Of a DNA stretch of 64,000 nt, positions 1 to 64,000 are shown piece after piece. The position numbers and the translations under genes are program-made. Source of the DNA: Nitrospira sp. CG24A (GTDB lineage Bacteria > Nitrospirota > Nitrospiria > Nitrospirales > Nitrospiraceae); the NCBI GenBank assembly GCA_002869925.2, contig NEWT02000032.1, forward strand, positions 908 through 64,907, in the 5' to 3' direction. The notes under the pieces are model-generated. The model made no database searches, was not told where the DNA came from, and worked only from the letters and a program-made list of their open reading frames with translations. The first letter of the stretch is position 1. The number at the start of each line of letters is the position of its first letter.

Positions 1-249
1 ACCAGGGTGAAGCGGTATCCGCTCGTGTTGATGCTGGAGCCGTTATTCCGGTGTAATTTGGCCTGTGCCGGTTGCGGAAAGATTCAGTACCCTGACCATG
101 TGCTGGATAAGCGGCTGACTCCGGAGCAATGCTGGGCTGCGGCCGAAGAATGTGGAGCCCCGATCGTCAGTATTCCCGGCGGAGAGCCGATGATCCATCC
201 CGAGATTGCGTCGATTGTTCGCGGGCTGGCTGCGCAGAAACGGTACGCG
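1..249 (+). pseudogene. hpnH: hpnH fragment (hopanoid radical SAM, adenosylhopene-forming), truncated at both ends
   Basis: The frame is open from base 1 and reads as the N-terminal part of HpnH, the B12-binding radical SAM enzyme that couples a 5'-deoxyadenosyl group to hopene. The radical SAM cysteines are visible in [12 protein letters not shown], followed by the family's [13 protein letters not shown] stretch. About 20 residues are missing before base 1, judging from the usual family start. The similarity stops after QKRY near base 246. The HpnH frame then hits a stop at 259-261 while a different protein continues in another frame. A real hpnH is about 330-390 codons long, so three quarters of it is absent. 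Shc and hpnG, its usual neighbours, lie at the other end of the window. Confidence 0.8.
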
Positions 250-1781
250 ATCTGTTCCTGAGCACGGACCAAGCTTTGGCGATCAGCGGCAAGCGGCAGC
301 GCGTACGCATCGTCGCCGACGATGCGAGTTTGGTATTCACGCCCGATGACGGCGCTGCTGTGGCTGTCAAGCCTGGCGACAGTTTCCAGCTGACGGCTGT
401 GCCGACCTGGCTGAATTTCGGAGTCGAGGTCGCCTTGTTGCCGGAGACATTGGATTCCCTTCTGCACGGCACACCATTCTTCCCGCTGCACTGGCGATCG
501 ATGGACCGCAACGGTCGAGCCGGCACACTCCAAGCGCCGGCGTCGAAAGTGGCTCTGCAGGCTGCGCTCAAGGACGATCCCGTGGTCAGCGAGCTCGTCT
601 TTATCGGCTCACAGGCCGCCGCTCTCGACCACACTGGCGATCGCACGATCTTGCAACTCAAGGCACCCCTGATCCATGTGTACGATCGCAACACGCTGGC
701 AGTCTGCGCCAATCTCGCACCGGCCACACACGGCGAAGCGGTCAGCGAGGTCGCCGGTAGTGGCGACGCCGCAGTGGCGAATCAGCGGTTCATGCTCAAG
801 CAATCGCCGCTTACCTATGTCAGCGCCGTCACGCCGAGCGGCCGCCGTTCGACATTGGAAGTGCGCGTCGATGGCCGGCTCTGGAACGAGGTGCCGTCGC
901 TATTCGATCGGAAGCCCAACGCACATGTCTATGCGCTACGCCAGGACGATGAGCAGCGCACCATCGTGCAGTTCGGCGACGGCGTCGAAGCCGCCCGTCT
1001 CCCCAGCGGCCGCGACAATCTGCGCTTCGGCTATCGCAAGTTTCTCGGCACCGGAGGCAACGTGCGTGCCGGCCAATTGACCACCCTGCTCGGGCGTCCG
1101 CTGGGTGTGAAGGCGGTCAACAATCCTGTCCCTGCGAGCGGCGGACAAGACCGCGAATCGCGCGACGACGCACGACGCAATGCGCCGCTCACCATGCTCA
1201 CGCTCGGACGCGCGGTGTCGCTCCAAGATTACACCGATTTTGCGCGCAGCTTCGCAGGCGTCTCTAAAGCGCTCGCCGTCTGGATGCGCACTGGTGGCTT
1301 ACGAGGCCTGTTTCTGAGCCTTGCGGGTCCAGATGGCGCTGCAGTGCCGGAGACCAGCGCGACCTATCTCAATCTTGCCGCCGCGTTGCGCGCCTACGGC
1401 GATCCGCTGCTGCCCTTGCAGCTCAAGACCTATCAGTCTGTACATTTCCGCCTCAAGGCGAAGTTGAAGATTGCCTCGACGGCAGTCGTCGATGAAGTCC
1501 TGGCGAATGTTAGCGATACGTTGCGGTGGCATTTCTCCTTCGCCAATCGCGATTTCGCTCAGCAAGTCAGCCTGGACGAAGTCATGGCGGTGATGCAGAG
1601 TGTGACGGGCGTGGACGCCGTCGATGTCGATCAGTTGTATCGCCTCGACCCCGGCGCGTTCCCCGCTCTAATCCCGCGACTGTTCGCGAAGCCTCCGCAA
1701 CTGTTGACGAACGGCAGTTTGAAAGCCGCGGAATTGCTCACGCTCGATCCCGGCCCGTTGGCGCTGGAGGTGATGCCATGA
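246..1781 (+). CDS. Putative baseplate assembly protein (gpJ-like), 5' end missing
   Basis: The open frame gives about 511 residues that resemble the putative baseplate assembly proteins of contractile tail-like particles (the gpJ/Afp11 group). Those proteins form the wedge of the baseplate in myophage tails and extracellular injection systems. The assignment rests on general sequence character and on the two following tail-type genes. No credible start codon belongs to it. The frame enters directly from the hpnH fragment at about 244-249, so its N-terminus is missing. The stop codon overlaps the next ATG (ATGA), which suggests translational coupling. Its base composition is visibly richer in GC than the rTCA region. 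It may be a degenerate island or one side of a chimeric assembly. Confidence 0.65.
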
Positions 1782-3838
1782 GCTTCGACCAGCAGAAACT
1801 GCTATCGCTGCTCCCCGCGTTTTATCGCATACGCGATGCGGGCGTCGCCGAACAACTCGGTCTGAGCGAAGGCCCGCTTGCCGAATTGTTGGGCGTCATC
1901 GCCGAACAGATCGCGGTCATTGAAGAAGATCTCGAACAGCTGCAGGACGATGCGTTCATCGAAACCTGTGCCGATTGGGTCGTGCCGTACATCGGCGATC
2001 TGATCGGGTATCGCACGCTCTACGGCGTGGCGCCGAAGGTCGCCAATGCGCGCGCCGAAGTCGCGCATACCATCGCCTATCGCCGCCGCAAGGGGACTGC
2101 GCTGGTGCTTGAGCAACTCGCACGCGACGTCACCGGCTGGAATGCGAGTGCCGTCGAATTCTTCCAGCGGCTGATCACCACCCAGTACATGAACCATCGC
2201 CGCACCTGGCTGCACGCCGCGCCGGATCTGCGGCGCTGGGAAGCGCTCAGCCATGTCAGCACCGCCTTCGATACCATCCCACGCACGATCGATGTACGTC
2301 GCATCGCCAGCGGGCGCGGCACGCACAATATTCCGAACATCGGTCTGTTCCTATGGCCGCTGGATGCATATCCGATGACCGGCTCGCCGGCAGCGCGCGT
2401 CGATGATCGGCGCTGGCGTGTCAGTCCGCTCAATCACGATGTGCCGCTGGTGACGCGGCCGCAGACCGAGGATGACATCACCCACCTTGCGACGCCGCTC
2501 AACGCGACTGTCCGCATCGGTCGCCGCGTGATGCACGAGCGCACCAACGATTACTACAGCACCGGTCCGCTGCGGAAAAGCGTGCGACTCTACGTCGGCA
2601 CCATCGATCCGCTTCCTGCGATCGCGCTGTTGGACATCCGTATCTGCAATCTGTCCGACGATGGCGCGACGTGGGCGCATCTGCCGCCTGCCGGAAAGTT
2701 TGCGATCGATCCGGTGCTGGGCCGCATCGCGCTACCACCAGGGTTACCCGCAAACACGCGCGCGCGCGTCGATTATCACTATGCCTTCGGGGCCGACCTC
2801 GGCGGCGGCGAATACGAACGCGCGGGGTCGTTCGCAGAACCGGCGGCGACCGTTCCGCTGCGTGTGCCGCAGGATCACGCCACCATCCAGGCCGCGCTCA
2901 CCGCGCTCGGAGGCCAAGGCGTGGTCGAAATCACCGATAGCGGCCGCTATGAGGAAACTCTCAGCATCGACGTCGCTGCGAGCCAACGCATCGAGCTGCG
3001 CGCCGCCAATGGCCATCGTCCGACGTTGATTCTGAACGGCGAATTCAACTTACGCGGCGGTGACGATTCCGAAATCGCACTCAATGGCCTCCTCATCAGT
3101 GGGCATCGGCTGCGTGTACCGGCGACGGCAAGCAACCTGCTCCGCCGCCTGCATTTGCGGCATTGCACGCTGGTGCCGGGCTGGACACTGGCTGCCGATG
3201 GCACGCCGCAATCGCCGAGCGAACCGGGGCTGCTGGTGGAAATCGCCGATCTGAAGCTTCGCGCCGAGCATTGCATTCTCGGCGGCTTACGCGTGGTCGA
3301 AGGCGCCGAAGCTATCTTGCAGGATTGTATCCTCGACGCCACCGCACTGTCGCGAATCGCGTATGCGGCATTGGACGGCAATAGCCGTGGCGGCAGTTTG
3401 ACTCTGGATGCGTGCACAGCGATCGGCAAGCTGCATGCGCTCAGCTTCCCAATGATCTCGAATTCAATTCTGGTGGCCGAACTCGGCGCCGCCGATCCTT
3501 GGGCCGCGCCCATCATCGCCGCACGCCGCCAACAAGGCTGCGTACGTTTCAGTTATGTTCCGCTGCTCGCGCGAACGCCGCGTCGGTTTCGCTGTGTGCC
3601 GGGCGAGGACACCATGTCCTCGCCGGTGCTGCGCTTCACCTCGCTGCGCTATGGCACAGCGGCATACGCGCAACTTGGCCAAGCGGCGAGTGAAGCGATC
3701 CGGAACGGCGCTGACGATGAAGGTGAGATGGGTGTGTACCACCACGTGCACAAGCCGCAGCGCGAGACGAATCTGCGCCTGCGTCTTGACGAATACCTAC
3801 GGGTCGGCCTCGAGGCCGGCATCTTCTATGAAACCTAA
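1778..3838 (+). CDS. Phage tail protein (gpI-like N-terminus) with repeat-rich C-terminal part
   Basis: This 686-residue protein starts at the ATG that overlaps the preceding stop, since the longer upstream frame is only read-through. The first 170 residues (LLPAFYRIRDAG, then EDLEQLQDDAFIETC and WVVPYIGDLIGY) have the character of the tail-protein domain found beside baseplate gpJ in eCIS and prophage clusters. The rest, from about residue 370, is rich in short beta-strand units such as VEITDSGRYEETLSIDV and looks like a beta-helix or adhesin-like extension. It is probably a baseplate or fibre-associated structural protein. It is transcribed with its neighbours. No sheath, tube or ATPase gene is in the window, so the particle cannot be complete here. 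Confidence 0.65.
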   Translation: MSFDQQKLLSLLPAFYRIRDAGVAEQLGLSEGPLAELLGVIAEQIAVIEEDLEQLQDDAFIETCADWVVPYIGDLIGYRTLYGVAPKVANARAEVAHTIAYRRRKGTALVLEQLARDVTGWNASAVEFFQRLITTQYMNHRRTWLHAAPDLRRWEALSHVSTAFDTIPRTIDVRRIASGRGTHNIPNIGLFLWPLDAYPMTGSPAARVDDRRWRVSPLNHDVPLVTRPQTEDDITHLATPLNATVRIGRRVMHERTNDYYSTGPLRKSVRLYVGTIDPLPAIALLDIRICNLSDDGATWAHLPPAGKFAIDPVLGRIALPPGLPANTRARVDYHYAFGADLGGGEYERAGSFAEPAATVPLRVPQDHATIQAALTALGGQGVVEITDSGRYEETLSIDVAASQRIELRAANGHRPTLILNGEFNLRGGDDSEIALNGLLISGHRLRVPATASNLLRRLHLRHCTLVPGWTLAADGTPQSPSEPGLLVEIADLKLRAEHCILGGLRVVEGAEAILQDCILDATALSRIAYAALDGNSRGGSLTLDACTAIGKLHALSFPMISNSILVAELGAADPWAAPIIAARRQQGCVRFSYVPLLARTPRRFRCVPGEDTMSSPVLRFTSLRYGTAAYAQLGQAASEAIRNGADDEGEMGVYHHVHKPQRETNLRLRLDEYLRVGLEAGIFYET

Positions 3839-3892
3839 CCAAGCCAATCGCGATTCAGCGCATCCTCACATTTTCCGGGAAGGGAGTCTGTC

Positions 3893-6682
3893 ATGAGCGG
3901 AGACTATAGTCGGATCACGTTCGATCCTTGGCTGGATGATCTAGGCGTACTGTTGCAGCAAGGCCGCCCACTCAGCGATGCGGAGTGGAATGCGCTGACA
4001 CTACAACTACGCCGACGCATTCATGTCGGTACGTTGGACACCATCGGCACTGCTGTCGTGCCGATGCAGACACCGGACGGTTTCAAGGTCAGTCTGGTTC
4101 CGGGCAATCTGACGATCGGCATCGGGCGCATCTACGTGGACGGACTGCTCGCCGAAAACCACGGCGGTGGTGCCCGGACGTGGGAGCCGCGCTTGGAAGA
4201 ATCCATCGGCACCGAGCCGGTCCGATATGCACCGCAGGCAGGCTTCACCGCGCAACCGTACTACCCCAATCCTCCCGCGCTGCCAAGCGGCGGGCCGCAT
4301 CTTATCTACCTGGATGTGTGGCAACGCGAAGTCACGCATCTGGTGCGGCCGGAGCTGATTGAAAAAGCGATCGGCGTCGACAGCACGACGCGTCTGCAAA
4401 CGGTGTGGCAAGTCAAACTGCTGGGCAACGTCGGTCCCGATGCCGATTGCTCGACACCATTGGCCAGCATTCCCGGATGGTCGGCGATCAATGCGCCATC
4501 GGCAGGCCGCCTGAGCACCACGACCGCGGTCGTCCCCGGCGAACCCGACCCTTGTCTGATTCCACCAGGCGGCGGGTACAAAGGGCTTGAAAACCAGCTC
4601 TACCGCATCGAGATCCATCAAGGGGGCGCACTCGGCACCGCCACCTTCAAATGGTCGCGCGACAACGCCAGTATTGAAACGCGCGTGACGCATATCCCCA
4701 CTCTTGACCAACTCACCGTGGAAAGCATCGGTAAAGATTCGGTGCTGCGCTTTTCCGATGGCGATTGGGTTGAGATCACCGACGATTGGCTGGAACTGCA
4801 CAATCTGCCTGGTGAACTGCGGCGCGTCAAGGTCGGCAATGGTGTCGACGATGCGACGCGCACGATCCTGCTCGAAGATCCGTTGACCGCAGGCTTGTTC
4901 CCGACAGACGCTCAGCATCGCACGCAGCTGGGACGGCACACGCGGGTCAAACGTTGGGATCAACGCGGTCAGGTGCTGGATCAGAACGGCAACGTCCTGC
5001 AAGACCTCGATCCAATCGCCAGTAATGGCGAAATCACCGTGCCTGCGGGCGCAGGCATCAGCGTCTTGCTCGAACACGGAATCGTGGCGCCGTTTTCGCT
5101 CGATCCAGCCGGCGGTCAATTCAAAAGCGGCGATTACTGGGTGTTCGCCGCGCGCAGCACCGACGCGAGTATCGAGGAACTCGATCACGCGCCGCCGCGC
5201 GGCATCCATCATCACTACGCCAAGCTCGGATTCGTCACCTTCCCAGGCACGATCAGCGGTTGCCTCACCTTCTGGCCACCGCCGATTCCGGAAGGCGGCG
5301 ATAACTGCGCTTGCACAGTCTGCGTGACACCACAAGCACATCCCAGTGGTCAGCTGACGCTCCAAATGGCGATCGATCAAGTTAAGGCAGCCGGGGGCGG
5401 TACGGTCTGTCTGGAAGTCGGCAGCTATTCGCTGCAGACACCCGTGCACATCCAAGGTCCGGGATCGGTCAAGCTCGTCGGCAAGGGAATCGCCTCGCGC
5501 CTGAACGCATTCAGCGCCACTGGCGCCGTCGTGATCGTCAAGAGCGAGGATATTGTGCTGGATGCGTTCTCGATCTTGTGTCGCGGCTCGATCAACTCTC
5601 CTCATGAAGCAGTGCGGGTGGTGGATTCGCGTCTGGTCCGCATCGAGCACTTGGTGATCCACGTTGAAGGCGAAGATCCATTGTGGGCAGCGATTGGTTT
5701 GGCCGAAGGGCTGATGTCGCTGCACGTGAGGGAGAACGTCGTGCAAGCTCCGATCGGAATCCGCAGCGGTAGTAATGCCCCGGGTGCTGGCGATACCAGC
5801 TTGGCCGATGTGCGCATCGAGAACAACGAGTTCGATTGTACCGACACCGCGATCGCTTTCGCACCCGTTACGCGGCACCAGCGCCTTAATCGGATTTGCG
5901 GCAATCGCATCAGCGGTTGTATTCATGGTGGCCTGCTGTTGAACGGTCTGACCGCGCCCGGTTTCGGACTTGAAGTGCAGGCAAACGTCTTTAGTGTCTT
6001 AGGCGACGGCATCGTCGCCAGGCTCAATGGCCTGCGTGTGCTCGATAACGATCTCCTGCAGCCCAAGGAGGCCGTCTCCAAGCAACAGTGCGGCGTCTTG
6101 CTGCTCCCGGCACCGACTGACAATACTCCCATCACCGATTGCCAAATTCTTGGCAACCGCATCCAGGGCTTCAATCGCGCCGGCATCCGTATCAACGCAC
6201 CGTTGCACACCGCGATGATCAAGCAGAACCAGATTTTCCGTGTCGGCATCGGTCTGATGCTCGAATCTGGCCAAGTGATAGACCAGGTTTCGATCGAGAA
6301 TAATCAGTTCAACGACATCGATGGCCTGGCCATCATGGGCAAAGGCGAAAGCGCCAACTACGCCGCCACCGGCAACCAGATCCGCACGCGCGGCACAAGC
6401 AACGACTCTGCGGTGAGCCTGGAGTTCAACTCCGGCGACGGCATCTTTAGCCATAATGAGTGCTATCGCAAAAACAGCAGCGAGAAGCCCGATGTGTTTT
6501 TGAGATCGAGCACACTTGTCGTCAGCAACAATCGCGTCGTCGGGGGGGCTAACTCGGTCAACATGAAGGTCATAAAAGGCCGTTACACCGTGCTTGGCAA
6601 CATTTGCTTCGGAAGTATCCTGGCCGAATCCAACCCCATAGAACTGACCTGGGCATCACTGAATCGCGAACATGTGACCTGA
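3893..6682 (+). CDS. DUF6519-type protein with right-handed beta-helix repeats (tail/baseplate associated)
   Basis: The 929-residue product opens with MSGDYSRITFDP and matches the pattern of DUF6519 proteins, which sit downstream of baseplate genes in tail-like clusters. The first 430 residues or so are the DUF6519-like part. After a Cys-containing linker near residue 470 (CACTVCV) there are many right-handed parallel beta-helix units such as RIENNEFDC, CGNRISGC and ILGNRIQGF, up to about residue 900. Such helices usually form fibres or carbohydrate-binding surfaces. The ATG has an AGGGAG ribosome-binding site and lies 54 bases after the previous stop. The exact role in the particle is not known. 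A 639-codon antisense frame over this gene is a shadow of it. Confidence 0.65.
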   Translation: MSGDYSRITFDPWLDDLGVLLQQGRPLSDAEWNALTLQLRRRIHVGTLDTIGTAVVPMQTPDGFKVSLVPGNLTIGIGRIYVDGLLAENHGGGARTWEPRLEESIGTEPVRYAPQAGFTAQPYYPNPPALPSGGPHLIYLDVWQREVTHLVRPELIEKAIGVDSTTRLQTVWQVKLLGNVGPDADCSTPLASIPGWSAINAPSAGRLSTTTAVVPGEPDPCLIPPGGGYKGLENQLYRIEIHQGGALGTATFKWSRDNASIETRVTHIPTLDQLTVESIGKDSVLRFSDGDWVEITDDWLELHNLPGELRRVKVGNGVDDATRTILLEDPLTAGLFPTDAQHRTQLGRHTRVKRWDQRGQVLDQNGNVLQDLDPIASNGEITVPAGAGISVLLEHGIVAPFSLDPAGGQFKSGDYWVFAARSTDASIEELDHAPPRGIHHHYAKLGFVTFPGTISGCLTFWPPPIPEGGDNCACTVCVTPQAHPSGQLTLQMAIDQVKAAGGGTVCLEVGSYSLQTPVHIQGPGSVKLVGKGIASRLNAFSATGAVVIVKSEDIVLDAFSILCRGSINSPHEAVRVVDSRLVRIEHLVIHVEGEDPLWAAIGLAEGLMSLHVRENVVQAPIGIRSGSNAPGAGDTSLADVRIENNEFDCTDTAIAFAPVTRHQRLNRICGNRISGCIHGGLLLNGLTAPGFGLEVQANVFSVLGDGIVARLNGLRVLDNDLLQPKEAVSKQQCGVLLLPAPTDNTPITDCQILGNRIQGFNRAGIRINAPLHTAMIKQNQIFRVGIGLMLESGQVIDQVSIENNQFNDIDGLAIMGKGESANYAATGNQIRTRGTSNDSAVSLEFNSGDGIFSHNECYRKNSSEKPDVFLRSSTLVVSNNRVVGGANSVNMKVIKGRYTVLGNICFGSILAESNPIELTWASLNREHVT

Positions 6683-6701
6683 GAACCCAGAGGAGAAAAT
6701 C

Positions 6702-6722
6702 ATGATGTCCAAGAAGGCATGA
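6702..6722 (+). pseudogene. Start of a further tail-cluster gene cut after six codons
   Basis: A good ribosome-binding site (GAGGAGAAAATC) precedes ATGATG, and the frame then stops after MMSKKA. This looks like the beginning of a fourth gene of the tail cluster whose body has been lost. The sequence after it changes to AT-richer spacer up to the toxin-antitoxin genes at 6841. It marks the right border of the GC-rich island. Confidence 0.35.
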
Positions 6723-6840
6723 AAATCAAAAGGGTCGGGAATTTTTGTTTGATCATCAAGAAAAAAACGCAGAGGTCGATGGGAGCGCAGGGGGGTCTAT
6801 CCTCGGGGATACTCAGCAGTGGTAAGAGAGGCTCTCAAGA

Positions 6841-7194
6841 TCAGGAGTGATGCGGGAGGCTCGGGAGCCAGATGACGCAGTTTGTGAGATCTATCGTCGC
6901 GTATTGGGTAATGAATCGGTGGAGCCGACGGATGAGGTCAGGAATGGCAAGTTCTTTGGAAAGAATAATGCCGGCATGGGAACGGCCTGTCTCGTGCCAT
7001 TGTCTGGCGAGATGGAGGAAGTCTTTATGGTTGAAGGTGAGGATCGCTCGTCCTTGGCTTGTGGCAAAGGACAATTGTGCTTCATCAGAAAAACCCAAGT
7101 TCCCAGCGTCCCGGGTCGTCACGCAGTCAATACCGCGTGCGTGAAGCAATGAGGCCATGGTCAGGTGGATATGTTCATCCAGATAGAATTTCAT
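6841..7194 (-). CDS. DUF5615-family PIN-like toxin
   Basis: This 117-residue protein begins MKFYLDEHI, the acidic N-terminal strand typical of the DUF5615 PIN-like family. It continues with GIDCVTTRDAGNLG and AILTFNHKDF, the equivalents of the other PIN active-site strands. Members are presumed Mg-dependent ribonuclease toxins. The gene lies 35 bases downstream of a DUF433 gene in the same direction, and DUF433 and DUF5615 genes are a recurrent toxin-antitoxin couple. The target is not predictable from sequence. Confidence 0.8.
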   Translation of the reverse strand: MKFYLDEHIHLTMASLLHARGIDCVTTRDAGNLGFSDEAQLSFATSQGRAILTFNHKDFLHLARQWHETGRSHAGIILSKELAIPDLIRRLHRFITQYATIDLTNCVIWLPSLPHHS

Positions 7195-7229
7195 TCAACC
7201 AGGCTCATGAGGAAACACGGGGTGTGGGA

Positions 7230-7517
7230 TTATGAGCGTGAATCAATTTCTGGGGCTGACAGGTGCTCGGCAATGTCTTTATCAATTGCTTCACGATTGT
7301 CGTAGTAATAGGACAGCGCATCGTAAATCGATGCGAGGCTGATGTGAGGATAGTGCGTGAGCAGTTCTTCTGGGGTCTGCCCGTGGTGCAGAGCATAGAT
7401 CGCAATGGTTCGCACCGTGATTCGCGTCCCTTCGATACGCGGACTTCCACCACAGATGTTTGGATCGATTGTGATATGGGGATGGACAACCGCAGGCATG
7501 TTTTGAGTGTATCCCAT
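7230..7517 (-). CDS. DUF433-family antitoxin
   Basis: The product (95 residues from the first ATG, 89 if it starts at the ATG of MPAVVHPH) carries the DUF433 signature ITIDPNICGGSPRIEGTRITV. A helix-turn-helix-like stretch follows (TPEELLTHYPHISLASIYDAL). DUF433 proteins are small winged-helix-like antitoxins encoded just before DUF5615 toxins, as here. Neither candidate start has a strong ribosome-binding site, so the start is uncertain. Autoregulation of the pair is expected from the family but no clear operator was identified. The 249 bases between this gene and the next PIN gene hold nothing I can assign. Confidence 0.8.
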   Translation of the reverse strand: MGYTQNMPAVVHPHITIDPNICGGSPRIEGTRITVRTIAIYALHHGQTPEELLTHYPHISLASIYDALSYYYDNREAIDKDIAEHLSAPEIDSRS

Positions 7518-7766
7518 GCGAGCTGGTCAAGCAATAGCGGAAGAACCGGTTTCTAACACTACATCCTTACTGATGTCGAGCGTTCTGCTATAGCAAGTGC
7601 GTTCAAGAGGATATGTCACGGGTCTTGTAATCTTGGAGCCAGAGTAGTGTGTCGGTCACATCTTGGTTGGTATGGCATAGAATGAGGAAATTAGTAGGAT
7701 CTGGCATGAGGTAATCGACTTATGGCTAGTTCCGTTTTATAAGCAAGGAACCATACAGACAGAATC

Positions 7767-8150
7767 TTATACAAGAAAGACTCCTTCGTAGGAGGAAAGT
7801 TGCGTATCTGCCGTCAGTAATCGCAGCGTTTCAACGCGACATTGGGCAATCAGCAATCGATCGAATGGGTCACGGTGATGATTGGGCAGGGAAGCGACAG
7901 CGATGGCATGTCGAATGTGCACGGGCAGGAGCTTGAACCCAGCCGTTTCAATGCCTGACTCCAGTTCGTCAAGATCTCGACCAAGTAACAATTTTCCCTG
8001 TGCGACCTTGATCACCAGTTCCCAGACACTGGCCGTGCTGACATAATGCTCGTGTGAGGGGTCGAGCAACAGGTCTCGTGCTTTTGCGGGTAGCTTCTTG
8101 CTGCCGTCAAGGGCCCAGATCAAGACATGCGTATCAAGAAGAAATCTCAC
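7767..8150 (-). CDS. vapC: PIN-domain ribonuclease toxin (VapC-like)
   Basis: This is a 127-residue type II toxin with the PIN acidic residues in their usual places: Asp6 in LLDTHVLIW, the Glu of SVWELVIK, and Asp residues in HRDPFDRLLIAQ. It follows the variant in which GKL(L)L and a DPFDR motif occur, as in many toxins paired with Phd/YefM-type antitoxins. It probably cleaves RNA, and tRNA is the common target in the family. Its ATG overlaps the antitoxin stop by four bases (ATGA), so translation is coupled. Confidence 0.87.
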   Translation of the reverse strand: MRFLLDTHVLIWALDGSKKLPAKARDLLLDPSHEHYVSTASVWELVIKVAQGKLLLGRDLDELESGIETAGFKLLPVHIRHAIAVASLPNHHRDPFDRLLIAQCRVETLRLLTADTQLSSYEGVFLV

Positions 8151-8398
8151 GGTTCGACTGGATGCTTGTAGAAGGATTCGAGCACATCCGGGGGTAATGG
8201 TGCATCGAAATCTTTTGGAATCGAAGAGAACATCCCTTTCAGGGTCCCTAAGCGAATCCCTTTGCCTTTACGTTTGACTGATTCTAATCGGACAACAGGA
8301 CGCCCGTGACGAGCAATCACAACAACTTCTCCCGCTTCAGCCGCTTCGACGAGTTCGGAAAGATGAGTCTTCGCTTCATGCATGTTCACTTGGCGCAC
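8147..8398 (-). CDS. Phd/YefM-type antitoxin
   Basis: The protein reads VRQVNMHEAKTHLSELVEAA and then GEVVVIARHGRPVVRL, the classic Phd/YefM N-terminal DNA-binding fold, followed by a short toxin-binding tail. I place the start at the GTG at 8398 (83 residues) because GAGGGGAAAG lies just upstream. The longer frame from 8425 would include that site. The antitoxin precedes and overlaps its PIN toxin. A perfect palindrome 37 bases upstream is the probable operator for autorepression by the complex. Confidence 0.83.
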   Translation of the reverse strand: MRQVNMHEAKTHLSELVEAAEAGEVVVIARHGRPVVRLESVKRKGKGIRLGTLKGMFSSIPKDFDAPLPPDVLESFYKHPVEP

Positions 8399-8434
8399 GG
8401 TTCTTTCCCCTCGGATTGCAAGCACGGTGAATAT

Positions 8435-8449
8435 TAGCTAAGTTAGCTA
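8435..8449. promoter_or_regulatory. Perfect palindrome, probable antitoxin operator
   Basis: TAGCTAAGTTAGCTA is a perfect inverted repeat with one central base, 37 bases upstream of the antitoxin GTG in an AT-rich stretch. Palindromes in this position are where Phd/YefM-type antitoxins usually repress their own promoter. The binding itself is inferred. Confidence 0.55.
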
Positions 8450-8630
8450 TTATTTTAAGAATTGTCAAGAACATGAGCTTCCCTCCCAGTATAATGGACG
8501 CCGCCCTCGACTTGTGATGCCCACCGTTTGAGCCTCACAGGGCTGAGGTATCTCCGGTGTGGACTAGGAGGCTGTCACCGATTTTGCGACGAATCGTCAT
8601 GAATAATGTGAGTTAAAAGGAGGATCAGCA

Positions 8631-9659
8631 ATGGATAACAGACCTAAAGTCTGTATCGACCGGATATTACCAAGAGATCTCATGCGGCTTCAGCCTACCA
8701 AGCGGATGCGAAATGGCGGGAGGCGTGCAATCGCTCCCATCGGGAAGACATGGATGAATGGCTCGACGCTCAGAGTGCGATTTACGGGAGGCACTCCGAC
8801 CGAGCAGACCGTCGCTAGGCAACAGGCTGAGTGGTGGTCTCAGGTGGCGAATCTGAAATTCGATTTCAACGATGCGTTGAATGCCGAGATTCGCATTGCG
8901 TTCGATCACAACGACGGAGCCTGGTCCTACATCGGCACCGATTGCCGTGGTATCCCATTAGACCAGCCAACGATGAATCTGGGGTTTCTGGATGGAGGGA
9001 CCGCGGGACATGAGTTCGGTCACGCCATTGGATTGGCTCATGAGCATCAAAACCCTGAAGGAGGAATCCAATGGAACGAAGAAGTCGTGATTCGCGAAGT
9101 AGCTAAAGCACCGAACTTCTGGGACGAAGAGAAGGCGCGCCACAACATTCTTCGAAAGTATAGTGTTGATCAGATCAATGGGACTTCGTTCGACCCCGAC
9201 TCCATCATGCTGTACTTCTTTCCTGCCTCCTGGACCCTCAATGGTATCGGCACTAAAGCAAATGAGGTCCTGTCTGCGATGGACAAGGCCTTCGTTGCCG
9301 GGGCCAAAATGTATCCGAAGGCAGGGGGTACGACTTCTCAGGCTGTCGAGCTACTCGTGAATGCCAAGCGCCGCACACAGGCGTCGATAGGGAAGGTAGG
9401 AGAAGAAGATCTGTATCGGTTTACAGCTGGGACGGACGGGCGGTATGTGATTGACACCCTGGGCCCAACGGATGTGGTGATGAAGCTCTTCGGGCCGAAT
9501 AGCGAGACCGCATTGATTGCGGAAGATGACGACTCAGGACTCGATACCAATGCCAGTATCGCAGGGGACTTGATTGCTGGGGAGTATTTTGTACAGATCC
9601 GTCATTATAGCCGTCAGACCGGGACGGGGAAGTACTCGATCAAGGTGCGAAAACTGTGA
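8631..9659 (+). CDS. Astacin-like zinc metalloprotease with C-terminal PPC domain
   Basis: The 342-residue protein carries GHEFGHAIGLAHEHQ near residue 130, the extended zinc site HExxHxxGxxHE of astacin/metzincin proteases. A plausible Met-turn (SIMLYFF) follows about 60 residues later. Residues 245-342 resemble a bacterial pre-peptidase C-terminal (PPC) domain, ending in YFVQIRHYSRQTGTGKYSIKV. A strong AAAAGGAGG ribosome-binding site precedes the ATG. No signal peptide is visible at the N-terminus, which is unusual because PPC domains normally occur on exported proteases. The enzyme may use a non-classical export route, or its N-terminus may have been lost. No inhibitor or secretion gene is adjacent. 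Confidence 0.82.
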   Translation: MDNRPKVCIDRILPRDLMRLQPTKRMRNGGRRAIAPIGKTWMNGSTLRVRFTGGTPTEQTVARQQAEWWSQVANLKFDFNDALNAEIRIAFDHNDGAWSYIGTDCRGIPLDQPTMNLGFLDGGTAGHEFGHAIGLAHEHQNPEGGIQWNEEVVIREVAKAPNFWDEEKARHNILRKYSVDQINGTSFDPDSIMLYFFPASWTLNGIGTKANEVLSAMDKAFVAGAKMYPKAGGTTSQAVELLVNAKRRTQASIGKVGEEDLYRFTAGTDGRYVIDTLGPTDVVMKLFGPNSETALIAEDDDSGLDTNASIAGDLIAGEYFVQIRHYSRQTGTGKYSIKVRKL

Positions 9660-9922
9660 GGGCACTTGGTCCGCGAAGAGTCAGCTAATGTTGTGATGGG
9701 GCTCTTTGTCCTATCACCTATTCTTTATCCCCTGGTCCTTCACTATTATGAGGAGAGGATCGATTTCAGGCATAGTATCGTGGCGTAGGCATAAGGGCGG
9801 TAAGCCCTTTCAGTATGCTGCAGGGAGTTCATGCTGGCGCGTAGAAGATCTTCTCGAACACGTCGCACACCGAAAAGAAAAAGGCAGCGTTAAGGACAGT
9901 CAAGACACGTCGTACTGCCATC

Positions 9923-10646
9923 GTGCGAGGTGTCGGCTTTTCGATCGAAGACGATCAGCTTGTCTGGGCGGGTGTGTCCTTCATTGAGACTCCGAACAAA
10001 GGAGGCGACCTCGCCCCACGCTACCTGGCGTTCCACTACACGGCTGGGAGGAGTGCCGCGAGTTCGATCAACTGGCTGATGAACCCGGAATCGAAGGCCT
10101 CCGCACATCTGGTGTTGGCCAGAGACGGCACGATCACTCAACTTGCGCCGTTCAAATGTGAAAACCTGGCACGCGGGCCTGAGTCATTGGGATGGGTTGA
10201 GCGGACTCAACAGTTACTCCATTGGGATCGAGATGGATAATGCGGGCCCGCTGAAAAAAGCGGGCGACAAATATCAGCCTTGGGTTGGGACACTGTATAC
10301 GGAAGACGAAGTTGTCTTGGCCAAGCACAAGTTGGACGACGAGTCCCGCTGGTGGCATGCTTATCCGGAGGTCCACATCCAGAAGGCCTTGGAACTCGCA
10401 CAACTTCTTGTTCGGCATTACGACCTCAAGGATGTGGTAGGGCATGAGGATATCGCTCCCGATCGGAAGCGGGATCCAGGCCCGGCATTTCCATTGGAGA
10501 GCGTGCGCGTCTTGGTATTCGGTCGCGAGGAAGAAGAACGGGAACATTATGAAGTGACGGCGTCCACGTTGAATCTTCGAAGCGGCCCTGACGTAGAATT
10601 TCCACCCGTTGCCGAGCCTCTGAAGAGGGGAACCGGGGTTCGGTGA
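9923..10646 (+). pseudogene. N-acetylmuramoyl-L-alanine amidase (Amidase_2), frameshifted, with truncated SH3b
   Basis: Two overlapping frames together spell an Amidase_2/PGRP-type peptidoglycan amidase. The first ends ...ARDGTITQLAPF and the second resumes at NVKTWHAG...YSIGIEMDNAG. One extra A in the TTCAAATG run near 10156 explains the shift. The zinc ligands would be the His of AFHYTAG, the His of KTWHAG and a later Asp/His pair in GHEDIAPDRKRDPG. The C-terminal SH3b domain (VTASTLNLRSGPD) is cut after about 30 residues by a stop at 10644. A GTG at 9923 is the likely start. No upstream signal sequence is seen. It is probably inactive unless the extra base is a sequencing error. Confidence 0.72.
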
Positions 10647-10647
10647 C

Positions 10648-10848
10648 CTAGGTCCTTGAGTTCTTCAGGAAAGAGAATCGCTCCACGTTCTGCCGAGGAA
10701 TCACTGTCGGCGGTATGGTTGCCGCTGCTTGGTGCGGCACGATATCTTCAACATAATCTGGCCCATATTTTTTGGCGCTTTCGATGAGCTTGATCGTCAT
10801 TGCACTGTATTTCCCCGGATCAGTCTGAAACTTTTTCTGACATTTCAT
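10648..10848 (-). pseudogene. Possible YHS-like domain remnant
   Basis: The 66-codon frame begins MKCQKKFQTDPGKYSAM, which resembles the C-terminal end of YHS metal-binding domains (consensus CxxKFxxDPxKY). The first half of the domain is absent and the remaining 50 residues have no recognisable features. It butts against the broken amidase. I read it as a fragment left by rearrangement. It could also be a small unknown gene. Confidence 0.3.
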
Positions 10849-10925
10849 TTAGTTAGAGACATGTGCACCCACTCGGGGTCTTTGCTAGGTCTTTTGGACT
10901 TTCTTCGATTAGTTCCTCTGACGTC

Positions 10926-10954
10926 TTGAGTCCCCAAGCCGATTTGGTTAGAAT
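10926..10954 (+). promoter_or_regulatory. Sigma70-type promoter for the rTCA block
   Basis: TTGAGT and TAGAAT are separated by exactly 17 bases, which places a transcription start near 10961, about 40 bases before the aclB ATG. This is the only good sigma70-like promoter found in the gap before the block. Sequence match only; no transcript evidence. Confidence 0.55.
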
Positions 10955-11002
10955 CCTCCTCCTTTCTATATTGTTTCTCACCATTTCTGATGGAGTGATG
11001 TC

Positions 11003-12199
11003 ATGGCGAAGGTGCTCGAAGGTCCTGGGATGGGGCTAATGAAGAAGTGGGGCATCACGGTCCCCCACTATGTCGTCGTCACCTCGGTCGACGAATTGAC
11101 GAAGCTCGGCCAAGTCAATGAATGGCTAAAGAAATCCAAGTTGGTGGTCAAGGCTCATGAAGCGCTTGGCTCTCGGTTCAAGCTCGGGCTGGTCAAGGTC
11201 GGTCTGGATCTGAAAGAGGCGGAGGCGGCGACCAAGGAGATGATCGGCCGCCAAGTAGGCAGCATCACCGTCTCGCAAGTGATCGTATCCGAAATGGTTC
11301 CACACAAGGAAGAATATTATTGCGCGGTGAAGTCCACCCGTGAAGGGACGGACATTCTGGTCGCCAACTGTGGTGGTATTGAAGTCGAATCGAATTGGGA
11401 TCGTGTGAAGCGTCTGGCCGTGGACGTCGGGCAACAGCCTACGGGGGAGGCGCTCGAACGGTTGGCGAAGGATGCAGGTTTCACTGGTCCATTGGCGAAA
11501 AAGATGGCCGAGTTCGCAGGTAAGATGTTCACCTGTTTCGACAGCGAAGATGCGCAGTATTTGGAGGTGAACCCCGTGGTCCTGCGCGAGCAGGAGGGGG
11601 AACTGATCGCGTTGGATGCGGTGACGTTGCTCGATGGCGATGCCAAGTTCCGGCATCCGGATTGGAACTTTGCCTTTGCCGCCGAGTTCGGCAGGGCCTA
11701 CTCCAAACATGAAACGGAAGTCATGGCGGTCGACTCCAAGATCAAAGGCTCGGTTAAATTTATTGAGATTCCAGGCGGAGATACGGCCATGCTTCCGGCA
11801 GGCGGCGGGGCCAGCGTCTATTATTCCGATGCGGTCGTTGCGCGCGGCGGTAAGTTGGCCAATTACGCTGAATATTCAGGGGATCCACCAGATTGGGCGG
11901 TCGAAGTCTTGACCGATAAGGTCTGTTCGTTGCCCGGGATCAAGAACATCATTGTCGGCGGGGCGATTGCCAATTTCACCGACGTCAAAAAGACATTCGG
12001 CGGCATCATCAATGGATTCCGCAAGGCGAAGTTAGAGGGCAAGCTTAAGGACGTGAAAATTTGGGTACGTCGTGGCGGCCCGCGTGAGAAGGAAGGGCTC
12101 GATGCGATGCGCGCGCTCAAGGACGAAGGGTTCGACATCAATGTCTTCGACCGCAACACGCCGCTGACCGATATCGTCGATAAGGCGCTATTGAAATAG
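11003..12199 (+). CDS. aclB: ATP-citrate lyase, small (beta) subunit
   Basis: The 398-residue protein is the ATP-grasp/citrate-binding half of the bacterial two-subunit ATP-citrate lyase, homologous to succinyl-CoA synthetase beta, and matches the length of Chlorobium AclB. It opens with KVLEGPGMGLMKKWGI. It contains YLEVNPVVL in the ATP-grasp fold and a C-terminal Rossmann-like half (IIVGGAIANFTDVKKTFGGI). With AclA it splits citrate, using ATP and CoA, to acetyl-CoA and oxaloacetate, the diagnostic step of the reductive TCA cycle. A GGAG site precedes the ATG at the right distance. It is the first gene of the block, with aclA 91 bases downstream. Confidence 0.95.
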   Translation: MAKVLEGPGMGLMKKWGITVPHYVVVTSVDELTKLGQVNEWLKKSKLVVKAHEALGSRFKLGLVKVGLDLKEAEAATKEMIGRQVGSITVSQVIVSEMVPHKEEYYCAVKSTREGTDILVANCGGIEVESNWDRVKRLAVDVGQQPTGEALERLAKDAGFTGPLAKKMAEFAGKMFTCFDSEDAQYLEVNPVVLREQEGELIALDAVTLLDGDAKFRHPDWNFAFAAEFGRAYSKHETEVMAVDSKIKGSVKFIEIPGGDTAMLPAGGGASVYYSDAVVARGGKLANYAEYSGDPPDWAVEVLTDKVCSLPGIKNIIVGGAIANFTDVKKTFGGIINGFRKAKLEGKLKDVKIWVRRGGPREKEGLDAMRALKDEGFDINVFDRNTPLTDIVDKALLK

Positions 12200-12204
12200 A
12201 AACG

Positions 12205-12255
12205 AGTGCTGAGATCTGTGTGCTGAACAGCAGGAACTGTTCTTCAGCTCAGCAT
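12205..12255. repeat. Hairpin element, AGTGCTGAG type, copy 1
   Basis: The gap between aclB and aclA is bounded by AGTGCTGAG and CTCAGCAT arms. It also contains inner pairing (GAACAGCAGG / CTGTTC). Two similar elements lie at 21100-21166 and 47987-48055, always just after a stop codon. It could affect mRNA stability between aclB and aclA. Confidence 0.6.
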
Positions 12256-12290
12256 GTATCACGCAGTATTGAGGAAAGAGGGAGATCCCG

Positions 12291-14111
12291 ATGAGTATCC
12301 TGGCCAATAAAGATACCTACGTGGTCATTCAGGGTGGTGTCGCGGGTGTGAACGCCGCGCGCCGGATGGCCGAGTTCTGCTACCTGATCAAGCGCTCGCT
12401 GAATGTCCTGGCCTTCGTCTATCCGCCTGACGCCGGCAAGACACACGAAATTCCCTATGGCAGCGGCTTAGTGGCTGTTCCCATCTATAAGACCGTAGGA
12501 GAAGCGACCAAGAATCATCCTCAAATCAATACCAGCCTTGTCTACATCGGCGCAGATCGAGCCATGAAGGGCGGGATGGAAGCTCTGGACGACTCGCACA
12601 TCAAGGTGGTCTCGATGATCACCGAGGGTGTGCCGGAAAAGGACGCCAAAATCCTGGGGCGTCATGCGACTAAGCTTGGGAAGGTGTTCAACGGCCCTTC
12701 GTCGATCGGAATTGTCTCAGCCGGCTCTTGCCGTTTAGGTGTCATTGGCGGCGCATTCGACAACCTGGTGCTCTCGAAGCTCTACCGCGAAGGCTCATTC
12801 GGCGTCATCACCAAGTCGGGCGGTCTCTCCAACGAAATTATCTGGATCTGCTCGCAGTTTGCCGACGGGATCACGACGGCTATCGGGATCGGTGGCGATA
12901 CCTATCCGGGAACCGACTATGTCAGCTATCTCGACATGTTCGAGAACGATCTACAAACGAAGGCGGTGGTCATTGTCGGCGAAATGGGCGGCGATCTCGA
13001 AGAGCGGGCGGCCGAGTGGTACGGAGCGAAGAAGCGGCGTGTGAAGTTGTTGGCCGTCGTCTCCGGCTTCTGCCAGGAGAGTTTGCCGAAGGGCATGAAG
13101 TTCGGCCATGCAGGCGCGAAGGAAGGGTTGAAGGGGGAAGGGTCGGCCCGTTCCAAGTCCGATGCGCTCAAGAAGTCCGGCGCTGTCGTACCGGCGACAT
13201 TCGGCGCGTTGGGCCCGGCGATCAAGGAAGCCTATCAAGAGATGCTGAAGTCCGGCCAGGTCAAAGAACCAGTTGAGCCGGCTATGCTGCCGAAGTTGCC
13301 GAAGACGATTGAAGAGGCCATGAAGGCGGACGAAGTGATGGTCGCCCCGCTGATCCGCACCACGATCAGCGACGACCGTGGCGATGAACCCTGTTACGAC
13401 GGATACCCTGCTTCCGAACTTATCAACAAAGGCTACCAGATTCCCCATGTCGTAGGGCTGCTGTGGGATAAGCGCCTGATCTCCCAACAAGAGGCTGAAA
13501 TCATCAAGCGCATCATGATGCTCTCTGCCGACCATGGCCCCTGTGTCAGCGGAGCTCTTGGGACGATTATCGCAGCCTGTGCCGGGATCGGCATGTCCCA
13601 ATCGGTCGCAGCAGGACTTATTATGATCGGCCCTCGCTTCGGCGGCGCTGTGACCGACGCAGGCCGGTTCTTCAAGTATGCTGTCGATAATAAAATGACC
13701 GTGGATGATTTCTTGGCCTATATGAAGAAGAACCACGGGCCCGTGCCGGGGATCGGACATCGGGTCAAGAGCTTGCGTAATCCGGACAAACGGGTGAAGG
13801 AGTTGGTCGGGTATGTCAAGAGTTTGAACATCAAGACCCCCTGCCTGGACTTTGCACTCGAAGTGGAAAAAATCACCTCAGTGAAGAAGGACAACCTGAT
13901 TCTGAACGTGGACGGCACGATGGCGGCGGTGCTTGTCGATATCGGGTTCCCGGTCGACAGTTTGAACGGCTTCTTCATCCTCTCGCGTACAATCGGATTG
14001 ATCGGGCATTGGGTCGATCAGAAGCGTCAGGATAGCCGCTTGATTAGGCTGTTTGACTATCTGGTGAATTATGCGGCGCCGAAAAGGCGGGAAGTTCCAC
14101 CTCTGAAGTAA
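12291..14111 (+). CDS. aclA: ATP-citrate lyase, large (alpha, catalytic) subunit
   Basis: This 606-residue subunit has an N-terminal half like succinyl-CoA synthetase alpha and a C-terminal citrate-synthase-like domain from about residue 350 (HGPCVSGALGTIIAACAGIG, GPRFGGAVTDAG, PGIGHRVKS). The phosphohistidine is His273 in MKFGHAGAKEGL. The enzyme forms citryl phosphate and citryl-CoA, then acetyl-CoA and oxaloacetate. Length and domain order match Chlorobium AclA, which also follows aclB. It sits in the cytoplasm as a hetero-oligomer with AclB. A GGGAG ribosome-binding site precedes the ATG. Confidence 0.95.
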   Translation: MSILANKDTYVVIQGGVAGVNAARRMAEFCYLIKRSLNVLAFVYPPDAGKTHEIPYGSGLVAVPIYKTVGEATKNHPQINTSLVYIGADRAMKGGMEALDDSHIKVVSMITEGVPEKDAKILGRHATKLGKVFNGPSSIGIVSAGSCRLGVIGGAFDNLVLSKLYREGSFGVITKSGGLSNEIIWICSQFADGITTAIGIGGDTYPGTDYVSYLDMFENDLQTKAVVIVGEMGGDLEERAAEWYGAKKRRVKLLAVVSGFCQESLPKGMKFGHAGAKEGLKGEGSARSKSDALKKSGAVVPATFGALGPAIKEAYQEMLKSGQVKEPVEPAMLPKLPKTIEEAMKADEVMVAPLIRTTISDDRGDEPCYDGYPASELINKGYQIPHVVGLLWDKRLISQQEAEIIKRIMMLSADHGPCVSGALGTIIAACAGIGMSQSVAAGLIMIGPRFGGAVTDAGRFFKYAVDNKMTVDDFLAYMKKNHGPVPGIGHRVKSLRNPDKRVKELVGYVKSLNIKTPCLDFALEVEKITSVKKDNLILNVDGTMAAVLVDIGFPVDSLNGFFILSRTIGLIGHWVDQKRQDSRLIRLFDYLVNYAAPKRREVPPLK

Positions 14112-14155
14112 CAATATTTTTAATTGTACATTGCTCATTTTGAACTGAGGTCACC

Positions 14156-16402
14156 ATGTCGATAGATCTTGCAAAAAATCTGTATGCGAAAATGCCGGAC
14201 GTGTTTGCGAAGGCGAGGAAGAAGTTCGGTCGTGGTTTGACATTAGCCGAGAAGGTGTTGGTCTCACATGCGGACGATTTCGATACCCAGACGTGGGAAC
14301 GCGGCAAAGCTATGTTGGACCTGCGGCCAGATCGTGTGGCCATGCAGGACGCGACGGCCCAGATGGCCATGTTGCAGTTCATGCAGGCAAACAAGGCACA
14401 AGCGGCTGTGCCGAGCACGATCCATTGCGATCACTTGATCCGGGCCGAGATGGGTTCTGAGAAGGACTTGCTCCGCGCGGTGGATGAAAACGCGGAGGTG
14501 TACAATTTTCTCGCTTCTGCGGCGAAGAAATACGGTATTGGTTTCTGGAAGCCCGGCGCCGGGATCATTCATCAAGTGGTGTTGGAGAACTATGCGTTTC
14601 CGGGCAGTTTAATCATCGGCACCGACTCGCATACGCCGAACGGCGGTGGGCTCGGTGGATTGGCCATTGGGGTCGGCGGCGCAGACGCAGGTGAAGTGAT
14701 GGCCGGCCTGCCATGGGAAGTGCTCCATCCAAAACTGATCGGCATCCACCTGACTGGCAAGTTGAGCGGCTGGGCCTCGCCGAAGGACGTGATTCTGTAC
14801 CTCTGTGGTTTGCTCACGGTAAAGGGCGGAACGAACAAGATCGTTGAATACTTCGGACCAGGCGCCGAAACCATCAGCGCGACCGGGAAGGGGACAATCT
14901 GTAACATGGGCGCAGAGCTGGGCGCCACGACATCGGTGTTCCCCTTCGACCAGAAGATGGTGGCCTATTTGAACATCACGGATCGGGGCGACCTCGCCAA
15001 CCTGGCGATCGCCAATAAGTCATTGCTTGTCCCAGACCCAGAGGTTGCTCAGTCACCTGAGAAGTACTACGATCAGATTGTCGAAATCGATCTGTCGAAG
15101 CTCGAGCCCCATGTCGTTGGGCCCCATACGCCGGATCTCGCCCGGCCCATTTCCAAGCTGGCGGCCGAAGCCAAGGAGAAGGGTTATCCAGTCGAGCTCA
15201 AGGCCGCGCTCATCGGCAGCTGCACAAATTCATCCTATGAAGACATCAGTCGTTCGGCCCATATCGCTCAGCAAGGGTTGAAGGCCGGGCTCAAAGCGAA
15301 AGCGTCGTTTCTCGTGTCTCCTGGCTCCGAGCGTATTTACAACACGATGAAGCGCGACGGGTTTTTGGAGACATTTGAACAGTTGGGCGGCACGGTGTTG
15401 TCTAATTCTTGTGGCCCCTGTATCGGGCAGTGGAAGCGGGCCGATGGCGTGAAGGGAAAAGCGGATTCGATCGTCAGCTCCTTCAACCGCAATTTCCCTG
15501 GCCGCAACGACGGCATCAATGAAACCCTGTCGTTCCTCGCAAGTCCTGAAGTTGTAACGGCCTATGCCATTACGGGCGACCTCGGCTTCGATCCTGTGAA
15601 CCAGACGCTCAAGGGCGCGGATGGGAAAGAATTCAAGTTCCTGCCGCCGGTGGGTGAAGAGCTTCCAGCCAAGGGGTTTGCGAAGGGTGAAGAGGGGTTC
15701 GTCGCGCCGGCAGCCAGCGGTGAGGGCTTGACCGTCGAAGTTCCGCCGACCAGTGAGCGGTTACAATTACTGCAACCTTTCCCGCGTTGGGACGGCAAGG
15801 ATTTCGAAAAGCTTCCGCTCTTGATCAAGACCAAGGGCAAGACGACGACCGATCACATTTCGCCGGCTGGCCCCTGGCTCAAGTTCCGCGGCCATTTAGA
15901 CAGGATCAGCGACAACATGTTTTTGGGCGCCAACAATGCGTTTTTCCCCGAGCCCGGCAAGGGCACGGATGTCTTGACGGGCGAAGCAGGGCTCACCATG
16001 GCCCAGATCGCCCGCCGGTACAAAGCGAAGGGCATCGGTTCGATCGTGGTCGGCGACGAGAATTACGGGGAAGGCAGCAGCAGAGAGCATGCCGCGATGT
16101 CGCCGCGATTCCTGAACGTTCGCGTCGTGATCACGAAGAGCTTTGCCCGTATTCATGAGACCAACTTGAAGAAGCAGGGGATCTTGGCGTTGACCTTCTC
16201 TGACCCGAAGGATTACGAGAAGATCGAGCAACAGGACCGCATCAGCGTGACAGGGCTAAGCAGTCTGGCTCCTGGCAAACCGGTGCAAGTGACCATCCAT
16301 AAGGCGGATGGTAAGTCACTCACCATTCAGGCGAACCACAGCATTACCGGACAGCAAATTGCGTGGTTCAAGGCCGGTTCAGCGTTGAACGCGCTGAACT
16401 AA
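14156..16402 (+). CDS. acn: Aconitate hydratase
   Basis: The 748-residue enzyme is a full-length aconitase. It carries the [4Fe-4S] ligands (Cys of [11 protein letters not shown] and the two Cys of SCGPCIGQW) and the swivel domain from about residue 540, with [17 protein letters not shown] binding substrate. It interconverts citrate and isocitrate; in this block the reductive direction (isocitrate to citrate) feeds ATP-citrate lyase. Its length matches the mitochondrial-type family rather than the longer AcnA or AcnB, so I give only the generic symbol. It lies 44 bases after aclA and 24 bases before icd, consistent with one operon. Confidence 0.93.
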
Positions 16403-16414
16403 CTAAGGAGTTAG

Positions 16415-18658
<2,244 letters not shown>

Positions 18659-18663
18659 AATTC

Positions 18664-18712
18664 CGTGAGGGGTTAGGCGTGAGGGGTTGAGAGATACTCT
18701 TTAGGCCTCACG
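18664..18712. repeat. Hairpin between icd and the FeS subunit gene
   Basis: Two copies of CGTGAGG (18664-18670 and 18678-18684) can pair with CCTCACG at 18706-18712. The structure fills the gap before the next ATG and leaves only a weak ribosome-binding site. It could modulate expression of the reductase genes. Confidence 0.45.
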
Positions 18713-18721
18713 AAAGAAAAG

Positions 18722-19432
18722 ATGGCACAAGAAGACAGCAATATCATCGATCAGCCGGAAGTCATCCGGCACAAGATGGTCACCGTCGAGATTGCCGGTA
18801 AGAAGTACGACGTGCCGGAGGGGATCACGATCATTAAGGCTCTGTGGTACTCGGGTCAGGAAGTCGTCCGTGGGGCCGGCTGTCTTGGGGGGTTTTGCGG
18901 GGCCTGCGCGGCCTACTATCGGACCAAGGACGATCCGAAAGTCAGAACCTGTCTGGCCTGCCAAATGGCGGTACAAGACGGCATGTCGATCACCATGATG
19001 CCGCCGTTCCCTGCTCGGAAAGCGACCTACGACATACAGGCGCTCACAGATCCAAAACAAGACCTCTTCAATCTCTACCCTGAAGCACCACTCTGTAGAA
19101 ATTGTAATGCCTGCACCGAAGCCTGCCCGCAGCAGATTGATGTGCGGGAAGGGGTCTGGAAGGCTGTGTTCGGAGATTTCAAAAGTGTGTCCGAGATGTT
19201 TATGGATTGTGTGATGTGCGGCATGTGTACGCCCGTCTGCATCGCGGACATCGCCCCCAATCTCGTGGCGCTCTACGTGAGCCGGGCTCAGGGGGCTCAT
19301 TTTACCGAAAAACCGGTAGGCCTAGACACGCGCATCAAGGAAATCCAAGACGGCCGTTTCAACGACGAGTGGGCTGCAATCCTCAAGATGACTGAGAAGG
19401 AACTGGCCGATCACTGCGCAACCGTGAAATAA
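18722..19432 (+). CDS. Iron-sulfur subunit of a soluble fumarate reductase
   Basis: This 236-residue protein has an N-terminal plant-type [2Fe-2S] domain (Cys54, Cys59 and Cys62 in GAGCLGGFCGAC, Cys77 in CLAC). Two complete [4Fe-4S] motifs follow, with cysteines 125/128/131/135 and 163/166/169/173. Classical SdhB/FrdB proteins have one [4Fe-4S] and one [3Fe-4S] cluster. Here both C-terminal sites have four cysteines, as in ferredoxin-type or TfrB-like reductases, but there is no CCG domain. It precedes the flavoprotein gene and would pass electrons to it for fumarate reduction. No membrane-anchor gene is near, so the complex looks cytoplasmic. The electron donor (ferredoxin, NADH or other) is unknown. 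Confidence 0.8.
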   Translation: MAQEDSNIIDQPEVIRHKMVTVEIAGKKYDVPEGITIIKALWYSGQEVVRGAGCLGGFCGACAAYYRTKDDPKVRTCLACQMAVQDGMSITMMPPFPARKATYDIQALTDPKQDLFNLYPEAPLCRNCNACTEACPQQIDVREGVWKAVFGDFKSVSEMFMDCVMCGMCTPVCIADIAPNLVALYVSRAQGAHFTEKPVGLDTRIKEIQDGRFNDEWAAILKMTEKELADHCATVK

Positions 19433-19517
19433 CACAACGAGCAGTCAGCCGGCCGCTCTCAGCCTCTGAAATGAGACAGACGTTGAATATCGAACGCGGA
19501 TAGCGAAAAGAATACTC

Positions 19518-21101
19518 ATGGACATCCACGCCCTTCAGCAAATCGTGCACCACACGCGGGATGCTCGACGCCAGCAGGCGCTTCCCAAGTTCTCTCCAGC
19601 GGATCGCGACCAACTGATCCATAAATATCATCCGGATTATCGTGAACGAGCCTATCGCCCGATTCGCTTCGGCATCAACGAGGGGGATAAGACGGTTGTC
19701 GAATTGGCGGCATTACTGGAGGGCGATAGTCCCATTGCGGACGAGTTCGATTTGACGGCTGATTACACGACCGATGTTCTAGTGGTGGGAGGCGGCGGGG
19801 CTGGCTGCGCAGCGGCACTCCATGCACATGCGGCAGGCGCCAAGGTCATCCTGGCGACGAAGCTTCGTCTCGGCGACTCCAACAGCGTGATGGCCCAGGG
19901 AGGCATGCAGATTTCGGTCGCGCCGGAAGACTCGCCCGTCACGCATTTCGTGGATACGCTCAAGGGCGGTCACATGCAGAATGATCATCAGCTGCTCAAG
20001 GTGATGGTCGAGGAAGGTCCCTCGATTGCCAAATGGTTGTTGAGCTTGGGTGTCCTGTTCGATCGCGATGGGGACGGCAATCTCCATGTGAAAAAAGGCG
20101 GCGGGAGCTCGAAGCCTCGCCTCCTGACGTGCTCGGACTACACCGGTCTTGAAATCATGCGGGTGCTCAAGGACGAGGTGCTGAATCAGAAGATCCAGCT
20201 ACTCGAATTTTGCGCCGCGATTGAGTTAACCAGCGACGAGAAGGGGGCCTGCACCGGCGCGATATTCAAAGACCTCGACAACCAGCGCCACGTGGTTGTG
20301 GCCGCCAAGTCCGTCATTCTCGCGACCGGCGGAATCGGCCGGCTCCATATTCAGGGATTTCCGACCAGTAATCACTACGGTGCAACTGGAGACGGACTCT
20401 GTCTGGCCTATCGGATGGGCGCCAAACTCACGCAGATCGACACGTTCCAATATCACCCATCCGGTGCGGTCTATCCAGAACAGCTTATCGGGGCGCTGGT
20501 GACGGAGGGTATTCGATCAGAGGGCGGACATTTGGTGAATGCGAAGGGTGAACGGTTCGTCAACGAATTAGACACTCGCGACGTTGTGTCCTCCTCGATT
20601 ATCCGGGAATGTGAAGAGGGCCGCGGTATCCGCACGATGTCCGGGCGTATCGGCGTCTGGCTTGATACACCGCTTCTCGATGCCGAACATGGCCCCGGCA
20701 CCGTGGAAAAGCATTTTCCCGCGATGATGCTGCAGTTTGAACGGTTCGGCATCGATATCAGCAAAGATCCTGTGTTGATCTACCCGACGCTGCATTACCA
20801 GAACGGCGGCGTCAAGATCGATGCCAATTCAGAAACCAACGTGACCAATCTTTTCGTTGCGGGCGAGGCGTCAGGCGGATTGCATGGCCGGAACCGATTG
20901 ATGGGGAATTCGCTTCTTGATCTGATGGTCTTTGGAAAGCGATCCGGGATGACAGCCGCGGTTCGCGCCGCCGCTATGCCGCAAGGGAAGGTGACGGTCG
21001 GTCATCTAAGGGGATTTCGTGCCGAGGCCAAGAAGCACGGCAGTACGAACGGGATCGTGTCACCGATGATCCTACCGCCGTATACGAGAAAAGAGAGTTA
21101 G
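19518..21101 (+). CDS. Fumarate reductase / succinate dehydrogenase flavoprotein subunit
   Basis: The 527-residue FAD protein has a Rossmann motif VVGGGGAGCAAALHA near residue 89. The active-site strand QYHPSG, the substrate-binding VTEGIRSEGG and the C-terminal GLHGRNRLMGNSLLD signature of the SdhA/FrdA/AspA family are all present. An 85-residue N-terminal extension precedes the FAD domain, and the C-terminal capping region is short. It most likely reduces fumarate to succinate in the reductive cycle with the FeS protein encoded 85 bases upstream. The ribosome-binding site is weak. No SdhC/D-type anchor gene follows. Confidence 0.85.
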   Translation: MDIHALQQIVHHTRDARRQQALPKFSPADRDQLIHKYHPDYRERAYRPIRFGINEGDKTVVELAALLEGDSPIADEFDLTADYTTDVLVVGGGGAGCAAALHAHAAGAKVILATKLRLGDSNSVMAQGGMQISVAPEDSPVTHFVDTLKGGHMQNDHQLLKVMVEEGPSIAKWLLSLGVLFDRDGDGNLHVKKGGGSSKPRLLTCSDYTGLEIMRVLKDEVLNQKIQLLEFCAAIELTSDEKGACTGAIFKDLDNQRHVVVAAKSVILATGGIGRLHIQGFPTSNHYGATGDGLCLAYRMGAKLTQIDTFQYHPSGAVYPEQLIGALVTEGIRSEGGHLVNAKGERFVNELDTRDVVSSSIIRECEEGRGIRTMSGRIGVWLDTPLLDAEHGPGTVEKHFPAMMLQFERFGIDISKDPVLIYPTLHYQNGGVKIDANSETNVTNLFVAGEASGGLHGRNRLMGNSLLDLMVFGKRSGMTAAVRAAAMPQGKVTVGHLRGFRAEAKKHGSTNGIVSPMILPPYTRKES

Positions 21102-21166
21102 TGCTGAGTTGAGGGTTTTTTGTTTACGACTCAGTACTCAGTACTCAGTACGTAGGGCTCAGCACT
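21100..21166. repeat. Hairpin element, AGTGCTGAG type, copy 2
   Basis: The element starts inside the frdA stop codon with AGTGCTGAG and ends with CTCAGCACT, a perfect nine-base inverted pair. The interior holds a T-run and a triple direct repeat of ACTCAGT. Same family as 12205-12255 and 47987-48055. Confidence 0.65.
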
Positions 21167-21186
21167 AGAGGACTAGAAGGAGCGAC

Positions 21187-22365
21187 ATGAACGTTCATGA
21201 GTTTCAGGCGAAGCAATTGTTCGGGCAGTTCGGGGTTCCAGTTCCACGCGGGAGAGAGATTACCTCGCCCGAGGCAGGAGCGGCATGGGTCGCAGAACTG
21301 AATACTCCCGTGTTTGTCGTCAAGGCGCAGATCCACGCAGGCGGCCGAGGCAAGGCCGGCGGCGTCAAAATTACGAAGGACCAGTCGGCCGTTCCCGGCT
21401 TAGTCAAGGAATTGATCGGCAAGACCCTCATCACCCACCAAACCGGCCCGAAGGGGCGGGAAGTGCGTCGGTTACTGATTGAAGAAGGGGCCGCGATTGC
21501 CAAGGAACTGTACGTGAGCCTCCTTGTCGATCGGGATAGCGGATGGCCTGTGTTTATTGCAAGCACCGAAGGTGGAATGGAGATCGAAGAAGTTGCCGCT
21601 CACAAGCCGGAGAAGATTATCCGGGAAGCGATCGATCCGGCTGTCGGGTTTCAATCGTACAATGGGAGGAACGTCGCCTTCGCGCTTGGGCTTCCGGCCA
21701 TGGAGCCGGCTGTCGTGAATCCCTTCATTCAGATGCTGGGGAGCCTCTATCGTCTGTTTATGGAGAAGAACGCGGCGATGGTGGAGATCAACCCGTTGGT
21801 TATTACTAGCGACAAGAAACTGATCGCGTTGGACGGCAAGGTTTCGTTCGACGATAACGCGCTGTTCAGGCACGCCGATGTGCAACAGATGCGCGACCTC
21901 AATGAAGAAGATCCGCTCGAGATTGAAGCGGGAGAAAATAATCTGAACTACATCAAGCTCGACGGTAACATCGGCTGCATGGTGAATGGCGCAGGTCTCG
22001 CGATGGCGACGATGGATGTCATCAAGCTGGCTGGCAGCGAACCGGCAAACTTCCTGGACGTCGGCGGCGGCGCGACCAAAGAAACAGTGGCGGCTGGATT
22101 CAGGATCTTGCTGAAAGATCCGAACGTCAAAGGCATCTTCATCAACATTTTCGGCGGGATTGTTCGCTGCGAACGGATCGCCCATGGCGTCATCGAAGCG
22201 GCCAAAGAAGTGAAGATCACTGTGCCGTTGGTCGTTCGTCTGCAAGGAACGAATGCAGACGAAGGCCGTAAGCTGTTAGCGGAATCAGGCCTCAAGCTGG
22301 AAGTGGCAAACGATCTGTGGGAGGCGGCGCAAAAGATTGTGAAGTTGACGGGCAAAGCGGCGTAG
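21187..22365 (+). CDS. sucC: Succinyl-CoA synthetase (ADP-forming), beta subunit
   Basis: This 392-residue ATP-grasp subunit begins MNVHEFQAKQLF and has QIHAGGRGKAGGV and the C-terminal NIFGGIVRCERIA region typical of SucC. With SucD it converts succinate, CoA and ATP to succinyl-CoA, the step before the ferredoxin-dependent 2-oxoglutarate synthase, whose genes are not in this window. A GGAGCGAC ribosome-binding site precedes the ATG. Unusually, sucD does not follow directly: 1.47 kb with a hairpin element and two other genes lies between. Confidence 0.94.
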   Translation: MNVHEFQAKQLFGQFGVPVPRGREITSPEAGAAWVAELNTPVFVVKAQIHAGGRGKAGGVKITKDQSAVPGLVKELIGKTLITHQTGPKGREVRRLLIEEGAAIAKELYVSLLVDRDSGWPVFIASTEGGMEIEEVAAHKPEKIIREAIDPAVGFQSYNGRNVAFALGLPAMEPAVVNPFIQMLGSLYRLFMEKNAAMVEINPLVITSDKKLIALDGKVSFDDNALFRHADVQQMRDLNEEDPLEIEAGENNLNYIKLDGNIGCMVNGAGLAMATMDVIKLAGSEPANFLDVGGGATKETVAAGFRILLKDPNVKGIFINIFGGIVRCERIAHGVIEAAKEVKITVPLVVRLQGTNADEGRKLLAESGLKLEVANDLWEAAQKIVKLTGKAA

Positions 22366-22389
22366 GCTGCCGCTCGCTCCCGTGCCTCT

Positions 22390-22498
22390 CGGAGCGACCC
22401 TTTCGGAATTTGCCGAACGGAATCCTTCGGAAATTCCTTCGCGGACTCAGTCAGTTTCCGCTTTCCTCTTCGGCAAATTCTCGAAGGGTCCCCGCTCC
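22390..22498. repeat. Large imperfect inverted repeat downstream of sucC
   Basis: The left arm at 22390-22417 (CGGAGCGACCC then TTGCCGAA) pairs with the right arm at 22469-22498 (TTCGGCAAATTC then GGGTCCCCGCTCC), with a loop of about 50 bases. The stop-free frames through this segment are a by-product of its composition. It looks like a small non-coding mobile or structural element. It may end or attenuate transcription after sucC. Confidence 0.65.
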
Positions 22499-22608
22499 TT
22501 CGGCAAGGTCGCTTGCGGCAGCCTGACGCCGCCTTGCCCGTCAAGTGAGAGGAGAGAAAAGCGAGGGGAGTTTCTAAATCGTGCGGATTAGTAGTTGATG
22601 GAGACCGT

Positions 22609-23022
22609 ATGTCTGATGGATCTAAGAGCCACGACTACGCTAATAGTTTCGCTGAAGCGTTGCGAAGAAGTAGTGACATAAAGATCATTGAAGAAGATAA
22701 GGCTAGCACTAACTATTTTCGTGCAGAAGTAGGTGGTGTTCAAATAGCAATTTCCCCTCTCGCTTCGCATGTAGAATGGTGGGAAAAGCCTAGTGTTGGG
22801 TTCACTCGCATGCGGAAGGAACTCGGCTGTAAATGGGGCGTTGTCTTACTGGCATTGAGCGAAAGCAAGGTGGATGGTTTTTTGATTTGGGGATCCGATT
22901 TCGATGGCTTATTTGGAGAGCACAGCAAAGTTCACTCAGATGTTGTTGAGAAAGCAGAGCGAATGGGGCAGGCCCACCGCTTCGACGACTTTCCAAAGTT
23001 CGTTGAGTTGTTGAGCAGCTAA
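22609..23022 (+). CDS. Hypothetical protein between sucC and sucD
   Basis: The 137-residue product is not recognised. It is soluble and without repeats, has a tryptophan pair (VEWWEKPSVG) and a central hydrophobic strand (WGVVLLALSESKVDGFLIWG), and ends in a short helix. Composition is more AT-rich than the flanking rTCA genes, which suggests late insertion. The start lacks a strong ribosome-binding site. It shares the strand of the rTCA block but no functional link is visible. The frame is long and the translation looks protein-like, which is the reason for calling it a gene. Confidence 0.5.
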   Translation: MSDGSKSHDYANSFAEALRRSSDIKIIEEDKASTNYFRAEVGGVQIAISPLASHVEWWEKPSVGFTRMRKELGCKWGVVLLALSESKVDGFLIWGSDFDGLFGEHSKVHSDVVEKAERMGQAHRFDDFPKFVELLSS

Positions 23023-23112
23023 TGAACTGTATCAGTAGGAATCATTTTTCTGTTAATAAGAATTAAGAGGGTGGTGGTGTAAGGGATTATGAGGAAGGCG
23101 GCGTAACACACA

Positions 23113-23706
23113 ATGCGTTCAGCAATGCTCGCTCTGGTTTTGTTGCTGGTTAGTTCTGCCGGATGCGTGATGGCCCGGGATGGAAACGTCAAGCCGCCTG
23201 CTCAATGGCCGCCACAATCGACCCAACAAGCGAAGAAATCTATCGGACTTCACGTGATTGAAGGGGGGCGTCAAGGGGATTCAAGTGAGGGAATAAATCC
23301 GGAAGCCTTCGAAGATTTTCGTGCACAAGCCATCAAGGCCTACACTGAATCGAAGTTGTTCTCTTCGGTTGCGACTGCCGGTGAAGCGACGGATCTCAAG
23401 GCCGATATCACAATCTTTGATGAGGGAAGCGATGGGCTGTCCTGGTCCGGTATCATTTCTGCCCTCACGCTTACCATGATTCCCGGCGTTGTGTCTCAAG
23501 ATGTGACAACAAGTACGACGTATAAAGATCGTCAACAGAAAGTCATTGGTACCATTGGAAAGAGCGAGGGGCATGGGTTCTGGATTCAGTTCTTCCTCCT
23601 CTTTGCCATGCCGTTTGTGAATGGTCCCAATACCATCATGAGTCAAACACAATACGATATTCATCGAGCCACCATTGAGGAAGCGTACCGCAAGGGCTTC
23701 TTTTAG
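23113..23706 (+). CDS. Putative lipoprotein of unknown function (DUF4410-like)
   Basis: This 197-residue protein has a signal sequence ending LLLVSSAGC, a lipobox with cysteine at residue 18, so it is probably anchored to a membrane facing the periplasm. The mature part has the layout of small DUF4410-like lipoproteins: an early strand (IGLHVIE), a helix (AFEDFRAQAIKAY), the strand LKADITIFDEG, and a glycine-rich membrane-like stretch (IISALTLTMIPGVV). The family assignment is a guess from this layout. It lies between sucC and sucD with 130 bases to sucD. Confidence 0.6.
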   Translation: MRSAMLALVLLLVSSAGCVMARDGNVKPPAQWPPQSTQQAKKSIGLHVIEGGRQGDSSEGINPEAFEDFRAQAIKAYTESKLFSSVATAGEATDLKADITIFDEGSDGLSWSGIISALTLTMIPGVVSQDVTTSTTYKDRQQKVIGTIGKSEGHGFWIQFFLLFAMPFVNGPNTIMSQTQYDIHRATIEEAYRKGFF

Positions 23707-23839
23707 TACGATACTGATTAAATGCTCCTGCGTGGCTGTTCTTGTGCCGCCGCCGCGCATGAGACGACGTGAGCCTGTTGAGCGAAAACAGAGTTTCTCG
23801 GTAACCTGTGAGAATATGAATCGATAAAGGGATTACGTT

Positions 23840-24712
23840 ATGTCAATTCTCGTAAACAAGAACACGCGGGTGGTGGTGCAGGGAATCACAGGCAAGGAAG
23901 GCTCGTTCCATGCCACGCAATGCAAGGCCTACGGGACGCAGGTCGTAGCGGGTGTGACTCCTGGCAAGGCGGGGCAAGAGGTCGAGGGTATCCCGGTCTT
24001 CAACACCGTGCGTGATGCTGTGAGGAAAACTCAGTGTGACACGTCACTGATCTTTGTGCCTCCGCCGTTTTGTGCCGATGCCATTTTGGAAGCGGCCGAT
24101 GCCGGCATCACGCTCGTGATCTGCATCACCGAAGGCATTCCTGTGAACGACATGGTGAAAGTCAAGCGCGCGCTCCGAGGCAAGGATGTCCGCTTGATCG
24201 GACCAAATTGTCCAGGCGTCATCACCGTTGATGAAGCGAAGATCGGGATTATGCCGGGCTTTATCCATAAGAAAGGGGTCGTGGGTGTCGTGTCGCGCAG
24301 TGGGACCCTCACCTATGAAGCGGTACACCAGCTCTCAACCATGGGATTGGGTGAAACGACGTGTGTCGGCATCGGCGGCGATCCAGTCAACGGGACAGGT
24401 TTCGTCGATGTGCTGGCCTTGTTCGAAAAAGATCCCGAGACTCAGGCGATCGTGATGATCGGCGAGATCGGTGGTGATGCAGAAGAGAAAGCCGCTGAGT
24501 TCATCAAGAAGAATGTGAAGAAACCAGTTGTCAGTTTCATCGCCGGAATTACGGCTCCTCCTGGCCGGCGCATGGGCCATGCCGGCGCCATCATTTCCGG
24601 CGGCAAAGGCACTGCGACGGAGAAGATGAAGAGCTTGGAGGCAGCGGGCGTCCGAGTGGTGAAGAATCCAGCTGAGATCGGCAACGCGGTCAAAGTGGTG
24701 CTCGGGCGCTAA
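23840..24712 (+). CDS. sucD: Succinyl-CoA synthetase (ADP-forming), alpha subunit
   Basis: The 290-residue product is a canonical SucD: the CoA-binding [13 protein letters not shown] loop, GPNCPGVI, and the phosphohistidine His247 in [18 protein letters not shown]. It forms the catalytic alpha subunit with SucC and makes succinyl-CoA for the reductive TCA cycle. It is the last gene of the block and a hairpin terminator follows. The separation from sucC by two unrelated genes is unusual for this pair. Confidence 0.95.
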
Positions 24713-24747
24713 GTAAGAGTCGAGTTTCATTCTTGTCGGGCATTGAC

Positions 24748-24797
24748 GAAGTGGGGATGTGGAGATCGATCGATCACTCATTCCCACTTCGTGTTTT
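24748..24797 (+). terminator. Rho-independent terminator after sucD
   Basis: CGAAGTGGGGATG pairs with CATTCCCACTTCG (12 of 13 positions, the other a G-T pair). A T-run (GTGTTTT) follows the stem. It closes the rTCA block 36 bases after the sucD stop. Confidence 0.7.
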
Positions 24798-24969
24798 AGC
24801 AGGTTGCTGAATGAGGCCGAGCGTGTCTCGGGTAGTTGGAACACCAAAGCGCTCGCGTGCGAAAATAGTCTTTCCGCATTGTGTTCGGCTCCGCTCTGTA
24901 TGGTTTGTCCTTCAGAGGCGGCAATTTATTTCCCTTCTCCTGCCATGGTATTCGTGTTAGGTTGATTAC

Positions 24970-26604
24970 ATGCGGGTATTTCTCATCCACGTTCGCGACC
25001 CACAGTTCTACGCCCTCCCGGCGAAAACACGCGCAAAGAACGGCCGAATCCGAGTGATGGGCTTTCCGCCCATCGGCATCATGTCTCTCTCGTCGGTGCT
25101 CAAACAGGCTGGCCATGAGTGTGTGATGTTCGATCAGGCGAACCCTGATACGCCGAACGAGGTGATTCTCGATGAAATCAACCGACAACAACCGGCCCTG
25201 GTCGGCCTCAGTTTCCTCAGCACCACCAGCTATCCCTACGCGAAGATCCTGGCTCGTCAGATTCGCGCTGCGAACTCAAAGGTGAAGCTGGCCTTTGGCG
25301 GCGTCTTTGCGAGTTTGAATGCCGCGTTGGTTAAGTTGCAGTGCCCTGAAGTGGATTTCATCTGCAAGGGTGATGGTGAACAGTTGGTCCTTGATCTGCT
25401 TGAACGGTTTGATGATCCAGCTGATGTCGCCGGGCTGACCTGGGCTAAGGACGGTAGGGTCGTGCAGAATCCAGGACGCCCGATGGAGCGTCATCTCGAT
25501 CAGTGGCCGTTCCCCGATCGCGAAGGCCTTCCGCTCGATTTTATCGAGTCGATGCCGCTCGATGTGCCCGCCGTGCTCTCGATGGAGCGGTTCACGACGA
25601 TGCAAACATCCCGCGGCTGCCCATGGCCCTGCGTGTTTTGCGACATTCCAATCTTCAATGAAGGCAAATGGCGCGCGCGGAGTGCTCAGCATGTGGTGCG
25701 TGAACTCAAGTACCTCGAAGAATGCGGCTACGGGTCCGTCTATTTTGTCGACGACCATTTTCTGCTCCAACCTAAGCGAATTGAGGCGATTTGCCAAGGT
25801 GTCATGGACGAGAAGCTCTCGATCCAGTGGGGCATCGAAGGGCGCGTAGACTCGGTGGCCCAGCATTTATTTCCTGCCATGGCCAAGGCCCATTGCCGGA
25901 CGGTCATGTTCGGAATTGAAAGCGGGAGTCAGAAGATTCTGGATCGCCTCAAAAAAGAACAGACGTTGGAGGAAGTGGCCACCGCAGTCAAGAATGCCAA
26001 GGCGGCCGGTATCGAGATCGTGCATGGCTTCTTCACCGTGGGCAATCCCGATGAAACGGTCGAAGATATGAACGCGACATTCGACCTAGCCTCCAAGCTG
26101 CCGCTCGACACGTTCGGCTTCAATCGACTCTGTGTGTATCGGGGAACTCCACTTTGGCAGGAATACGTGAAGCGTGGGCTCGTCAGCGAAACCACCGATT
26201 GGTACAAGTATTTCAAATGTTCCACGATCGATCCAACCTGCTTGCCAGGAGAAGTGATCAACGAGGTCCGCCGTCAAGGGCTCAAGCGCCTGTTCGTGTA
26301 CAAGCTTCTGCACTACCCCATCCAGACGTTCAGGTTGCTGCGGCGATTTCTCCGCTTCATGCCGGCGCGAGATGTGGCCTACATTATCATCAAGCCGTTC
26401 CTGGGAAAAAATAAAGGCGCCACAAAGGCAGAGGTGCTTTCGCGGGCGGTCGAACATGGCCAGATTAAAGATGCTGCGGCGGAGTTGACACAGATGACGG
26501 ATGAAATGCTCCACAGCGTGATGGAGGAGTCGCGGCTGGAACGGCTACGCATCCAACAAGAAGCGGAAGGGTCGCGCGAGTTGCCGATGGTCCAAAGCCG
26601 CTAG
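24970..26604 (+). CDS. B12-binding-domain radical SAM protein
   Basis: The 544-residue enzyme has an N-terminal cobalamin-binding-like Rossmann domain (residues 1-150, with GFPPIGIMSLSSVLKQAGHE). A radical SAM barrel follows, with Cys217, Cys221 and Cys224 in SRGCPWPCVFC. The C-terminal 150 residues are basic and helical. The cobalamin-domain motif DxHxxG is not obvious, so cobalamin use is uncertain. This class includes hopanoid, magnesium-protoporphyrin and bacteriochlorophyll methylases and cyclases, and no substrate can be assigned. It starts 172 bases after the rTCA terminator with only a weak ribosome-binding site, so it is probably its own unit. Confidence 0.8.
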   Translation: MRVFLIHVRDPQFYALPAKTRAKNGRIRVMGFPPIGIMSLSSVLKQAGHECVMFDQANPDTPNEVILDEINRQQPALVGLSFLSTTSYPYAKILARQIRAANSKVKLAFGGVFASLNAALVKLQCPEVDFICKGDGEQLVLDLLERFDDPADVAGLTWAKDGRVVQNPGRPMERHLDQWPFPDREGLPLDFIESMPLDVPAVLSMERFTTMQTSRGCPWPCVFCDIPIFNEGKWRARSAQHVVRELKYLEECGYGSVYFVDDHFLLQPKRIEAICQGVMDEKLSIQWGIEGRVDSVAQHLFPAMAKAHCRTVMFGIESGSQKILDRLKKEQTLEEVATAVKNAKAAGIEIVHGFFTVGNPDETVEDMNATFDLASKLPLDTFGFNRLCVYRGTPLWQEYVKRGLVSETTDWYKYFKCSTIDPTCLPGEVINEVRRQGLKRLFVYKLLHYPIQTFRLLRRFLRFMPARDVAYIIIKPFLGKNKGATKAEVLSRAVEHGQIKDAAAELTQMTDEMLHSVMEESRLERLRIQQEAEGSRELPMVQSR

Positions 26605-26708
26605 CTGAAAAATAGTGAAGCGTTCCTCGTGAAGCATATCTCGCTAAGCCAGGAATCATTCTGTTTGCGAATGACGGTTTTCTGAGCATCCGCAAGTCAC
26701 CTCTCTTG

Positions 26709-27698
26709 TTACACTGCAATCCCCCAGAGTTGTTTCGCTGCCAAGCCAATCGCATAGCTCACGCTCACCGCTACGCTAATGATCGCGAGATTCAGCAGGA
26801 TGCGGCGTTTCACGTCCATGCCGGATAGAAACGACAAGACCGTCGAAACCAGAATCACCATGAGCCCGGCGGTCATGACTGAGAACAGCGCATCTTTAGC
26901 GCCGACTAAGACCGGCAGCACCGGTACCAATGCGCCGATCATGTAGGCGGCCCCTACCACAAGGGCCGACCCGATGGGCGATTCCTCCATCGGACTCACC
27001 TCGGATTCTTCGCCTAAGAACACTTTCTTGGCCAGTTCCGTCGTTTTCACTTCTTTCTCACTGTTCAGCGCCAAGAACGAACCGGCGGCCATAGACAGGG
27101 CACCGGCTACAGCTGTAGTCGATGCGGCAATCAAGACTGTCGTGGCACTGCCGAAGGCGCCGAAGAATCCGCTCACCGCACCGAGGATTTCTACCAAACC
27201 GTCGTTGAGTCCCAAGAAGATGTTTCGAATCCGTTCCGGGTTGATCTTCCGCTTGGTCAGCTCCGTGACGAGTACGTCCTCATGCTTGAACTCGTCCATC
27301 AAAATACCGCGCAGGGCTTCGCCGAGTGGCTTGCCCTCATACTCGCGCCACAGTGCCAGATACTTGCGCACGCCATGGACTTCGATGGCTTCGAGCACCA
27401 AATGGACGGCGGTTGAGCCGAAGATCCTGCAGACCAGTATCATGGCGGAAAGCTTGATCTGCCGACCGAGGTTCAACTCGTTGAGCTTGAGATTGAAGAA
27501 CTTCTGCCAAAAGGCCAGGTGGGAGGTCTCCACTCTGATCAGTTCATCAAGAGTGTGGTGCACATCCAGCTGTGTCACCGCACGGAGCGCCTTGTAGAGC
27601 GAAAGGTCGAACAGTTCGTCGAGTACGAGCTGTCGGGCGAGCTTCGGATCATGGGTGGTGGAAGTTGAGACCGTATTCAAGGCCAGGGGAGATGGCAT
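26709..27698 (-). CDS. VIT1/CCC1 family transporter with N-terminal ferritin-like domain
   Basis: The 329-residue protein joins an N-terminal helical ferritin/rubrerythrin-like part (about residues 20-150; Glu and His positions in RVETSHLAFWQ and DEFKHEDVL are candidate metal ligands) to a VIT1/CCC1 membrane domain. The membrane signature is visible at FLGLNDGLVEILGAVSGFFGAFG, and at least four hydrophobic segments follow. The family moves Fe(II) or Mn(II) across membranes, and the ferritin-like part probably feeds or senses the metal. A 41-codon Cys-rich membrane ORF lies 56 bases upstream on the same strand. Confidence 0.85.
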   Translation of the reverse strand: MPSPLALNTVSTSTTHDPKLARQLVLDELFDLSLYKALRAVTQLDVHHTLDELIRVETSHLAFWQKFFNLKLNELNLGRQIKLSAMILVCRIFGSTAVHLVLEAIEVHGVRKYLALWREYEGKPLGEALRGILMDEFKHEDVLVTELTKRKINPERIRNIFLGLNDGLVEILGAVSGFFGAFGSATTVLIAASTTAVAGALSMAAGSFLALNSEKEVKTTELAKKVFLGEESEVSPMEESPIGSALVVGAAYMIGALVPVLPVLVGAKDALFSVMTAGLMVILVSTVLSFLSGMDVKRRILLNLAIISVAVSVSYAIGLAAKQLWGIAV

Positions 27699-27754
27699 AC
27701 AACACTGCCTTGGCTCAGGGTGGCCTGATGAACGGACGAGTTATCTATCTCCGG

Positions 27755-27880
27755 TCAGCCGATCAGGACGTAGGCGCCAAAGCCGATAGCCGCGAGCAGT
27801 GCGACACTCAACATCACCTTCTCATGCCCACACATCCCTTGCTGTGCTTTGCAGACCGACAGAGAACACATGATCGCCAT
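27755..27880 (-). CDS. Small Cys-rich single-pass membrane protein (41 aa)
   Basis: This ORF encodes 41 residues: a hydrophilic N-terminus with three cysteines and one His (MAIMCSLSVCK then GMCGHEK), followed by one membrane helix (VMLSVALLAAIGFGAYVLIG). An excellent AAAGGAGG site lies five bases before the second of two adjacent ATGs, which I take as start. It precedes the VIT1/CCC1 gene on the same strand by 56 bases, so it could be co-transcribed. The cysteines and His suggest metal or redox binding near the membrane. No family is recognised. Confidence 0.6.
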   Translation of the reverse strand: MAIMCSLSVCKAQQGMCGHEKVMLSVALLAAIGFGAYVLIG

Positions 27881-28067
27881 CATAGCCTCCTTTTGTGCAG
27901 ATGATGAAGGGTGGTATGTGAAACGATACGCCGCTCAGAATGCGTAGTCAACGCCGTTACGGTGATCCCTCCCAGCCTTCTTCTGCAGAAGGTGGACAAG
28001 GCCGCTGTTCTCCACAGCCCATCGCTCCGAGCCAATAGTTCGTATGCAGTGAGTCGGTGGGAAGGGC

Positions 28068-29270
28068 CTACTGAAGGATTGCCTGCTTCGTTTCATCCAG
28101 GTGCTTTTGGAGGTACTGCATGAAGGGTGTGCCGCCTGTTCCTACCGCCGTAGGGTTGCTGGCATGCGCCTGATATTGGCGGTGAATATAACTATCGGCG
28201 TAACCAATGTGGATCTCACGAAATTTGGCGAGAAGATCGACGCAGGCGCTATAGGCAGCCCAGAGATCGGGGGTGCGGAGTTTTCGATCGCGAACATAGC
28301 CGGCGAGCAACGGACGCCCCAGATTATCGGTGGCTTTCTCGAGGTCCTGGAGGAAGGCACGGTGGCGAGGAGGCATGTAGTCGCGCATCTCTTGTAGATA
28401 GAGGGTCAAGGGGTCAGGGGCATGAGCGACTCCGAGTCCTGCGTCGAGACAAGGCACGATCGTGCTTTGTGCGCCGGTTTCACCTCGGAATTGTTGCGGC
28501 TGTGCAGTATAGGCTTCGACGCCTTCGTAGGAAAGCCCGGTCGGCAAGGCAGGGCTATTCTTCCAGCCGTGGATATACGGTCTCACGCGGTTATAGTAGA
28601 CATAGGGATCGCAGCGCTCTTTCATCCTGAGTAGAGTGGCGCGCATCGCTGTCTGGGCCAACGCCAAGGATTTGAGGCCCAGCAAGACCTCGTCTTCTTT
28701 ATCTGCGGCCGCACCCTTCATTGCGCGTAGGAGTCCCGCCAACCCTGGCCCCGCTTCCCGCTCGATCTGGATGTGGACCACGACAAACCATTCTTCATCC
28801 AAGCCGCCGAGAAAATTTTGAAGCAGTACCATGTTATCGAGCTGAATCGGCTTCGTTGTGTCGAGTCGACGCCAGTTATCGAGCGCATAGGATGCGTAGG
28901 AAAGAACTGGAGGTCGCCCAAGTCGCGTGGCGATTTGGTGCCAGGGTTGTGCCAATTGCGGGGGCAGCGTCGCGGCCGGCTGGTCCGGCACTTCCCATAC
29001 ATAGGCATGCCCGCAGAATGAAAGCATTCTCATCGCAGCCCGGTAATTTTCTGAGGGCCATGTTGGAGGGATGGCGGGAAGCAGTTGACGTTGCTCGTCG
29101 ATGAAGCGTCGAACCGTCCGAGCGCTCAGTAATTTCGGGAGTTCGCGTCCAAGCTCGTTGAGCGCGGGGGAATCAGGTAGATGACCGAGGGGGTCCTGTG
29201 GGAGAAAACCCTGTTCAGGGGAGATCTCGTAATCGGAAAGATCAAGGGAAGCGAAGTTCGTTGATCCCAT
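28068..29270 (-). CDS. Indoleamine 2,3-dioxygenase-like heme protein
   Basis: The 400-residue product resembles IDO-type heme dioxygenases. It has SYASYALDNWRRLD, RPYIHGWKN, the F-RGETGAQSTIVPCLDAGLG segment and the C-terminal GTGGTPFMQYL, which matches the IDO GTGGT motif. The His of FREIHIGYAD (about residue 354) fits the proximal heme ligand. IDO opens the indole ring of tryptophan to N-formylkynurenine. The ATG at 29270 is preferred to an upstream GTG because an AGAGG site precedes it. Divergent to it lies a decayed cyclase-family (kynurenine-formamidase-like) gene, the next step of the same pathway. Kynureninase is not seen here. Confidence 0.85.
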   Translation of the reverse strand: MGSTNFASLDLSDYEISPEQGFLPQDPLGHLPDSPALNELGRELPKLLSARTVRRFIDEQRQLLPAIPPTWPSENYRAAMRMLSFCGHAYVWEVPDQPAATLPPQLAQPWHQIATRLGRPPVLSYASYALDNWRRLDTTKPIQLDNMVLLQNFLGGLDEEWFVVVHIQIEREAGPGLAGLLRAMKGAAADKEDEVLLGLKSLALAQTAMRATLLRMKERCDPYVYYNRVRPYIHGWKNSPALPTGLSYEGVEAYTAQPQQFRGETGAQSTIVPCLDAGLGVAHAPDPLTLYLQEMRDYMPPRHRAFLQDLEKATDNLGRPLLAGYVRDRKLRTPDLWAAYSACVDLLAKFREIHIGYADSYIHRQYQAHASNPTAVGTGGTPFMQYLQKHLDETKQAILQ

Positions 29271-29544
29271 AAGAAACCTCTGATCCACGCGATATCAGCA
29301 TCCATCCCACTCTACCACACCTTGAGTCAATCACAATCAGCGTATGGACTGGAAAATCAGCATGCCTCTGTTTGCAATCTTGCTCAGCGGACTGACAGTA
29401 TTTCCCAGAAGTTTTCGGAACGAATGAGTATGTCATGATGAACGCGACGGCGAAGTGCTCTTGGGTCTATGGTAATAGGAGGAGGCGTTGACTTGTTCTG
29501 CTGACGGGTGGCCCTTCTCAGCGTGATCAGCTTGCCTGGGAACA

Positions 29545-29913
29545 GTCCAGCTCATCGATCTCACTCATGCCTTCGGAGGCACGATTGTATGGCTGACTGC
29601 ATAGAGCCTTCAGGTCATTGCCCGGGAGGCAGCGGAGACGCTGGGCAGGTATTATTACGCTTCGAATCGCCTGGAAATGGCTGAACATGGGAGTGCCTGC
29701 ATGATGCGCCCACTTACTTTGCTATGGGTGGGTAGACACTGGATCAGATACCGATCGAACACTTGGTTGGGGCTGGTGTCCGAATCGACGTGACAACCCA
29801 ATGTGCGCGTAATCGGAATTGCCTCGTCACGATTCAAGATTTCGAACGATGGGAATCAGCGCATGGGCTGATTCCAAACAGGTCGATTGTGTTACGCCAC
29901 TGTGCGAGATTCA
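29545..29913 (+). pseudogene. Decayed cyclase-family (kynurenine formamidase-like) gene
   Basis: Several frames on the plus strand together spell parts of a cyclase/kynurenine-formamidase protein. They are LIDLTHAFGGTIVW (29551 on), then after a stop GRYYYASNRLEMAEHG. After a frameshift near 29690 come LHDAPTYFAMGG, another stop, and TLDQIPIEHLVGAGVRIDV ending ...FERWESAHGLIPNRSIV. The metal-binding H-G-T-H-x-D-A-P site is damaged between EHG and LHDAP. It cannot make a full protein. It sits head-to-head with the IDO-like gene, which suggests a former tryptophan-to-kynurenine pair. Confidence 0.65.
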
Positions 29914-29975
29914 GACACTGAGCCAGAGGCCCAGAGACATTGCTTTTGATGAAACTGTGAGACTATATTCCCCAA

Positions 29976-30818
29976 ATGGCTCAATCTAAGCACGTGCAAG
30001 TGCTGTCCGCTGCGACCCTTCGCCTTCTGCGTCCATTGGTGAGGATCCTGCTCCGGAACAATATCTCGCATAGAACGTTCGCCGAACTTGCCAAGCTGGT
30101 GTATGCAGAGGTTGCGAACGCTGAGTTCGGAATCGCGGGTAAGAAACAAACAATCTCGAGGATTGCCATTCTCACTGGATTGACGCGCAAGGAAGTGCAA
30201 CGGTTATTGGCGCAACCACCCGGGACCCGATCCATTATGGAGGAAGAGTATCATCGGGCTTCGCGGGTCATCACGGGATGGGTGCGAGACTCTGAATTCG
30301 GAGATGGGAAGGGGCATCCGCATCCACTGCGCATGGAAGGGAAGCGTGCATCATTCAGTGCGTTGGTCAAACGCTACAGTGGAGACATCCCTGTGCGAGC
30401 GATGTTGGATGAGTTGCTGCGAGTCGGAGCCGTTAAACACTTGAAAGATGGACGGACTTGTCTCCTCTCGCGCGGGTATATTCCGCTGAAGGGTCCGGTT
30501 GAGAAATTGCATGTCCTCGGAACAGACACCGCCGACCTCATTGCAACCATCGACCATAACATGTATCAAAAACCATCCAAGCCCCGTTTCCAACGTAAGG
30601 TCATGTACGACAACGTGCCCGTCGAGGTGGCGAAAGAATTTCAGGTCCTCGCCGCCGCGCAGGGCCAGGAATTGTTGGAGGCGATCGACCGTTGGCTTTC
30701 GCATCGAGATCGTGATGTGAATCCCGCCGCGAAGGGGACTGGTCGCGTGCGTGTGGGGCTCGGAATTTATCAGTTTGAGGAACAACTGGATTCAGATCGG
30801 AAAGATTCACGATCATGA
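29976..30818 (+). CDS. DUF6502 family protein
   Basis: The 280-residue protein matches the DUF6502 family. It has a basic N-terminal helix (LSAATLRLLRPLVRILLR), then TFAELAKLVYAEVA and ISRIAILTGLTRKEVQRLL, which has the shape of a helix-turn-helix. A middle region follows (HPLRMEGKRASFSALVKRY), then a C-terminal helical stretch. The HTH suggests a regulator, but no function is established to my knowledge. The last four bases overlap the DUF5666 gene (ATGA), so the two are translationally coupled. Confidence 0.7.
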   Translation: MAQSKHVQVLSAATLRLLRPLVRILLRNNISHRTFAELAKLVYAEVANAEFGIAGKKQTISRIAILTGLTRKEVQRLLAQPPGTRSIMEEEYHRASRVITGWVRDSEFGDGKGHPHPLRMEGKRASFSALVKRYSGDIPVRAMLDELLRVGAVKHLKDGRTCLLSRGYIPLKGPVEKLHVLGTDTADLIATIDHNMYQKPSKPRFQRKVMYDNVPVEVAKEFQVLAAAQGQELLEAIDRWLSHRDRDVNPAAKGTGRVRVGLGIYQFEEQLDSDRKDSRS

Positions 30819-31831
30819 ACCGAACGTCTGGCCAGAATGTTCTTGCCATTCTGGCCCTGTTCTTGGCGCTCGCGTCGTGCGGCCCCAGCCCGCAAGCGGG
30901 CGGGGGTATCGGTGGCACAGGGAACACGGCGACGGTGGTCTCTGCCCCAATCACCGGATTTGGGAGCGTATTTGTCTCTGGAGACGAGTACGAGACTGGC
31001 CATACGTCGATGATGGTCGATAGGAAACCTGGCAGCCAAAGCGATCTCAAGAAAGGGATGATGGTGCGTGTCAACGCCACGTTGACTAAACGCTATGATA
31101 CAAACGAGACACTTGAACGCACGGCGAATACGCTGCTGTACGAAGATACGATTGAGGGGGTTGTGCAATCGGTGGCCTCGGATGGATCCAGGCTGATGGT
31201 CTTAGGTCAGACCGTCACGATCACGCCGACGACCACCCTGGATACCAGTATCCCAGGAAGTAATGTGCTGAGACTCGTGCCCGGTCGAGACCTCGTGGAG
31301 ATCAGCGGGTTCGTCACAGGAGACGGGATGATTACGGCGACATTTGTTGGCTTGAAAACGTTTGACATGAAAACCGAAACGCCTGACTATCAGGTCAAGG
31401 GGCTCATTAAAAACCATAAGGTGACTCAAAAAACCTTCGAGATCGGTGCTCTGACCGTCGACTATCGCGATGCGGTGTTGAACGATATGCCAGGTCAGCT
31501 AAACGAGCTTTGGGACGGTCTGCTGGTTGACGTGGATGGCAAGCAGGTGTCATCAGGTGGGGCAGGCCTATCCGGCGTTCGCATGACCGCAACGCTGGTA
31601 TGGCCGGAAGGATTAGGCTCCGAAGATAGCGAGTACACCAATATTGAAGGATTCGTGACCCAGGTGTTCGGTCCGGGCGAGTTCTCCATCGGCAACGTGC
31701 GTGTATTGACAAATGCCGATACCATGGTTGAAGGCGGAGCCCTGAGCGACATCAAGGTCGGCGCTCACCTAGAGGTGCATGGCCCACTGATTGCCGGTAT
31801 TGTGAATGCGACGAAAGTGGAGTTTGAGTGA
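30815..31831 (+). CDS. DUF5666 domain lipoprotein
   Basis: The 338-residue product has a signal peptide with a lipobox (LALASCG, Cys at about residue 23). A glycine-rich stretch (GGGIGGTG) is followed by ITGFGSVFVSGDEYE, the usual opening of DUF5666 proteins. At least three small beta-barrel (OB-like) repeats follow, seen as KKGMMVRVNATL, VEISGFVTGDGMITA and LEVHGPLIAGIVNATKVE. The repeats may bind ligands in the periplasm or on the outer membrane. It starts inside the stop of the DUF6502 gene. Function unknown. Confidence 0.72.
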   Translation: MNRTSGQNVLAILALFLALASCGPSPQAGGGIGGTGNTATVVSAPITGFGSVFVSGDEYETGHTSMMVDRKPGSQSDLKKGMMVRVNATLTKRYDTNETLERTANTLLYEDTIEGVVQSVASDGSRLMVLGQTVTITPTTTLDTSIPGSNVLRLVPGRDLVEISGFVTGDGMITATFVGLKTFDMKTETPDYQVKGLIKNHKVTQKTFEIGALTVDYRDAVLNDMPGQLNELWDGLLVDVDGKQVSSGGAGLSGVRMTATLVWPEGLGSEDSEYTNIEGFVTQVFGPGEFSIGNVRVLTNADTMVEGGALSDIKVGAHLEVHGPLIAGIVNATKVEFE

Positions 31832-32235
31832 GAGATGGAACGTCACGCGACTGTGCCCCGATCAATTCGAACGACAGCACCCTAACGTTGACAGGCTTGG
31901 GATGTTTCACGGCCAGGGAAACCGACGCCTTCTCGCCGATCTCCGAGTCGGGGACCACCTTTGAGGTTGTATTGCCATCTTGACCGAAGAAGTGGCGCGG
32001 AGTAACCCCAAGTCCACCCCTTTGGGGCAGAGATTGATCATCTCTGCCGCAGATCCAATTGTCGTTCTGCTTGGAGCGTCTATCGATACGTCGTCGATCT
32101 CTGATGGCGGATGTAGAGGACGTGATGGAGTGACTGGGAGAAAGGCCTTCTTTGCCGACCTCTCAAGTGGGCAAGAACGTTATCCTCCACGATAACCCAT
32201 CAGGCAAATGAATCGTGACTGGGAACGCTCACCGT
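31832..32235. other. Gene-free spacer
   Basis: I see no convincing gene in these 404 bases. A minus-strand frame spells a protein-like stretch (SKVVPDSEIGEKASVSLAV, about 31850-31980), but no start or family could be assigned. It may be a remnant. Confidence 0.4.
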
Positions 32236-33174
32236 TTAGGGCACAGTCTTCCGCTGAGGCGAGGTAGATTGGCGCTTCTTCGTTTTTTCTGCTTCTACCT
32301 CAAGCTCAGCGAGTCGGCGCTGCATCGCGTGCATATCTTCCTTCAAGGCATCGAGTTCTGCAGCTTGGTTCATAACCAGGGCTTTGACAGCGCGCATCTC
32401 TTCGTCCTGTGTCGCCTGCGCCTCCTGAGAGATAATAGCGCCGTTGGCCGATTTCATGGATGAAGGGGTATCCTGAGAAACGGCGGTTGGGGAATCTGAA
32501 TACAGTGGTTGAGACTGTCCTGGCGCCGACGAAGATGTCTTCACCCCGGTGGCCAGCAGGCCATAGTCGATGACGAGTGTGGCCAGGGGAGGTGGATTCA
32601 GCAAGTCAGGCTGTTCATTGAGGCTCGACCGCCTCGTTGTTTCTGGAACAAACCCGATCTGGCGTGGCTCCAACCCTCTCGGATTACGAGCCTGACGATC
32701 CAGTTTCGCGCCAGAATTTCCTCTTCCTATACTCGCACGATAGTGGGTGAGTGCGAGATGCAGCAACCGTCCCTGCACGTAGAGCACCCCGCCGGTGGTC
32801 TCACGCCCCGCATCCGTGCCGCGGAGAATGCGAAATCCGACGAGCTGGCCGTTCATTGCTTTGGACAGAGCGGTACTCATCAGTGGGCTGAGGAATCCAG
32901 TATCCTCATCGGAAAACACCCGCATCGCAGTGGTCGTGTCGTTCGGCAGGACCTGAACCTGTACACCACGAAGCACGTGCGTGAGCACCACGGGACTCAC
33001 GAACACTGGATGGGCCGTCTTGAACCATGAATCCTCCACACTTTGGAGAGACACCGCGCCTCGTGGACCATCAGCAAAAACTGTATCCACAGTCTTGTGA
33101 GAAGTGGCGCATGCACTGACAAGCAGGCACACCGCACTCGCGAGGGCTGCAAGACTGAATCGAGTTCTTTTCAT
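32236..33174 (-). CDS. Putative lipoprotein with C-terminal coiled coil
   Basis: The 312-residue product has a lipoprotein signal (MKRTRFSLAALASAV then CLLVSAC, Cys at about residue 22). I start at the second ATG because the charged KRTR fits a signal n-region. The middle part is poorly conserved in appearance and Pro/Ser-rich around residue 190-230. The last 55 residues (QAAELDALKEDMHAMQRRLA and ELEVEAEKTKKR) form a likely coiled coil. It is not recognised as a known family. The next gene upstream on this strand, the cytochrome-porin, ends 162 bases away. Confidence 0.65.
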   Translation of the reverse strand: MKRTRFSLAALASAVCLLVSACATSHKTVDTVFADGPRGAVSLQSVEDSWFKTAHPVFVSPVVLTHVLRGVQVQVLPNDTTTAMRVFSDEDTGFLSPLMSTALSKAMNGQLVGFRILRGTDAGRETTGGVLYVQGRLLHLALTHYRASIGRGNSGAKLDRQARNPRGLEPRQIGFVPETTRRSSLNEQPDLLNPPPLATLVIDYGLLATGVKTSSSAPGQSQPLYSDSPTAVSQDTPSSMKSANGAIISQEAQATQDEEMRAVKALVMNQAAELDALKEDMHAMQRRLAELEVEAEKTKKRQSTSPQRKTVP

Positions 33175-33335
33175 GGGGCGCTGCAATGTAGAAGCCTTCG
33201 GCTATCGGGCACTGTACCACAACGCTCAGAAGATCGTGATTGAAAATGGATGCTGTGACCGGAGCCAGTTTTATGAGCCAACTCCGGTCCAGTAGAAACG
33301 AATCGTGGCGCACACGCCTCGTACGGAATTTCGAA

Positions 33336-34577
33336 TCAAAATGGGGTCACGAGGTAGATTCGTCCGTTCAAGGAATCCGGCGCAGGGGTGACCCCGATGG
33401 TTCCGCTATCGGTCACGCGCCATTCCGCCTGACAGTAGACGCTGGGGGTAATATTGTACCGCCCCATGACGGTCGTCCGACTGGCTGATTGGGCCAACTC
33501 CTGATCCAGGTGATCAAAGCGGGCCCCCAAGACCCACAGTCTGTTCGGAATGAACAGGACTTCCGCCATATAATTCTGGAGGGCTCGGTTGGTATCGTTG
33601 CCGGGAAACACGCCGACCGTATTCGGGAGCCCATCCGACCGGAAATATCCGACCGTGGTGATAAACGGTCCCAGCTTCACCTCCCCTGCGACCCCCCATT
33701 TGTTCACGCCCTTCTTATCATTTGGCGTGAACGGATCCAGCGTTGAATTGACCACATCGTGTTTGTAGATCAATCCAAGCGTATAGTTTTCAAGAAAGGT
33801 CATGGCGTAGGTCGCATAGAGGCCAGGATCTCCTAATCTGTTTTGGTCATTTAACCCGTGCGGTTGATAGAGCCCAATGGCATATCGATGGGTGATGTCG
33901 CCGGCCTCACTCCCCACAATTTGTCCGTTAAGCTCAGCGGCTGTGTTGTAGAATTCTGTCGCCTCGCTCACGTCACCAATCGTTCCTCTATTGCGAGCGC
34001 CGAGTATCCCAAGGGCTTCTTGGGCAAAATATCGCTGTGTAATCACCCGTTGTGAATGGGACAGAAAGGGCAGGGCGACGTCGAACGTGCCGACCTTGAG
34101 GTTGAGCAAACCATGGCCGACCTCCCCGATGAGATCGTTGATTTGGCCATAGGCCTGACCGAGCGCGACAGACTTTTCCACGAAGGTTGCGATGGCGTAG
34201 CTGGAGAACTTTCCCGTCTTCCCCAGTGGAGTCGCCGCATGGATCTTAAAGTCTTCGATCTTCAGCTTCGAACTCTGGGCACTCCCATCCTCCTTGTTGA
34301 ATTCCCCCGCGAGCGCGAGCCTCGCCGAGAGCGGGGTATGTTTCAGATCCTGGACGTCTTGCCACTCCTTGTCTTCTGGAAACCTGAATCCGTTCGTGCG
34401 AAAATTTTGCCCCACCTGATTGAGTTTGGGGATTGCATTGTGGCAGGTCGAACAGGATTTCTCCGTCTGTCGGCTGAACGCGGGAATCGCTTCCGCTGTC
34501 TTGGGGGTGATGATCGCCAACGCCCCTGAGACGGCAACGCTCAGCAGAATTGCACCCAATAAGACTCGTAGACGCAT
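33336..34577 (-). CDS. Fused monoheme cytochrome c-porin, Cyc2-like
   Basis: The 413-residue product has a signal peptide (residues 1-30, ending TAEA). A single heme motif Cys42-Ser-Thr-Cys45-His46 (KSCSTCHNAIPKLNQ) is followed by a long beta-rich C-terminal part ending in Phe (LVTPF), as outer-membrane barrels do. The opening IPAFSRQTEKSCSTCH, followed by FRTNGFRFP, resembles the N-terminus of Cyc2-type fused cytochrome-porins, which oxidise Fe(II) or accept external electrons at the cell surface. Length also fits. Membership in Cyc2 itself is unproven, because related porins with one CxxCH exist. It lies last in a three-gene minus-strand operon behind a monoheme cytochrome and a NapC/NrfH-type protein. 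Confidence 0.72.
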   Translation of the reverse strand: MRLRVLLGAILLSVAVSGALAIITPKTAEAIPAFSRQTEKSCSTCHNAIPKLNQVGQNFRTNGFRFPEDKEWQDVQDLKHTPLSARLALAGEFNKEDGSAQSSKLKIEDFKIHAATPLGKTGKFSSYAIATFVEKSVALGQAYGQINDLIGEVGHGLLNLKVGTFDVALPFLSHSQRVITQRYFAQEALGILGARNRGTIGDVSEATEFYNTAAELNGQIVGSEAGDITHRYAIGLYQPHGLNDQNRLGDPGLYATYAMTFLENYTLGLIYKHDVVNSTLDPFTPNDKKGVNKWGVAGEVKLGPFITTVGYFRSDGLPNTVGVFPGNDTNRALQNYMAEVLFIPNRLWVLGARFDHLDQELAQSASRTTVMGRYNITPSVYCQAEWRVTDSGTIGVTPAPDSLNGRIYLVTPF

Positions 34578-34604
34578 GACTGATTCCTTTTCTCCCTGAG
34601 GGTG

Positions 34605-35030
34605 TTACGGTGCGAATGATCGAATGTAATGCACCAGTTTCCAGACCTGCTCTTCCGTGAGCTTTTTCTTATATCCTTCCATCTCTGTGGTGTCTGGATC
34701 GCTCCCGTTCAAGGTAATCCAGAACAGTTGCCCATCCGGTATTTTCTCCATCACGCTCTTGTCCGTATAATCTCTCGGTTTCACATCCATCCCCTTGGTG
34801 CCGGAGCCCTTTCCATTCCCGGTGGCGCCATGGCATTTGATGCACTTGTCTTTATAGATAGTCGTGGCCTCTTGCAGCACCTCGGGGGTCAGTAGCACAG
34901 GATTCTTCATTTTCAAGACGTCCTCCGGTGCGGTTGGAGTCTTGCGTTCGGCAGCAAGAATGGATCCCGAATGACCTAGGATCGAGAGGCACAGTACACA
35001 GAGGCCCACACTAGTTAGTTTCATTGTCAT
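34605..35030 (-). CDS. Periplasmic monoheme cytochrome c
   Basis: The 141-residue protein has a signal peptide (MTMKLTSVGL then LSILGHSGS, cut near residue 26) and one heme site Cys63-Ile-Lys-Cys66-His67, with a Met ligand probably in DTTEMEGYKKKL. I place the start at the ATG with an AGGAGAAAGGAAAC site; the longer upstream frame is not used. It overlaps the stop of the NapC-like gene by 20 bases and precedes the cytochrome-porin gene by 27. A soluble electron shuttle between the inner-membrane and outer-membrane proteins is the simplest reading. Confidence 0.85.
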   Translation of the reverse strand: MTMKLTSVGLCVLCLSILGHSGSILAAERKTPTAPEDVLKMKNPVLLTPEVLQEATTIYKDKCIKCHGATGNGKGSGTKGMDVKPRDYTDKSVMEKIPDGQLFWITLNGSDPDTTEMEGYKKKLTEEQVWKLVHYIRSFAP

Positions 35031-35709
35031 GTTTCCTTTCTCCTGCATCCGCAATTCTGGTGCTCTTTCCCTCAGTGTGAGACGGTTCTGTCTTGTCCGG
35101 TGCGGCAGAGGCTTGTTTCTGTTTACCTTCATCCATTTCATCCCAGGGAATTTCGCCATGCACCAGGTTGTAGTGGCACTTGATGCAGGTGGTCCCGGCT
35201 TTCTGGGCACGGTCATGGGACTTGATCGGACGGGTAAAATTCTCATAGGCATGGCAAGTCCGGCACTGAGCACTATCATTCTTCAGGAAATCGGCCCTGA
35301 CCTTTTGTGCTAACTCGGGGCGCCTGGCTTCATAGTCCTCCTTCGTGTTTACCGGGTTCACCACTTCACTGTAGACATCGTGCAAGGCCAGCATCTTGAC
35401 CTGGAGATAGTCGGCGATGGGGTGAGGCACATGGCAGCTCGGACACCCCACTTGCACTCCACTACCATTTTGAAAATGCCGCGATGCCTTCGTCACTTCC
35501 CATAAATGGGTCATGCTGTGACAGGAGATGCAAAACTCGGTGCTATCGGTCGCCTTCATACCCAGCAGCGGCGCGGCCCCCACGAGCATCCCGCCGGCAA
35601 AGACGCCGATCACGCTGAGGGAAATGAATCCGGCGATCGTCCGTCGACGAGTCTTTCCGCGCTCCACCGCTGGTGTGGGTGCGTGCGTGTCGTCTGGGTG
35701 AGATTTCAT
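35011..35709 (-). CDS. NapC/NirT/NrfH-type tetraheme cytochrome c
   Basis: The 232-residue protein has one N-terminal membrane helix (about residues 24-45) and four CxxCH hemes starting at Cys60, Cys89, Cys149 and Cys175. That pattern is the quinol-dehydrogenase NapC/NrfH family, which carries electrons between the quinone pool and periplasmic cytochromes. The C-terminal 50 residues are a charged, low-complexity tail. I use the ATG at 35709 because GGAGG lies upstream; a longer frame extends to 35931. It heads the operon with the monoheme cytochrome and the cytochrome-porin. Confidence 0.83.
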   Translation of the reverse strand: MKSHPDDTHAPTPAVERGKTRRRTIAGFISLSVIGVFAGGMLVGAAPLLGMKATDSTEFCISCHSMTHLWEVTKASRHFQNGSGVQVGCPSCHVPHPIADYLQVKMLALHDVYSEVVNPVNTKEDYEARRPELAQKVRADFLKNDSAQCRTCHAYENFTRPIKSHDRAQKAGTTCIKCHYNLVHGEIPWDEMDEGKQKQASAAPDKTEPSHTEGKSTRIADAGERKHDNETN

Positions 35710-36220
35710 TGAGTCAATCCTCCGTATGGCTGCAAGTTCTAAGATGCTGCTTGTGGTGTTCTGCTCGCCACAGCACATTGGGTCCGGGTCACACCTGTTT
35801 GGGAGCGCACGCGATGAGCTGGCTAGGAATTCGACGACACCAAATTCAGCAGGTCTGATCTGTCGTATAAACTCCAGCGGATCCAGTACGTCAGGCGTTG
35901 GTGCACGCGCTGCCGTTCCAGGATTCTCCAATGAACGTACATATCGTTCGTCTATATTTTTGGATCCGTGTCCGGTTGTTCCTGACCGGCACCCGCATTA
36001 TTTTTCTATTGCCGCATTGATTCCAAGGCAAAGCAAGCGACATGCCACAACATGAGGAAGAGCCGGAATTATTGCTTTCATGAGTATTCTGACCTACTCA
36101 CACCCTAACTCCTCGCCCTCAAGGAGCGCGCCACTACGAAGGGAAATTTATATGCCATTCGAAGCCAAGCGCTTCAACCGCTTGATTTCATGTTGATCGT
36201 GGCGTGAAGGTCGCAGCCAT
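35710..36220. other. Gene-free spacer upstream of the cytochrome operon
   Basis: No convincing gene in about 510 bases. Its position before the NapC-like gene makes it the likely promoter region, but I cannot point to a clear -35/-10 pair. A first, partial copy of the repeat GGGAAATTTATAT occurs at about 36141, just before the tandem array. Confidence 0.4.
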
Positions 36221-36224
36221 CAGT

Positions 36225-36845
36225 GGGAAATATATCCCAATATCATCCAGGAGGGATCCTGTCACTGCGAAGGGAAATTAATACAGGGGGAAAATTAATA
36301 CACCAACGAGCAGGCTACTAATAATTTTCGCAGCACGGTGCGTATGATGATTCGCTGCGCAGGGGAAAAGCGCTGTGTTCATTGATGATTCGACCGGCGA
36401 ACATCTTTTTTTCATAAATGGGAAATATGTCCCAATAGCATATGTGGTGAGCGCGTCGCAGTGAAGGGAAATTAATACAGGGGGAAAATTAATACACCAA
36501 CGAGGTGTCTGCTGATAATTGTCGCGATGCGGTCCGTGTGATGATTCGCTCTGCGGGAGAAAAGCTGCGTGTCCATTGACGATCAGGCTGGAGAGAGTCA
36601 TATTTTTGCGAATGGGAAATAGTTCCCAATTATAATTTCGAGGAGCACGCCGTGACGTAGGGAAGCTAATACAGTAGGGAAGTTAATACAGTGGGGAGGT
36701 TCATGCAGAAGGGAAATTATGCATCGGCTCGCAGTGTCCTGAAAAATGTCGCAGGCGATGTATATGATGATTCTCTATGCGTAGGAAGAACGGCGGACCC
36801 AATATGTGCGGAACGTTTGACGATCAGGGAGGTATTTGTCTAATT
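36225..36845. repeat. Three tandem ~195-bp repeat units with palindromic and short direct repeats
   Basis: Units start at 36225, 36420 and 36614 with GGGAAAT, giving periods of 195 and 194 bases; the third is more diverged and ends about 36845. Each unit opens with a GGGAxxxxxxTCCC palindrome (for example TGGGAAATATGTCCCA). Each then carries short direct repeats of the type AGGGAAATTAATACAG: two per unit in units 1 and 2, four degenerate ones in unit 3. A GATGATTCGCT-like block comes next. No coding frame spans the units. The array looks like a multi-site protein-binding region or an old non-coding element. Confidence 0.75.
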
Positions 36846-36917
36846 GGCTAGAGCAACGGGTCGCCGCTTGACAGCCGTTCCAGGCAATCTGTCGTGCTCT
36901 AGGTTTGGCAGGGTTTG

Positions 36918-37260
36918 CGTCTGACGACGCGGCGTAGGAACGACGACCTGTACGAAGAATCTCGATCGGTTGCTGCACATCGAGATCGTGCTTCTGTTGT
37001 CGGCGAGCATGCTTCCATCGATGGTACGCTGATTGAGGCATGTCCTGGTCACAAAGGCTTCCAGTCGAAGAACGATGAAGATGGTGACGGGGAGAATTTC
37101 TATGACACACAAGAACAGCACGTATGAACGCACGACCGGTCCCGACAGCTGCCTCTACCGTATGAGCAAGGGCAAGAGGCCAAACATTGCTACATGGGTC
37201 ACGCGATACCATTGTTTTCCCATCGTTTCCGTGAACTGGAGGAGCGGGATTCGAAGGGAA
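36918..37260 (+). pseudogene. IS5-family transposase remnant
   Basis: The plus strand spells damaged pieces of an IS5-type transposase. They are HASIDGTLIEACPGHKGFQ (the second Asp-containing strand of the DDE site, usually VDGTLIEAW), then NSTYERTTGPDSCLYRMSKGK in one frame and KHCYMGHA in the next. The N-terminal and C-terminal thirds and the terminal inverted repeats are not recognisable. It is an old, dead insertion next to the tandem array. Confidence 0.6.
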
Positions 37261-37389
37261 GGGTATGCGGTGAATAGCTTATAACTCTGGGCGAAGCGGA
37301 GCGTGGGAAGCAAGGGGAGGATCGTTTCTCCTCATCGGGGAAATCAGGTCTCAGTGGAAACGACGTGGCCGATACCTATCGTTTACCTA

Positions 37390-37557
37390 AAGATGCTCAA
37401 AATGGCATCCCAGCAAGGCCGCAGTCCAATTACCGTTTATCAAGGGGTGGCTGGGATGATCCCAACTGCGCGCGTCCAACGAGGGTCTTCTGAGACCGCG
37501 CGTTGCGCGAGCAAGGAGATCATCCTAGCTACCTCGCTCCATTATTCAGCATCCTGT
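37390..37557. repeat. Dispersed inverted-repeat element (GCAGGATGC type), diverged copy
   Basis: The left end AAGATGCTCAAAATGGC and the right end ATTCAGCATCCTG match the ends of the copies at 43496, 46996 and 49439. Internal pairing (GCTGGGATGATCCC with the complement near 37520-37535) is present. The right end reaches the stop of the ZorB-like gene. Confidence 0.5.
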
Positions 37558-38234
37558 CAGAGGGGGTAGGTTGATCGTTCGACTCGATGCCGTTGCTCGG
37601 CAGAGCGTAGGCGAATTTTGAAGATCACCCGGCGGCTTTTTTCACGGTTCACGGTGGCAACGGGGGCATAGATCAGGTCTTGTTTGCCGCGTCCGGACGC
37701 TGAGGCGATGTCTTGAAAGCATTGGTATGCTGTCGGCTCTGTGGCTTGAATGATCTCCAACCCCTTCACCATCACTGCGAGCGACCGTTCCTGACTGAGT
37801 TTCAAATTAAACGCATCGCTGCCTTGATCATCGGTGTGTCCCTCGATGGCCAGCGAGTCGATCTTATCACGCAGCGGTCCGCACAATGCCCCGATATAGA
37901 AAGGCAATGCCTCCTCAAGAAAACGATCTGCAGTAGGCGACAGGGTACTTCTTCCGAACTCAAAGGTCAGCCGGTCTTCCGGGACCACGATCGCCAGCGC
38001 GAGCGGGTCTCGGGGATCTGCATCGAGCGAGAGGCCTAATCGTTGAATGTGGTCGCGTAGAGTGCTCTGCACATCCTCTTTGTTTACTTGTAGTTCAGAT
38101 TGTGCTGCGGAGGAGGTTTTGGTGATCTGCGCTGCGAAGAGCAGGATGAATACGATGGCGAGCGAGGTCATGAGATCGGTGATGCCGATGGTCGTGTGCG
38201 AGGCGCCGAAGGTCTGGGGTGTTGCGCGTCTCAT
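37557..38234 (-). CDS. ZorB-like OmpA/MotB peptidoglycan-binding protein
   Basis: The 225-residue protein has a short cytoplasmic N-terminus and one membrane helix (ITDLMTSLAIVFILLFAAQ). Asp20 in the DLMT motif corresponds to the ion-binding Asp of MotB and ZorB. An OmpA-like domain follows, with DSLAIEGHTDDQGSDAFNLK and LSQERSLAVM. The start is the ATG overlapping the stop of the upstream ZorA-like gene (ATGA); a longer frame from 38276 runs inside that gene. With the proton channel it would form a peptidoglycan-anchored rotary motor, as in the Zorya defence system. No ZorC, ZorD or ZorE gene lies beside it, and ordinary MotB or TolR-like roles remain possible. Confidence 0.72.
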   Translation of the reverse strand: MRRATPQTFGASHTTIGITDLMTSLAIVFILLFAAQITKTSSAAQSELQVNKEDVQSTLRDHIQRLGLSLDADPRDPLALAIVVPEDRLTFEFGRSTLSPTADRFLEEALPFYIGALCGPLRDKIDSLAIEGHTDDQGSDAFNLKLSQERSLAVMVKGLEIIQATEPTAYQCFQDIASASGRGKQDLIYAPVATVNREKSRRVIFKIRLRSAEQRHRVERSTYPL

Positions 38235-39460
38235 GCGGTCGGCCGTTGGGTGGACCGTAACGATCGTTTTGGCCAAAAGCGAAACCCTTCAGGGCCTGTG
38301 ATGGAGGACAATAGCCGCTGCTCAGCAAGCTTGCCCGTCAGGCGGCCCATGAGGTTCGTGAGCGCCGTCGTTTCTTGTGCCTGATGGAGGTGCGAATCTT
38401 TCAGAAGCGTGGTGAGTTCATGAATCGAGTCATTAAGCGCCTTCATCGGAGCGGCGAATTCTTCACGGAGAGCTCGGGGTAGTTCAGCCGCTATCTGTCG
38501 TCCTGCTGCTTGCTCGCCTTCCTTCCATTTCGTCAAAGACTGAACAGCTGTGGTCAGTTCAGCAATGGGCCCTGCCAGGCTCTCCGTACCCATACGCCCG
38601 GCATATTCCCTGAGGTCTCCGCCGGAGGCCTGTTGACCTCCCCTGGGCTCGCTTTGGGTCGGCGTGAGCTGCTCCAACATCTGCTCCATGGTTTTTCGGG
38701 GAAAGAGTTTGTCCATGAGGCCAAGAAATGTGTGGTGCGCCTTCATCAGGCGCGAGACCATCGGTTTTTCGATGAGCGTAAACAGATTGGCGGCAATCAG
38801 ACCGACGATGGACGTGAGGAATTTTCCTGCAAGCCCGTTAATGAGTCCCTGAATTCCGGCGATCTCCTGTCCATCGGCATGGAGCTTACTAAGGCCGATG
38901 AATAGAGCGAGGAATGTCAACAGCAACCCGATGCCGGTCACCAGGGACGGGAGTTGGCTGTAGGAGGCCAGGTTGACTCGATGGCTCAGTAGCGCGTCCT
39001 GCGTAAAGATATCTTCCGCTCTGCGTGTACAGAAAATGCGTGGCTCCACGAACCACGGGACATGCTCCAGGATCAGCGTCTTGCGGAATTGCGCCCAGAG
39101 CGGTAGGAACATCGGTTCCTTCTGCATGGCCTTGTCGAGTGTGGTCAGGTCGTCACAGTCGATACGGGTGGAGGAGGCTGTTGGCTGACTAGTCCGAGGC
39201 GTGAACCCTACGAGTGCACGACTTGTGAATCGCTCGTGATCGACATCGCCGCGCTCGCGAGCGAGAGTGGTCAGCATCGGCCATACTCGATCGAACGGCC
39301 GTTGCGCGCGGGATACCTCCCACGTCAACCGTATCACGTGCCAAAGAAAGAAGAGCACGATTCCAAAAGAGCCGAGCCAGCTCAGCATCGGGCTTTGGGG
39401 CCCTCCAAAAAATGCCGCATCACGACTTAAGAATTCCCACAGACTGGACATGCCGGTCAT
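38231..39460 (-). CDS. ZorA-like MotA/TolQ/ExbB proton channel protein
   Basis: The 409-residue protein has an N-terminal membrane helix (residues 25-45), a soluble loop, then two to three membrane helices in VNLASYSQLPSLVTGIGLLL and FLTSIVGLIAANLFTLIE. A cytoplasmic helical tail of about 170 residues follows (LAGPIAELTTAVQSLTKW and onward). This is the MotA/TolQ/ExbB plan with a long tail as in ZorA, though the tail is much shorter than in typical ZorA proteins. It overlaps the ZorB-like gene. The pair stands alone, 3.7 kb from the cytochrome operon. Confidence in the MotA-like fold is high and in a defence role low. Confidence 0.72.
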   Translation of the reverse strand: MTGMSSLWEFLSRDAAFFGGPQSPMLSWLGSFGIVLFFLWHVIRLTWEVSRAQRPFDRVWPMLTTLARERGDVDHERFTSRALVGFTPRTSQPTASSTRIDCDDLTTLDKAMQKEPMFLPLWAQFRKTLILEHVPWFVEPRIFCTRRAEDIFTQDALLSHRVNLASYSQLPSLVTGIGLLLTFLALFIGLSKLHADGQEIAGIQGLINGLAGKFLTSIVGLIAANLFTLIEKPMVSRLMKAHHTFLGLMDKLFPRKTMEQMLEQLTPTQSEPRGGQQASGGDLREYAGRMGTESLAGPIAELTTAVQSLTKWKEGEQAAGRQIAAELPRALREEFAAPMKALNDSIHELTTLLKDSHLHQAQETTALTNLMGRLTGKLAEQRLLSSITGPEGFRFWPKRSLRSTQRPTA

Positions 39461-39820
39461 TGTGTCCTCAGTTTCTACAAGACAAACTCATGTACGCTCC
39501 AACGCTAGGGATCGCCTTCTCAACTTCCGTGCCGCGCGCGACAGAGAAGGAAGTGCTCAAAAATCCAATGATCCCTGTGTTTGTTGGAGCCTACGCACCG
39601 GTTGCCCGGCAAAGAATGCCGACTCCATCGGCACATTCAGCCACGGTCAACAGGTTGCATTCTGATGGGAAGCGAAGAGCTAATGGCCGGGAGCCAAACG
39701 AAGACGGAGAGTTCCCGTTCCTATGGCAGATAGCATAGGGTCTAGGATTAGGGGCGGAGAACGATCTCTCGCTAGAGATAAGCCTGCACTAGAAAGCCCA
39801 GACTCCTTTTCCTCCAATCC
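39461..39820. other. Gene-free spacer
   Basis: The 360 bases between the ZorA-like gene and the next small gene hold only frames without start signals or recognisable content. The promoter of the ZorAB-like pair should lie at its left part. Confidence 0.4.
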
Positions 39821-40132
39821 TCACTTGCGCGGCCACTCTGAGTGGTGTTGAGGGGAGTCGTGTGCGGTCCTATCGTTGGCGTCGTCGATGTGTTTAAACA
39901 CAATGAACCCTACGGGGATGATTCCCGTTGCGGCGCCGAGCAGCGCGACCCAAATACCCCAGGGCTTCTTGGATTCGGGAACGATGTCTTCCGCGAGAAA
40001 GTAGGTGACGCTGAGGAACGCGCCGATAAACAAAAACTTTGCGAACCAACGTGGCGCTCGAATCAGATCACATAACTTGTGCGCGCCGAACACGAGACCG
40101 ATGGCCACCGCCAGCGCGAGAAAGCCGCTCAT
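39821..40132 (-). CDS. Small membrane protein of unknown function
   Basis: The 103-residue protein has three hydrophobic segments (residues 3-18, about 33-49 and 59-79) and a hydrophilic His-rich tail. The ATG at 40132 follows a GAGG site; a GTG directly before it is the alternative start. The gene is 19 bases from the stop of the next gene on the same strand, so the two probably form an operon. No family is recognised. Confidence 0.55.
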   Translation of the reverse strand: MSGFLALAVAIGLVFGAHKLCDLIRAPRWFAKFLFIGAFLSVTYFLAEDIVPESKKPWGIWVALLGAATGIIPVGFIVFKHIDDANDRTAHDSPQHHSEWPRK

Positions 40133-40151
40133 CACGAGCCTCGATTTCTGC

Positions 40152-40718
40152 TTAGATGTGCAACTCCGGAATAATTTTCACAAACAGATCAAAAAGAATA
40201 CCATCTTCATCGGAACGCTCTTCGCATTTTGAGACAAACTCAACAGGGATGTCGAGGAGGGATGACGCTCCTTCCCTTGGATGAGGGGACGTGAGGATAT
40301 GAAAGTTTTTATGACGAGCCATATAGTGGTCGATGTGTTGGTCAGAGACATATCCTACATAGAACAGGATCCCATCATGTTTCTGAATTTCTAACGAGTA
40401 TATGTTGCCACGCGTCGCGCGTAACTCGACGACGCCACACCTAGAGAAACCGTATATGCCGTTTGGCAAATCCTGTATGCGTATTCCCTCTTCCCGTTCG
40501 GTCAGCGGCCTTAGCTGATGCTTCTGTCTCAGCGTCAGTACCTCTTGAGGGACTGCGTTCCCGTCCGGGATCCTTCCGGCATCGCGCGGCGTATCCTTTT
40601 CTTGATGGTTCCGACTCCACAAGTCGGCGAAGGGAAGTGAAAAGTTCAATCCGACGAGGTACACCAAGCCCCCCAATCCTAGGGGCACCGCGATTAGATA
40701 TAGAGCCCACCGTTTCAT
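40152..40718 (-). CDS. Hypothetical membrane-anchored protein
   Basis: The 188-residue protein has one N-terminal membrane helix (LYLIAVPLGLGGLVYLVGLN), a charged linker and an apparently globular C-terminal part (LPNGIYGFSRCGVVELRATR, then FYVGYVSD and FVSKCEERSDEDG). It has two cysteines that could pair if the domain is exported. It heads a two-gene unit with the small membrane protein that follows. No family is recognised. Confidence 0.55.
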   Translation of the reverse strand: MKRWALYLIAVPLGLGGLVYLVGLNFSLPFADLWSRNHQEKDTPRDAGRIPDGNAVPQEVLTLRQKHQLRPLTEREEGIRIQDLPNGIYGFSRCGVVELRATRGNIYSLEIQKHDGILFYVGYVSDQHIDHYMARHKNFHILTSPHPREGASSLLDIPVEFVSKCEERSDEDGILFDLFVKIIPELHI

Positions 40719-40848
40719 GATTGGCAGGATACGCCCAAGTCATCCAGGAAGTAAAAAGAAGCCTGCATGTGAGGGATAGAGGGAAGGTGTCAGGCACCAT
40801 CTTCTTGCAGAAGCAGCCGGGGGCTGAGGCCTTTTACGTTCCGTTTTC

Positions 40849-41250
40849 TTAGATAGGCAGAAAGTGGTGAACGATAACCTGAGGAATTTTCTGAAAATCG
40901 CGATCGAATGTCAGAATCGGGAGCCCGTGCTGCATGGCGCTGGCGGCAATCCAGATATCGTTAGCGGCGACCGGGGTACCGGCCTTCTTTAACGCTACGC
41001 GAATGGTTGCGTAACGTTCCGACGTCTCATCATCCACGGCAAGCACGCTGACGCGCGGGGATTCCAGGAACATTCGTAACTCACGCTCGTTACCCTCTCG
41101 TTTGCTTCCTTGTAGAAATCCTGCGCGGAGCTCTCCGAGCACAATCGGACTCATCCATATTTCTTCGGCTTGGGGGAGGGTCTCAATAACCTCGGGGTGT
41201 CTTTTTTTGAACGCGATGTACGCGGAGCTATCCAGAAGTAGCCGGGTCAT
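40849..41250 (-). CDS. vapC: PIN-domain ribonuclease toxin (VapC-like)
   Basis: The 133-residue PIN protein has the acidic residues in MTRLLLDSSAYIAF, IVLGELRAGF, AANDIWIAASA and ILTFDRDF. It is the FitB/VapC type of toxin, a Mg-dependent RNase. The ATG at 41250 overlaps the antitoxin stop (ATGA); a TTG two codons upstream is the less likely start. It follows its antitoxin gene on the minus strand. Confidence 0.87.
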   Translation of the reverse strand: MTRLLLDSSAYIAFKKRHPEVIETLPQAEEIWMSPIVLGELRAGFLQGSKREGNERELRMFLESPRVSVLAVDDETSERYATIRVALKKAGTPVAANDIWIAASAMQHGLPILTFDRDFQKIPQVIVHHFLPI

Positions 41251-41507
41251 TTCCAAAGCTCCCGATCAATCGTGCGTTGCTCGGCAATGAGCTTGTCGAA
41301 AGCGTCTGCTTCTTCCTTCGTCCAGGTTCCGACGAGATGATTCAGATCGTAATAGCGAACCGGGGCTTTCTTTTTAGCCTTGCCTCCTGCTGATTCTTCT
41401 AACAGCTCGATAACCGCCTTATTCACACTGGTCTTCTTCTGCTTGGCCCGCTGCTGGACTGTGCGGGCAACGTCGGGTGGAAGGTTCCGTAATGTAATCG
41501 CTTTCAT
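41247..41507 (-). CDS. vapB: VapB-type antitoxin (ribbon-helix-helix)
   Basis: The 86-residue protein begins MKAITLRNLPPDVARTVQQ, a ribbon-helix-helix DNA-binding start typical of this antitoxin group. A basic stretch and a toxin-binding tail (WTKEEADAFDKLIAEQ) follow. The ATG at 41507 is preferred over an upstream one. A perfect palindrome lies 25 bases upstream. The first part and the upstream region are duplicated at 42118-42345, where the gene is broken. Confidence 0.82.
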   Translation of the reverse strand: MKAITLRNLPPDVARTVQQRAKQKKTSVNKAVIELLEESAGGKAKKKAPVRYYDLNHLVGTWTKEEADAFDKLIAEQRTIDRELWK

Positions 41508-41531
41508 GCGCCATATCTCCATGCATCACTA

Positions 41532-41550
41532 GTGCATCACAATGATGCAC
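41532..41550. promoter_or_regulatory. Perfect palindrome upstream of vapB, probable operator
   Basis: GTGCATCA and TGATGCAC are separated by three bases. A further ATGCATCACTAG half-site lies just to the left. This is a plausible VapBC binding site. The equivalent position of the duplicated copy (about 42255-42275) is diverged. Confidence 0.5.
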
Positions 41551-41710
41551 ATTCTACTGCAAGTGCCATGGCTCGTCAAACAGATATGGCCGAGCCTCCG
41601 CGACACCTGGTCCCGCCGACTCCCACCATCTCCCGGACCAGCACATTCAGAATGCCCCTGTTTTCTTGACATCCTAATAAAGACTCCCGACCCCTTATAT
41701 TCTCCTCGGA

Positions 41711-42060
41711 ATGCCGGGGGATATTGTTGAGATCAAAAATAAAACGGTATTGATCAACGGCATCCCGTTAGATGATAAGTCATGCACCCAGCGCATCGAT
41801 TCAAACATCATTGATCGATTAATTAGCCCCCGTGATAATTTCGGACCTGTGACAGTCCCGGCGACACACTACTTCGTGCTTGGCGATACCCGCGATCAAA
41901 GCCTGGATAGCCGTTTTGGGGGTTTGTCGAATTGTCTAAAATCAAAGGGAAGGCGGTCGCACTTTATTGGTCTTGGGATGGAGCGGACTCACGTGTTCGA
42001 TGGGAACGAATCGGCAGAAGAATCAAATTAAGTTCAGATGAGGAAAGATTGCAGCAGTAG
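41711..42060 (+). pseudogene. lepB: Broken signal peptidase I (lepB) fragment
   Basis: The frame reads MPGDIVEIKNKTVLINGIPL, then YFVLGDTRDQSLDSRF, which are the conserved LepB boxes from the GMPGD motif to the GDNxDxSxDSR box. After DSRF one T is missing in a T-run near 41914-41917. The rest (WGFVELSKIKGKAVALYWSW) continues in another frame to a stop at 42060. The N-terminal membrane helix with the catalytic Ser and Lys is absent. It lies between two copies of the antitoxin segment. Not functional. Confidence 0.8.
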
Positions 42061-42077
42061 GTATCAAGGCTCGTTCT

Positions 42078-42230
42078 TTATGTGCGCAAACAAAGACTCC
42101 CGACCCCTTTTCTTTCCTCTGCCAACAACTCGATGACCGCCTTATTCACACTGGTCTTCTTCTGCTCGGCACGCTGTTGAACTATGTGGGCGACGTCGGG
42201 TGGAAGATTCCGTAAAGTAATCGCTTTCAT
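42078..42230 (-). pseudogene. Truncated second copy of the vapB antitoxin
   Basis: The 50 codons start MKAITLRNLPPDVAHIVQQR and agree with the intact antitoxin for about 37 residues (to VIELL). They then run into unrelated sequence ending in the repeat AAAGACTCCCGACCCC and stop. The toxin-binding tail and any toxin gene are missing. Upstream homology to the intact locus continues to about 42345. Confidence 0.75.
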
Positions 42231-42564
42231 GGCGCAAGCCCTCCATGTTTCATGTGTACATCATGGCAATGCATAACCTACTGCAAGTGCCATGGCTCGT
42301 CAAACAGATGTGGCCCCGCCTCCGGTGACCTCCCGCCGGCTCCCACATTCGAGCGAGTAAACCAGAATAAGTCAATGCTCATACCGACCCTATATTCTGT
42401 CACAGTTATCGTCGGCCTTACCCAGAAAAGACTCTCTAATCCGTACGCGTTCGTTCAAATTCTTGATCTTTTCCCTAAAAGTGGCAAGAATGTTTCCTCA
42501 ATCGAGTAGCTAGGTGTGCTCACCACGGTTCTACGAGCAAATGACACAGCAGCGAGGAGAAACA

Positions 42565-43257
42565 GTGACCCCGGTGCGGCAAACGTGTTCCATGCGACAT
42601 TCAGTTGTAGCCGCTGGTTTACTTGTTTCCAGCTTTACAGTATGGGGATGCGGAACTTTGCCGGTGGTCGAGCAAGTACCCGTGTCCGATCCGAGGCCTC
42701 TCTCTGAGCATCTTCGAAGTCGGCAGCTGTTTCTCGATAGAGTAGTCTCTGACATCCCCAGAGGGACCGTGATCGGAGAGAGCCGGAGAGGCCATGCTTG
42801 TGTTTTTCCTGAGGATCTCAAGTGGTATGACGACATCAAGTTGCAGGATGGACAGTATCATCGAGAGTTTGAACGCATAGTGAAGAGGCACAACTATCGG
42901 CTCCTTGAGAAGCCCACATCGCTCTTTGAGCGATATAAATTCTCTGGTACCGAGCTCGTTCTCGGAGCCAAAATTACCAACGTGAAGGAAAATATCTGCT
43001 GGGGATTGGGTGGCTGGAACCTTGATCAGAGTCAGTTTCGAGGGAATGTTCGATTTTCTGTGCATTGGGAAGTGTTCTCAGTGTCTCGACAGAAGGTTTT
43101 GTTGTTTCTCGACACCGAGGCATCAGCGCAAGTTGATGACTTTACGCGCGCAGGCGAAAACAATTACTATGCGACGGCGTTCGGAAATGCTGTGAAGAGG
43201 TTACTCGCAAATCCAGACTTTCATAGGCTTGTCACAAATGATTTGGAAGAGCGCTGA
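42565..43257 (+). CDS. Putative lipoprotein of unknown function
   Basis: The 230-residue product has a lipoprotein signal (HSVVAAGLLVSSFTVWGCG, lipobox Cys at about residue 30). I start at the GTG at 42565 because of GAGGAGAAACA just upstream; an ATG 27 bases on is possible. The mature part has conserved-looking Trp-rich segments (FPEDLKWYDDIK, ICWGLGGWNLDQSQF) and a C-terminal strand-helix pattern (VRFSVHWEVFSVSRQKVLLF) seen in periplasmic domains of unknown function. No partner is obvious. A terminator follows 143 bases after the stop. Confidence 0.6.
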   Translation: MTPVRQTCSMRHSVVAAGLLVSSFTVWGCGTLPVVEQVPVSDPRPLSEHLRSRQLFLDRVVSDIPRGTVIGESRRGHACVFPEDLKWYDDIKLQDGQYHREFERIVKRHNYRLLEKPTSLFERYKFSGTELVLGAKITNVKENICWGLGGWNLDQSQFRGNVRFSVHWEVFSVSRQKVLLFLDTEASAQVDDFTRAGENNYYATAFGNAVKRLLANPDFHRLVTNDLEER

Positions 43258-43399
43258 ACCCGTGTAATTTGATGAACGCATCTGTCCGAGAAGCCCGGCA
43301 AGTCTGACGAGTCGAGACGCGCATGACGTCTGGGTCCGAGACTCTCTGACGCAACCGTGAAGGAGGAAAGGGGACCCACCAAGCCCGCAGACAAACAAA

Positions 43400-43423
43400 A
43401 AGGCCACCGTTTCCGGTGGCCTT
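43400..43423. terminator. Bidirectional terminator
   Basis: AAGGCCACCG and CGGTGGCCTT form a perfect ten-base stem with the loop TTTC. A-rich sequence on the left (ACAAACAAA) gives a U-tract on the minus strand, and CTCGTTT follows on the plus strand. It can end both the lipoprotein gene and transcripts of ahcY. Confidence 0.75.
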
Positions 43424-43495
43424 CTCGTTTATTCTCTCTCCGCAAGTACGGTGAGGACTTCCTCAACTGCGCGTGTTCACCGAATCCCGTCAGAA

Positions 43496-43623
43496 TGCAG
43501 GATGCTCAAAATGGCATCCCAGCTAGGCCGCAGGGAGCTCGGCGACTGAAGCGTACCCTTGCGGTACGTTGCAGGGAGACGGGCGACTGAGAACGACGCT
43601 GGGGATCATTTTCAGCATTCCTG

Positions 43624-43624
<1 letters not shown>
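43496..43624. repeat. Dispersed inverted-repeat element (GCAGGATGC type)
   Basis: The left end GCAGGATGCTCAAAATGG and the right end TTTTCAGCATTCCTGC are inverted copies. Inside are GCGTACCC / GGTACGT-type pairings. The right end touches the ahcY stop. It is related to the copies at 37390, 46996 and 49439. Confidence 0.65.
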
Positions 43625-44937
<1,313 letters not shown>

Positions 44938-44973
44938 TCAATCCGTCCCCCTCTGTCATCGGTCCGGTCTAAA

Positions 44974-46122
44974 CTACAGCCCTGCGTCTTTGCGCAAGAG
45001 TTTGGCCTTATCGGTTTTTTCCCAGGTGAACTCCGGTTCGTTCCGACCGAAGTGCCCATAAGACGCGGTCTTTCTGAAGATCGGCCGGCGGAGCTTAAGG
45101 TAATCGATGATGCCGCGCGGGGTCAGAGGGAAATGTGTCCGTACCAGCTTGTCCAAGTTCTCGACCGCCACCTTTTCTGTACCCTTTGTGTCGACCAGCA
45201 CCGAGACGGGGTCGGCCACGCCGATCGCATAGGCGAGCTGTACTTCGCACTTTTGAGCCAACCCGGCTGCGACGATGTTCTTCGCGATGTAACGGGCCAT
45301 GTACGAGGCCGACCGGTCAACCTTGGTTGGATCCTTGCCGGAGAAGGCGCCGCCTCCATGGCTGCCGTGCCCGCCATAGGTATCGACGATGATCTTGCGG
45401 CCTGTGAGTCCGGTATCGCCCATCGGACCGCCGACCACGAAGCGGCCGGTGGGATTGATGTGGTGTTTCACGCTCGTCGGGTCATAGAGCCCCTTCGGCA
45501 TCATGGGCTTGATCACCTTCTCCATGATGTCGCGTTCGATCTGCTTGTTCGTCACATCGGGGCTGTGTTGCGTCGAGACGACGATGGTGTCGATTCGCAC
45601 CGGTTTTCCGTTCCGGTACTCCACGGTCACTTGGGATTTTCCATCGGGACGCACCCAAGGCAGGATGTTCTTTTTCCGGACTTCAGCCAGCCGTTTGGTG
45701 AGCCGATGAGCGAGGACGATCGGCATCGGCATCAGTTCGGTCGTTTCGTTGGTGGCGTAGCCGAACATGAGTCCCTGATCGCCGGCGCCGCCGGAATCCA
45801 CGCCCATAGAGATATCGCCGGATTGCTGGTGAATGGCCGTGAGGACGGAACAGGTATGGTAATCGAACCCCCATGCGGCGTCGCAATAGCCGACATCCTT
45901 GATGACCTCACGAATGATATCGGGAATCTCAACGTAGGCCTTGGTGGAGATTTCTCCGGCCACAAAGGCGATTCCGGTGGTCAGAATCGTTTCGCAAGCC
46001 ACTCGGGCATATTTGTCTTGGGCAATGATTGCGTCGAGGATTCCGTCGGAGATCTGATCGGCGATCTTGTCCGGATGTCCTTCCGTCACGGACTCTGATG
46101 TGAACAGATAGTTGTGTCTCAT
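44974..46122 (-). CDS. metK: S-adenosylmethionine synthetase
   Basis: The 382-residue product has the hallmark motifs [17 protein letters not shown] at the start and [22 protein letters not shown] for ATP binding. It makes SAM from methionine and ATP. Its ATG is preceded by AGAGGGGCTA. No SAM or SAH riboswitch could be recognised in the leader upstream. It is followed by ahcY, so the two genes form a SAM turnover pair. Confidence 0.96.
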
Positions 46123-46255
46123 TAGCCCCTCTGGGTTGAGGTGATGGGTACGCTAGGCCGGACTCTTTAATCCGTGCGATAGTATCTGAGTGTGGCCTAT
46201 ATTGTCCATTCCTTCGAAGGTATGGGATCGCCGAAATGATGAAACCGCGGCTTGC

Positions 46256-46285
46256 TTGACACCTCTTTTCCGGCACTTGTAAGAT
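46256..46285 (+). promoter_or_regulatory. Strong sigma70-type promoter before the tlpA-like gene
   Basis: A perfect -35 (TTGACA) and a near-consensus -10 (TAAGAT) are 18 bases apart. It points rightwards to the small secreted ORF at 46316 and the thioredoxin-like gene at 46460. Confidence 0.65.
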
Positions 46286-46315
46286 GACGCTATTCTTCGG
46301 CTCTCGCCTCGTTTG

Positions 46316-46441
46316 ATGCGTTACAATCATGGTCGGGCTTCCCTTATTCTGGCCCTCAGTACCCTACTCGGGGCGGTGGGGGCCAACTTTGCGTTGGGTG
46401 GCTTCGGAGAAAACTTTCGACTCAAGGCAGTGGATGTTTAG
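46316..46441 (+). CDS. Small secreted-looking ORF (41 aa) before the tlpA-like gene
   Basis: Between the promoter and the tlpA-like gene is a 41-codon ORF with a signal-peptide-like core (ASLILALSTLLGAVGANFAL). A short mature end resembles the start of TlpA domains (GENFRLKAVD) and stops at once. It could be a tiny exported peptide, or the head of an older TlpA-type gene cut by a stop. No strong ribosome-binding site was noted. Confidence 0.35.
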   Translation: MRYNHGRASLILALSTLLGAVGANFALGGFGENFRLKAVDV

Positions 46442-46459
46442 CGGGGTGAAAAGCGGACG

Positions 46460-46996
46460 ATGAGGCACTGGATTGCTGCAATGATACTCTGCGTGATGAC
46501 CTCGTTTGTCGCCTTCGGTGGCGCGTCAGCGCAGGATATGTTCCCTGTCGCCGGGCGCCATGCGGTGAAGCTGGGTGAGCCGGCGCCGGACTTCCAGCTT
46601 CTAGATATGCAGGGACGCCTCGTGGCACTCTCGGACTTGCGCGGCAAAGTGGTGATGGTGAATTTTTGGGCCACCTGGTGTGGCCCCTGCCGGGTAGAAA
46701 TGCCGGCGATGGAAGCGCTCTATCAGACATTTTCGCGGAAGGACTTTGAAATTCTCGCGGTATCCACCGATGCACAGGGTATGACGGTGACGAGGCCGTT
46801 TCAACAAGAGAATCGTTTGACCTTCCCTATCCTTCATGATGCCGATTATCGCGTGGGATTGATCTATGGCGCTCGGAGCCTGCCGATGACCTTCATGGTG
46901 GACCGGCAAGGGGTTATCCGCCATCAGATCTTTGGCGCGCGTGACTGGGGAGCGGTTGAGGCGCAGCAGTTAGTGCAGATGTTAATGAAATCGTAG
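46460..46996 (+). CDS. TlpA/ResA-like thiol-disulfide oxidoreductase
   Basis: The 178-residue product has a signal peptide (MRHWIAAMILCVMTSFVAFG) and a thioredoxin fold with FWATWCGPCRVEMPAMEAL, redox cysteines in CGPC, and the cis-Pro near LPMTFMVD. This is the periplasmic TlpA/ResA/CcmG type. It probably reduces apocytochrome heme-binding cysteines, taking electrons from the CcdA protein encoded 216 bases downstream. That fits the cytochrome genes of this region. A good promoter lies upstream. Confidence 0.88.
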   Translation: MRHWIAAMILCVMTSFVAFGGASAQDMFPVAGRHAVKLGEPAPDFQLLDMQGRLVALSDLRGKVVMVNFWATWCGPCRVEMPAMEALYQTFSRKDFEILAVSTDAQGMTVTRPFQQENRLTFPILHDADYRVGLIYGARSLPMTFMVDRQGVIRHQIFGARDWGAVEAQQLVQMLMKS

Positions 46997-47119
46997 CAGG
47001 ATGCTGAAAAAGTCCGCCAGCATCGTTCTCGCATCGCTCAGATGCTCAACGTACCGAAGCGTACGCCTCGCCTCTTCGCTCGCTGTGGCCTTGCTGGGCG
47101 GACATTTTGAGCATCCTGC
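46996..47119. repeat. Dispersed inverted-repeat element (GCAGGATGC type)
   Basis: The left end GCAGGATGCTGAAAAAGTCC and the right end GACATTTTGAGCATCCTGC are inverted repeats. The element starts in the stop codon of the tlpA-like gene. In the middle, GTACCGAAGCGTAC can pair. Compare the copies at 37390, 43496 and 49439. Confidence 0.7.
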
Positions 47120-47212
47120 GATTTCTTTACCTATTGTTTCAGACCTGTGGGTCAGTGAAGTTCTGGTATACCGACGGAGTTTTCTCGAAGCCTTCTAGGA
47201 GCCTGTCAGACT

Positions 47213-47959
47213 TTGTCGCAATCGATTACGAATATCTCGCTCGTGGCGGCTTTTTCGGCTGGATTGCTGTCGTTCGTCTCGCCCTGCGTGCTCCCGCTGG
47301 TCCCTTCCTACATTTCATATGTCACAGGGCTGTCCATCGAACAGCTCACCGATTCAACGGTGCGCTCGAAGTTAAAGAAAACCATTGTCGTCAACGCGTT
47401 GTTGTTCATCGGAGGGTTTTCGGCGGTCTTTATCTCGTTTGGCGCGTCGGCCAGCTTCATTGGTCAGGCGCTGGTGACCTATCAAGATGTCGTTCGACGA
47501 ATCGGCGGGATTGTGATCGTCGTCTTCGGCCTGTATTTGTTGGGGATATTAAATATCAGTTTTCTGAAAATGGAGCATCGGTTTCAATTCAGAAGTCGGC
47601 CGGCCGGGTACGTGGGATCGTTCTTGATCGGGGTGGCGTTTGCCGCCGGATGGACACCCTGCGTCGGGCCTGTGCTGGGGACCATTTTGCTCTATGCCAG
47701 TACGACCGAGTCGATGCTGAACGGGGTGCTGTTATTGACGAGCTATTCTTTGGGACTGGGTGTGCCGTTGTTTCTCACGGCTCTGGGGGTGGATCGATTC
47801 CTTGCGTATTTCAAACAGGCGCGCATGTATTTATGGGGCGTGTCGACTGTGAGCGGAGTGATGCTCATCGTCGTGGGCGTCATGATCTACGCCAACAGCC
47901 TCACGATGATTACCGGTTTTCTGGAACGTGCCGGTATTGGCTGGTACCTTGGGCAGTGA
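47213..47959 (+). CDS. ccdA: CcdA-family cytochrome c biogenesis protein
   Basis: The 248-residue membrane protein has six predicted helices and the two redox cysteines of the CcdA/DsbD-core family: one in LLSFVSPCVLPLVPSYI and one in AAGWTPCVGPVLG. It carries reductant from cytoplasmic thioredoxin to a periplasmic TlpA/ResA-type protein. The start is a TTG (MSQSITNIS) with TAGGAG about 11 bases upstream. The tlpA-like gene lies upstream with only the hairpin element between, so the two act together. Confidence 0.88.
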   Translation: MSQSITNISLVAAFSAGLLSFVSPCVLPLVPSYISYVTGLSIEQLTDSTVRSKLKKTIVVNALLFIGGFSAVFISFGASASFIGQALVTYQDVVRRIGGIVIVVFGLYLLGILNISFLKMEHRFQFRSRPAGYVGSFLIGVAFAAGWTPCVGPVLGTILLYASTTESMLNGVLLLTSYSLGLGVPLFLTALGVDRFLAYFKQARMYLWGVSTVSGVMLIVVGVMIYANSLTMITGFLERAGIGWYLGQ

Positions 47960-47986
47960 CCAGAAGGTCAGACTGCCAAAGTAGGA

Positions 47987-48055
47987 AGTGCTGAGTCGAA
48001 GAAACTTCCTTCTCAAGATCCGTGCATCAGCGATCTTAACCCAAGTCTCAGCACT
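47987..48055. repeat. Hairpin element, AGTGCTGAG type, copy 3
   Basis: AGTGCTGAG and CTCAGCACT are a perfect nine-base inverted pair around about 50 bases. Further weaker pairing (CAAGATC / GATCTT) is inside. Same family as the two copies in the rTCA block. Confidence 0.65.
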
Positions 48056-48090
48056 CAGAGCGTACACTCAGGACTAGACTCTTTTTCACC

Positions 48091-49296
48091 ATGCCCATGT
48101 TGCCGGATGTGAAAGTATACGACGCGCTTGTGGTCGGCATGGGGCCGGCCGGCGCTACGGCTGCCTATCAATTGAGCCGTGCCGGCCTATCTGTGCTCGG
48201 GCTCGACAAGGCTACGCATCCTCGCTACAAAGTCTGCGGCGGCGGGTTATCGGTCCGGATTGAGCAACTTCTTGATCCAGGGTTCAAGTCCGTCGTCGAA
48301 GACACCATCTTTGGATTTCAGTTTTTGTATCGGGGTGAGGAATCCGTCACGATCGAATCGCCCAGTCCAATCGCCTATATGGTCATGCGCGATCGGTTCG
48401 ATCATCACCTGGTTCAACAGGCCCGACGCGTCGGTACGGAGATTCACGAAGGGGAGCATCTGCAGTCGCTCCGTCACGTGCCGGAAGGTGTCGAGGTGAC
48501 CACCGATCGCGGATACTATCATGCAAAGGTCTTGATCGGCGCCGACGGCGCGAACAGCCAGGTCGCGCGGCAACTCTTCCCCGACCGGCGGCAACGCTGT
48601 ATACCGACGTTAGAGAGCGAGATCGAACTTGGACCGGGGCCGCAGTATCCGGCCATGGGCAAAGCCGTGATCGATATCGGCGTCTGCTCGAAGGGATATG
48701 CCTGGATCTTTCCCAAGCAGGGGCGGTTGTCGGTCGGTGTGGGGGAGTTTCAAAGCAAACCGGCGAGCCTCAAAAAAACCTTCGATCGATTCGTGTGGGG
48801 AGAAAAGGGCCTGGCGGGTTTGGATGTGCCCAAGCCGATGGGCCATCCGTTACCCCTGTTTAGCAGGACCGAACTCAGTCCGGAGCCGGGACCGGACGAC
48901 CTTGTGAATGGCCAGGCCATGTTGGTAGGCGATGCCGGGCACCTTGTCGATCCATTGTTTGGCGAGGGGATCTACTACGCCGTCCGTTCCGGCACGCTGG
49001 CCGCGATGGCTGTCCTCAATCAGCAGCACGATCGGACCAAGAGTTTATGGGCCTATGAGTTGGCAGTCAGAGAGCAGTTGTATGCTGAGTTTCGAATTGC
49101 TTCGCGTCTCGCCGACATCGTCTACACGTTTCCGCGTCTCTGTCACCGGTTGTTGAGTCCCTACCGAGAGGTCGTTCAGCTCTACTGCGAAGTGCTCCAG
49201 GGGAAAGAAACGTATCAGTCCTTCATTCCGCGGGCCAAGAGAATTCTGAAGTCCTCCACCAGTGAGCTCCTGCTCGAAGCCCTGCAGTTGCGTTGA
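48091..49296 (+). CDS. Geranylgeranyl reductase family FAD-dependent oxidoreductase
   Basis: The 401-residue flavoprotein has the FAD motif YDALVVGMGPAGATAAYQLSRAG at residues 10-30, CGGGLSVRIE near residue 50 (the family's CGGG signature) and a second FAD motif (VGDAGHLVDPLFGEGIYYAV). It belongs to the geranylgeranyl reductase family, which saturates isoprenoid chains of lipids or quinones. Its place between redox genes and the envelope/fatty-acid genes gives no clear substrate. Nearby ispH and hopanoid genes make an isoprenoid substrate reasonable. Confidence 0.85.
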   Translation: MPMLPDVKVYDALVVGMGPAGATAAYQLSRAGLSVLGLDKATHPRYKVCGGGLSVRIEQLLDPGFKSVVEDTIFGFQFLYRGEESVTIESPSPIAYMVMRDRFDHHLVQQARRVGTEIHEGEHLQSLRHVPEGVEVTTDRGYYHAKVLIGADGANSQVARQLFPDRRQRCIPTLESEIELGPGPQYPAMGKAVIDIGVCSKGYAWIFPKQGRLSVGVGEFQSKPASLKKTFDRFVWGEKGLAGLDVPKPMGHPLPLFSRTELSPEPGPDDLVNGQAMLVGDAGHLVDPLFGEGIYYAVRSGTLAAMAVLNQQHDRTKSLWAYELAVREQLYAEFRIASRLADIVYTFPRLCHRLLSPYREVVQLYCEVLQGKETYQSFIPRAKRILKSSTSELLLEALQLR

Positions 49297-49438
49297 GTCC
49301 ACCAATAACTTTCAGTGATCAGCTTTCAGTCTGAAGATATAACAAAGAAGTTGTTTCGGGGCGCGAGTGCGTGCTGGCAGCTGAATGCCGAAGAACCATC
49401 GTGACACAGTGGAAATTAATGGCCCACAGTAGATCTTG

Positions 49439-49630
49439 TAGGATGCTCAAAAAGCCCGTCCGGCAAGGCCTCAGGCGAGTCGAAACCGGAGGCGTACCCT
49501 CTGGGGCGCACGGTGCGACGAATAAGGAGCACCATGTCTGTGCGCGCCGCCGAGTTAGTGAGGCGGCCGGGTCCCCGTTGAGGATTTCGATAAGCCGAGA
49601 ACGAAGCTGGCGGGCTTTTTCAGCATCCTA
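49439..49630. repeat. Dispersed inverted-repeat element (GCAGGATGC type), long copy
   Basis: The ends TAGGATGCTCAAAAAGCCC and GGGCTTTTTCAGCATCCTA are near-perfect inverted copies, 192 bases apart. The right end lies next to the stop of the BamD-like gene (49635). The interior differs from that of the other copies, suggesting the ends are what is conserved. Confidence 0.7.
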
Positions 49631-49634
49631 CTGA

Positions 49635-50573
49635 TTAGCACCAGGCGCCAAGTCGGCAGCTCACAAAAGACTGGCTCAATGCCGCGGCGGACGGGAGGCG
49701 GAACGAAGTCACTGGGGCAGAGGGAACCAGTGCGGAGGCAAGACTCGGTTGATCTCCCGATGGGGGTGCAGTCGGCTGAGTAGCTGGAGCTGGGGGGACA
49801 GGTTCGACGTGCTCTGCCAGCAATATGGGAGGTTGTGCTCCGCCTATCTTCGCGAGCAGGCTCTGTGCCTTCCTAGAATGTGCACTGTCCGGGTATTTCT
49901 CAGCCAGCAGCGTCAGCTTCTCGCTGGCCCAATCGTCTGCCCCTAGCTCGTGGTAGCTGAGTGCCAGGAAGTACAGTGCATCGGGCGAGACCGACTTGTC
50001 TGGGTAGAGTTTTATGATTTGTTCGAAGCGATGTGCGGCGGCGAGATAGGAGCCCCTCCGATAATAAAATTCGCCGACGAAGAGATGTGTTTGTGCCAAG
50101 AGGTCGTGGCAGTCTTGGATTCTCTGGAGTGCTGGGCCGTCGTACCGGCTTCCGGGAAAATCTTTCCGGACCCGTTCGAAGGCTTCGAGGGCTTTCTGAA
50201 TGGGAGTGGGATCACGCTGGATTCCCTTTGTCAGCTTCAGTTGGCTTTCTCCGATGCGGAAGACGGCATAGGAGGCGAGGACATGGGTGCGATGGAGATC
50301 GAGGAAATGGTTATACTCGACGATGGCCTCCGCGTACTCTTCTTTCTCGAAGAAGGCCTCCCCTCGCTTCATGATGACGTTCGGGTCGTAGTTTTTCTTG
50401 ACCCCGTCGCCCAGGAATATTTGCTCGTCAGTGCCGCTCAGGGTTTTTTTCGGTGTGTCTTGGGTCTTGGGCGTGCTGGAGCAAGCGGTGGTGACAGAGA
50501 AGACCGCGACACAGAGGCCGAGGGCCAGGGTCATCCGTCGTGCAGAAGTCTGGAGAGGGAAGCAGCGTATCAT
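49635..50573 (-). CDS. bamD: BamD-like outer-membrane lipoprotein
   Basis: The 312-residue protein has a lipoprotein signal (MTLALGLCVAVFSVTTAC, lipobox Cys about residue 31). Tetratricopeptide-like helices follow, as in BamD/YfiO: RGEAFFEKEEYAEAIVEYNH, ALEAFERVRKDFPGSRY and HRFEQIIKLYPDKSVSPDAL. BamD helps the Bam complex insert outer-membrane beta-barrels. The C-terminal 70 residues are a Pro/Ala-rich tail not typical of E. coli BamD (about 245 residues). The start is uncertain: ATGs at 50573 and 50534 are both possible. Confidence 0.78.
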   Translation of the reverse strand: MIRCFPLQTSARRMTLALGLCVAVFSVTTACSSTPKTQDTPKKTLSGTDEQIFLGDGVKKNYDPNVIMKRGEAFFEKEEYAEAIVEYNHFLDLHRTHVLASYAVFRIGESQLKLTKGIQRDPTPIQKALEAFERVRKDFPGSRYDGPALQRIQDCHDLLAQTHLFVGEFYYRRGSYLAAAHRFEQIIKLYPDKSVSPDALYFLALSYHELGADDWASEKLTLLAEKYPDSAHSRKAQSLLAKIGGAQPPILLAEHVEPVPPAPATQPTAPPSGDQPSLASALVPSAPVTSFRLPSAAALSQSFVSCRLGAWC

Positions 50574-50780
50574 CACTGCCGGAAAATGTAACAGGCGCCA
50601 TGCCTGAATGCAAGGTTTCGACACGATCCATCCGGATGGATCACCACACATCATCGCAAAATCGCTGAGCCGTCCTGTGAGGCGATCAGCAGACGCATTC
50701 ATGAAGATTGTGGGCCAAGTTGACCCCCTGTAGCACCGAGACCTATAATCCGGCCGGAATTGCAGTGGACCTCAGACTAG

Positions 50781-51773
50781 ATGATACGGACGAGAATTAT
50801 TGGAACGGGTTCATACCTCCCTGAACGGGTCGTGTCGAATCATGAGGTCGGGGCCTTGCTGGGCATTGCCCCGGCTGTTGTCTCTCGTCTCACAGGCATT
50901 CAGGAGCGACGCAGGGCTGCGGCATCCCAAGCATCGTCTGATCTTGGGGTGGAAGCTGCGCGATCAGCGCTTGAGGCTGCCGGATTCTCGGCTTCAGACC
51001 TGGGAGCGATCGTACTATCGACCACTTCTCCTGATACGGTTTTCCCCTCGACCGCCTGCCATGTGCAACGAATACTCGGCTGTTCCTCGATCCCGGCGTT
51101 CGACGTGGCGGCATCCTGTTCGGGCTTTCTCTACGGACTCTCGATGGCCGATGCCATGATCCGGAGCGGGCAGATAAAGACCTGTTTAGTGGTCGCCGCG
51201 GAAGTGAAGTCTCGCACCATCGACCCTGCTGATGGCGATACGGCGCTCTTGTTCGGCGATGGGGCCGGTGCGGTCGTATTGCGGGGCGAGCCAGAGGCAG
51301 GCGAGCTGAGCCAAGGACTCTTGGGTCTCCGTCTCCGTGCGGACGGCGCCCAGCATGGTTTGATTACAATCCCCGCAGGGGGATCGCGTCGGCCGACGAC
51401 GTCGGACACAATCGAGGCGAAGGCCCATACGTTGCAGATGCAAGGGGCTCTGCTCTTTCGCCTGGCCGTCAAGCGATTGGACCAAGTTATCCGCGAGACG
51501 CTGAAAGAGTTCGGTGTTGAGCTCCAAGACGTCGCGCAGGTGGTGTTGCACCAGGCCAACGGGCGGATTCTCGACCATCTGACGAAGCGGCTTGGGATCT
51601 CGCCGGAACGAGTCTGCTCCGTGATCGGACGCTATGGGAATACATCGTCGGCGTCATTGCCTATCGCACTCGATCATGCCGTTCGTTCAGGAAACATTCA
51701 TCCCCACGACATTGTCTTGCTGGGAAGCTTTGGCGGTGGTGTGACTTGGGCCGCAGGGCTGATTCGGTGGTGA
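50781..51773 (+). CDS. fabH: 3-oxoacyl-[acyl-carrier-protein] synthase III
   Basis: The 330-residue product is a KAS III enzyme. The catalytic Cys113 lies in DVAASCSGFLYGL, the His in VVLHQANGRI and the Asn in GRYGNTSSAS. It condenses acetyl-CoA with malonyl-ACP to start fatty-acid synthesis. It stands without fab neighbours, between bamD and the phosphate genes. No ribosome-binding site of note precedes the ATG. Confidence 0.95.
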   Translation: MIRTRIIGTGSYLPERVVSNHEVGALLGIAPAVVSRLTGIQERRRAAASQASSDLGVEAARSALEAAGFSASDLGAIVLSTTSPDTVFPSTACHVQRILGCSSIPAFDVAASCSGFLYGLSMADAMIRSGQIKTCLVVAAEVKSRTIDPADGDTALLFGDGAGAVVLRGEPEAGELSQGLLGLRLRADGAQHGLITIPAGGSRRPTTSDTIEAKAHTLQMQGALLFRLAVKRLDQVIRETLKEFGVELQDVAQVVLHQANGRILDHLTKRLGISPERVCSVIGRYGNTSSASLPIALDHAVRSGNIHPHDIVLLGSFGGGVTWAAGLIRW

Positions 51774-51834
51774 GGCCTGCCTGATACGATGCTGGTGAGA
51801 CACGTTGTGAGCCTCTGATATTGAGGAGTGTGTG

Positions 51835-52455
51835 ATGCTATTTGGATTGATCCCTCGAGAAGAAGCCTTCTTTGAATTGTTTAAGAAGGCCGCACATAAC
51901 ATGATCGAGGGGAGCCGTCTTCTAAAGGTGATGATGGAAGACTTCCGGTCTCCCGTCGAACAAGCCAGAGAGATCAAAGGTGTTGAGCACATCGGAGATG
52001 ACATTACGCACGACATCGCGCGTCGATTGAACCAGACGTTTATTACACCGATCGATCGGGAAGACATTCATGACCTCGCGAGTGCCCTCGACGATATTCT
52101 GGATACCACAGAGGCGATCGCCGACCGTTTTGTGCTGTACAAAATACCGAAGCCGACTGAGAAGGCGATCAAGCTCGCCGACATTTTATACCAAGCATCG
52201 ATGGCCGTGGGGCAAGGTGTAGACCTCCTGGGCCTTCCTCATCCGGAGATGAAAAAATGCAGTGTGCAGGTGAACAGTTTGGAGAATGAGGCAGACCGCG
52301 TCTCCCGCGATGCCATTTCCGCCCTCTTTGAGAACGAGACGGACCCGATTGCGGTGATTATGTGGAAAGAAGTGTACGAGAACTTCGAAGCAGGAACCGA
52401 CCGCTGCGAAGACGCTGCGAACATTCTTGAGCGAATCACGCTCAAGCATCACTAA
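51835..52455 (+). CDS. DUF47 PhoU-like protein
   Basis: The 206-residue protein is an all-helical DUF47/PhoU-like protein (LFGLIPREEAFFELFKKAA at the start, IKGVEHIGDDITHDIARRLN inside). Such proteins are encoded beside PiT-type phosphate transporters and are thought to control them. The ATG has GAGGAGTGTG before it; a GTG directly in front is the alternative start. PiT follows after 120 bases. Confidence 0.88.
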   Translation: MLFGLIPREEAFFELFKKAAHNMIEGSRLLKVMMEDFRSPVEQAREIKGVEHIGDDITHDIARRLNQTFITPIDREDIHDLASALDDILDTTEAIADRFVLYKIPKPTEKAIKLADILYQASMAVGQGVDLLGLPHPEMKKCSVQVNSLENEADRVSRDAISALFENETDPIAVIMWKEVYENFEAGTDRCEDAANILERITLKHH

Positions 52456-52460
52456 AGGAG

Positions 52461-52567
52461 CGTGAAAGGTGAAACGTTGAACGTGGAAGTAAACGAGAGC
52501 ATCCTAATCGTTCGGTTCCTGCCAGAATGATCCTACACGTTTTATCTTTCACCTTTTACGTTTCACG
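52461..52567. repeat. Inverted repeat between the DUF47 gene and pit
   Basis: CGTGAAAGGTGAAACGT on the left can pair with ACGTTTTATCTTTCACC and TTACGTTTCACG on the right. It fills the gap between the two genes and could act as a processing or stability signal. Confidence 0.5.
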
Positions 52568-52575
52568 GATGGGTC

Positions 52576-53568
52576 ATGTTTGATCTCAGTGGAATGCTGC
52601 TCCTGGTGGTGGCGCTGGCGCTGCTGTTCGACTTTTCGAATGGGTGGCATGACAGCGCCAACGCCATTGCGACCGTTGTGTCGACGAGAGTCGTGAGCCC
52701 GTTTGTAGCGGTCATGGCAGCTGGTGTGCTCAATGTGGCCGGGGCGTTCATGTCCACCGCTGTGGCCAAGATGGTGGGCTCGGGGATTGTCAATCCGGCT
52801 GTGGTGACTCAAGAGATGGTGGCGGCGGCGCTGGCCGGCGCTATTGTGTGGAATCTCTTCACGCTGTTATTGGGTCTGCCGACCAGCTCGTCTCACGCAT
52901 TAATCGGAGGACTGGTCGGGGCCGCGGTCACCCATGGAGGGTGGGACATCGTGAAGTGGTCCGGCCTTCGACCGGTGATGGAAGCCATGGTGCTTGCGCC
53001 GTTTTTCGGCTTTGCCATCGGATTTTCGTTGATGGTGGCGATCAGTTGGATCTTCTTTCGCGTGACCCGGAGTGTGGCTAATCTGTTGTTCAAACGGCTT
53101 CAGCTTGTGTCCGCCTGTTTTATGGCGTTTAGTCACGGCGCGAATGATGCGCAGAAGGCGATGGGGATCATTACGTTGGCGTTACTTTCTGCTGGTCAGA
53201 TTTCTTCGAATGACGTGCCGGGTTGGGTGATCGGGGCCTGTGCGGTGGCAATGGGATTGGGAACGGCCGTGGGTGGCTGGCAGATCGTTCGTACGCTGGG
53301 AATGGGCATCGTCAAGCTGGAGCCTGTGCATGGGTTTGCTGCAGAGACCGGCGCAGCGGCGGTGCTGCTTGTGACGGCGTACGTTGGGCTGCCGGTGAGC
53401 ACCACTCAGACGATTACGACGTCGGTCATGGGCGTCGGCGCCATCAAGCGATTTTCGGCCGTGCGCTGGGGTGTCACCGCGAGAATCCTGTATGCCTGGG
53501 TCTTCACGCTCCCTGGCGCTGCGCTTCTCGCGTCGCTCATCTACCTGGCCATGGTGAAGTTTCAGTAG
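52576..53568 (+). CDS. pit: PiT-family inorganic phosphate transporter
   Basis: The 330-residue membrane protein has the two PiT signatures: FDFSNGWHDSANAIATVV near residue 15 and FSHGANDAQKAMGIITLAL near residue 180. It imports phosphate with H+ or Na+, or metal phosphate. It works with the DUF47 protein encoded upstream. Its last 32 bases overlap the 3' end of phoR on the other strand, so the two transcripts are convergent. Confidence 0.92.
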   Translation: MFDLSGMLLLVVALALLFDFSNGWHDSANAIATVVSTRVVSPFVAVMAAGVLNVAGAFMSTAVAKMVGSGIVNPAVVTQEMVAAALAGAIVWNLFTLLLGLPTSSSHALIGGLVGAAVTHGGWDIVKWSGLRPVMEAMVLAPFFGFAIGFSLMVAISWIFFRVTRSVANLLFKRLQLVSACFMAFSHGANDAQKAMGIITLALLSAGQISSNDVPGWVIGACAVAMGLGTAVGGWQIVRTLGMGIVKLEPVHGFAAETGAAAVLLVTAYVGLPVSTTQTITTSVMGVGAIKRFSAVRWGVTARILYAWVFTLPGAALLASLIYLAMVKFQ

Positions 53569-55399
53569 CCGAGAGACCGGTGTATTGAACGGGTAGCCGA
53601 ACGACAAATCGACTACCGGTCGGAGCGTTCGCTTCGACCCATACCCGCCCGCCAAGGCCCTCGGCGATATGCTTGACGATGGCCAGCCCGAGCCCTGTTC
53701 CACCTAACTCGCGTGAGCGGGCTTTATCGACTCGATAGAATCGTTCGAATACGCGCGGGCGCTCCATCTCAGGAATTCCTATACCGGTATCGGTCACGCT
53801 CAGCTCCACTGCGGTGACCGTCGCGGGCTGTTCCGCATCGTCCGACACCGGGTGGGCCGCCACTGTGATGGTGCCGTTCTCGGGCGTGTATTTGACCGCG
53901 TTATCGAGCAAGTTGGACAGAATTTGTATCAGCCGGTCCTCATCGCCGAATACCGCGGGCAGATGCTCCTCTACGAAGGAGACAAGGCGGTGCCCCTTCT
54001 TATCTGCTAAGGGCTTGAGGATGGCCAGCGTCCGTTCGATGATGCTCTGGATATGCAGCGGTTCTCGCTTGAACTGGACCTGTCCGGATTCGATCTTCGA
54101 CAGCTGGAGAAGATCTTCGAGAATCAAGTTCAGCCGATCGCTTTGTTTGAGAATGATATTGAGGAATTGTGTGCTGGTCTCAGGATCGTCTTTGCCACCA
54201 TCGAGCAAGGCTTCGATATAGCCTTTGATCGATGTGAGCGGGGTTCTCAACTCGTGGGACACGTTGGCGACGAAATCTTTTCGGATCATTTCCAGGCGGC
54301 GTAGCTCTGTCATGTCGTGGAAGACGAGAATCACGCAGGCTTCGTTTTCTCGATCGGATTCGGTCACTGAGGCCTCGATATGGAGACGGCGACCGCTTGG
54401 GTGAAGAAGAATTTCATCTTCTTTGTTCATGCGTCTGGTGAGGACTGTTGAGACCAATGTATCCAACTGAGGATGCCGGAAGACATCGGAGCAGGGGTGC
54501 CCCCGCGCCTCCATTCTGGTGACGTCGAACATCCGTTCCAGCGCCGGATTGATTTGCAGCACGCGGCCTCGCCGATCCAGGACCATCACGCCTTCAACCA
54601 TCGAGGTCAGCATGGCCAGGAGCTGAGATCGATCTTCGGAAAGTTCGTCGATTTTGGTTTTGAGTTGGTCCGTCATCTGGTTGAGTGTGTCGGCTAAGAG
54701 GCCGACTTCATCGCGCGATCCTGTTCTGATGCGAACCGCATGGTCACCCTTCGCCAGCCGCTGTGCCGCGACGGCGATGTCTGACAGGGGTTTCGTAATG
54801 CTGTGAGCGAGCCACACATTCAGCGCGACGGCAATGAAGAATGCAATCCCGAAGGCGAGGGCCAGGTCTCGGTGCAACTTGGCTACGTCACTGTCGTATG
54901 TCGTCATCGGTAACCCCAGTCTCAAAAAGGCTGAGGGCGTAGCTTGGTTCGGACTCTTGAGACCGATGGCCACATACAACGTACGTTCACCGGTGGTGTG
55001 GCTCGTTCGGAGGTCCGTCCCGCGCCCTGTGGCTATGGCTTGCTGAACCTCCGGTCGTGTTCGGTGATTTTCAAGCGTGGCGAGGAGGTGATCCGAAACG
55101 GCGCTATCGGCCAACACCCGTCCATCCGGGGTCATGACGGTCACGCGTGCGAGGGCTCGCGCGCTGAGCTCTCGTACAGCTGCGTGTAATTGAGGAGTCG
55201 AAGATAACGCTTCTGATTGCGTCAGGAACGGCTGCAGCCCGTATGCGACGAGGCTGGTTCGAGCCTCCAGTATTTGGCCTGACTGGACGATCTCCTGTTG
55301 ATCAAGGGAGCGAACAGCTAATGTTCGGGCGATCAGAAGACCGCAGGCGAGAACGATCAGGGCTGCGATAGTGACCTTCCATCGGATGGAGAGGGTCAT
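53537..55399 (-). CDS. phoR: Phosphate-regulon-type sensor histidine kinase
   Basis: The 620-residue kinase has two N-terminal membrane helices (about 10-30 and 180-200) around a periplasmic sensor, then HAMP (TKPLSDIAVAAQRLAKGDH), a PAS domain (MLTSMVEGVMVLDRRGRVLQ) and HisKA with the phosphorylated His in FVANVSHELRTPLTSIKGY. An ATPase domain follows (ILSNLLDNAVKYTPENGTI, GTGLGLAIVKHIAEGLGG). The domain order matches PhoR. Its start overlaps the phoB stop (ATGA). PiT and DUF47 next door support a phosphate role. Confidence 0.88.
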   Translation of the reverse strand: MTLSIRWKVTIAALIVLACGLLIARTLAVRSLDQQEIVQSGQILEARTSLVAYGLQPFLTQSEALSSTPQLHAAVRELSARALARVTVMTPDGRVLADSAVSDHLLATLENHRTRPEVQQAIATGRGTDLRTSHTTGERTLYVAIGLKSPNQATPSAFLRLGLPMTTYDSDVAKLHRDLALAFGIAFFIAVALNVWLAHSITKPLSDIAVAAQRLAKGDHAVRIRTGSRDEVGLLADTLNQMTDQLKTKIDELSEDRSQLLAMLTSMVEGVMVLDRRGRVLQINPALERMFDVTRMEARGHPCSDVFRHPQLDTLVSTVLTRRMNKEDEILLHPSGRRLHIEASVTESDRENEACVILVFHDMTELRRLEMIRKDFVANVSHELRTPLTSIKGYIEALLDGGKDDPETSTQFLNIILKQSDRLNLILEDLLQLSKIESGQVQFKREPLHIQSIIERTLAILKPLADKKGHRLVSFVEEHLPAVFGDEDRLIQILSNLLDNAVKYTPENGTITVAAHPVSDDAEQPATVTAVELSVTDTGIGIPEMERPRVFERFYRVDKARSRELGGTGLGLAIVKHIAEGLGGRVWVEANAPTGSRFVVRLPVQYTGLSATETSPWPGR

Positions 55400-56106
55400 G
55401 CCGAATGATCCAACTCTTTGAGCTTATATCCCAGAGATTTGACCGACATGATCGCCTCGCTGAGCGAAGGGAGTTTCTGCTTAAGTCTTCGAATATGGAC
55501 GTCGACTGTCCGTGTGGTTCCGTAGTAATCGTACCCCCAGACGGAATTAAGGAGGACATCGCGTGTAAGAACTCTGCCGGGATTGCGCAACAGATGTTCA
55601 AGCAGGCCGAACTCTTTTGCCGTGAGGGGGATTTCTAGTTTTTTTACAGTGACTTCGTGTCGTGCGAGATCCATGACGAGATCGCCATAGCGATAGTGAG
55701 CCGGGCTATCGTCCGGTTTCCGTTCGAGCCGTCGAAAGAGTGCCTTGATTCGGGCAACCAGGGTTTTGGGGCTGAATGGTTTGATGACGTAGTCGTCGGC
55801 TCCTAGTTCTAGACCGATGATGGTGTCCGATTCCTCGGCTTTGGCGGTCAACATGATGATGGGGAGCCTCGCGGTTTCTGGAGCCGATCGAAGGCGTGTG
55901 CAGACCTCGATGCCGTCGATTTCGGGCAACATCAAATCGAGGACGACCAAATCGGGTTTCTCCTGTTTCACCTGCCGGAGGCCTTCCATGCCGGTTTTGG
56001 CCAAGACGGTTCGAAAGCCTTCTTTCTCCAAATACAGTTTCACCAGTTGGAGGATGTCGTGCTCGTCTTCAACAATGAGGATCTTCTTGGTTGCAGGGAT
56101 TGGCAT
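55396..56106 (-). CDS. phoB: OmpR/PhoB-family response regulator
   Basis: The 236-residue regulator has a receiver domain ([18 protein letters not shown], phospho-acceptor Asp in [13 protein letters not shown], Lys in [14 protein letters not shown]) and a winged-helix DNA-binding domain ([20 protein letters not shown]). It is co-translated with phoR. The ATG at 56106 gives the usual PhoB length; the frame runs on upstream without need. No PhoB box could be identified before the phosphate genes. Confidence 0.9.
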
Positions 56107-56284
56107 GGTCGGTGTTGTGAGCCTACGAGGGCGTAAGAACTCTGTCAAGCAAGGGGTGGAACAAGAAGCGCGGGCCAATTCAGTTGACGAGGCCCGCTGC
56201 TCTGACGTAAGGTGGATTTCGGCAATTCGAGAGTCGGCGGCAGGAGCGGAGCGCTCTACTGAGTTCAGGGAGAAGGAGACGGCT

Positions 56285-57247
56285 ATGAAGATCTATCTCG
56301 CCAATCCACGAGGGTTTTGCGCCGGGGTTGACCGGGCCATTGATATCGTTGATCTCTCACTGAAAAAGTATGGGGCGCCCATCTATGTCCGGCATGAAAT
56401 CGTCCATAGCCGTCATGTTGTGAACTCGCTCCGCACCAAGGGCGCCGTATTTGTCGAGGAGCTGGGAGAAGTGCCGGAAGGTTCGGTCGTGATCTTCAGC
56501 GCCCATGGGGTCGCCAAGTCGGTGTGGGACGAAGCGAATCGGCGGCGGTTGCATGTGATCGATGCCACCTGCCCATTAGTCATCAAAGTGCATAACGAGG
56601 TCAACCGCGACTATACGCAGGGGTATGATCTCATTCTGATCGGCCACGCCGGCCACCCCGAAGTGATCGGGACACTGGGACAGATCCCGGACAAGTTCCA
56701 CCTGGTATCCTCCGTCGCCGATGTCGAGAAGCTACAGGTCGATAACATCCACGACCTCTCCTATGTGACGCAAACGACCCTGAGTGTCGATGAGTGCCGG
56801 GATATCGTCGGCGCCCTTCATCAACGGTTTCCGCATATTAAAGGGCCACATCAGGAAGATATTTGTTACGCGACACAGAACCGCCAGAATGCAGTGAAAG
56901 AGCTCTCCAAGCTCGTGGACGTCATTCTCGTCATCGGTTCTCCAAATAGTTCTAACTCCAACCGCCTACGTGAGTTAGGAGAGCAGTGTGGAATCGCGTC
57001 TTATTTGATCGATGCCGCGTCCGACATCAATCCAACCTGGCTTGCGAACGTGCAGGCGGTTGGGATCACAGCCGGTGCTTCCGCGCCAGAAGTGTTGGTT
57101 GAGGAAGTGGTGACGTACCTCAAGACTTTTGGGGAGGCAGAGGTTCGTGATTTGACAGTGATCGAAGAAGACGTGGAGTTTCTTCTCCCGAAGGAATTAA
57201 TCAGTATTGAGTCTTCCAATAAATCCGCCGGAGCGCAGGTAGGATAG
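56285..57247 (+). CDS. ispH: 4-hydroxy-3-methylbut-2-enyl diphosphate reductase
   Basis: The 320-residue protein has the three [4Fe-4S] cysteines of IspH/LytB: Cys12 in [11 protein letters not shown], Cys96 in DATCPLV and Cys194 in [10 protein letters not shown]. It makes IPP and DMAPP as the last step of the MEP pathway. The start is the ATG at 56285, preceded by GGAGACGGCT; the open frame continues upstream into the phoB region, where it is not coding. It feeds the isoprenoid and hopanoid genes nearby. Confidence 0.95.
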
Positions 57248-57473
57248 CCACACTCTTCGCGATGCTCCAGCTCCCAAATGTAGTGGGCTCACCTCTTAAC
57301 TCCTACCACGGGCAGTGTTTTTCTTTGATTTCACGCACAACTCTGTGCTAAAAACCGAGCGATTTATTCATTCGCCCTCATACGCATGGCAGCTGTTGTG
57401 ATTGAGCAGACATCGCATCCTGCCCTCTGTCCCACGGCACGGCTTGAATGGGGTCGTGTGAGGAGAAACGTTC

Positions 57474-57539
57474 ATGAATCAGGCGGGCGAAGCCCTTATG
57501 AGACAGATGCGTTACCAAAGGAGTGATCGATGTATTTAA
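57474..57539 (+). CDS. Possible 21-codon leader ORF overlapping the smc start
   Basis: A GAGGAGAAACGTTC site precedes an ATG encoding 21 residues (MNQAGEALMRQMRYQR and on), which stops 10 bases inside the smc reading frame. The overlap could couple translation of smc to this short leader. Evidence is only the good site and the overlap. Confidence 0.3.
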   Translation: MNQAGEALMRQMRYQRSDRCI

Positions 57540-60500
57540 AGTCCCTTGAAATGATGGGATTTAAGTCGTTCGCAGAAGCCCGGATCGAATTTCCTAACGG
57601 CGTGACGGCCATTGTGGGGCCAAACGGGAGTGGGAAAAGTAACGTCGTCGATGCAATTCTTTGGGTGCTTGGTGAGCAGAGCACAAAGTCTCTGCGCAGC
57701 GAGAAGATGGAAGATGTGATTTTTAACGGGACCGAAATGCGGAAGCCTCTCGGTTTGGCTGAAGTGTCGCTCGTGATCAGTGGGCTGGATCAGATCACGG
57801 TCGATCCATTGTCCGGTCTTTCAAGCCAGCTGGCGGAGTATCAAGAACTCATGATCACGCGCCGCCTCTATCGGAATGGCGACAGTGAATATCTCATCAA
57901 TAAGACGGTCTGCCGGTTGAAGGATGTCCGGAGCATCCTGTTGGATACCAGGGCCGGGACCAAAGGGCACACGGTTATCGCACAGGGACAAATCGATCAG
58001 ATACTGAACGCGTCACCACAAAACAGGCGGGAGTTGATCGAGGAGACCGCCGGCATTGTTCGTTACAAGAAGCAGAAAGGCGAAGCATTGCGGAAGTTGG
58101 AGGCGACCCAACAAAACCTTTCGCGGGTGCGGGATATCATTGCTGAAGTGAAAAAGCAGTTGAATGCTCTCGAGCGCCAAGCGCGGCAAGCGCGGTCGTA
58201 TCAGACATTGCACCAAGAAGCGAAGTCGCTGGAGATTCAGTTGCTGGCGAACGAATATCGTGTCCTCCGAACCACGATCCAGGATGTGGAGTCGGAATTA
58301 CAGACATTGGAAGCGCAGGAGTTTGAGCAGTCCGCCGAGCTGGCGCGTCTGAATGCCGAACTTGAACGGATCAAGCTCGCGATGACCATTGCGAATGAGG
58401 CGATCGGGGAACGGCGTGAGGAATTGTCAAAGGCGGAACAGCAACAGGCTCGGGCGCTGACGGCCGCAGAGATTGAACGGAATCGCGGTGAACTCTATGT
58501 GCAGCAGCGTGGTCAGGGCAGAGAAGAGCTTGAGCGTCTCACCATGGAACAGCAGCAGGCTGCGGCGGAGGCGGCGGCCCTTGAAGAGACACTGGCCACG
58601 CTCGATCGTGAGTGTGTGGAGCGAGAGCAGGTGTTTACGGAACTCGATCGGGAGATGAAGGAGCTGGTCCAGCAAAGAGTTGCGGCGTTAGCTGAGGAAG
58701 AACGAGGGCGCCGGGATGTTCTGAATCTGGCGGTACTGGTCGGGAATACTGAACAGACGTTGGTGCAATTGGCTGCTCGGATCCAAGAGGCGGCGGCTCG
58801 TGAAGATCGGCTTGTTCGTGAGCGAGAGGACGTTCGCCTGCAACATCTCGCGGCAACGGACAAACGTCAGGGACTCCAGCAGGCCTGTCATGAGGCAGAG
58901 CAATCGGTCGTAGATCTGCGTCGGCAACAGCAGGGAGTGGAGGAAGAGCGCGGGCGTGTGTCGGCTGAGCTAGCCGAAGTCGATCGATCGGTATTTCGCC
59001 AGTCGGAAGAGCTGGCCGCGGTGGACTCTCATCTTCGAGCGCTGCAGGGTGTGCTGCAGGAAGACATGGGGTATGGGCGGCGCGGTGATGAAGAATCGAC
59101 GGCGCTCAAAGCCTGTGCTGGGGTTCGCGAGGCCATTGCCGAGTGGTTGGTTGTGCCTCCCGGATGGGACCGTGCTGTGGAAGCGATCTTGGGTGAGCGG
59201 GTCAGGGGATGGTTCGTCGATGATCCCACTGCGGCGTGCGAGGCGGTTGAATTTCTCAAAGAGAAAGATCTCGGTCGCGGCATGTTCATCCCGCAGCAAC
59301 CTCGCTGGACCGCGTGTCCTACGGCCTCTCGTTCCTGGTGGCCTGCGATGGAGGGCCAGCCTGGCGTGGTTGGATGTGCAGTCGATTTGATTGCTGTAGA
59401 CGGCGCGCGTGAAGCGGCCCGAGACTATCTCTTCGACCGAATGGTGTTTGTCGAGACCCTCAAGGACGCGACCGTATTGTGGGAGCAACAGGCTTGCGCG
59501 ACGTCCGATGGGCCTCTCTTCGTGACACGTGCGGGAGAAATTTTGGATGCAGCCGGGGTGATCATCGGTGGTCAGGCCAGTGCAACGGGGGGGCTGCTGC
59601 AGCGGCGTCGAGAGGTCCTTCAGCTGGATTCCCAGCGGATCTCTTTGACGTCCGCGATTGAAGAACGCAAGCAGAGACAGGAACAGTTGCAGGCGCAAGG
59701 ACAGGAATTGCGTGAACAGAGCCGGCAACTCGGGGAGTCGTTGCGTGAGGCTGAAATGCAGGGGCTCTCACTACGGAAAGACGAAGCCGGACTTCAGCAT
59801 GTGCAGGGAGAGCTGACCGTGCGGATTGAGACATTGATGAACGATACGCAACGGGGTTCAGCGGATGGGCAGCGCCTTGAGCAAGAAGCGCGCTCTGTCG
59901 ACGCGCAACTTGCACAGTGGAGGGCGGAGAAGTTCGGTCAGGAAGCCGGGCTGAGCCAAGTACGCGAGCGAGTCGCGCACATCGATCACGGGATGCAGGG
60001 GCTGCAGCAGCGATTCACAGAAGCACAATTGGCGGCGCAGGACACACGGACAACCCGTGAGCATCGCCATCGTGATCTTCAGCGGATTCAGCAACAGCAG
60101 CACGATGGGACGACGCGCATTGACACGTTGACGCAGCATGTCGAAGGGCTCACGGCCTCGATCGAACAGAGCCGTGTCGAACGTGAGGATCAAGAGGCCC
60201 GTTGTCGGGAGTTCGGTGAATCGGCAGTCCGGATAAAAGCTCAACTGGTCGAACTGCAAGAGGAACAGGCGCGGGATATGTCGGCAGCGCACCAAGTTGA
60301 TATCCGGCTGGAGGAGGTGCGTCGCACGGTGTCTTCTCTTCGTGAATCCCGCATGACGGTAGAGGTCAAGAAGGCGGAACTTCGGGTGCAATTGGGAACG
60401 GTCGAATCGACGCTCGTGGGAACGTACCAGGTGGATCTTGCGACGCTGTCGGATGCACCAGTTGTAGAGGAGGCATCCGCTCTTGGGCAGGAGCCGATCA

Positions 60501-61207
60501 CAGCATTGCCGCCGGCGGTCGATGAGGTGGCGTTACGGGCACAGCTTCAGAAAGTTCGGGAGAAACTCGATCGCTTGGGGCCGATCAATTTGGCCGCTAT
60601 TCACGAACACCAAGAGTTGGATGAACGGTATCGATTCTTGACGACGCAGGAACTAGACCTGTCCACATCGATCGGCTCACTCAAAGAAATCATTCAGCGT
60701 ATCAACCGCACCACGAAAGACATGTTTACCGATACCTTTGCCGAACTCCAGCAGAAGTTCAGTGAGGTATTTGTGAAGTTCTTCCCGGGTGGCCGGGCCG
60801 AACTTCAACTGGTCGAGGCGCAAGTGGATGAAACGGTAGAAGGCAGTGGACCGCAGGAACCAGGAGTCGATATCGTGGTGCAGCCACCGGGTAAGCGTTT
60901 GAAGAGTATCACCATGCTGTCGGGCGGTGAGAAAACGTTGACGGCTATGGCGTTGCTCTTTGCGAGCTTTTTAATCAGACCGACGCCGTTTTGTATTCTT
61001 GACGAAATCGACGCGCCGCTGGACGAAGAGAATATCGGACGTTTCACCAGCGTGTTGCGTGAACTGTCCGAGGGTGCGCAGTTTATGGTGATCACTCACA
61101 GTAAGAAGACCATGGCCATTGCAGATTCGTTGTTTGGCGTCACCATGGAAGAGCCCGGCATCTCAAAAATCCTTTCAGTAAGACTGGGGAACTTGCAGCC
61201 GGCCTAA
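57530..61207 (+). CDS. smc: Chromosome segregation protein SMC
   Basis: The 1225-residue protein has the Walker A motif VGPNGSGKSN at residues 29-38. Two long coiled-coil arms surround a hinge domain at about 500-660 (GVREAIAEWLVVPPGWDRAV ... GGQASATGGLLQRRRE), and the ABC head carries TMLSGGEKTLTAMALLFASF and FCILDEIDAPLDEENI. It is the bacterial condensin that compacts and separates chromosomes with ScpA and ScpB, which are not in the window. AAAGGAGTGATCG before the ATG is a good ribosome-binding site. The length is normal for SMC. Confidence 0.96.
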   Translation: MYLKSLEMMGFKSFAEARIEFPNGVTAIVGPNGSGKSNVVDAILWVLGEQSTKSLRSEKMEDVIFNGTEMRKPLGLAEVSLVISGLDQITVDPLSGLSSQLAEYQELMITRRLYRNGDSEYLINKTVCRLKDVRSILLDTRAGTKGHTVIAQGQIDQILNASPQNRRELIEETAGIVRYKKQKGEALRKLEATQQNLSRVRDIIAEVKKQLNALERQARQARSYQTLHQEAKSLEIQLLANEYRVLRTTIQDVESELQTLEAQEFEQSAELARLNAELERIKLAMTIANEAIGERREELSKAEQQQARALTAAEIERNRGELYVQQRGQGREELERLTMEQQQAAAEAAALEETLATLDRECVEREQVFTELDREMKELVQQRVAALAEEERGRRDVLNLAVLVGNTEQTLVQLAARIQEAAAREDRLVREREDVRLQHLAATDKRQGLQQACHEAEQSVVDLRRQQQGVEEERGRVSAELAEVDRSVFRQSEELAAVDSHLRALQGVLQEDMGYGRRGDEESTALKACAGVREAIAEWLVVPPGWDRAVEAILGERVRGWFVDDPTAACEAVEFLKEKDLGRGMFIPQQPRWTACPTASRSWWPAMEGQPGVVGCAVDLIAVDGAREAARDYLFDRMVFVETLKDATVLWEQQACATSDGPLFVTRAGEILDAAGVIIGGQASATGGLLQRRREVLQLDSQRISLTSAIEERKQRQEQLQAQGQELREQSRQLGESLREAEMQGLSLRKDEAGLQHVQGELTVRIETLMNDTQRGSADGQRLEQEARSVDAQLAQWRAEKFGQEAGLSQVRERVAHIDHGMQGLQQRFTEAQLAAQDTRTTREHRHRDLQRIQQQQHDGTTRIDTLTQHVEGLTASIEQSRVEREDQEARCREFGESAVRIKAQLVELQEEQARDMSAAHQVDIRLEEVRRTVSSLRESRMTVEVKKAELRVQLGTVESTLVGTYQVDLATLSDAPVVEEASALGQEPITALPPAVDEVALRAQLQKVREKLDRLGPINLAAIHEHQELDERYRFLTTQELDLSTSIGSLKEIIQRINRTTKDMFTDTFAELQQKFSEVFVKFFPGGRAELQLVEAQVDETVEGSGPQEPGVDIVVQPPGKRLKSITMLSGGEKTLTAMALLFASFLIRPTPFCILDEIDAPLDEENIGRFTSVLRELSEGAQFMVITHSKKTMAIADSLFGVTMEEPGISKILSVRLGNLQPA

Positions 61208-61413
61208 GGAGGCTGGACTGGATAAAACATCCGTACTTCAGAGGACTTCCGCGTTTCGATTTCTTGACCTTCGAGTCACGTGTCTGCTATATAGCCCAAG
61301 ATAGGCTGATCTACGGGTGTGCCAATTGTAGTTCAAGCTATATGTTAAATGGGGGCAAGGCGAGTCACCCGCATTGTCCTAATTCCACCAACAGTATTCG
61401 ACAGACCGATACA

Positions 61414-63591
61414 ATGAAGCTGATTCGAGCGCTTCTGGATCGTCTCTCAGAGAACTTCGTCGTCTCCGTTTCGGAGAAGCTAGAGCTTGCGACGGAACCG
61501 TCCAACAATCCGCCGTTGCGTCTAGTGTCGGACAAGGCCTTGCTTTCGGCGTCAGCGGACACGGTGACCCGTCGCTCTCCCGGCCATTCGATCAGTCAGG
61601 TGGATGCGCTTGACGACGCAGTCAGGCGCAGTCAGGCCTGGTTTGTCTCCAGACAGGATGCCTCAGAGGGGTACTGGGTTGCAGAGCTTGAGGCGGATAC
61701 CACGCTGACCGCTGAGTACCTCATGCTCCGCCGATTTCTCAATCGGGTTGATCCTGAGCGAGAACGTAAGGCGGTGAGCTATCTCCGTGCCATGCAATTG
61801 CCCGATGGCGGGTGGCCGATTTTCTACGGTGGACCGTCGGAGATTAGTGCCTCCGTCAAAACCTATTTTGCGCTGAAATTGAGCGGCGTGTCTGCCGATG
61901 AGCCTTGGATGCTTCGCGCTCGTGATCGTATCTTGGCGATGGGCGGTGTCGTGTGCGCCAATGTGTTCACCAAGATCACCTTGGCATTGTTTGATCAGTA
62001 CGACTGGAAGGGTGTGCCGAGCATGCCGCCCGAGATCATGCTCCTGCCGAAGCGGTTTTATTTCAGCATCTATGCCATTTCCTATTGGTCTCGTGCCGTC
62101 CTGATCCCCTTGCTCGTGGTGTTTGCCAAGCAGCCGGTCTGCCGTATCCCACGGGAGCAGGGTATTGATGAGCTCTATCTCTCGCCCCGAGCGCAGATTC
62201 ATTATCGCGACGTGCCACCGTTCAACAAGGAACAACGATGGTTCACGCCGCATAATTTCTTTGTTCAACTGGACAGAATCTTGAAACTGTACGACCAGAT
62301 GCCTCTCAGTTGGTTGCGCGAAAAGGCGTTGGATGAGGCGGCCACGTGGATGTTGGAACACCTCAAAGGGAGCGGTGGGTTGGGGGCGATTTATCCGGCC
62401 ATGGCGAACTCGATCGTGGCCCTTCGTTGCCTCGGCTATGAGGTCGACGATCCATTGGTGCAGAAAGCGCTGCGTGAGATTGAATCGCTTGAAGTCTACG
62501 GCACGGCGTCGATTGACGATCAACAAGTCGAGACGTTGCATCTTCAGCCCTGCCACTCTCCCATCTGGGACACGGCGTTGCTGATGAATGCCCTGATTGA
62601 AACCGGGATGCCGCAGGACCATCCCTCGCTCCAGAAAGCAGGCGCGTACTTGCTCTCTCGTCAGACGACAACGGTTGGAGATTGGAAGTTTTCATCCCCC
62701 AATGCGAAGCCGGGAGGCTGGTATTTCCAGTTTGAGAATGAGTTTTACCCGGACGTAGATGATTCGGCCGTGGTATTGATGGCATTGTCGAAAGTTCGGA
62801 TAGGACAGACTCCCGAATCGCAAGCATCGATCCGGAGAGGGATGGACTGGGTGCTCGCGATGCAAGGCTCCGATGGTGGATGGGGCGCCTACGACAAGGA
62901 CAATAACCGTATTGTCTTCAACTATATTCCATTCGCTGATCACCATGCCTTACTCGATCCGAGTACGTCCGACCTGACCGGGCGGTGTCTCGAGATGCTG
63001 GCGGCGTTGGGCTATGATCAGACCCACCCAGCTGTGGGCCCGGCCCTCCGGTTCCTCAGGCGAGAGCAGGAAGCCGATGGGAGTTGGTACGGCCGTTGGG
63101 GCGTCAATTATATTTATGGCACCTGGTCTGTTCTCGCCGGTCTTCGCGCGATCGGCGTGGACCTCTCAGATTCCTCCATTCAGCGTGCAGTCGCCTGGCT
63201 TGAGTCGAAGCAAAATCCCGATGGCGGATGGGGTGAGTCGTGCTTGTCGTACGGTGACCCGGCGTGGAGCGGAAAAGGGGACAGTACGCCCTCTCAGACA
63301 GCCTGGGCTATCATGGGACTCATGTCGGCAGGGATGGCAGACGCCTTCAGTGTCGCTCGCGGCATCCAATATCTTCTCCGTCATCAAACCAAAGAGGGAT
63401 CGTGGGAAGAGGTGCGCCATACCGGCACCGGATTTCCTCGAGTGTTTTATCTCCGCTACCATTGGTATTGCCAATATTTTCCCTTATGGGCGTTGGCCAT
63501 GTATCGGAATCTACGGACACGCGGCACAATGCGGGCTGACGAAGTACGTCAACAAGTATTCGCGTCCGGGTGTCATCGAGCCGATCATTGA
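61414..63591 (+). CDS. shc: Squalene-hopene cyclase
   Basis: The 725-residue enzyme (from the ATG at 61414; the frame is open 50 codons further up) is a squalene-hopene cyclase. It has the catalytic DVDDSAV (DxDD) motif and several QW repeats (QLPDGGWPIFYGG, QGSDGGWGAYDKDNN, QEADGSWYGRWG, QNPDGGWGESC). It forms hopene from squalene in the membrane. It is followed 53 bases later by hpnG, forming a hopanoid operon. The upstream 206 bases hold no gene. Confidence 0.95.
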   Translation: MKLIRALLDRLSENFVVSVSEKLELATEPSNNPPLRLVSDKALLSASADTVTRRSPGHSISQVDALDDAVRRSQAWFVSRQDASEGYWVAELEADTTLTAEYLMLRRFLNRVDPERERKAVSYLRAMQLPDGGWPIFYGGPSEISASVKTYFALKLSGVSADEPWMLRARDRILAMGGVVCANVFTKITLALFDQYDWKGVPSMPPEIMLLPKRFYFSIYAISYWSRAVLIPLLVVFAKQPVCRIPREQGIDELYLSPRAQIHYRDVPPFNKEQRWFTPHNFFVQLDRILKLYDQMPLSWLREKALDEAATWMLEHLKGSGGLGAIYPAMANSIVALRCLGYEVDDPLVQKALREIESLEVYGTASIDDQQVETLHLQPCHSPIWDTALLMNALIETGMPQDHPSLQKAGAYLLSRQTTTVGDWKFSSPNAKPGGWYFQFENEFYPDVDDSAVVLMALSKVRIGQTPESQASIRRGMDWVLAMQGSDGGWGAYDKDNNRIVFNYIPFADHHALLDPSTSDLTGRCLEMLAALGYDQTHPAVGPALRFLRREQEADGSWYGRWGVNYIYGTWSVLAGLRAIGVDLSDSSIQRAVAWLESKQNPDGGWGESCLSYGDPAWSGKGDSTPSQTAWAIMGLMSAGMADAFSVARGIQYLLRHQTKEGSWEEVRHTGTGFPRVFYLRYHWYCQYFPLWALAMYRNLRTRGTMRADEVRQQVFASGCHRADH

Positions 63592-63644
63592 ACCGTCCGC
63601 CGCCGTCGCCCATTGACGCGTGGCAACCTCCCTCAGGATCTTCG

Positions 63645-64000
63645 GTGAATCCCATCGCCATCTTTGCCGCAACGCACTGGGAACTCCAGGCTGTGCGGCG
63701 TGGGCTTGCAATGGATCGGGTTGAGACAATAGCCGGAGTTCGTTGCCATATTGGACAGCGAGAGGATCGCACCTATTGGCTCATTCAAACCGGCGTCGGC
63801 CCAACGGCGGCCCGCTCGGTCGCAGAACGGGTGTTGACGGCACAGCCCATGTCGCTGATCATGTCCACAGGCTTTGCCTGCGCGCTTGTTCCGGCTCAGG
63901 TGGGAGACCTCATTGTCGGCACATCGGTGTCTTCCGTGCATGAGGAGAGAGGCTGGATGATGGGAAGCGATTGTGTGCTCTGCGATGAGACTGTACGCGC
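63645..64000 (+). CDS. hpnG: HpnG-like hopanoid nucleoside phosphorylase, cut by the window end
   Basis: The first 118 codons start at GTG 63645 with AGGA seven bases upstream. The product reads NPIAIFAATHWELQAVRRGL, WLIQTGVGPTAARSVAERVL and STGFACALVPAQVGDLIVGT, the nucleoside-phosphorylase fold of HpnG. HpnG removes adenine from adenosylhopane to give ribosylhopane, directly after HpnH. The gene runs off the window. HpnH, the enzyme that supplies its substrate, is present only as the broken fragment at base 1. Confidence 0.85.
   Translation, partial: MNPIAIFAATHWELQAVRRGLAMDRVETIAGVRCHIGQREDRTYWLIQTGVGPTAARSVAERVLTAQPMSLIMSTGFACALVPAQVGDLIVGTSVSSVHEERGWMMGSDCVLCDETVR

Follow-up and report, generated by a model that had tools for sequence, protein, structure and literature searches.

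A divergent Cyc2-like cytochrome-porin unit in a probable comammox Nitrospira, with a NapC-type gene at one locus

In the genome of Nitrospira sp. CG24A, genes for a NapC/NrfH-type protein, a monoheme cytochrome c and a cytochrome-porin follow one another, and their arrangement raises the question of whether the three make up one pathway linking the quinone pool with the cell surface, as had been proposed in the initial annotation of this locus, and which way electrons would run along it. We examined the locus within a window, by which we mean the whole 64,000-nt stretch analysed here from contig NEWT02000032.1; coordinates count within this window unless they carry a prefix.

Gene layout and host

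The three genes occupy 33336-35709, where all are intact and lie on the minus strand, as first described. The leading gene (35011..35709) encodes a 232-aa, predicted membrane-anchored quinol dehydrogenase of the tetraheme NapC/NrfH type, which matches PF03264 at 158 bits (cut-off 24) and carries four CxxCH motifs, at residues 60, 89, 149 and 175. A hydrophobic N-terminal stretch, read from the sequence at about residues 27-49, is its predicted membrane anchor. When this protein is aligned with NrfH (2j7a), Met66, Lys105 and Asp111 fall opposite Met49, Lys82 and Asp89, which we take to be the quinol-site residues of NrfH; because these residues are kept, it is plausible that the quinol site works. 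The same genome has a second NapC-type tetraheme gene (L118:5062-5661), 33% identical to that of the window; its surroundings are different and include a triheme protein.

The second gene (34605..35027, minus strand) encodes an exported monoheme class I cytochrome c of 140 aa, a probable periplasmic electron carrier, which matches PF00034 at 45 bits (cut-off 21) and is also above cut-off for PF13442. It has one CxxCH motif and a Met in the sequence EMEGY. An overlap between the first two genes had been claimed and is real: they share 17 nt, and a putative ribosome site, GGAGAAAGG, stands directly before the cytochrome c ATG, inside the tail of the NapC gene. Translation of the two genes is probably coupled. 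The C-terminal tail of NapC, which runs over the ribosome site, lies outside the match to the NapC profile. The porin gene begins 27 nt after the cytochrome c gene, and promoter and terminator scans returned matches barely above chance.

Beyond these coordinates lies the third gene of what proves to be the conserved unit (cytochrome c, porin, lipoprotein). This gene (32236..33174, minus strand) encodes a conserved lipoprotein with a Lipobox-like LVSAC; its orthologues, 46-71% identical, follow the porin in related loci. No Pfam family scored above cut-off for it, its structural model is of low confidence (pLDDT 60) and a fold search with that model gave no match. Two further genes on the plus strand adjoin the unit in many loci, the window included. 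One encodes a DUF5666 protein with a lipoprotein-like N-terminus (30815..31831; PF18914, 77 bits), and the other a DUF6502 protein and possible regulator (29976..30818; PF20112, 473 bits), whose orthologues beside the porin unit are 75-82% identical.

Elsewhere in the window, an overlapping pair of minus-strand genes (37557-39460) resembles the motor-type anti-phage genes ZorA and ZorB, with PADLOC E-values of 1.2e-38 for ZorB and 6.7e-22 for ZorA, both under the NCBIfam cut-offs. A protein of the indoleamine 2,3-dioxygenase family (28068-29288, minus strand; PF01231, 295 bits) is unexpected in a nitrifier. The large genes at 1-6682 resemble a phage-tail or contractile-injection cluster, and GC content is 0.61-0.63 in the first 6 kb as against about 0.55 elsewhere.

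AmoA was found in the genome (310 bits). A search with the NarG model did not show NxrA, and the NarH model gave a weak match to a 429-aa protein which we read by eye as Nitrospira NxrB, beside an NxrA fragment. As amoA and nxrB are both present, the host is probably a comammox Nitrospira and thus more than the nitrite oxidiser of its earlier description.

The cytochrome-porin and its clade

The porin, P0003 (33336..34577, minus strand, 413 aa), consists of a leader, a heme domain at about residues 30-70, a barrel at 83-412 and a C-terminal Phe. Its N-terminus reads AIPAFSRQTEKSCSTCHNAIPKL, in which the heme site CSTCH (42-46) stands behind a MRLRVLLG...TAEA leader, judged by eye. The single N-terminal heme (Cys42-Cys45-His46) and the last residue, Phe413, are as noted in the initial annotation. 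Its likening of the porin to Cyc2 is supported by four features: a heme motif with one substitution, length, the modelled barrel and a profile relation to another family of cytochrome-porins, f22. The published Cyc2 signature is AXPXFAR[Q/K][T/Y] and CXXCH, then PXL four residues on (PMC8406198). P0003 reads AIPAFSRQT, with one fixed position changed (Ser for Ala); its PKL at 50-52 takes the position of the Cyc2 PXL, and its 413 aa exceed the Cyc2 length criterion of 365 aa. Searched by itself, P0003 matched neither a Pfam nor an NCBIfam family nor, to any meaningful degree, the sequence of a PDB entry; only its relatives touched Porin_4.

An AF2 model of P0003, built from 29 sequences and containing no heme, has a pLDDT of 76 and a pTM of 0.76. 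It shows short helices and the heme site in the N-terminal region, and a barrel is predicted with 16 strands over residues 83-412. Among 995 re-aligned solved chains, the best matches to this model are OprP (2o4v, Z 25.2) and OprO (4rjw, Z 25.1), the two proteins named by Keffer et al. as structural homologues of Cyc2. As other 16-strand porins score just 2-3 Z units lower (Z 22-23.5), the match speaks strongly for a 16-strand porin of some kind but is no more than suggestive of Cyc2 itself.

Compared as profiles, the P0003 clade and the f22 cytochrome-porins align over 359 columns (probability 96%, E 3e-9), most clearly in the N-terminal heme domain. The f22 proteins start with AYPGFARKYNFPCSFCHIQWPKL or near variants, and some of them, for example L107, share the Ser for Ala of FAR. 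The probable Leptospirillaceae were located via cytochrome 579: f22 was taken as this family because no other family in the phylum has a protein that passes the NCBIfam cut-off for cytochrome 579. Their motif and size, together with the organism, lead us to infer that the f22 porins are cytochrome 572, which in Leptospirillum has been described as located in the outer membrane and easily reduced by Fe(II) (PMC8126622). In one f22 genome (G078), a monoheme cytochrome c gene follows one of two f22-type porins, the same pairing as in the window. The window cytochrome c matches the cytochrome 579 model NF033864 weakly, its 54 bits not reaching the cut-off of 280.

In a tree of 53 proteins, the P0003 clade (11 sequences) has 100/100 support and a long branch (1.2 changes per column). 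It is separate from the other Nitrospira Cyc2-like porins and also far from the f22 branch. The nearest group, with lower support (94/89), comprises other Nitrospirota cytochrome-porins of 386-422 aa, although the deep branches of this tree should not be over-read, as they meet at long lengths. Keffer et al. regard function as most uncertain for the divergent cluster 3 Cyc2 homologues. The combination named in the initial annotation as refuting its view, a place outside the Cyc2 clade along with a lack of outer-membrane location, did not arise in this analysis, which related the porin to Cyc2-type proteins by the profile match to f22.

Of 396 Nitrospirota genomes sampled from the whole phylum, 10 hold the clade, and one further relative (G007) has a broken copy; in total, about 11 of some 450 genomes searched have it. 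These 11 belong to one family and two genera, and three of them have two loci each. Scans for the named Cyc2 references found nothing but three Nitrospira loci among genome contigs and one short Methylocystis match among plasmids. The porin is 55-66% identical in other genomes, a cytochrome c gene is conserved beside it in the clade, and the order cytochrome c, cytochrome-porin, lipoprotein is kept in the great majority of loci. By the simple Nei-Gojobori method, with many pairs near saturation, dN/dS is 0.04-0.22 for the porin and 0.10-0.27 for cytochrome c, which indicates purifying selection on both.

The second porin copy of the window's own genome, on contig 30, is 66% identical to P0003. 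This second locus is preceded by another porin, a PstS-like protein, a histidine kinase and a response regulator (L026:4292-9454), an arrangement kept in several species. RSF1 has a clade porin that lacks the heme domain and has no cytochrome c gene ahead of it (L024:5926-7008, the same gene as L083:8763-9845). In several species there are also small genes, located downstream of the porin at a distance of 2-3 kb, whose products of some 120-140 aa carry just the Cyc2-type heme domain, with intact CSTCH and PKLN, and have unrelated tails (L026:13118-13534, L079:12284-12655, L080:12702-13067 and L082:6500-6865). We considered whether these are all decayed copies and rejected this, as the heme motif is intact in most species; they are possibly free-standing cytochromes. 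Selection on them looks weak (dN/dS mostly 0.24-0.48), and the RBC069 copy is frameshifted.

NapC follows a different pattern. It is absent from every clade locus except that of the window, so its adjacency to the unit is known from one MAG contig. Its best relatives in the phylum are 37-38% identical, with none above 38% among the 396 Nitrospirota genomes, and the composition of the gene is like that of its neighbours (GC 0.552, GC3 0.635). As NapC was seen beside the unit in the window alone, whereas cytochrome c, porin and lipoprotein are the conserved set, the view of the three genes as one evolved quinone-to-surface pathway is not supported.

Proposed function and direction of electron flow

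Our preferred reading, to which we give an even chance, is that porin, cytochrome c and lipoprotein form a Cyc2-type outer-membrane electron relay, with NapC as a local side entry. The analysis establishes the genes, their heme sites, a modelled fold, the relation to a family and the pattern of conservation; the location, partners, substrate and direction of the relay we infer as follows. A soluble reduced donor, most likely Fe(II) or Mn(II), would reduce the porin heme from outside or in the mouth of the barrel, the single c-type heme sitting at the periplasmic side of the 16-strand porin. Electrons would then pass to the co-transcribed periplasmic monoheme cytochrome c, on to a high-potential cytochrome c pool and so to a terminal oxidase, and the lipoprotein would probably serve in assembly or anchoring. 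The host may be able to exchange electrons with the exterior of the cell.

Within this relay, NapC would be a quinol side entry to the periplasmic carrier, not an entry for electrons from iron; it most likely oxidises methyl-plastoquinol and passes the electrons to the cytochrome c of its operon. No means is known by which NapC-type enzymes would drive the reverse reaction with the proton motive force. The two Nitrospira species examined have only methyl-plastoquinones, with E0' of about +57 mV (PMC12324825), and Cyc2 of PV-1 lies at +208 mV (PMC8406198). Because the published quinone potential is the lower of the two, NapC should run from quinol to cytochrome c to porin. Iron oxidation joined to the quinone pool via NapC, as first suggested, would on these potentials be uphill by about 150 mV (PMC12324825, PMC8406198). 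ImoA of Sideroxydans pairs with a low-potential monoheme carrier, not a high-potential one.

In a rival reading the operon is an outward conduit: electrons drawn from quinol by NapC would pass via cytochrome c and the porin heme to an external acceptor, such as a metal species, partner cells or an electrode. This could serve, for instance, to discharge a quinone pool that has become over-reduced at low oxygen. The probable translational coupling of the overlapping genes, the conserved quinol-site residues, the downhill outward step from a quinone at +57 mV to a Cyc2-type heme at about +200 mV and the resemblance of tetraheme, monoheme and outer-membrane cytochromes to the ImoA-PmcA-MtoA chain argue for such a conduit. 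Nevertheless it seems doubtful: NapC is missing in all other genomes that bear the core, so the core did not evolve for NapC; a monoheme porin is thought to be suited to dissolved species, not solids (PMC8406198); and the acceptor would have to lie at about +200 mV or higher. NapC, cytochrome c and porin would then constitute a minimal three-protein, six-heme electron-exporting wire from the quinone pool to the surface in a complete nitrifier, a route not described before, and this we hold to be distinctly doubtful. The restriction of NapC to this genome would fit a gene that landed upstream of a Cyc2-type unit by accident, uses its transcription and serves other periplasmic acceptors, as would the C-terminal tail that lies over the cytochrome c ribosome site and outside the profile match; but the neighbour-like composition of the gene, its intact four hemes and quinol-site residues and its overlapping reading frame speak against this, and we consider an accidental neighbour quite improbable.

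A further reading turns on the porin, whose heme domain could gate the barrel as a plug or a sensor and have no respiratory role, with the DUF6502 and DUF5666 genes and the linked two-component system as a response branch. It would account for the genes that lead the contig 30 locus (two-component pair, further porin and PstS-like protein), for the heme-domain-only genes kept nearby in several genomes and for the loss of the heme domain from one RSF1 copy. However, because a soluble cytochrome c is co-transcribed with the porin and keeps its heme and Met ligand, electron transfer is the simpler explanation, and the kinship of the porin to cytochrome 572-type porins also tells against a sensing role, which we regard as improbable.

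Significance and comparison with known systems

Cyc2 serves as the chief marker of iron oxidation at neutral pH, and any role of its many homologues in nitrifiers is putative. The clade described here offers a compact unit of three conserved genes that is open to testing in comammox Nitrospira; engineered water systems are the source of some of the known genomes of these bacteria. If the preferred relay works, complete nitrifiers would be able to draw on metals as a second source of energy or to dispose of electrons, and the one NapC-bearing genome would amount to a natural experiment on the wiring of the relay to the quinone pool. The suggestion that the system was perhaps not yet described has to be narrowed, as Cyc2 homologues in Nitrospirales have been published and discussed for iron and manganese (PMC9040806, PMC12070406); what is new is the divergent clade, its lipoprotein and the addition of NapC. 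In the open-access literature, of which our coverage is incomplete, we found no description of the clade with its lipoprotein or of a NapC-cytochrome c-Cyc2-type operon.

With Cyc2 of Mariprofundus PV-1 and Acidithiobacillus (PMC8406198), P0003 shares a single N-terminal c heme motif, a length above 365 aa, an OprP/OprO-like 16-strand barrel and an export leader; it differs in reading FSR for FAR, in belonging to a separate deep clade and in its lipoprotein and monoheme cytochrome c partners. Other Nitrospira Cyc2-like porins (AIPAFARKY type, 405-530 aa) have the same domain order and heme motif and come from the same bacterial family, whereas the window clade is distinct from them (100/100) and brings its own cytochrome c and lipoprotein. 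The likeness to cytochromes 572 and 579 of Leptospirillum consists of a profile match across most of the porin and of the weak match between the cytochrome c and the cytochrome 579 model, but the window belongs to a neutral-pH nitrifier, its porin has 413 aa as against about 550, and its cytochrome c falls far under the cytochrome 579 cut-off. The Mto pathway of Sideroxydans (ImoA, PmcA/MtoD, MtoAB; PMC13390432) likewise combines a NapC/CymA-type tetraheme protein, a monoheme periplasmic cytochrome and an outer-membrane cytochrome; in the window, however, a single heme is fused to its own barrel, in place of a decaheme MtoA held in the porin MtoB, and the outer-membrane parts of the two systems are not homologous.

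What the first reader, a model, noticed from the sequence alone, without database searches (positions are those of the whole stretch)
36138..36845. Nested tandem array: ~195-bp units containing palindromes and 16-bp direct repeats
Three units begin with GGGAAAT and a GGGA...TCCC palindrome and contain repeats of AGGGAAATTAATACAG (two, two and four). One further half copy is at 36141. No coding frame or CRISPR-like spacing explains it. It lies upstream of the cytochrome operon and beside an IS5 remnant. It may be a binding array for a regulator or an iteron-like region from a former element.
Basis: seen in the sequence. Interest (0 to 1): 0.7.

Follow-up and report, generated by a model that had tools for sequence, protein, structure and literature searches.

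The report
Decayed tandem array from insertion-sequence end
A short run of about 195-base repeats in a Nitrospira-like bacterium appears to be the worn remains of a piece of DNA, including the front end of an old jumping gene, that was copied in tandem; it occurs only at this one spot and is most likely an ordinary genomic fossil.

Summary
The window holds two full 194-bp units (36261-36454 and 36455-36648, 74% identical), a fuller third copy from 36649 and a shortened copy at 36123-36260. The palindrome TGGGAAATANNTCCCA occurs three times and the 14-17-bp GGGAAATTAATACA repeat as 1+2+2+4 copies. Unit 3 runs straight into the IS5 remnant (36728-37204). I read the array as an old tandem duplication of a [palindrome - direct repeats - IS5 left end] junction, at the edge of a ~7-kb segment missing from the nearest relatives. 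No coding frame, RNA structure or further copy was found in this genome, its phylum, 84,980 species, viral contigs, plasmids or phages. One point stays open: the direct-repeat block is 100% identical between units 1 and 2 and the palindrome 89%, while the rest has drifted to 44-70%; short gene conversion or retained protein-binding sites would both fit. Low interest.

The parts
36123..36260 (+). Unit 0: truncated copy with one direct repeat (36138-36152, GAAGGGAAATTTATA) and its conserved left flank, 65 bp of unassigned sequence, palindrome A (36224-36239, TGGGAAATATATCCCA)
   Evidence: Repeat families D3, D5 and D6; alignment A1; model R1 hit at E=2.4e-4
36261..36454 (+). Unit 1 (194 bp): direct repeats at 36272-36285 and 36289-36302, decayed IS5 left end ~36309-36357, palindrome B (36419-36434)
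   Evidence: IS5 left-end profile E=3.8e-5
36455..36648 (+). Unit 2 (194 bp): direct repeats at 36466-36479 and 36483-36496, decayed IS5 left end ~36507-36588, palindrome C (36613-36628)
   Evidence: IS5 left-end profile E=5.4e-6
36269..36310 (+). 42-bp block identical to 36463-36504 while the rest of the units is 67% identical
   Evidence: permutation p=4e-5; Fisher p=7e-7
36649..36727 (+). Unit 3 front: four adjacent 17-bp direct repeats (36660-36727), ending at the IS5 terminal repeat
   Evidence: (period 17, 3.7 copies)
36728..37204 (+). IS5-family remnant: left terminal repeat and 5' half of the transposase gene, positions 1-705 of a 1292-bp element, internal deletion of about 166 bp, 77% identical to an intact copy; right half missing
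   Evidence: the intact copy's transposase passes NF033581

Best explanation
It is a decayed, locus-specific tandem duplication. An IS5-family element (about 1.29 kb in relatives, ends CTAGCAGTCTGCTGAAAAA) inserted next to AT-rich DNA carrying a short GGGAAAT palindrome and GGGAAATTAATACA repeats. The stretch from palindrome through direct repeats to about the first 100 bp of the IS was then duplicated in tandem, by replication slippage, unequal exchange or aberrant transposition at the IS end. That gave [pal-R-R-ISleft] x2 followed by [pal-R-R-R-R-IS remnant]. The 17-bp repeats expanded by slippage in the last unit. The element lost its right half and the copies drifted. Shown: the tandem structure, an IS5 left end inside units 1 and 2, colinearity of unit 3 with the IS remnant, and no relatives found elsewhere. 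Inferred: the order of events, the duplication mechanism, and lack of function.
For: Units match without gaps at offset 194. A nucleotide profile built from IS5 left ends of other genomes hits both units at the corresponding place (E=5.4e-6 and 3.8e-5); the best hit in 61 kb of control sequence is E=0.2. Hits of the array in other genomes are all left ends of this IS. The IS remnant starts where unit 3's repeats stop. Transposase family confirmed for an intact copy. In sister genome G028 the same IS remnant is joined directly to window position 29394, so the array lies at the edge of a variable segment. No RNA structure (z=+1.27), no Rfam family, no codon-like pattern of differences seen by eye between units 1 and 2. 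No copies elsewhere.
Against: Drift is very uneven. The 42-bp direct-repeat block is 42/42 identical between units 1 and 2 and the palindrome 17/19, against 44-53% just beside the palindrome and 70% in the IS part. Neutral decay alone does not predict that without local gene conversion. The source of the palindrome and direct-repeat sequence is unknown. Pairwise alignment of unit 2 with a single intact IS copy is only borderline (score 26; 1 of 500 shuffles reached it).
Confidence: 0.68

Rival explanations
1. A functional protein-binding array: a DNA-binding protein recognises GGGAAAT half-sites in the palindromes and direct repeats (regulator, or iteron-like initiator of a lost element), and selection keeps these sites while the DNA between them drifts.
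For: The palindrome is conserved beyond its flanks (Fisher p=0.003) and the direct-repeat block beyond the rest (p=7e-7); both share GGGAAAT; the four 17-bp repeats at 36660-36727 look iteron-like in size.
Against: The repeat occurs nowhere else in the genome at up to 1 mismatch, and the exact palindrome only in the array; hits with 1-2 mismatches are scattered. Absent from all relatives. No initiator among the neighbouring proteins searched. The units also carry IS5 end sequence. The array begins ~410 bp upstream of the NapC start.
Confidence: 0.13
2. The direct repeats are the multiple transposase-binding sites at the end of a second, lost transposon (IS21- or Tn7-like ends carry tandem sites and end in ...ACA/TGT..., from general knowledge), beside which the IS5 element landed; the junction was then duplicated.
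For: Repeats end in AATACA and are tandem at 17 bp. An IS21-type locus in a genus member (L105) shows tandem C-rich motifs upstream of its transposase gene.
Against: None of the IS21-type loci fetched from the genus carries this motif. No significant match in plasmids, phages or 84,980 species.
Confidence: 0.12
3. Assembly or chance artefact.
For: None specific.
Against: Units differ at 26% of positions, so a repeated assembly of one read stretch is excluded; the array lies inside a 91-kb contig; chance is excluded by shuffles.
Confidence: 0.02

Closest known systems
IS5-family insertion sequences (NCBIfam NF033581, transpos_IS5_4) and their remnants
   Same: Unit middles and the adjoining remnant carry the left terminal repeat and 5' end of this element.
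   Different: Here only left ends, tandemly repeated with non-IS sequence between them; no intact copy found in this genome.
Minisatellite within a MITE, e.g. BrickBuilt of Porphyromonas gingivalis (PMC4596501)
   Same: Tandem short repeats linked with transposable-element end sequences in an intergenic region.
   Different: BrickBuilt is a dispersed element (19 copies in one genome) with repeats between small inverted-repeat ends; this array is single-copy and has no right end.
IS21-family multiple terminal repeats / plasmid iterons
   Same: Tandem 17-bp motifs (resemblance from general knowledge).
   Different: No transposase or initiator gene of either kind found alongside; motif absent from the genus IS21-type loci examined.

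Membership tests
IS5-family element (remnant) | Left terminal inverted repeat homologous to intact copies | tested here: met
   unit 3/remnant 73-77% identical; units 1 and 2 by profile E<=3.8e-5
IS5-family element (remnant) | DDE transposase of IS5 type | tested here: met
   Intact homologue passes NF033581; in the window only the decayed 5' half remains
IS5-family element (remnant) | Matching right end with target-site duplication | tested here: not met
   No right terminal repeat near the array; alignment stops at IS position 705. Hence a remnant, not an element
MITE | Both terminal inverted repeats and dispersed copies in the genome | tested here: not met
   Single locus; only left ends seen
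Plasmid iteron origin | Replication initiator gene and AT-rich unwinding region next to tandem repeats | tested here: not met
   The eight neighbouring window proteins searched (29976-39460) contain no initiator family; the unwinding region was not tested
CRISPR array | Identical repeats with unique spacers of regular length | tested here: not met
   The sequence between repeats is itself repeated between units
Structured non-coding RNA | Stability above shuffled sequence, or an Rfam match | tested here: not met
   z=+1.27; no Rfam match

The most novel reading that the evidence does not exclude
The GGGAAAT palindromes and 17-bp direct repeats are retained binding sites of an undescribed DNA-binding protein (transposase end, initiator or regulator), kept or homogenised while the IS-derived DNA between them decays.
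Probability: 0.13. Interest if true: 0.4.

Novelty: new member of a known kind. Interest (0 to 1): 0.15.

Why it matters
It shows how an insertion-sequence end and its flank can turn into a short minisatellite-like array in a bacterial intergenic region, and it warns that nested palindromes and direct repeats beside an IS remnant need not be a regulatory array. It matters further only if the uneven conservation turns out to reflect bound protein.

Tried and rejected
Coding repeat: a 29-codon frame over the palindrome (GEHLFFINGKYVPI...) is broken in unit 2 and, by eye, unit differences are not concentrated at third positions. RNA structure. IS21-type end: no shared motif in genus IS21-type loci. 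Matches of the repeat pair in two Clostridia contigs and one viral contig lie in unrelated sequence. Plasmids: only insignificant hits, E 2-5; phages: none. Relation to the 120-200-bp MITE-like repeats elsewhere in the window: no blastn match with the array. Promoter scan: 4 against 1.9 expected, not informative.

Full report
Observation. The array is real and far beyond chance. Tandem Repeats Finder reports a 194-bp period over 36269-36630 and a 17-bp period over 36657-36719. Units 36261-36454 and 36455-36648 match without gaps at 144 of 194 positions. The best self-match over 190 bases is 141, against at most 75 in 40 dinucleotide-preserving shuffles. The palindrome TGGGAAATANNTCCCA occurs at 36224, 36419 and 36613. 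GGGAAATTAATACA-type repeats occur as 1, 2, 2 and 4 copies, and the first copy's conserved flank reaches back to 36123.

What the units contain. Searching 61 genomes with the array gave matches in two congeneric genomes, all to the last part of the interval. All of these are left ends of an insertion sequence starting CTAGCAGTCTGCTGAAAAA. In G023 they run to the ends of short contigs, as expected for a multi-copy repeat. Full-length copies of about 1292 bp with 22-bp terminal repeats occur in other family members, and the transposase of one belongs to the IS5 family (NF033581, 251 bits over a cut-off of 140). Window 36728-37204 is a remnant of this element: positions 1-705 with an internal deletion of about 166 bp, 77% identity over aligned bases, right half missing.

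IS left end in units 1 and 2. A profile built from left ends of thirteen loci in other genomes, none from this window, hits unit 1 at E=3.8e-5 and unit 2 at E=5.4e-6 at the corresponding place; the best hit in 61 kb of other window sequence has E=0.2 (E-values are for the sequence searched in each run, 620 bases for the array and 61 kb for the control, so by bit score the comparison is 13.8 and 11.1 against 5.5). Pairwise comparison with one intact copy gives a placement in the same part of the units with weaker support: unit 1 scores 30 against a shuffle maximum of 25, unit 2 scores 26 against 27. Each full unit is therefore palindrome, linker, two 17-bp repeats, then about 50-100 bp of decayed IS5 left end, and the third copy continues into the real remnant.

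Surroundings. To the right (37231-39776) the two closest relatives are about 94% identical. In G028 the same IS remnant is then joined directly to sequence matching window 29394; G007 resumes at 25097; G004 carries different sequence between window positions 29866 and 37559. The segment from about 29.9 to 37.0 kb, with the DUF6502, DUF5666 and cytochrome genes and the array, is thus specific to this genome among those compared, or was lost in the others. The NapC/NirT gene (35011-35712, minus strand) starts about 410 bp from the array.

Distribution. The 14-bp repeat at up to one mismatch is found only in the array in this genome. The repeat pair at up to three mismatches is absent from 394 other phylum genomes. 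A sequence profile of the palindrome-repeat segment hits only this locus among 175 family genomes. Pattern scans of 84,980 species and of viral contigs gave nothing related, and plasmid and phage searches nothing significant.

Mechanism. The simplest account is insertion of the IS5 element beside palindrome-repeat DNA, tandem duplication of the junction, expansion of the 17-bp repeats in the last unit, loss of the IS right half, and decay. The structure and the IS identity are shown; the order and means of duplication are inferred.

What remains unexplained. Conservation inside the units is uneven. Between units 1 and 2 the 42-bp direct-repeat block (36269-36310 against 36463-36504) is identical, the palindrome is 17/19, the IS part 70%, and the stretches beside the palindrome 53% and 44% (permutation p=4e-5 for the run; Fisher p=7e-7 for the block and 0.003 for the palindrome). 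The blocks were chosen after looking, so these p-values are optimistic. Short gene conversion between tandem copies or retained binding sites could both explain this; absence of the motif elsewhere argues mildly against a regulator with other targets. The source of the palindrome-repeat sequence is unknown.

Verdict. A real but single-copy, decayed, IS-derived tandem array. The binding-array reading is possible but has no independent support.

Noticed in passing
window 43498-43626, 46995-47121, 49428-49632: Three MITE-like repeats of about 120-200 bp with inverted ends (AGGATGCTGAAAAA or AGGATGCTCAAAAA) similar to repeats in sister genomes; the third is longer by an internal insertion.
   Followed up: partly
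window 29394-37231: About 7-kb segment with DUF6502, DUF5666, cytochrome c and NapC/NirT-type genes, absent at this place in the closest relatives; its NapC protein is only about 34% identical to those of congeners.
   Followed up: partly
L013 1501-1526 (G000:C31:307947-307972): A 26-bp perfect copy of the IS5 left terminus stands alone in this genome, in flanking sequence that in G028 (L003/L074) holds the same IS with its transposase gene: a possible near-complete loss of the IS.
   Followed up: no
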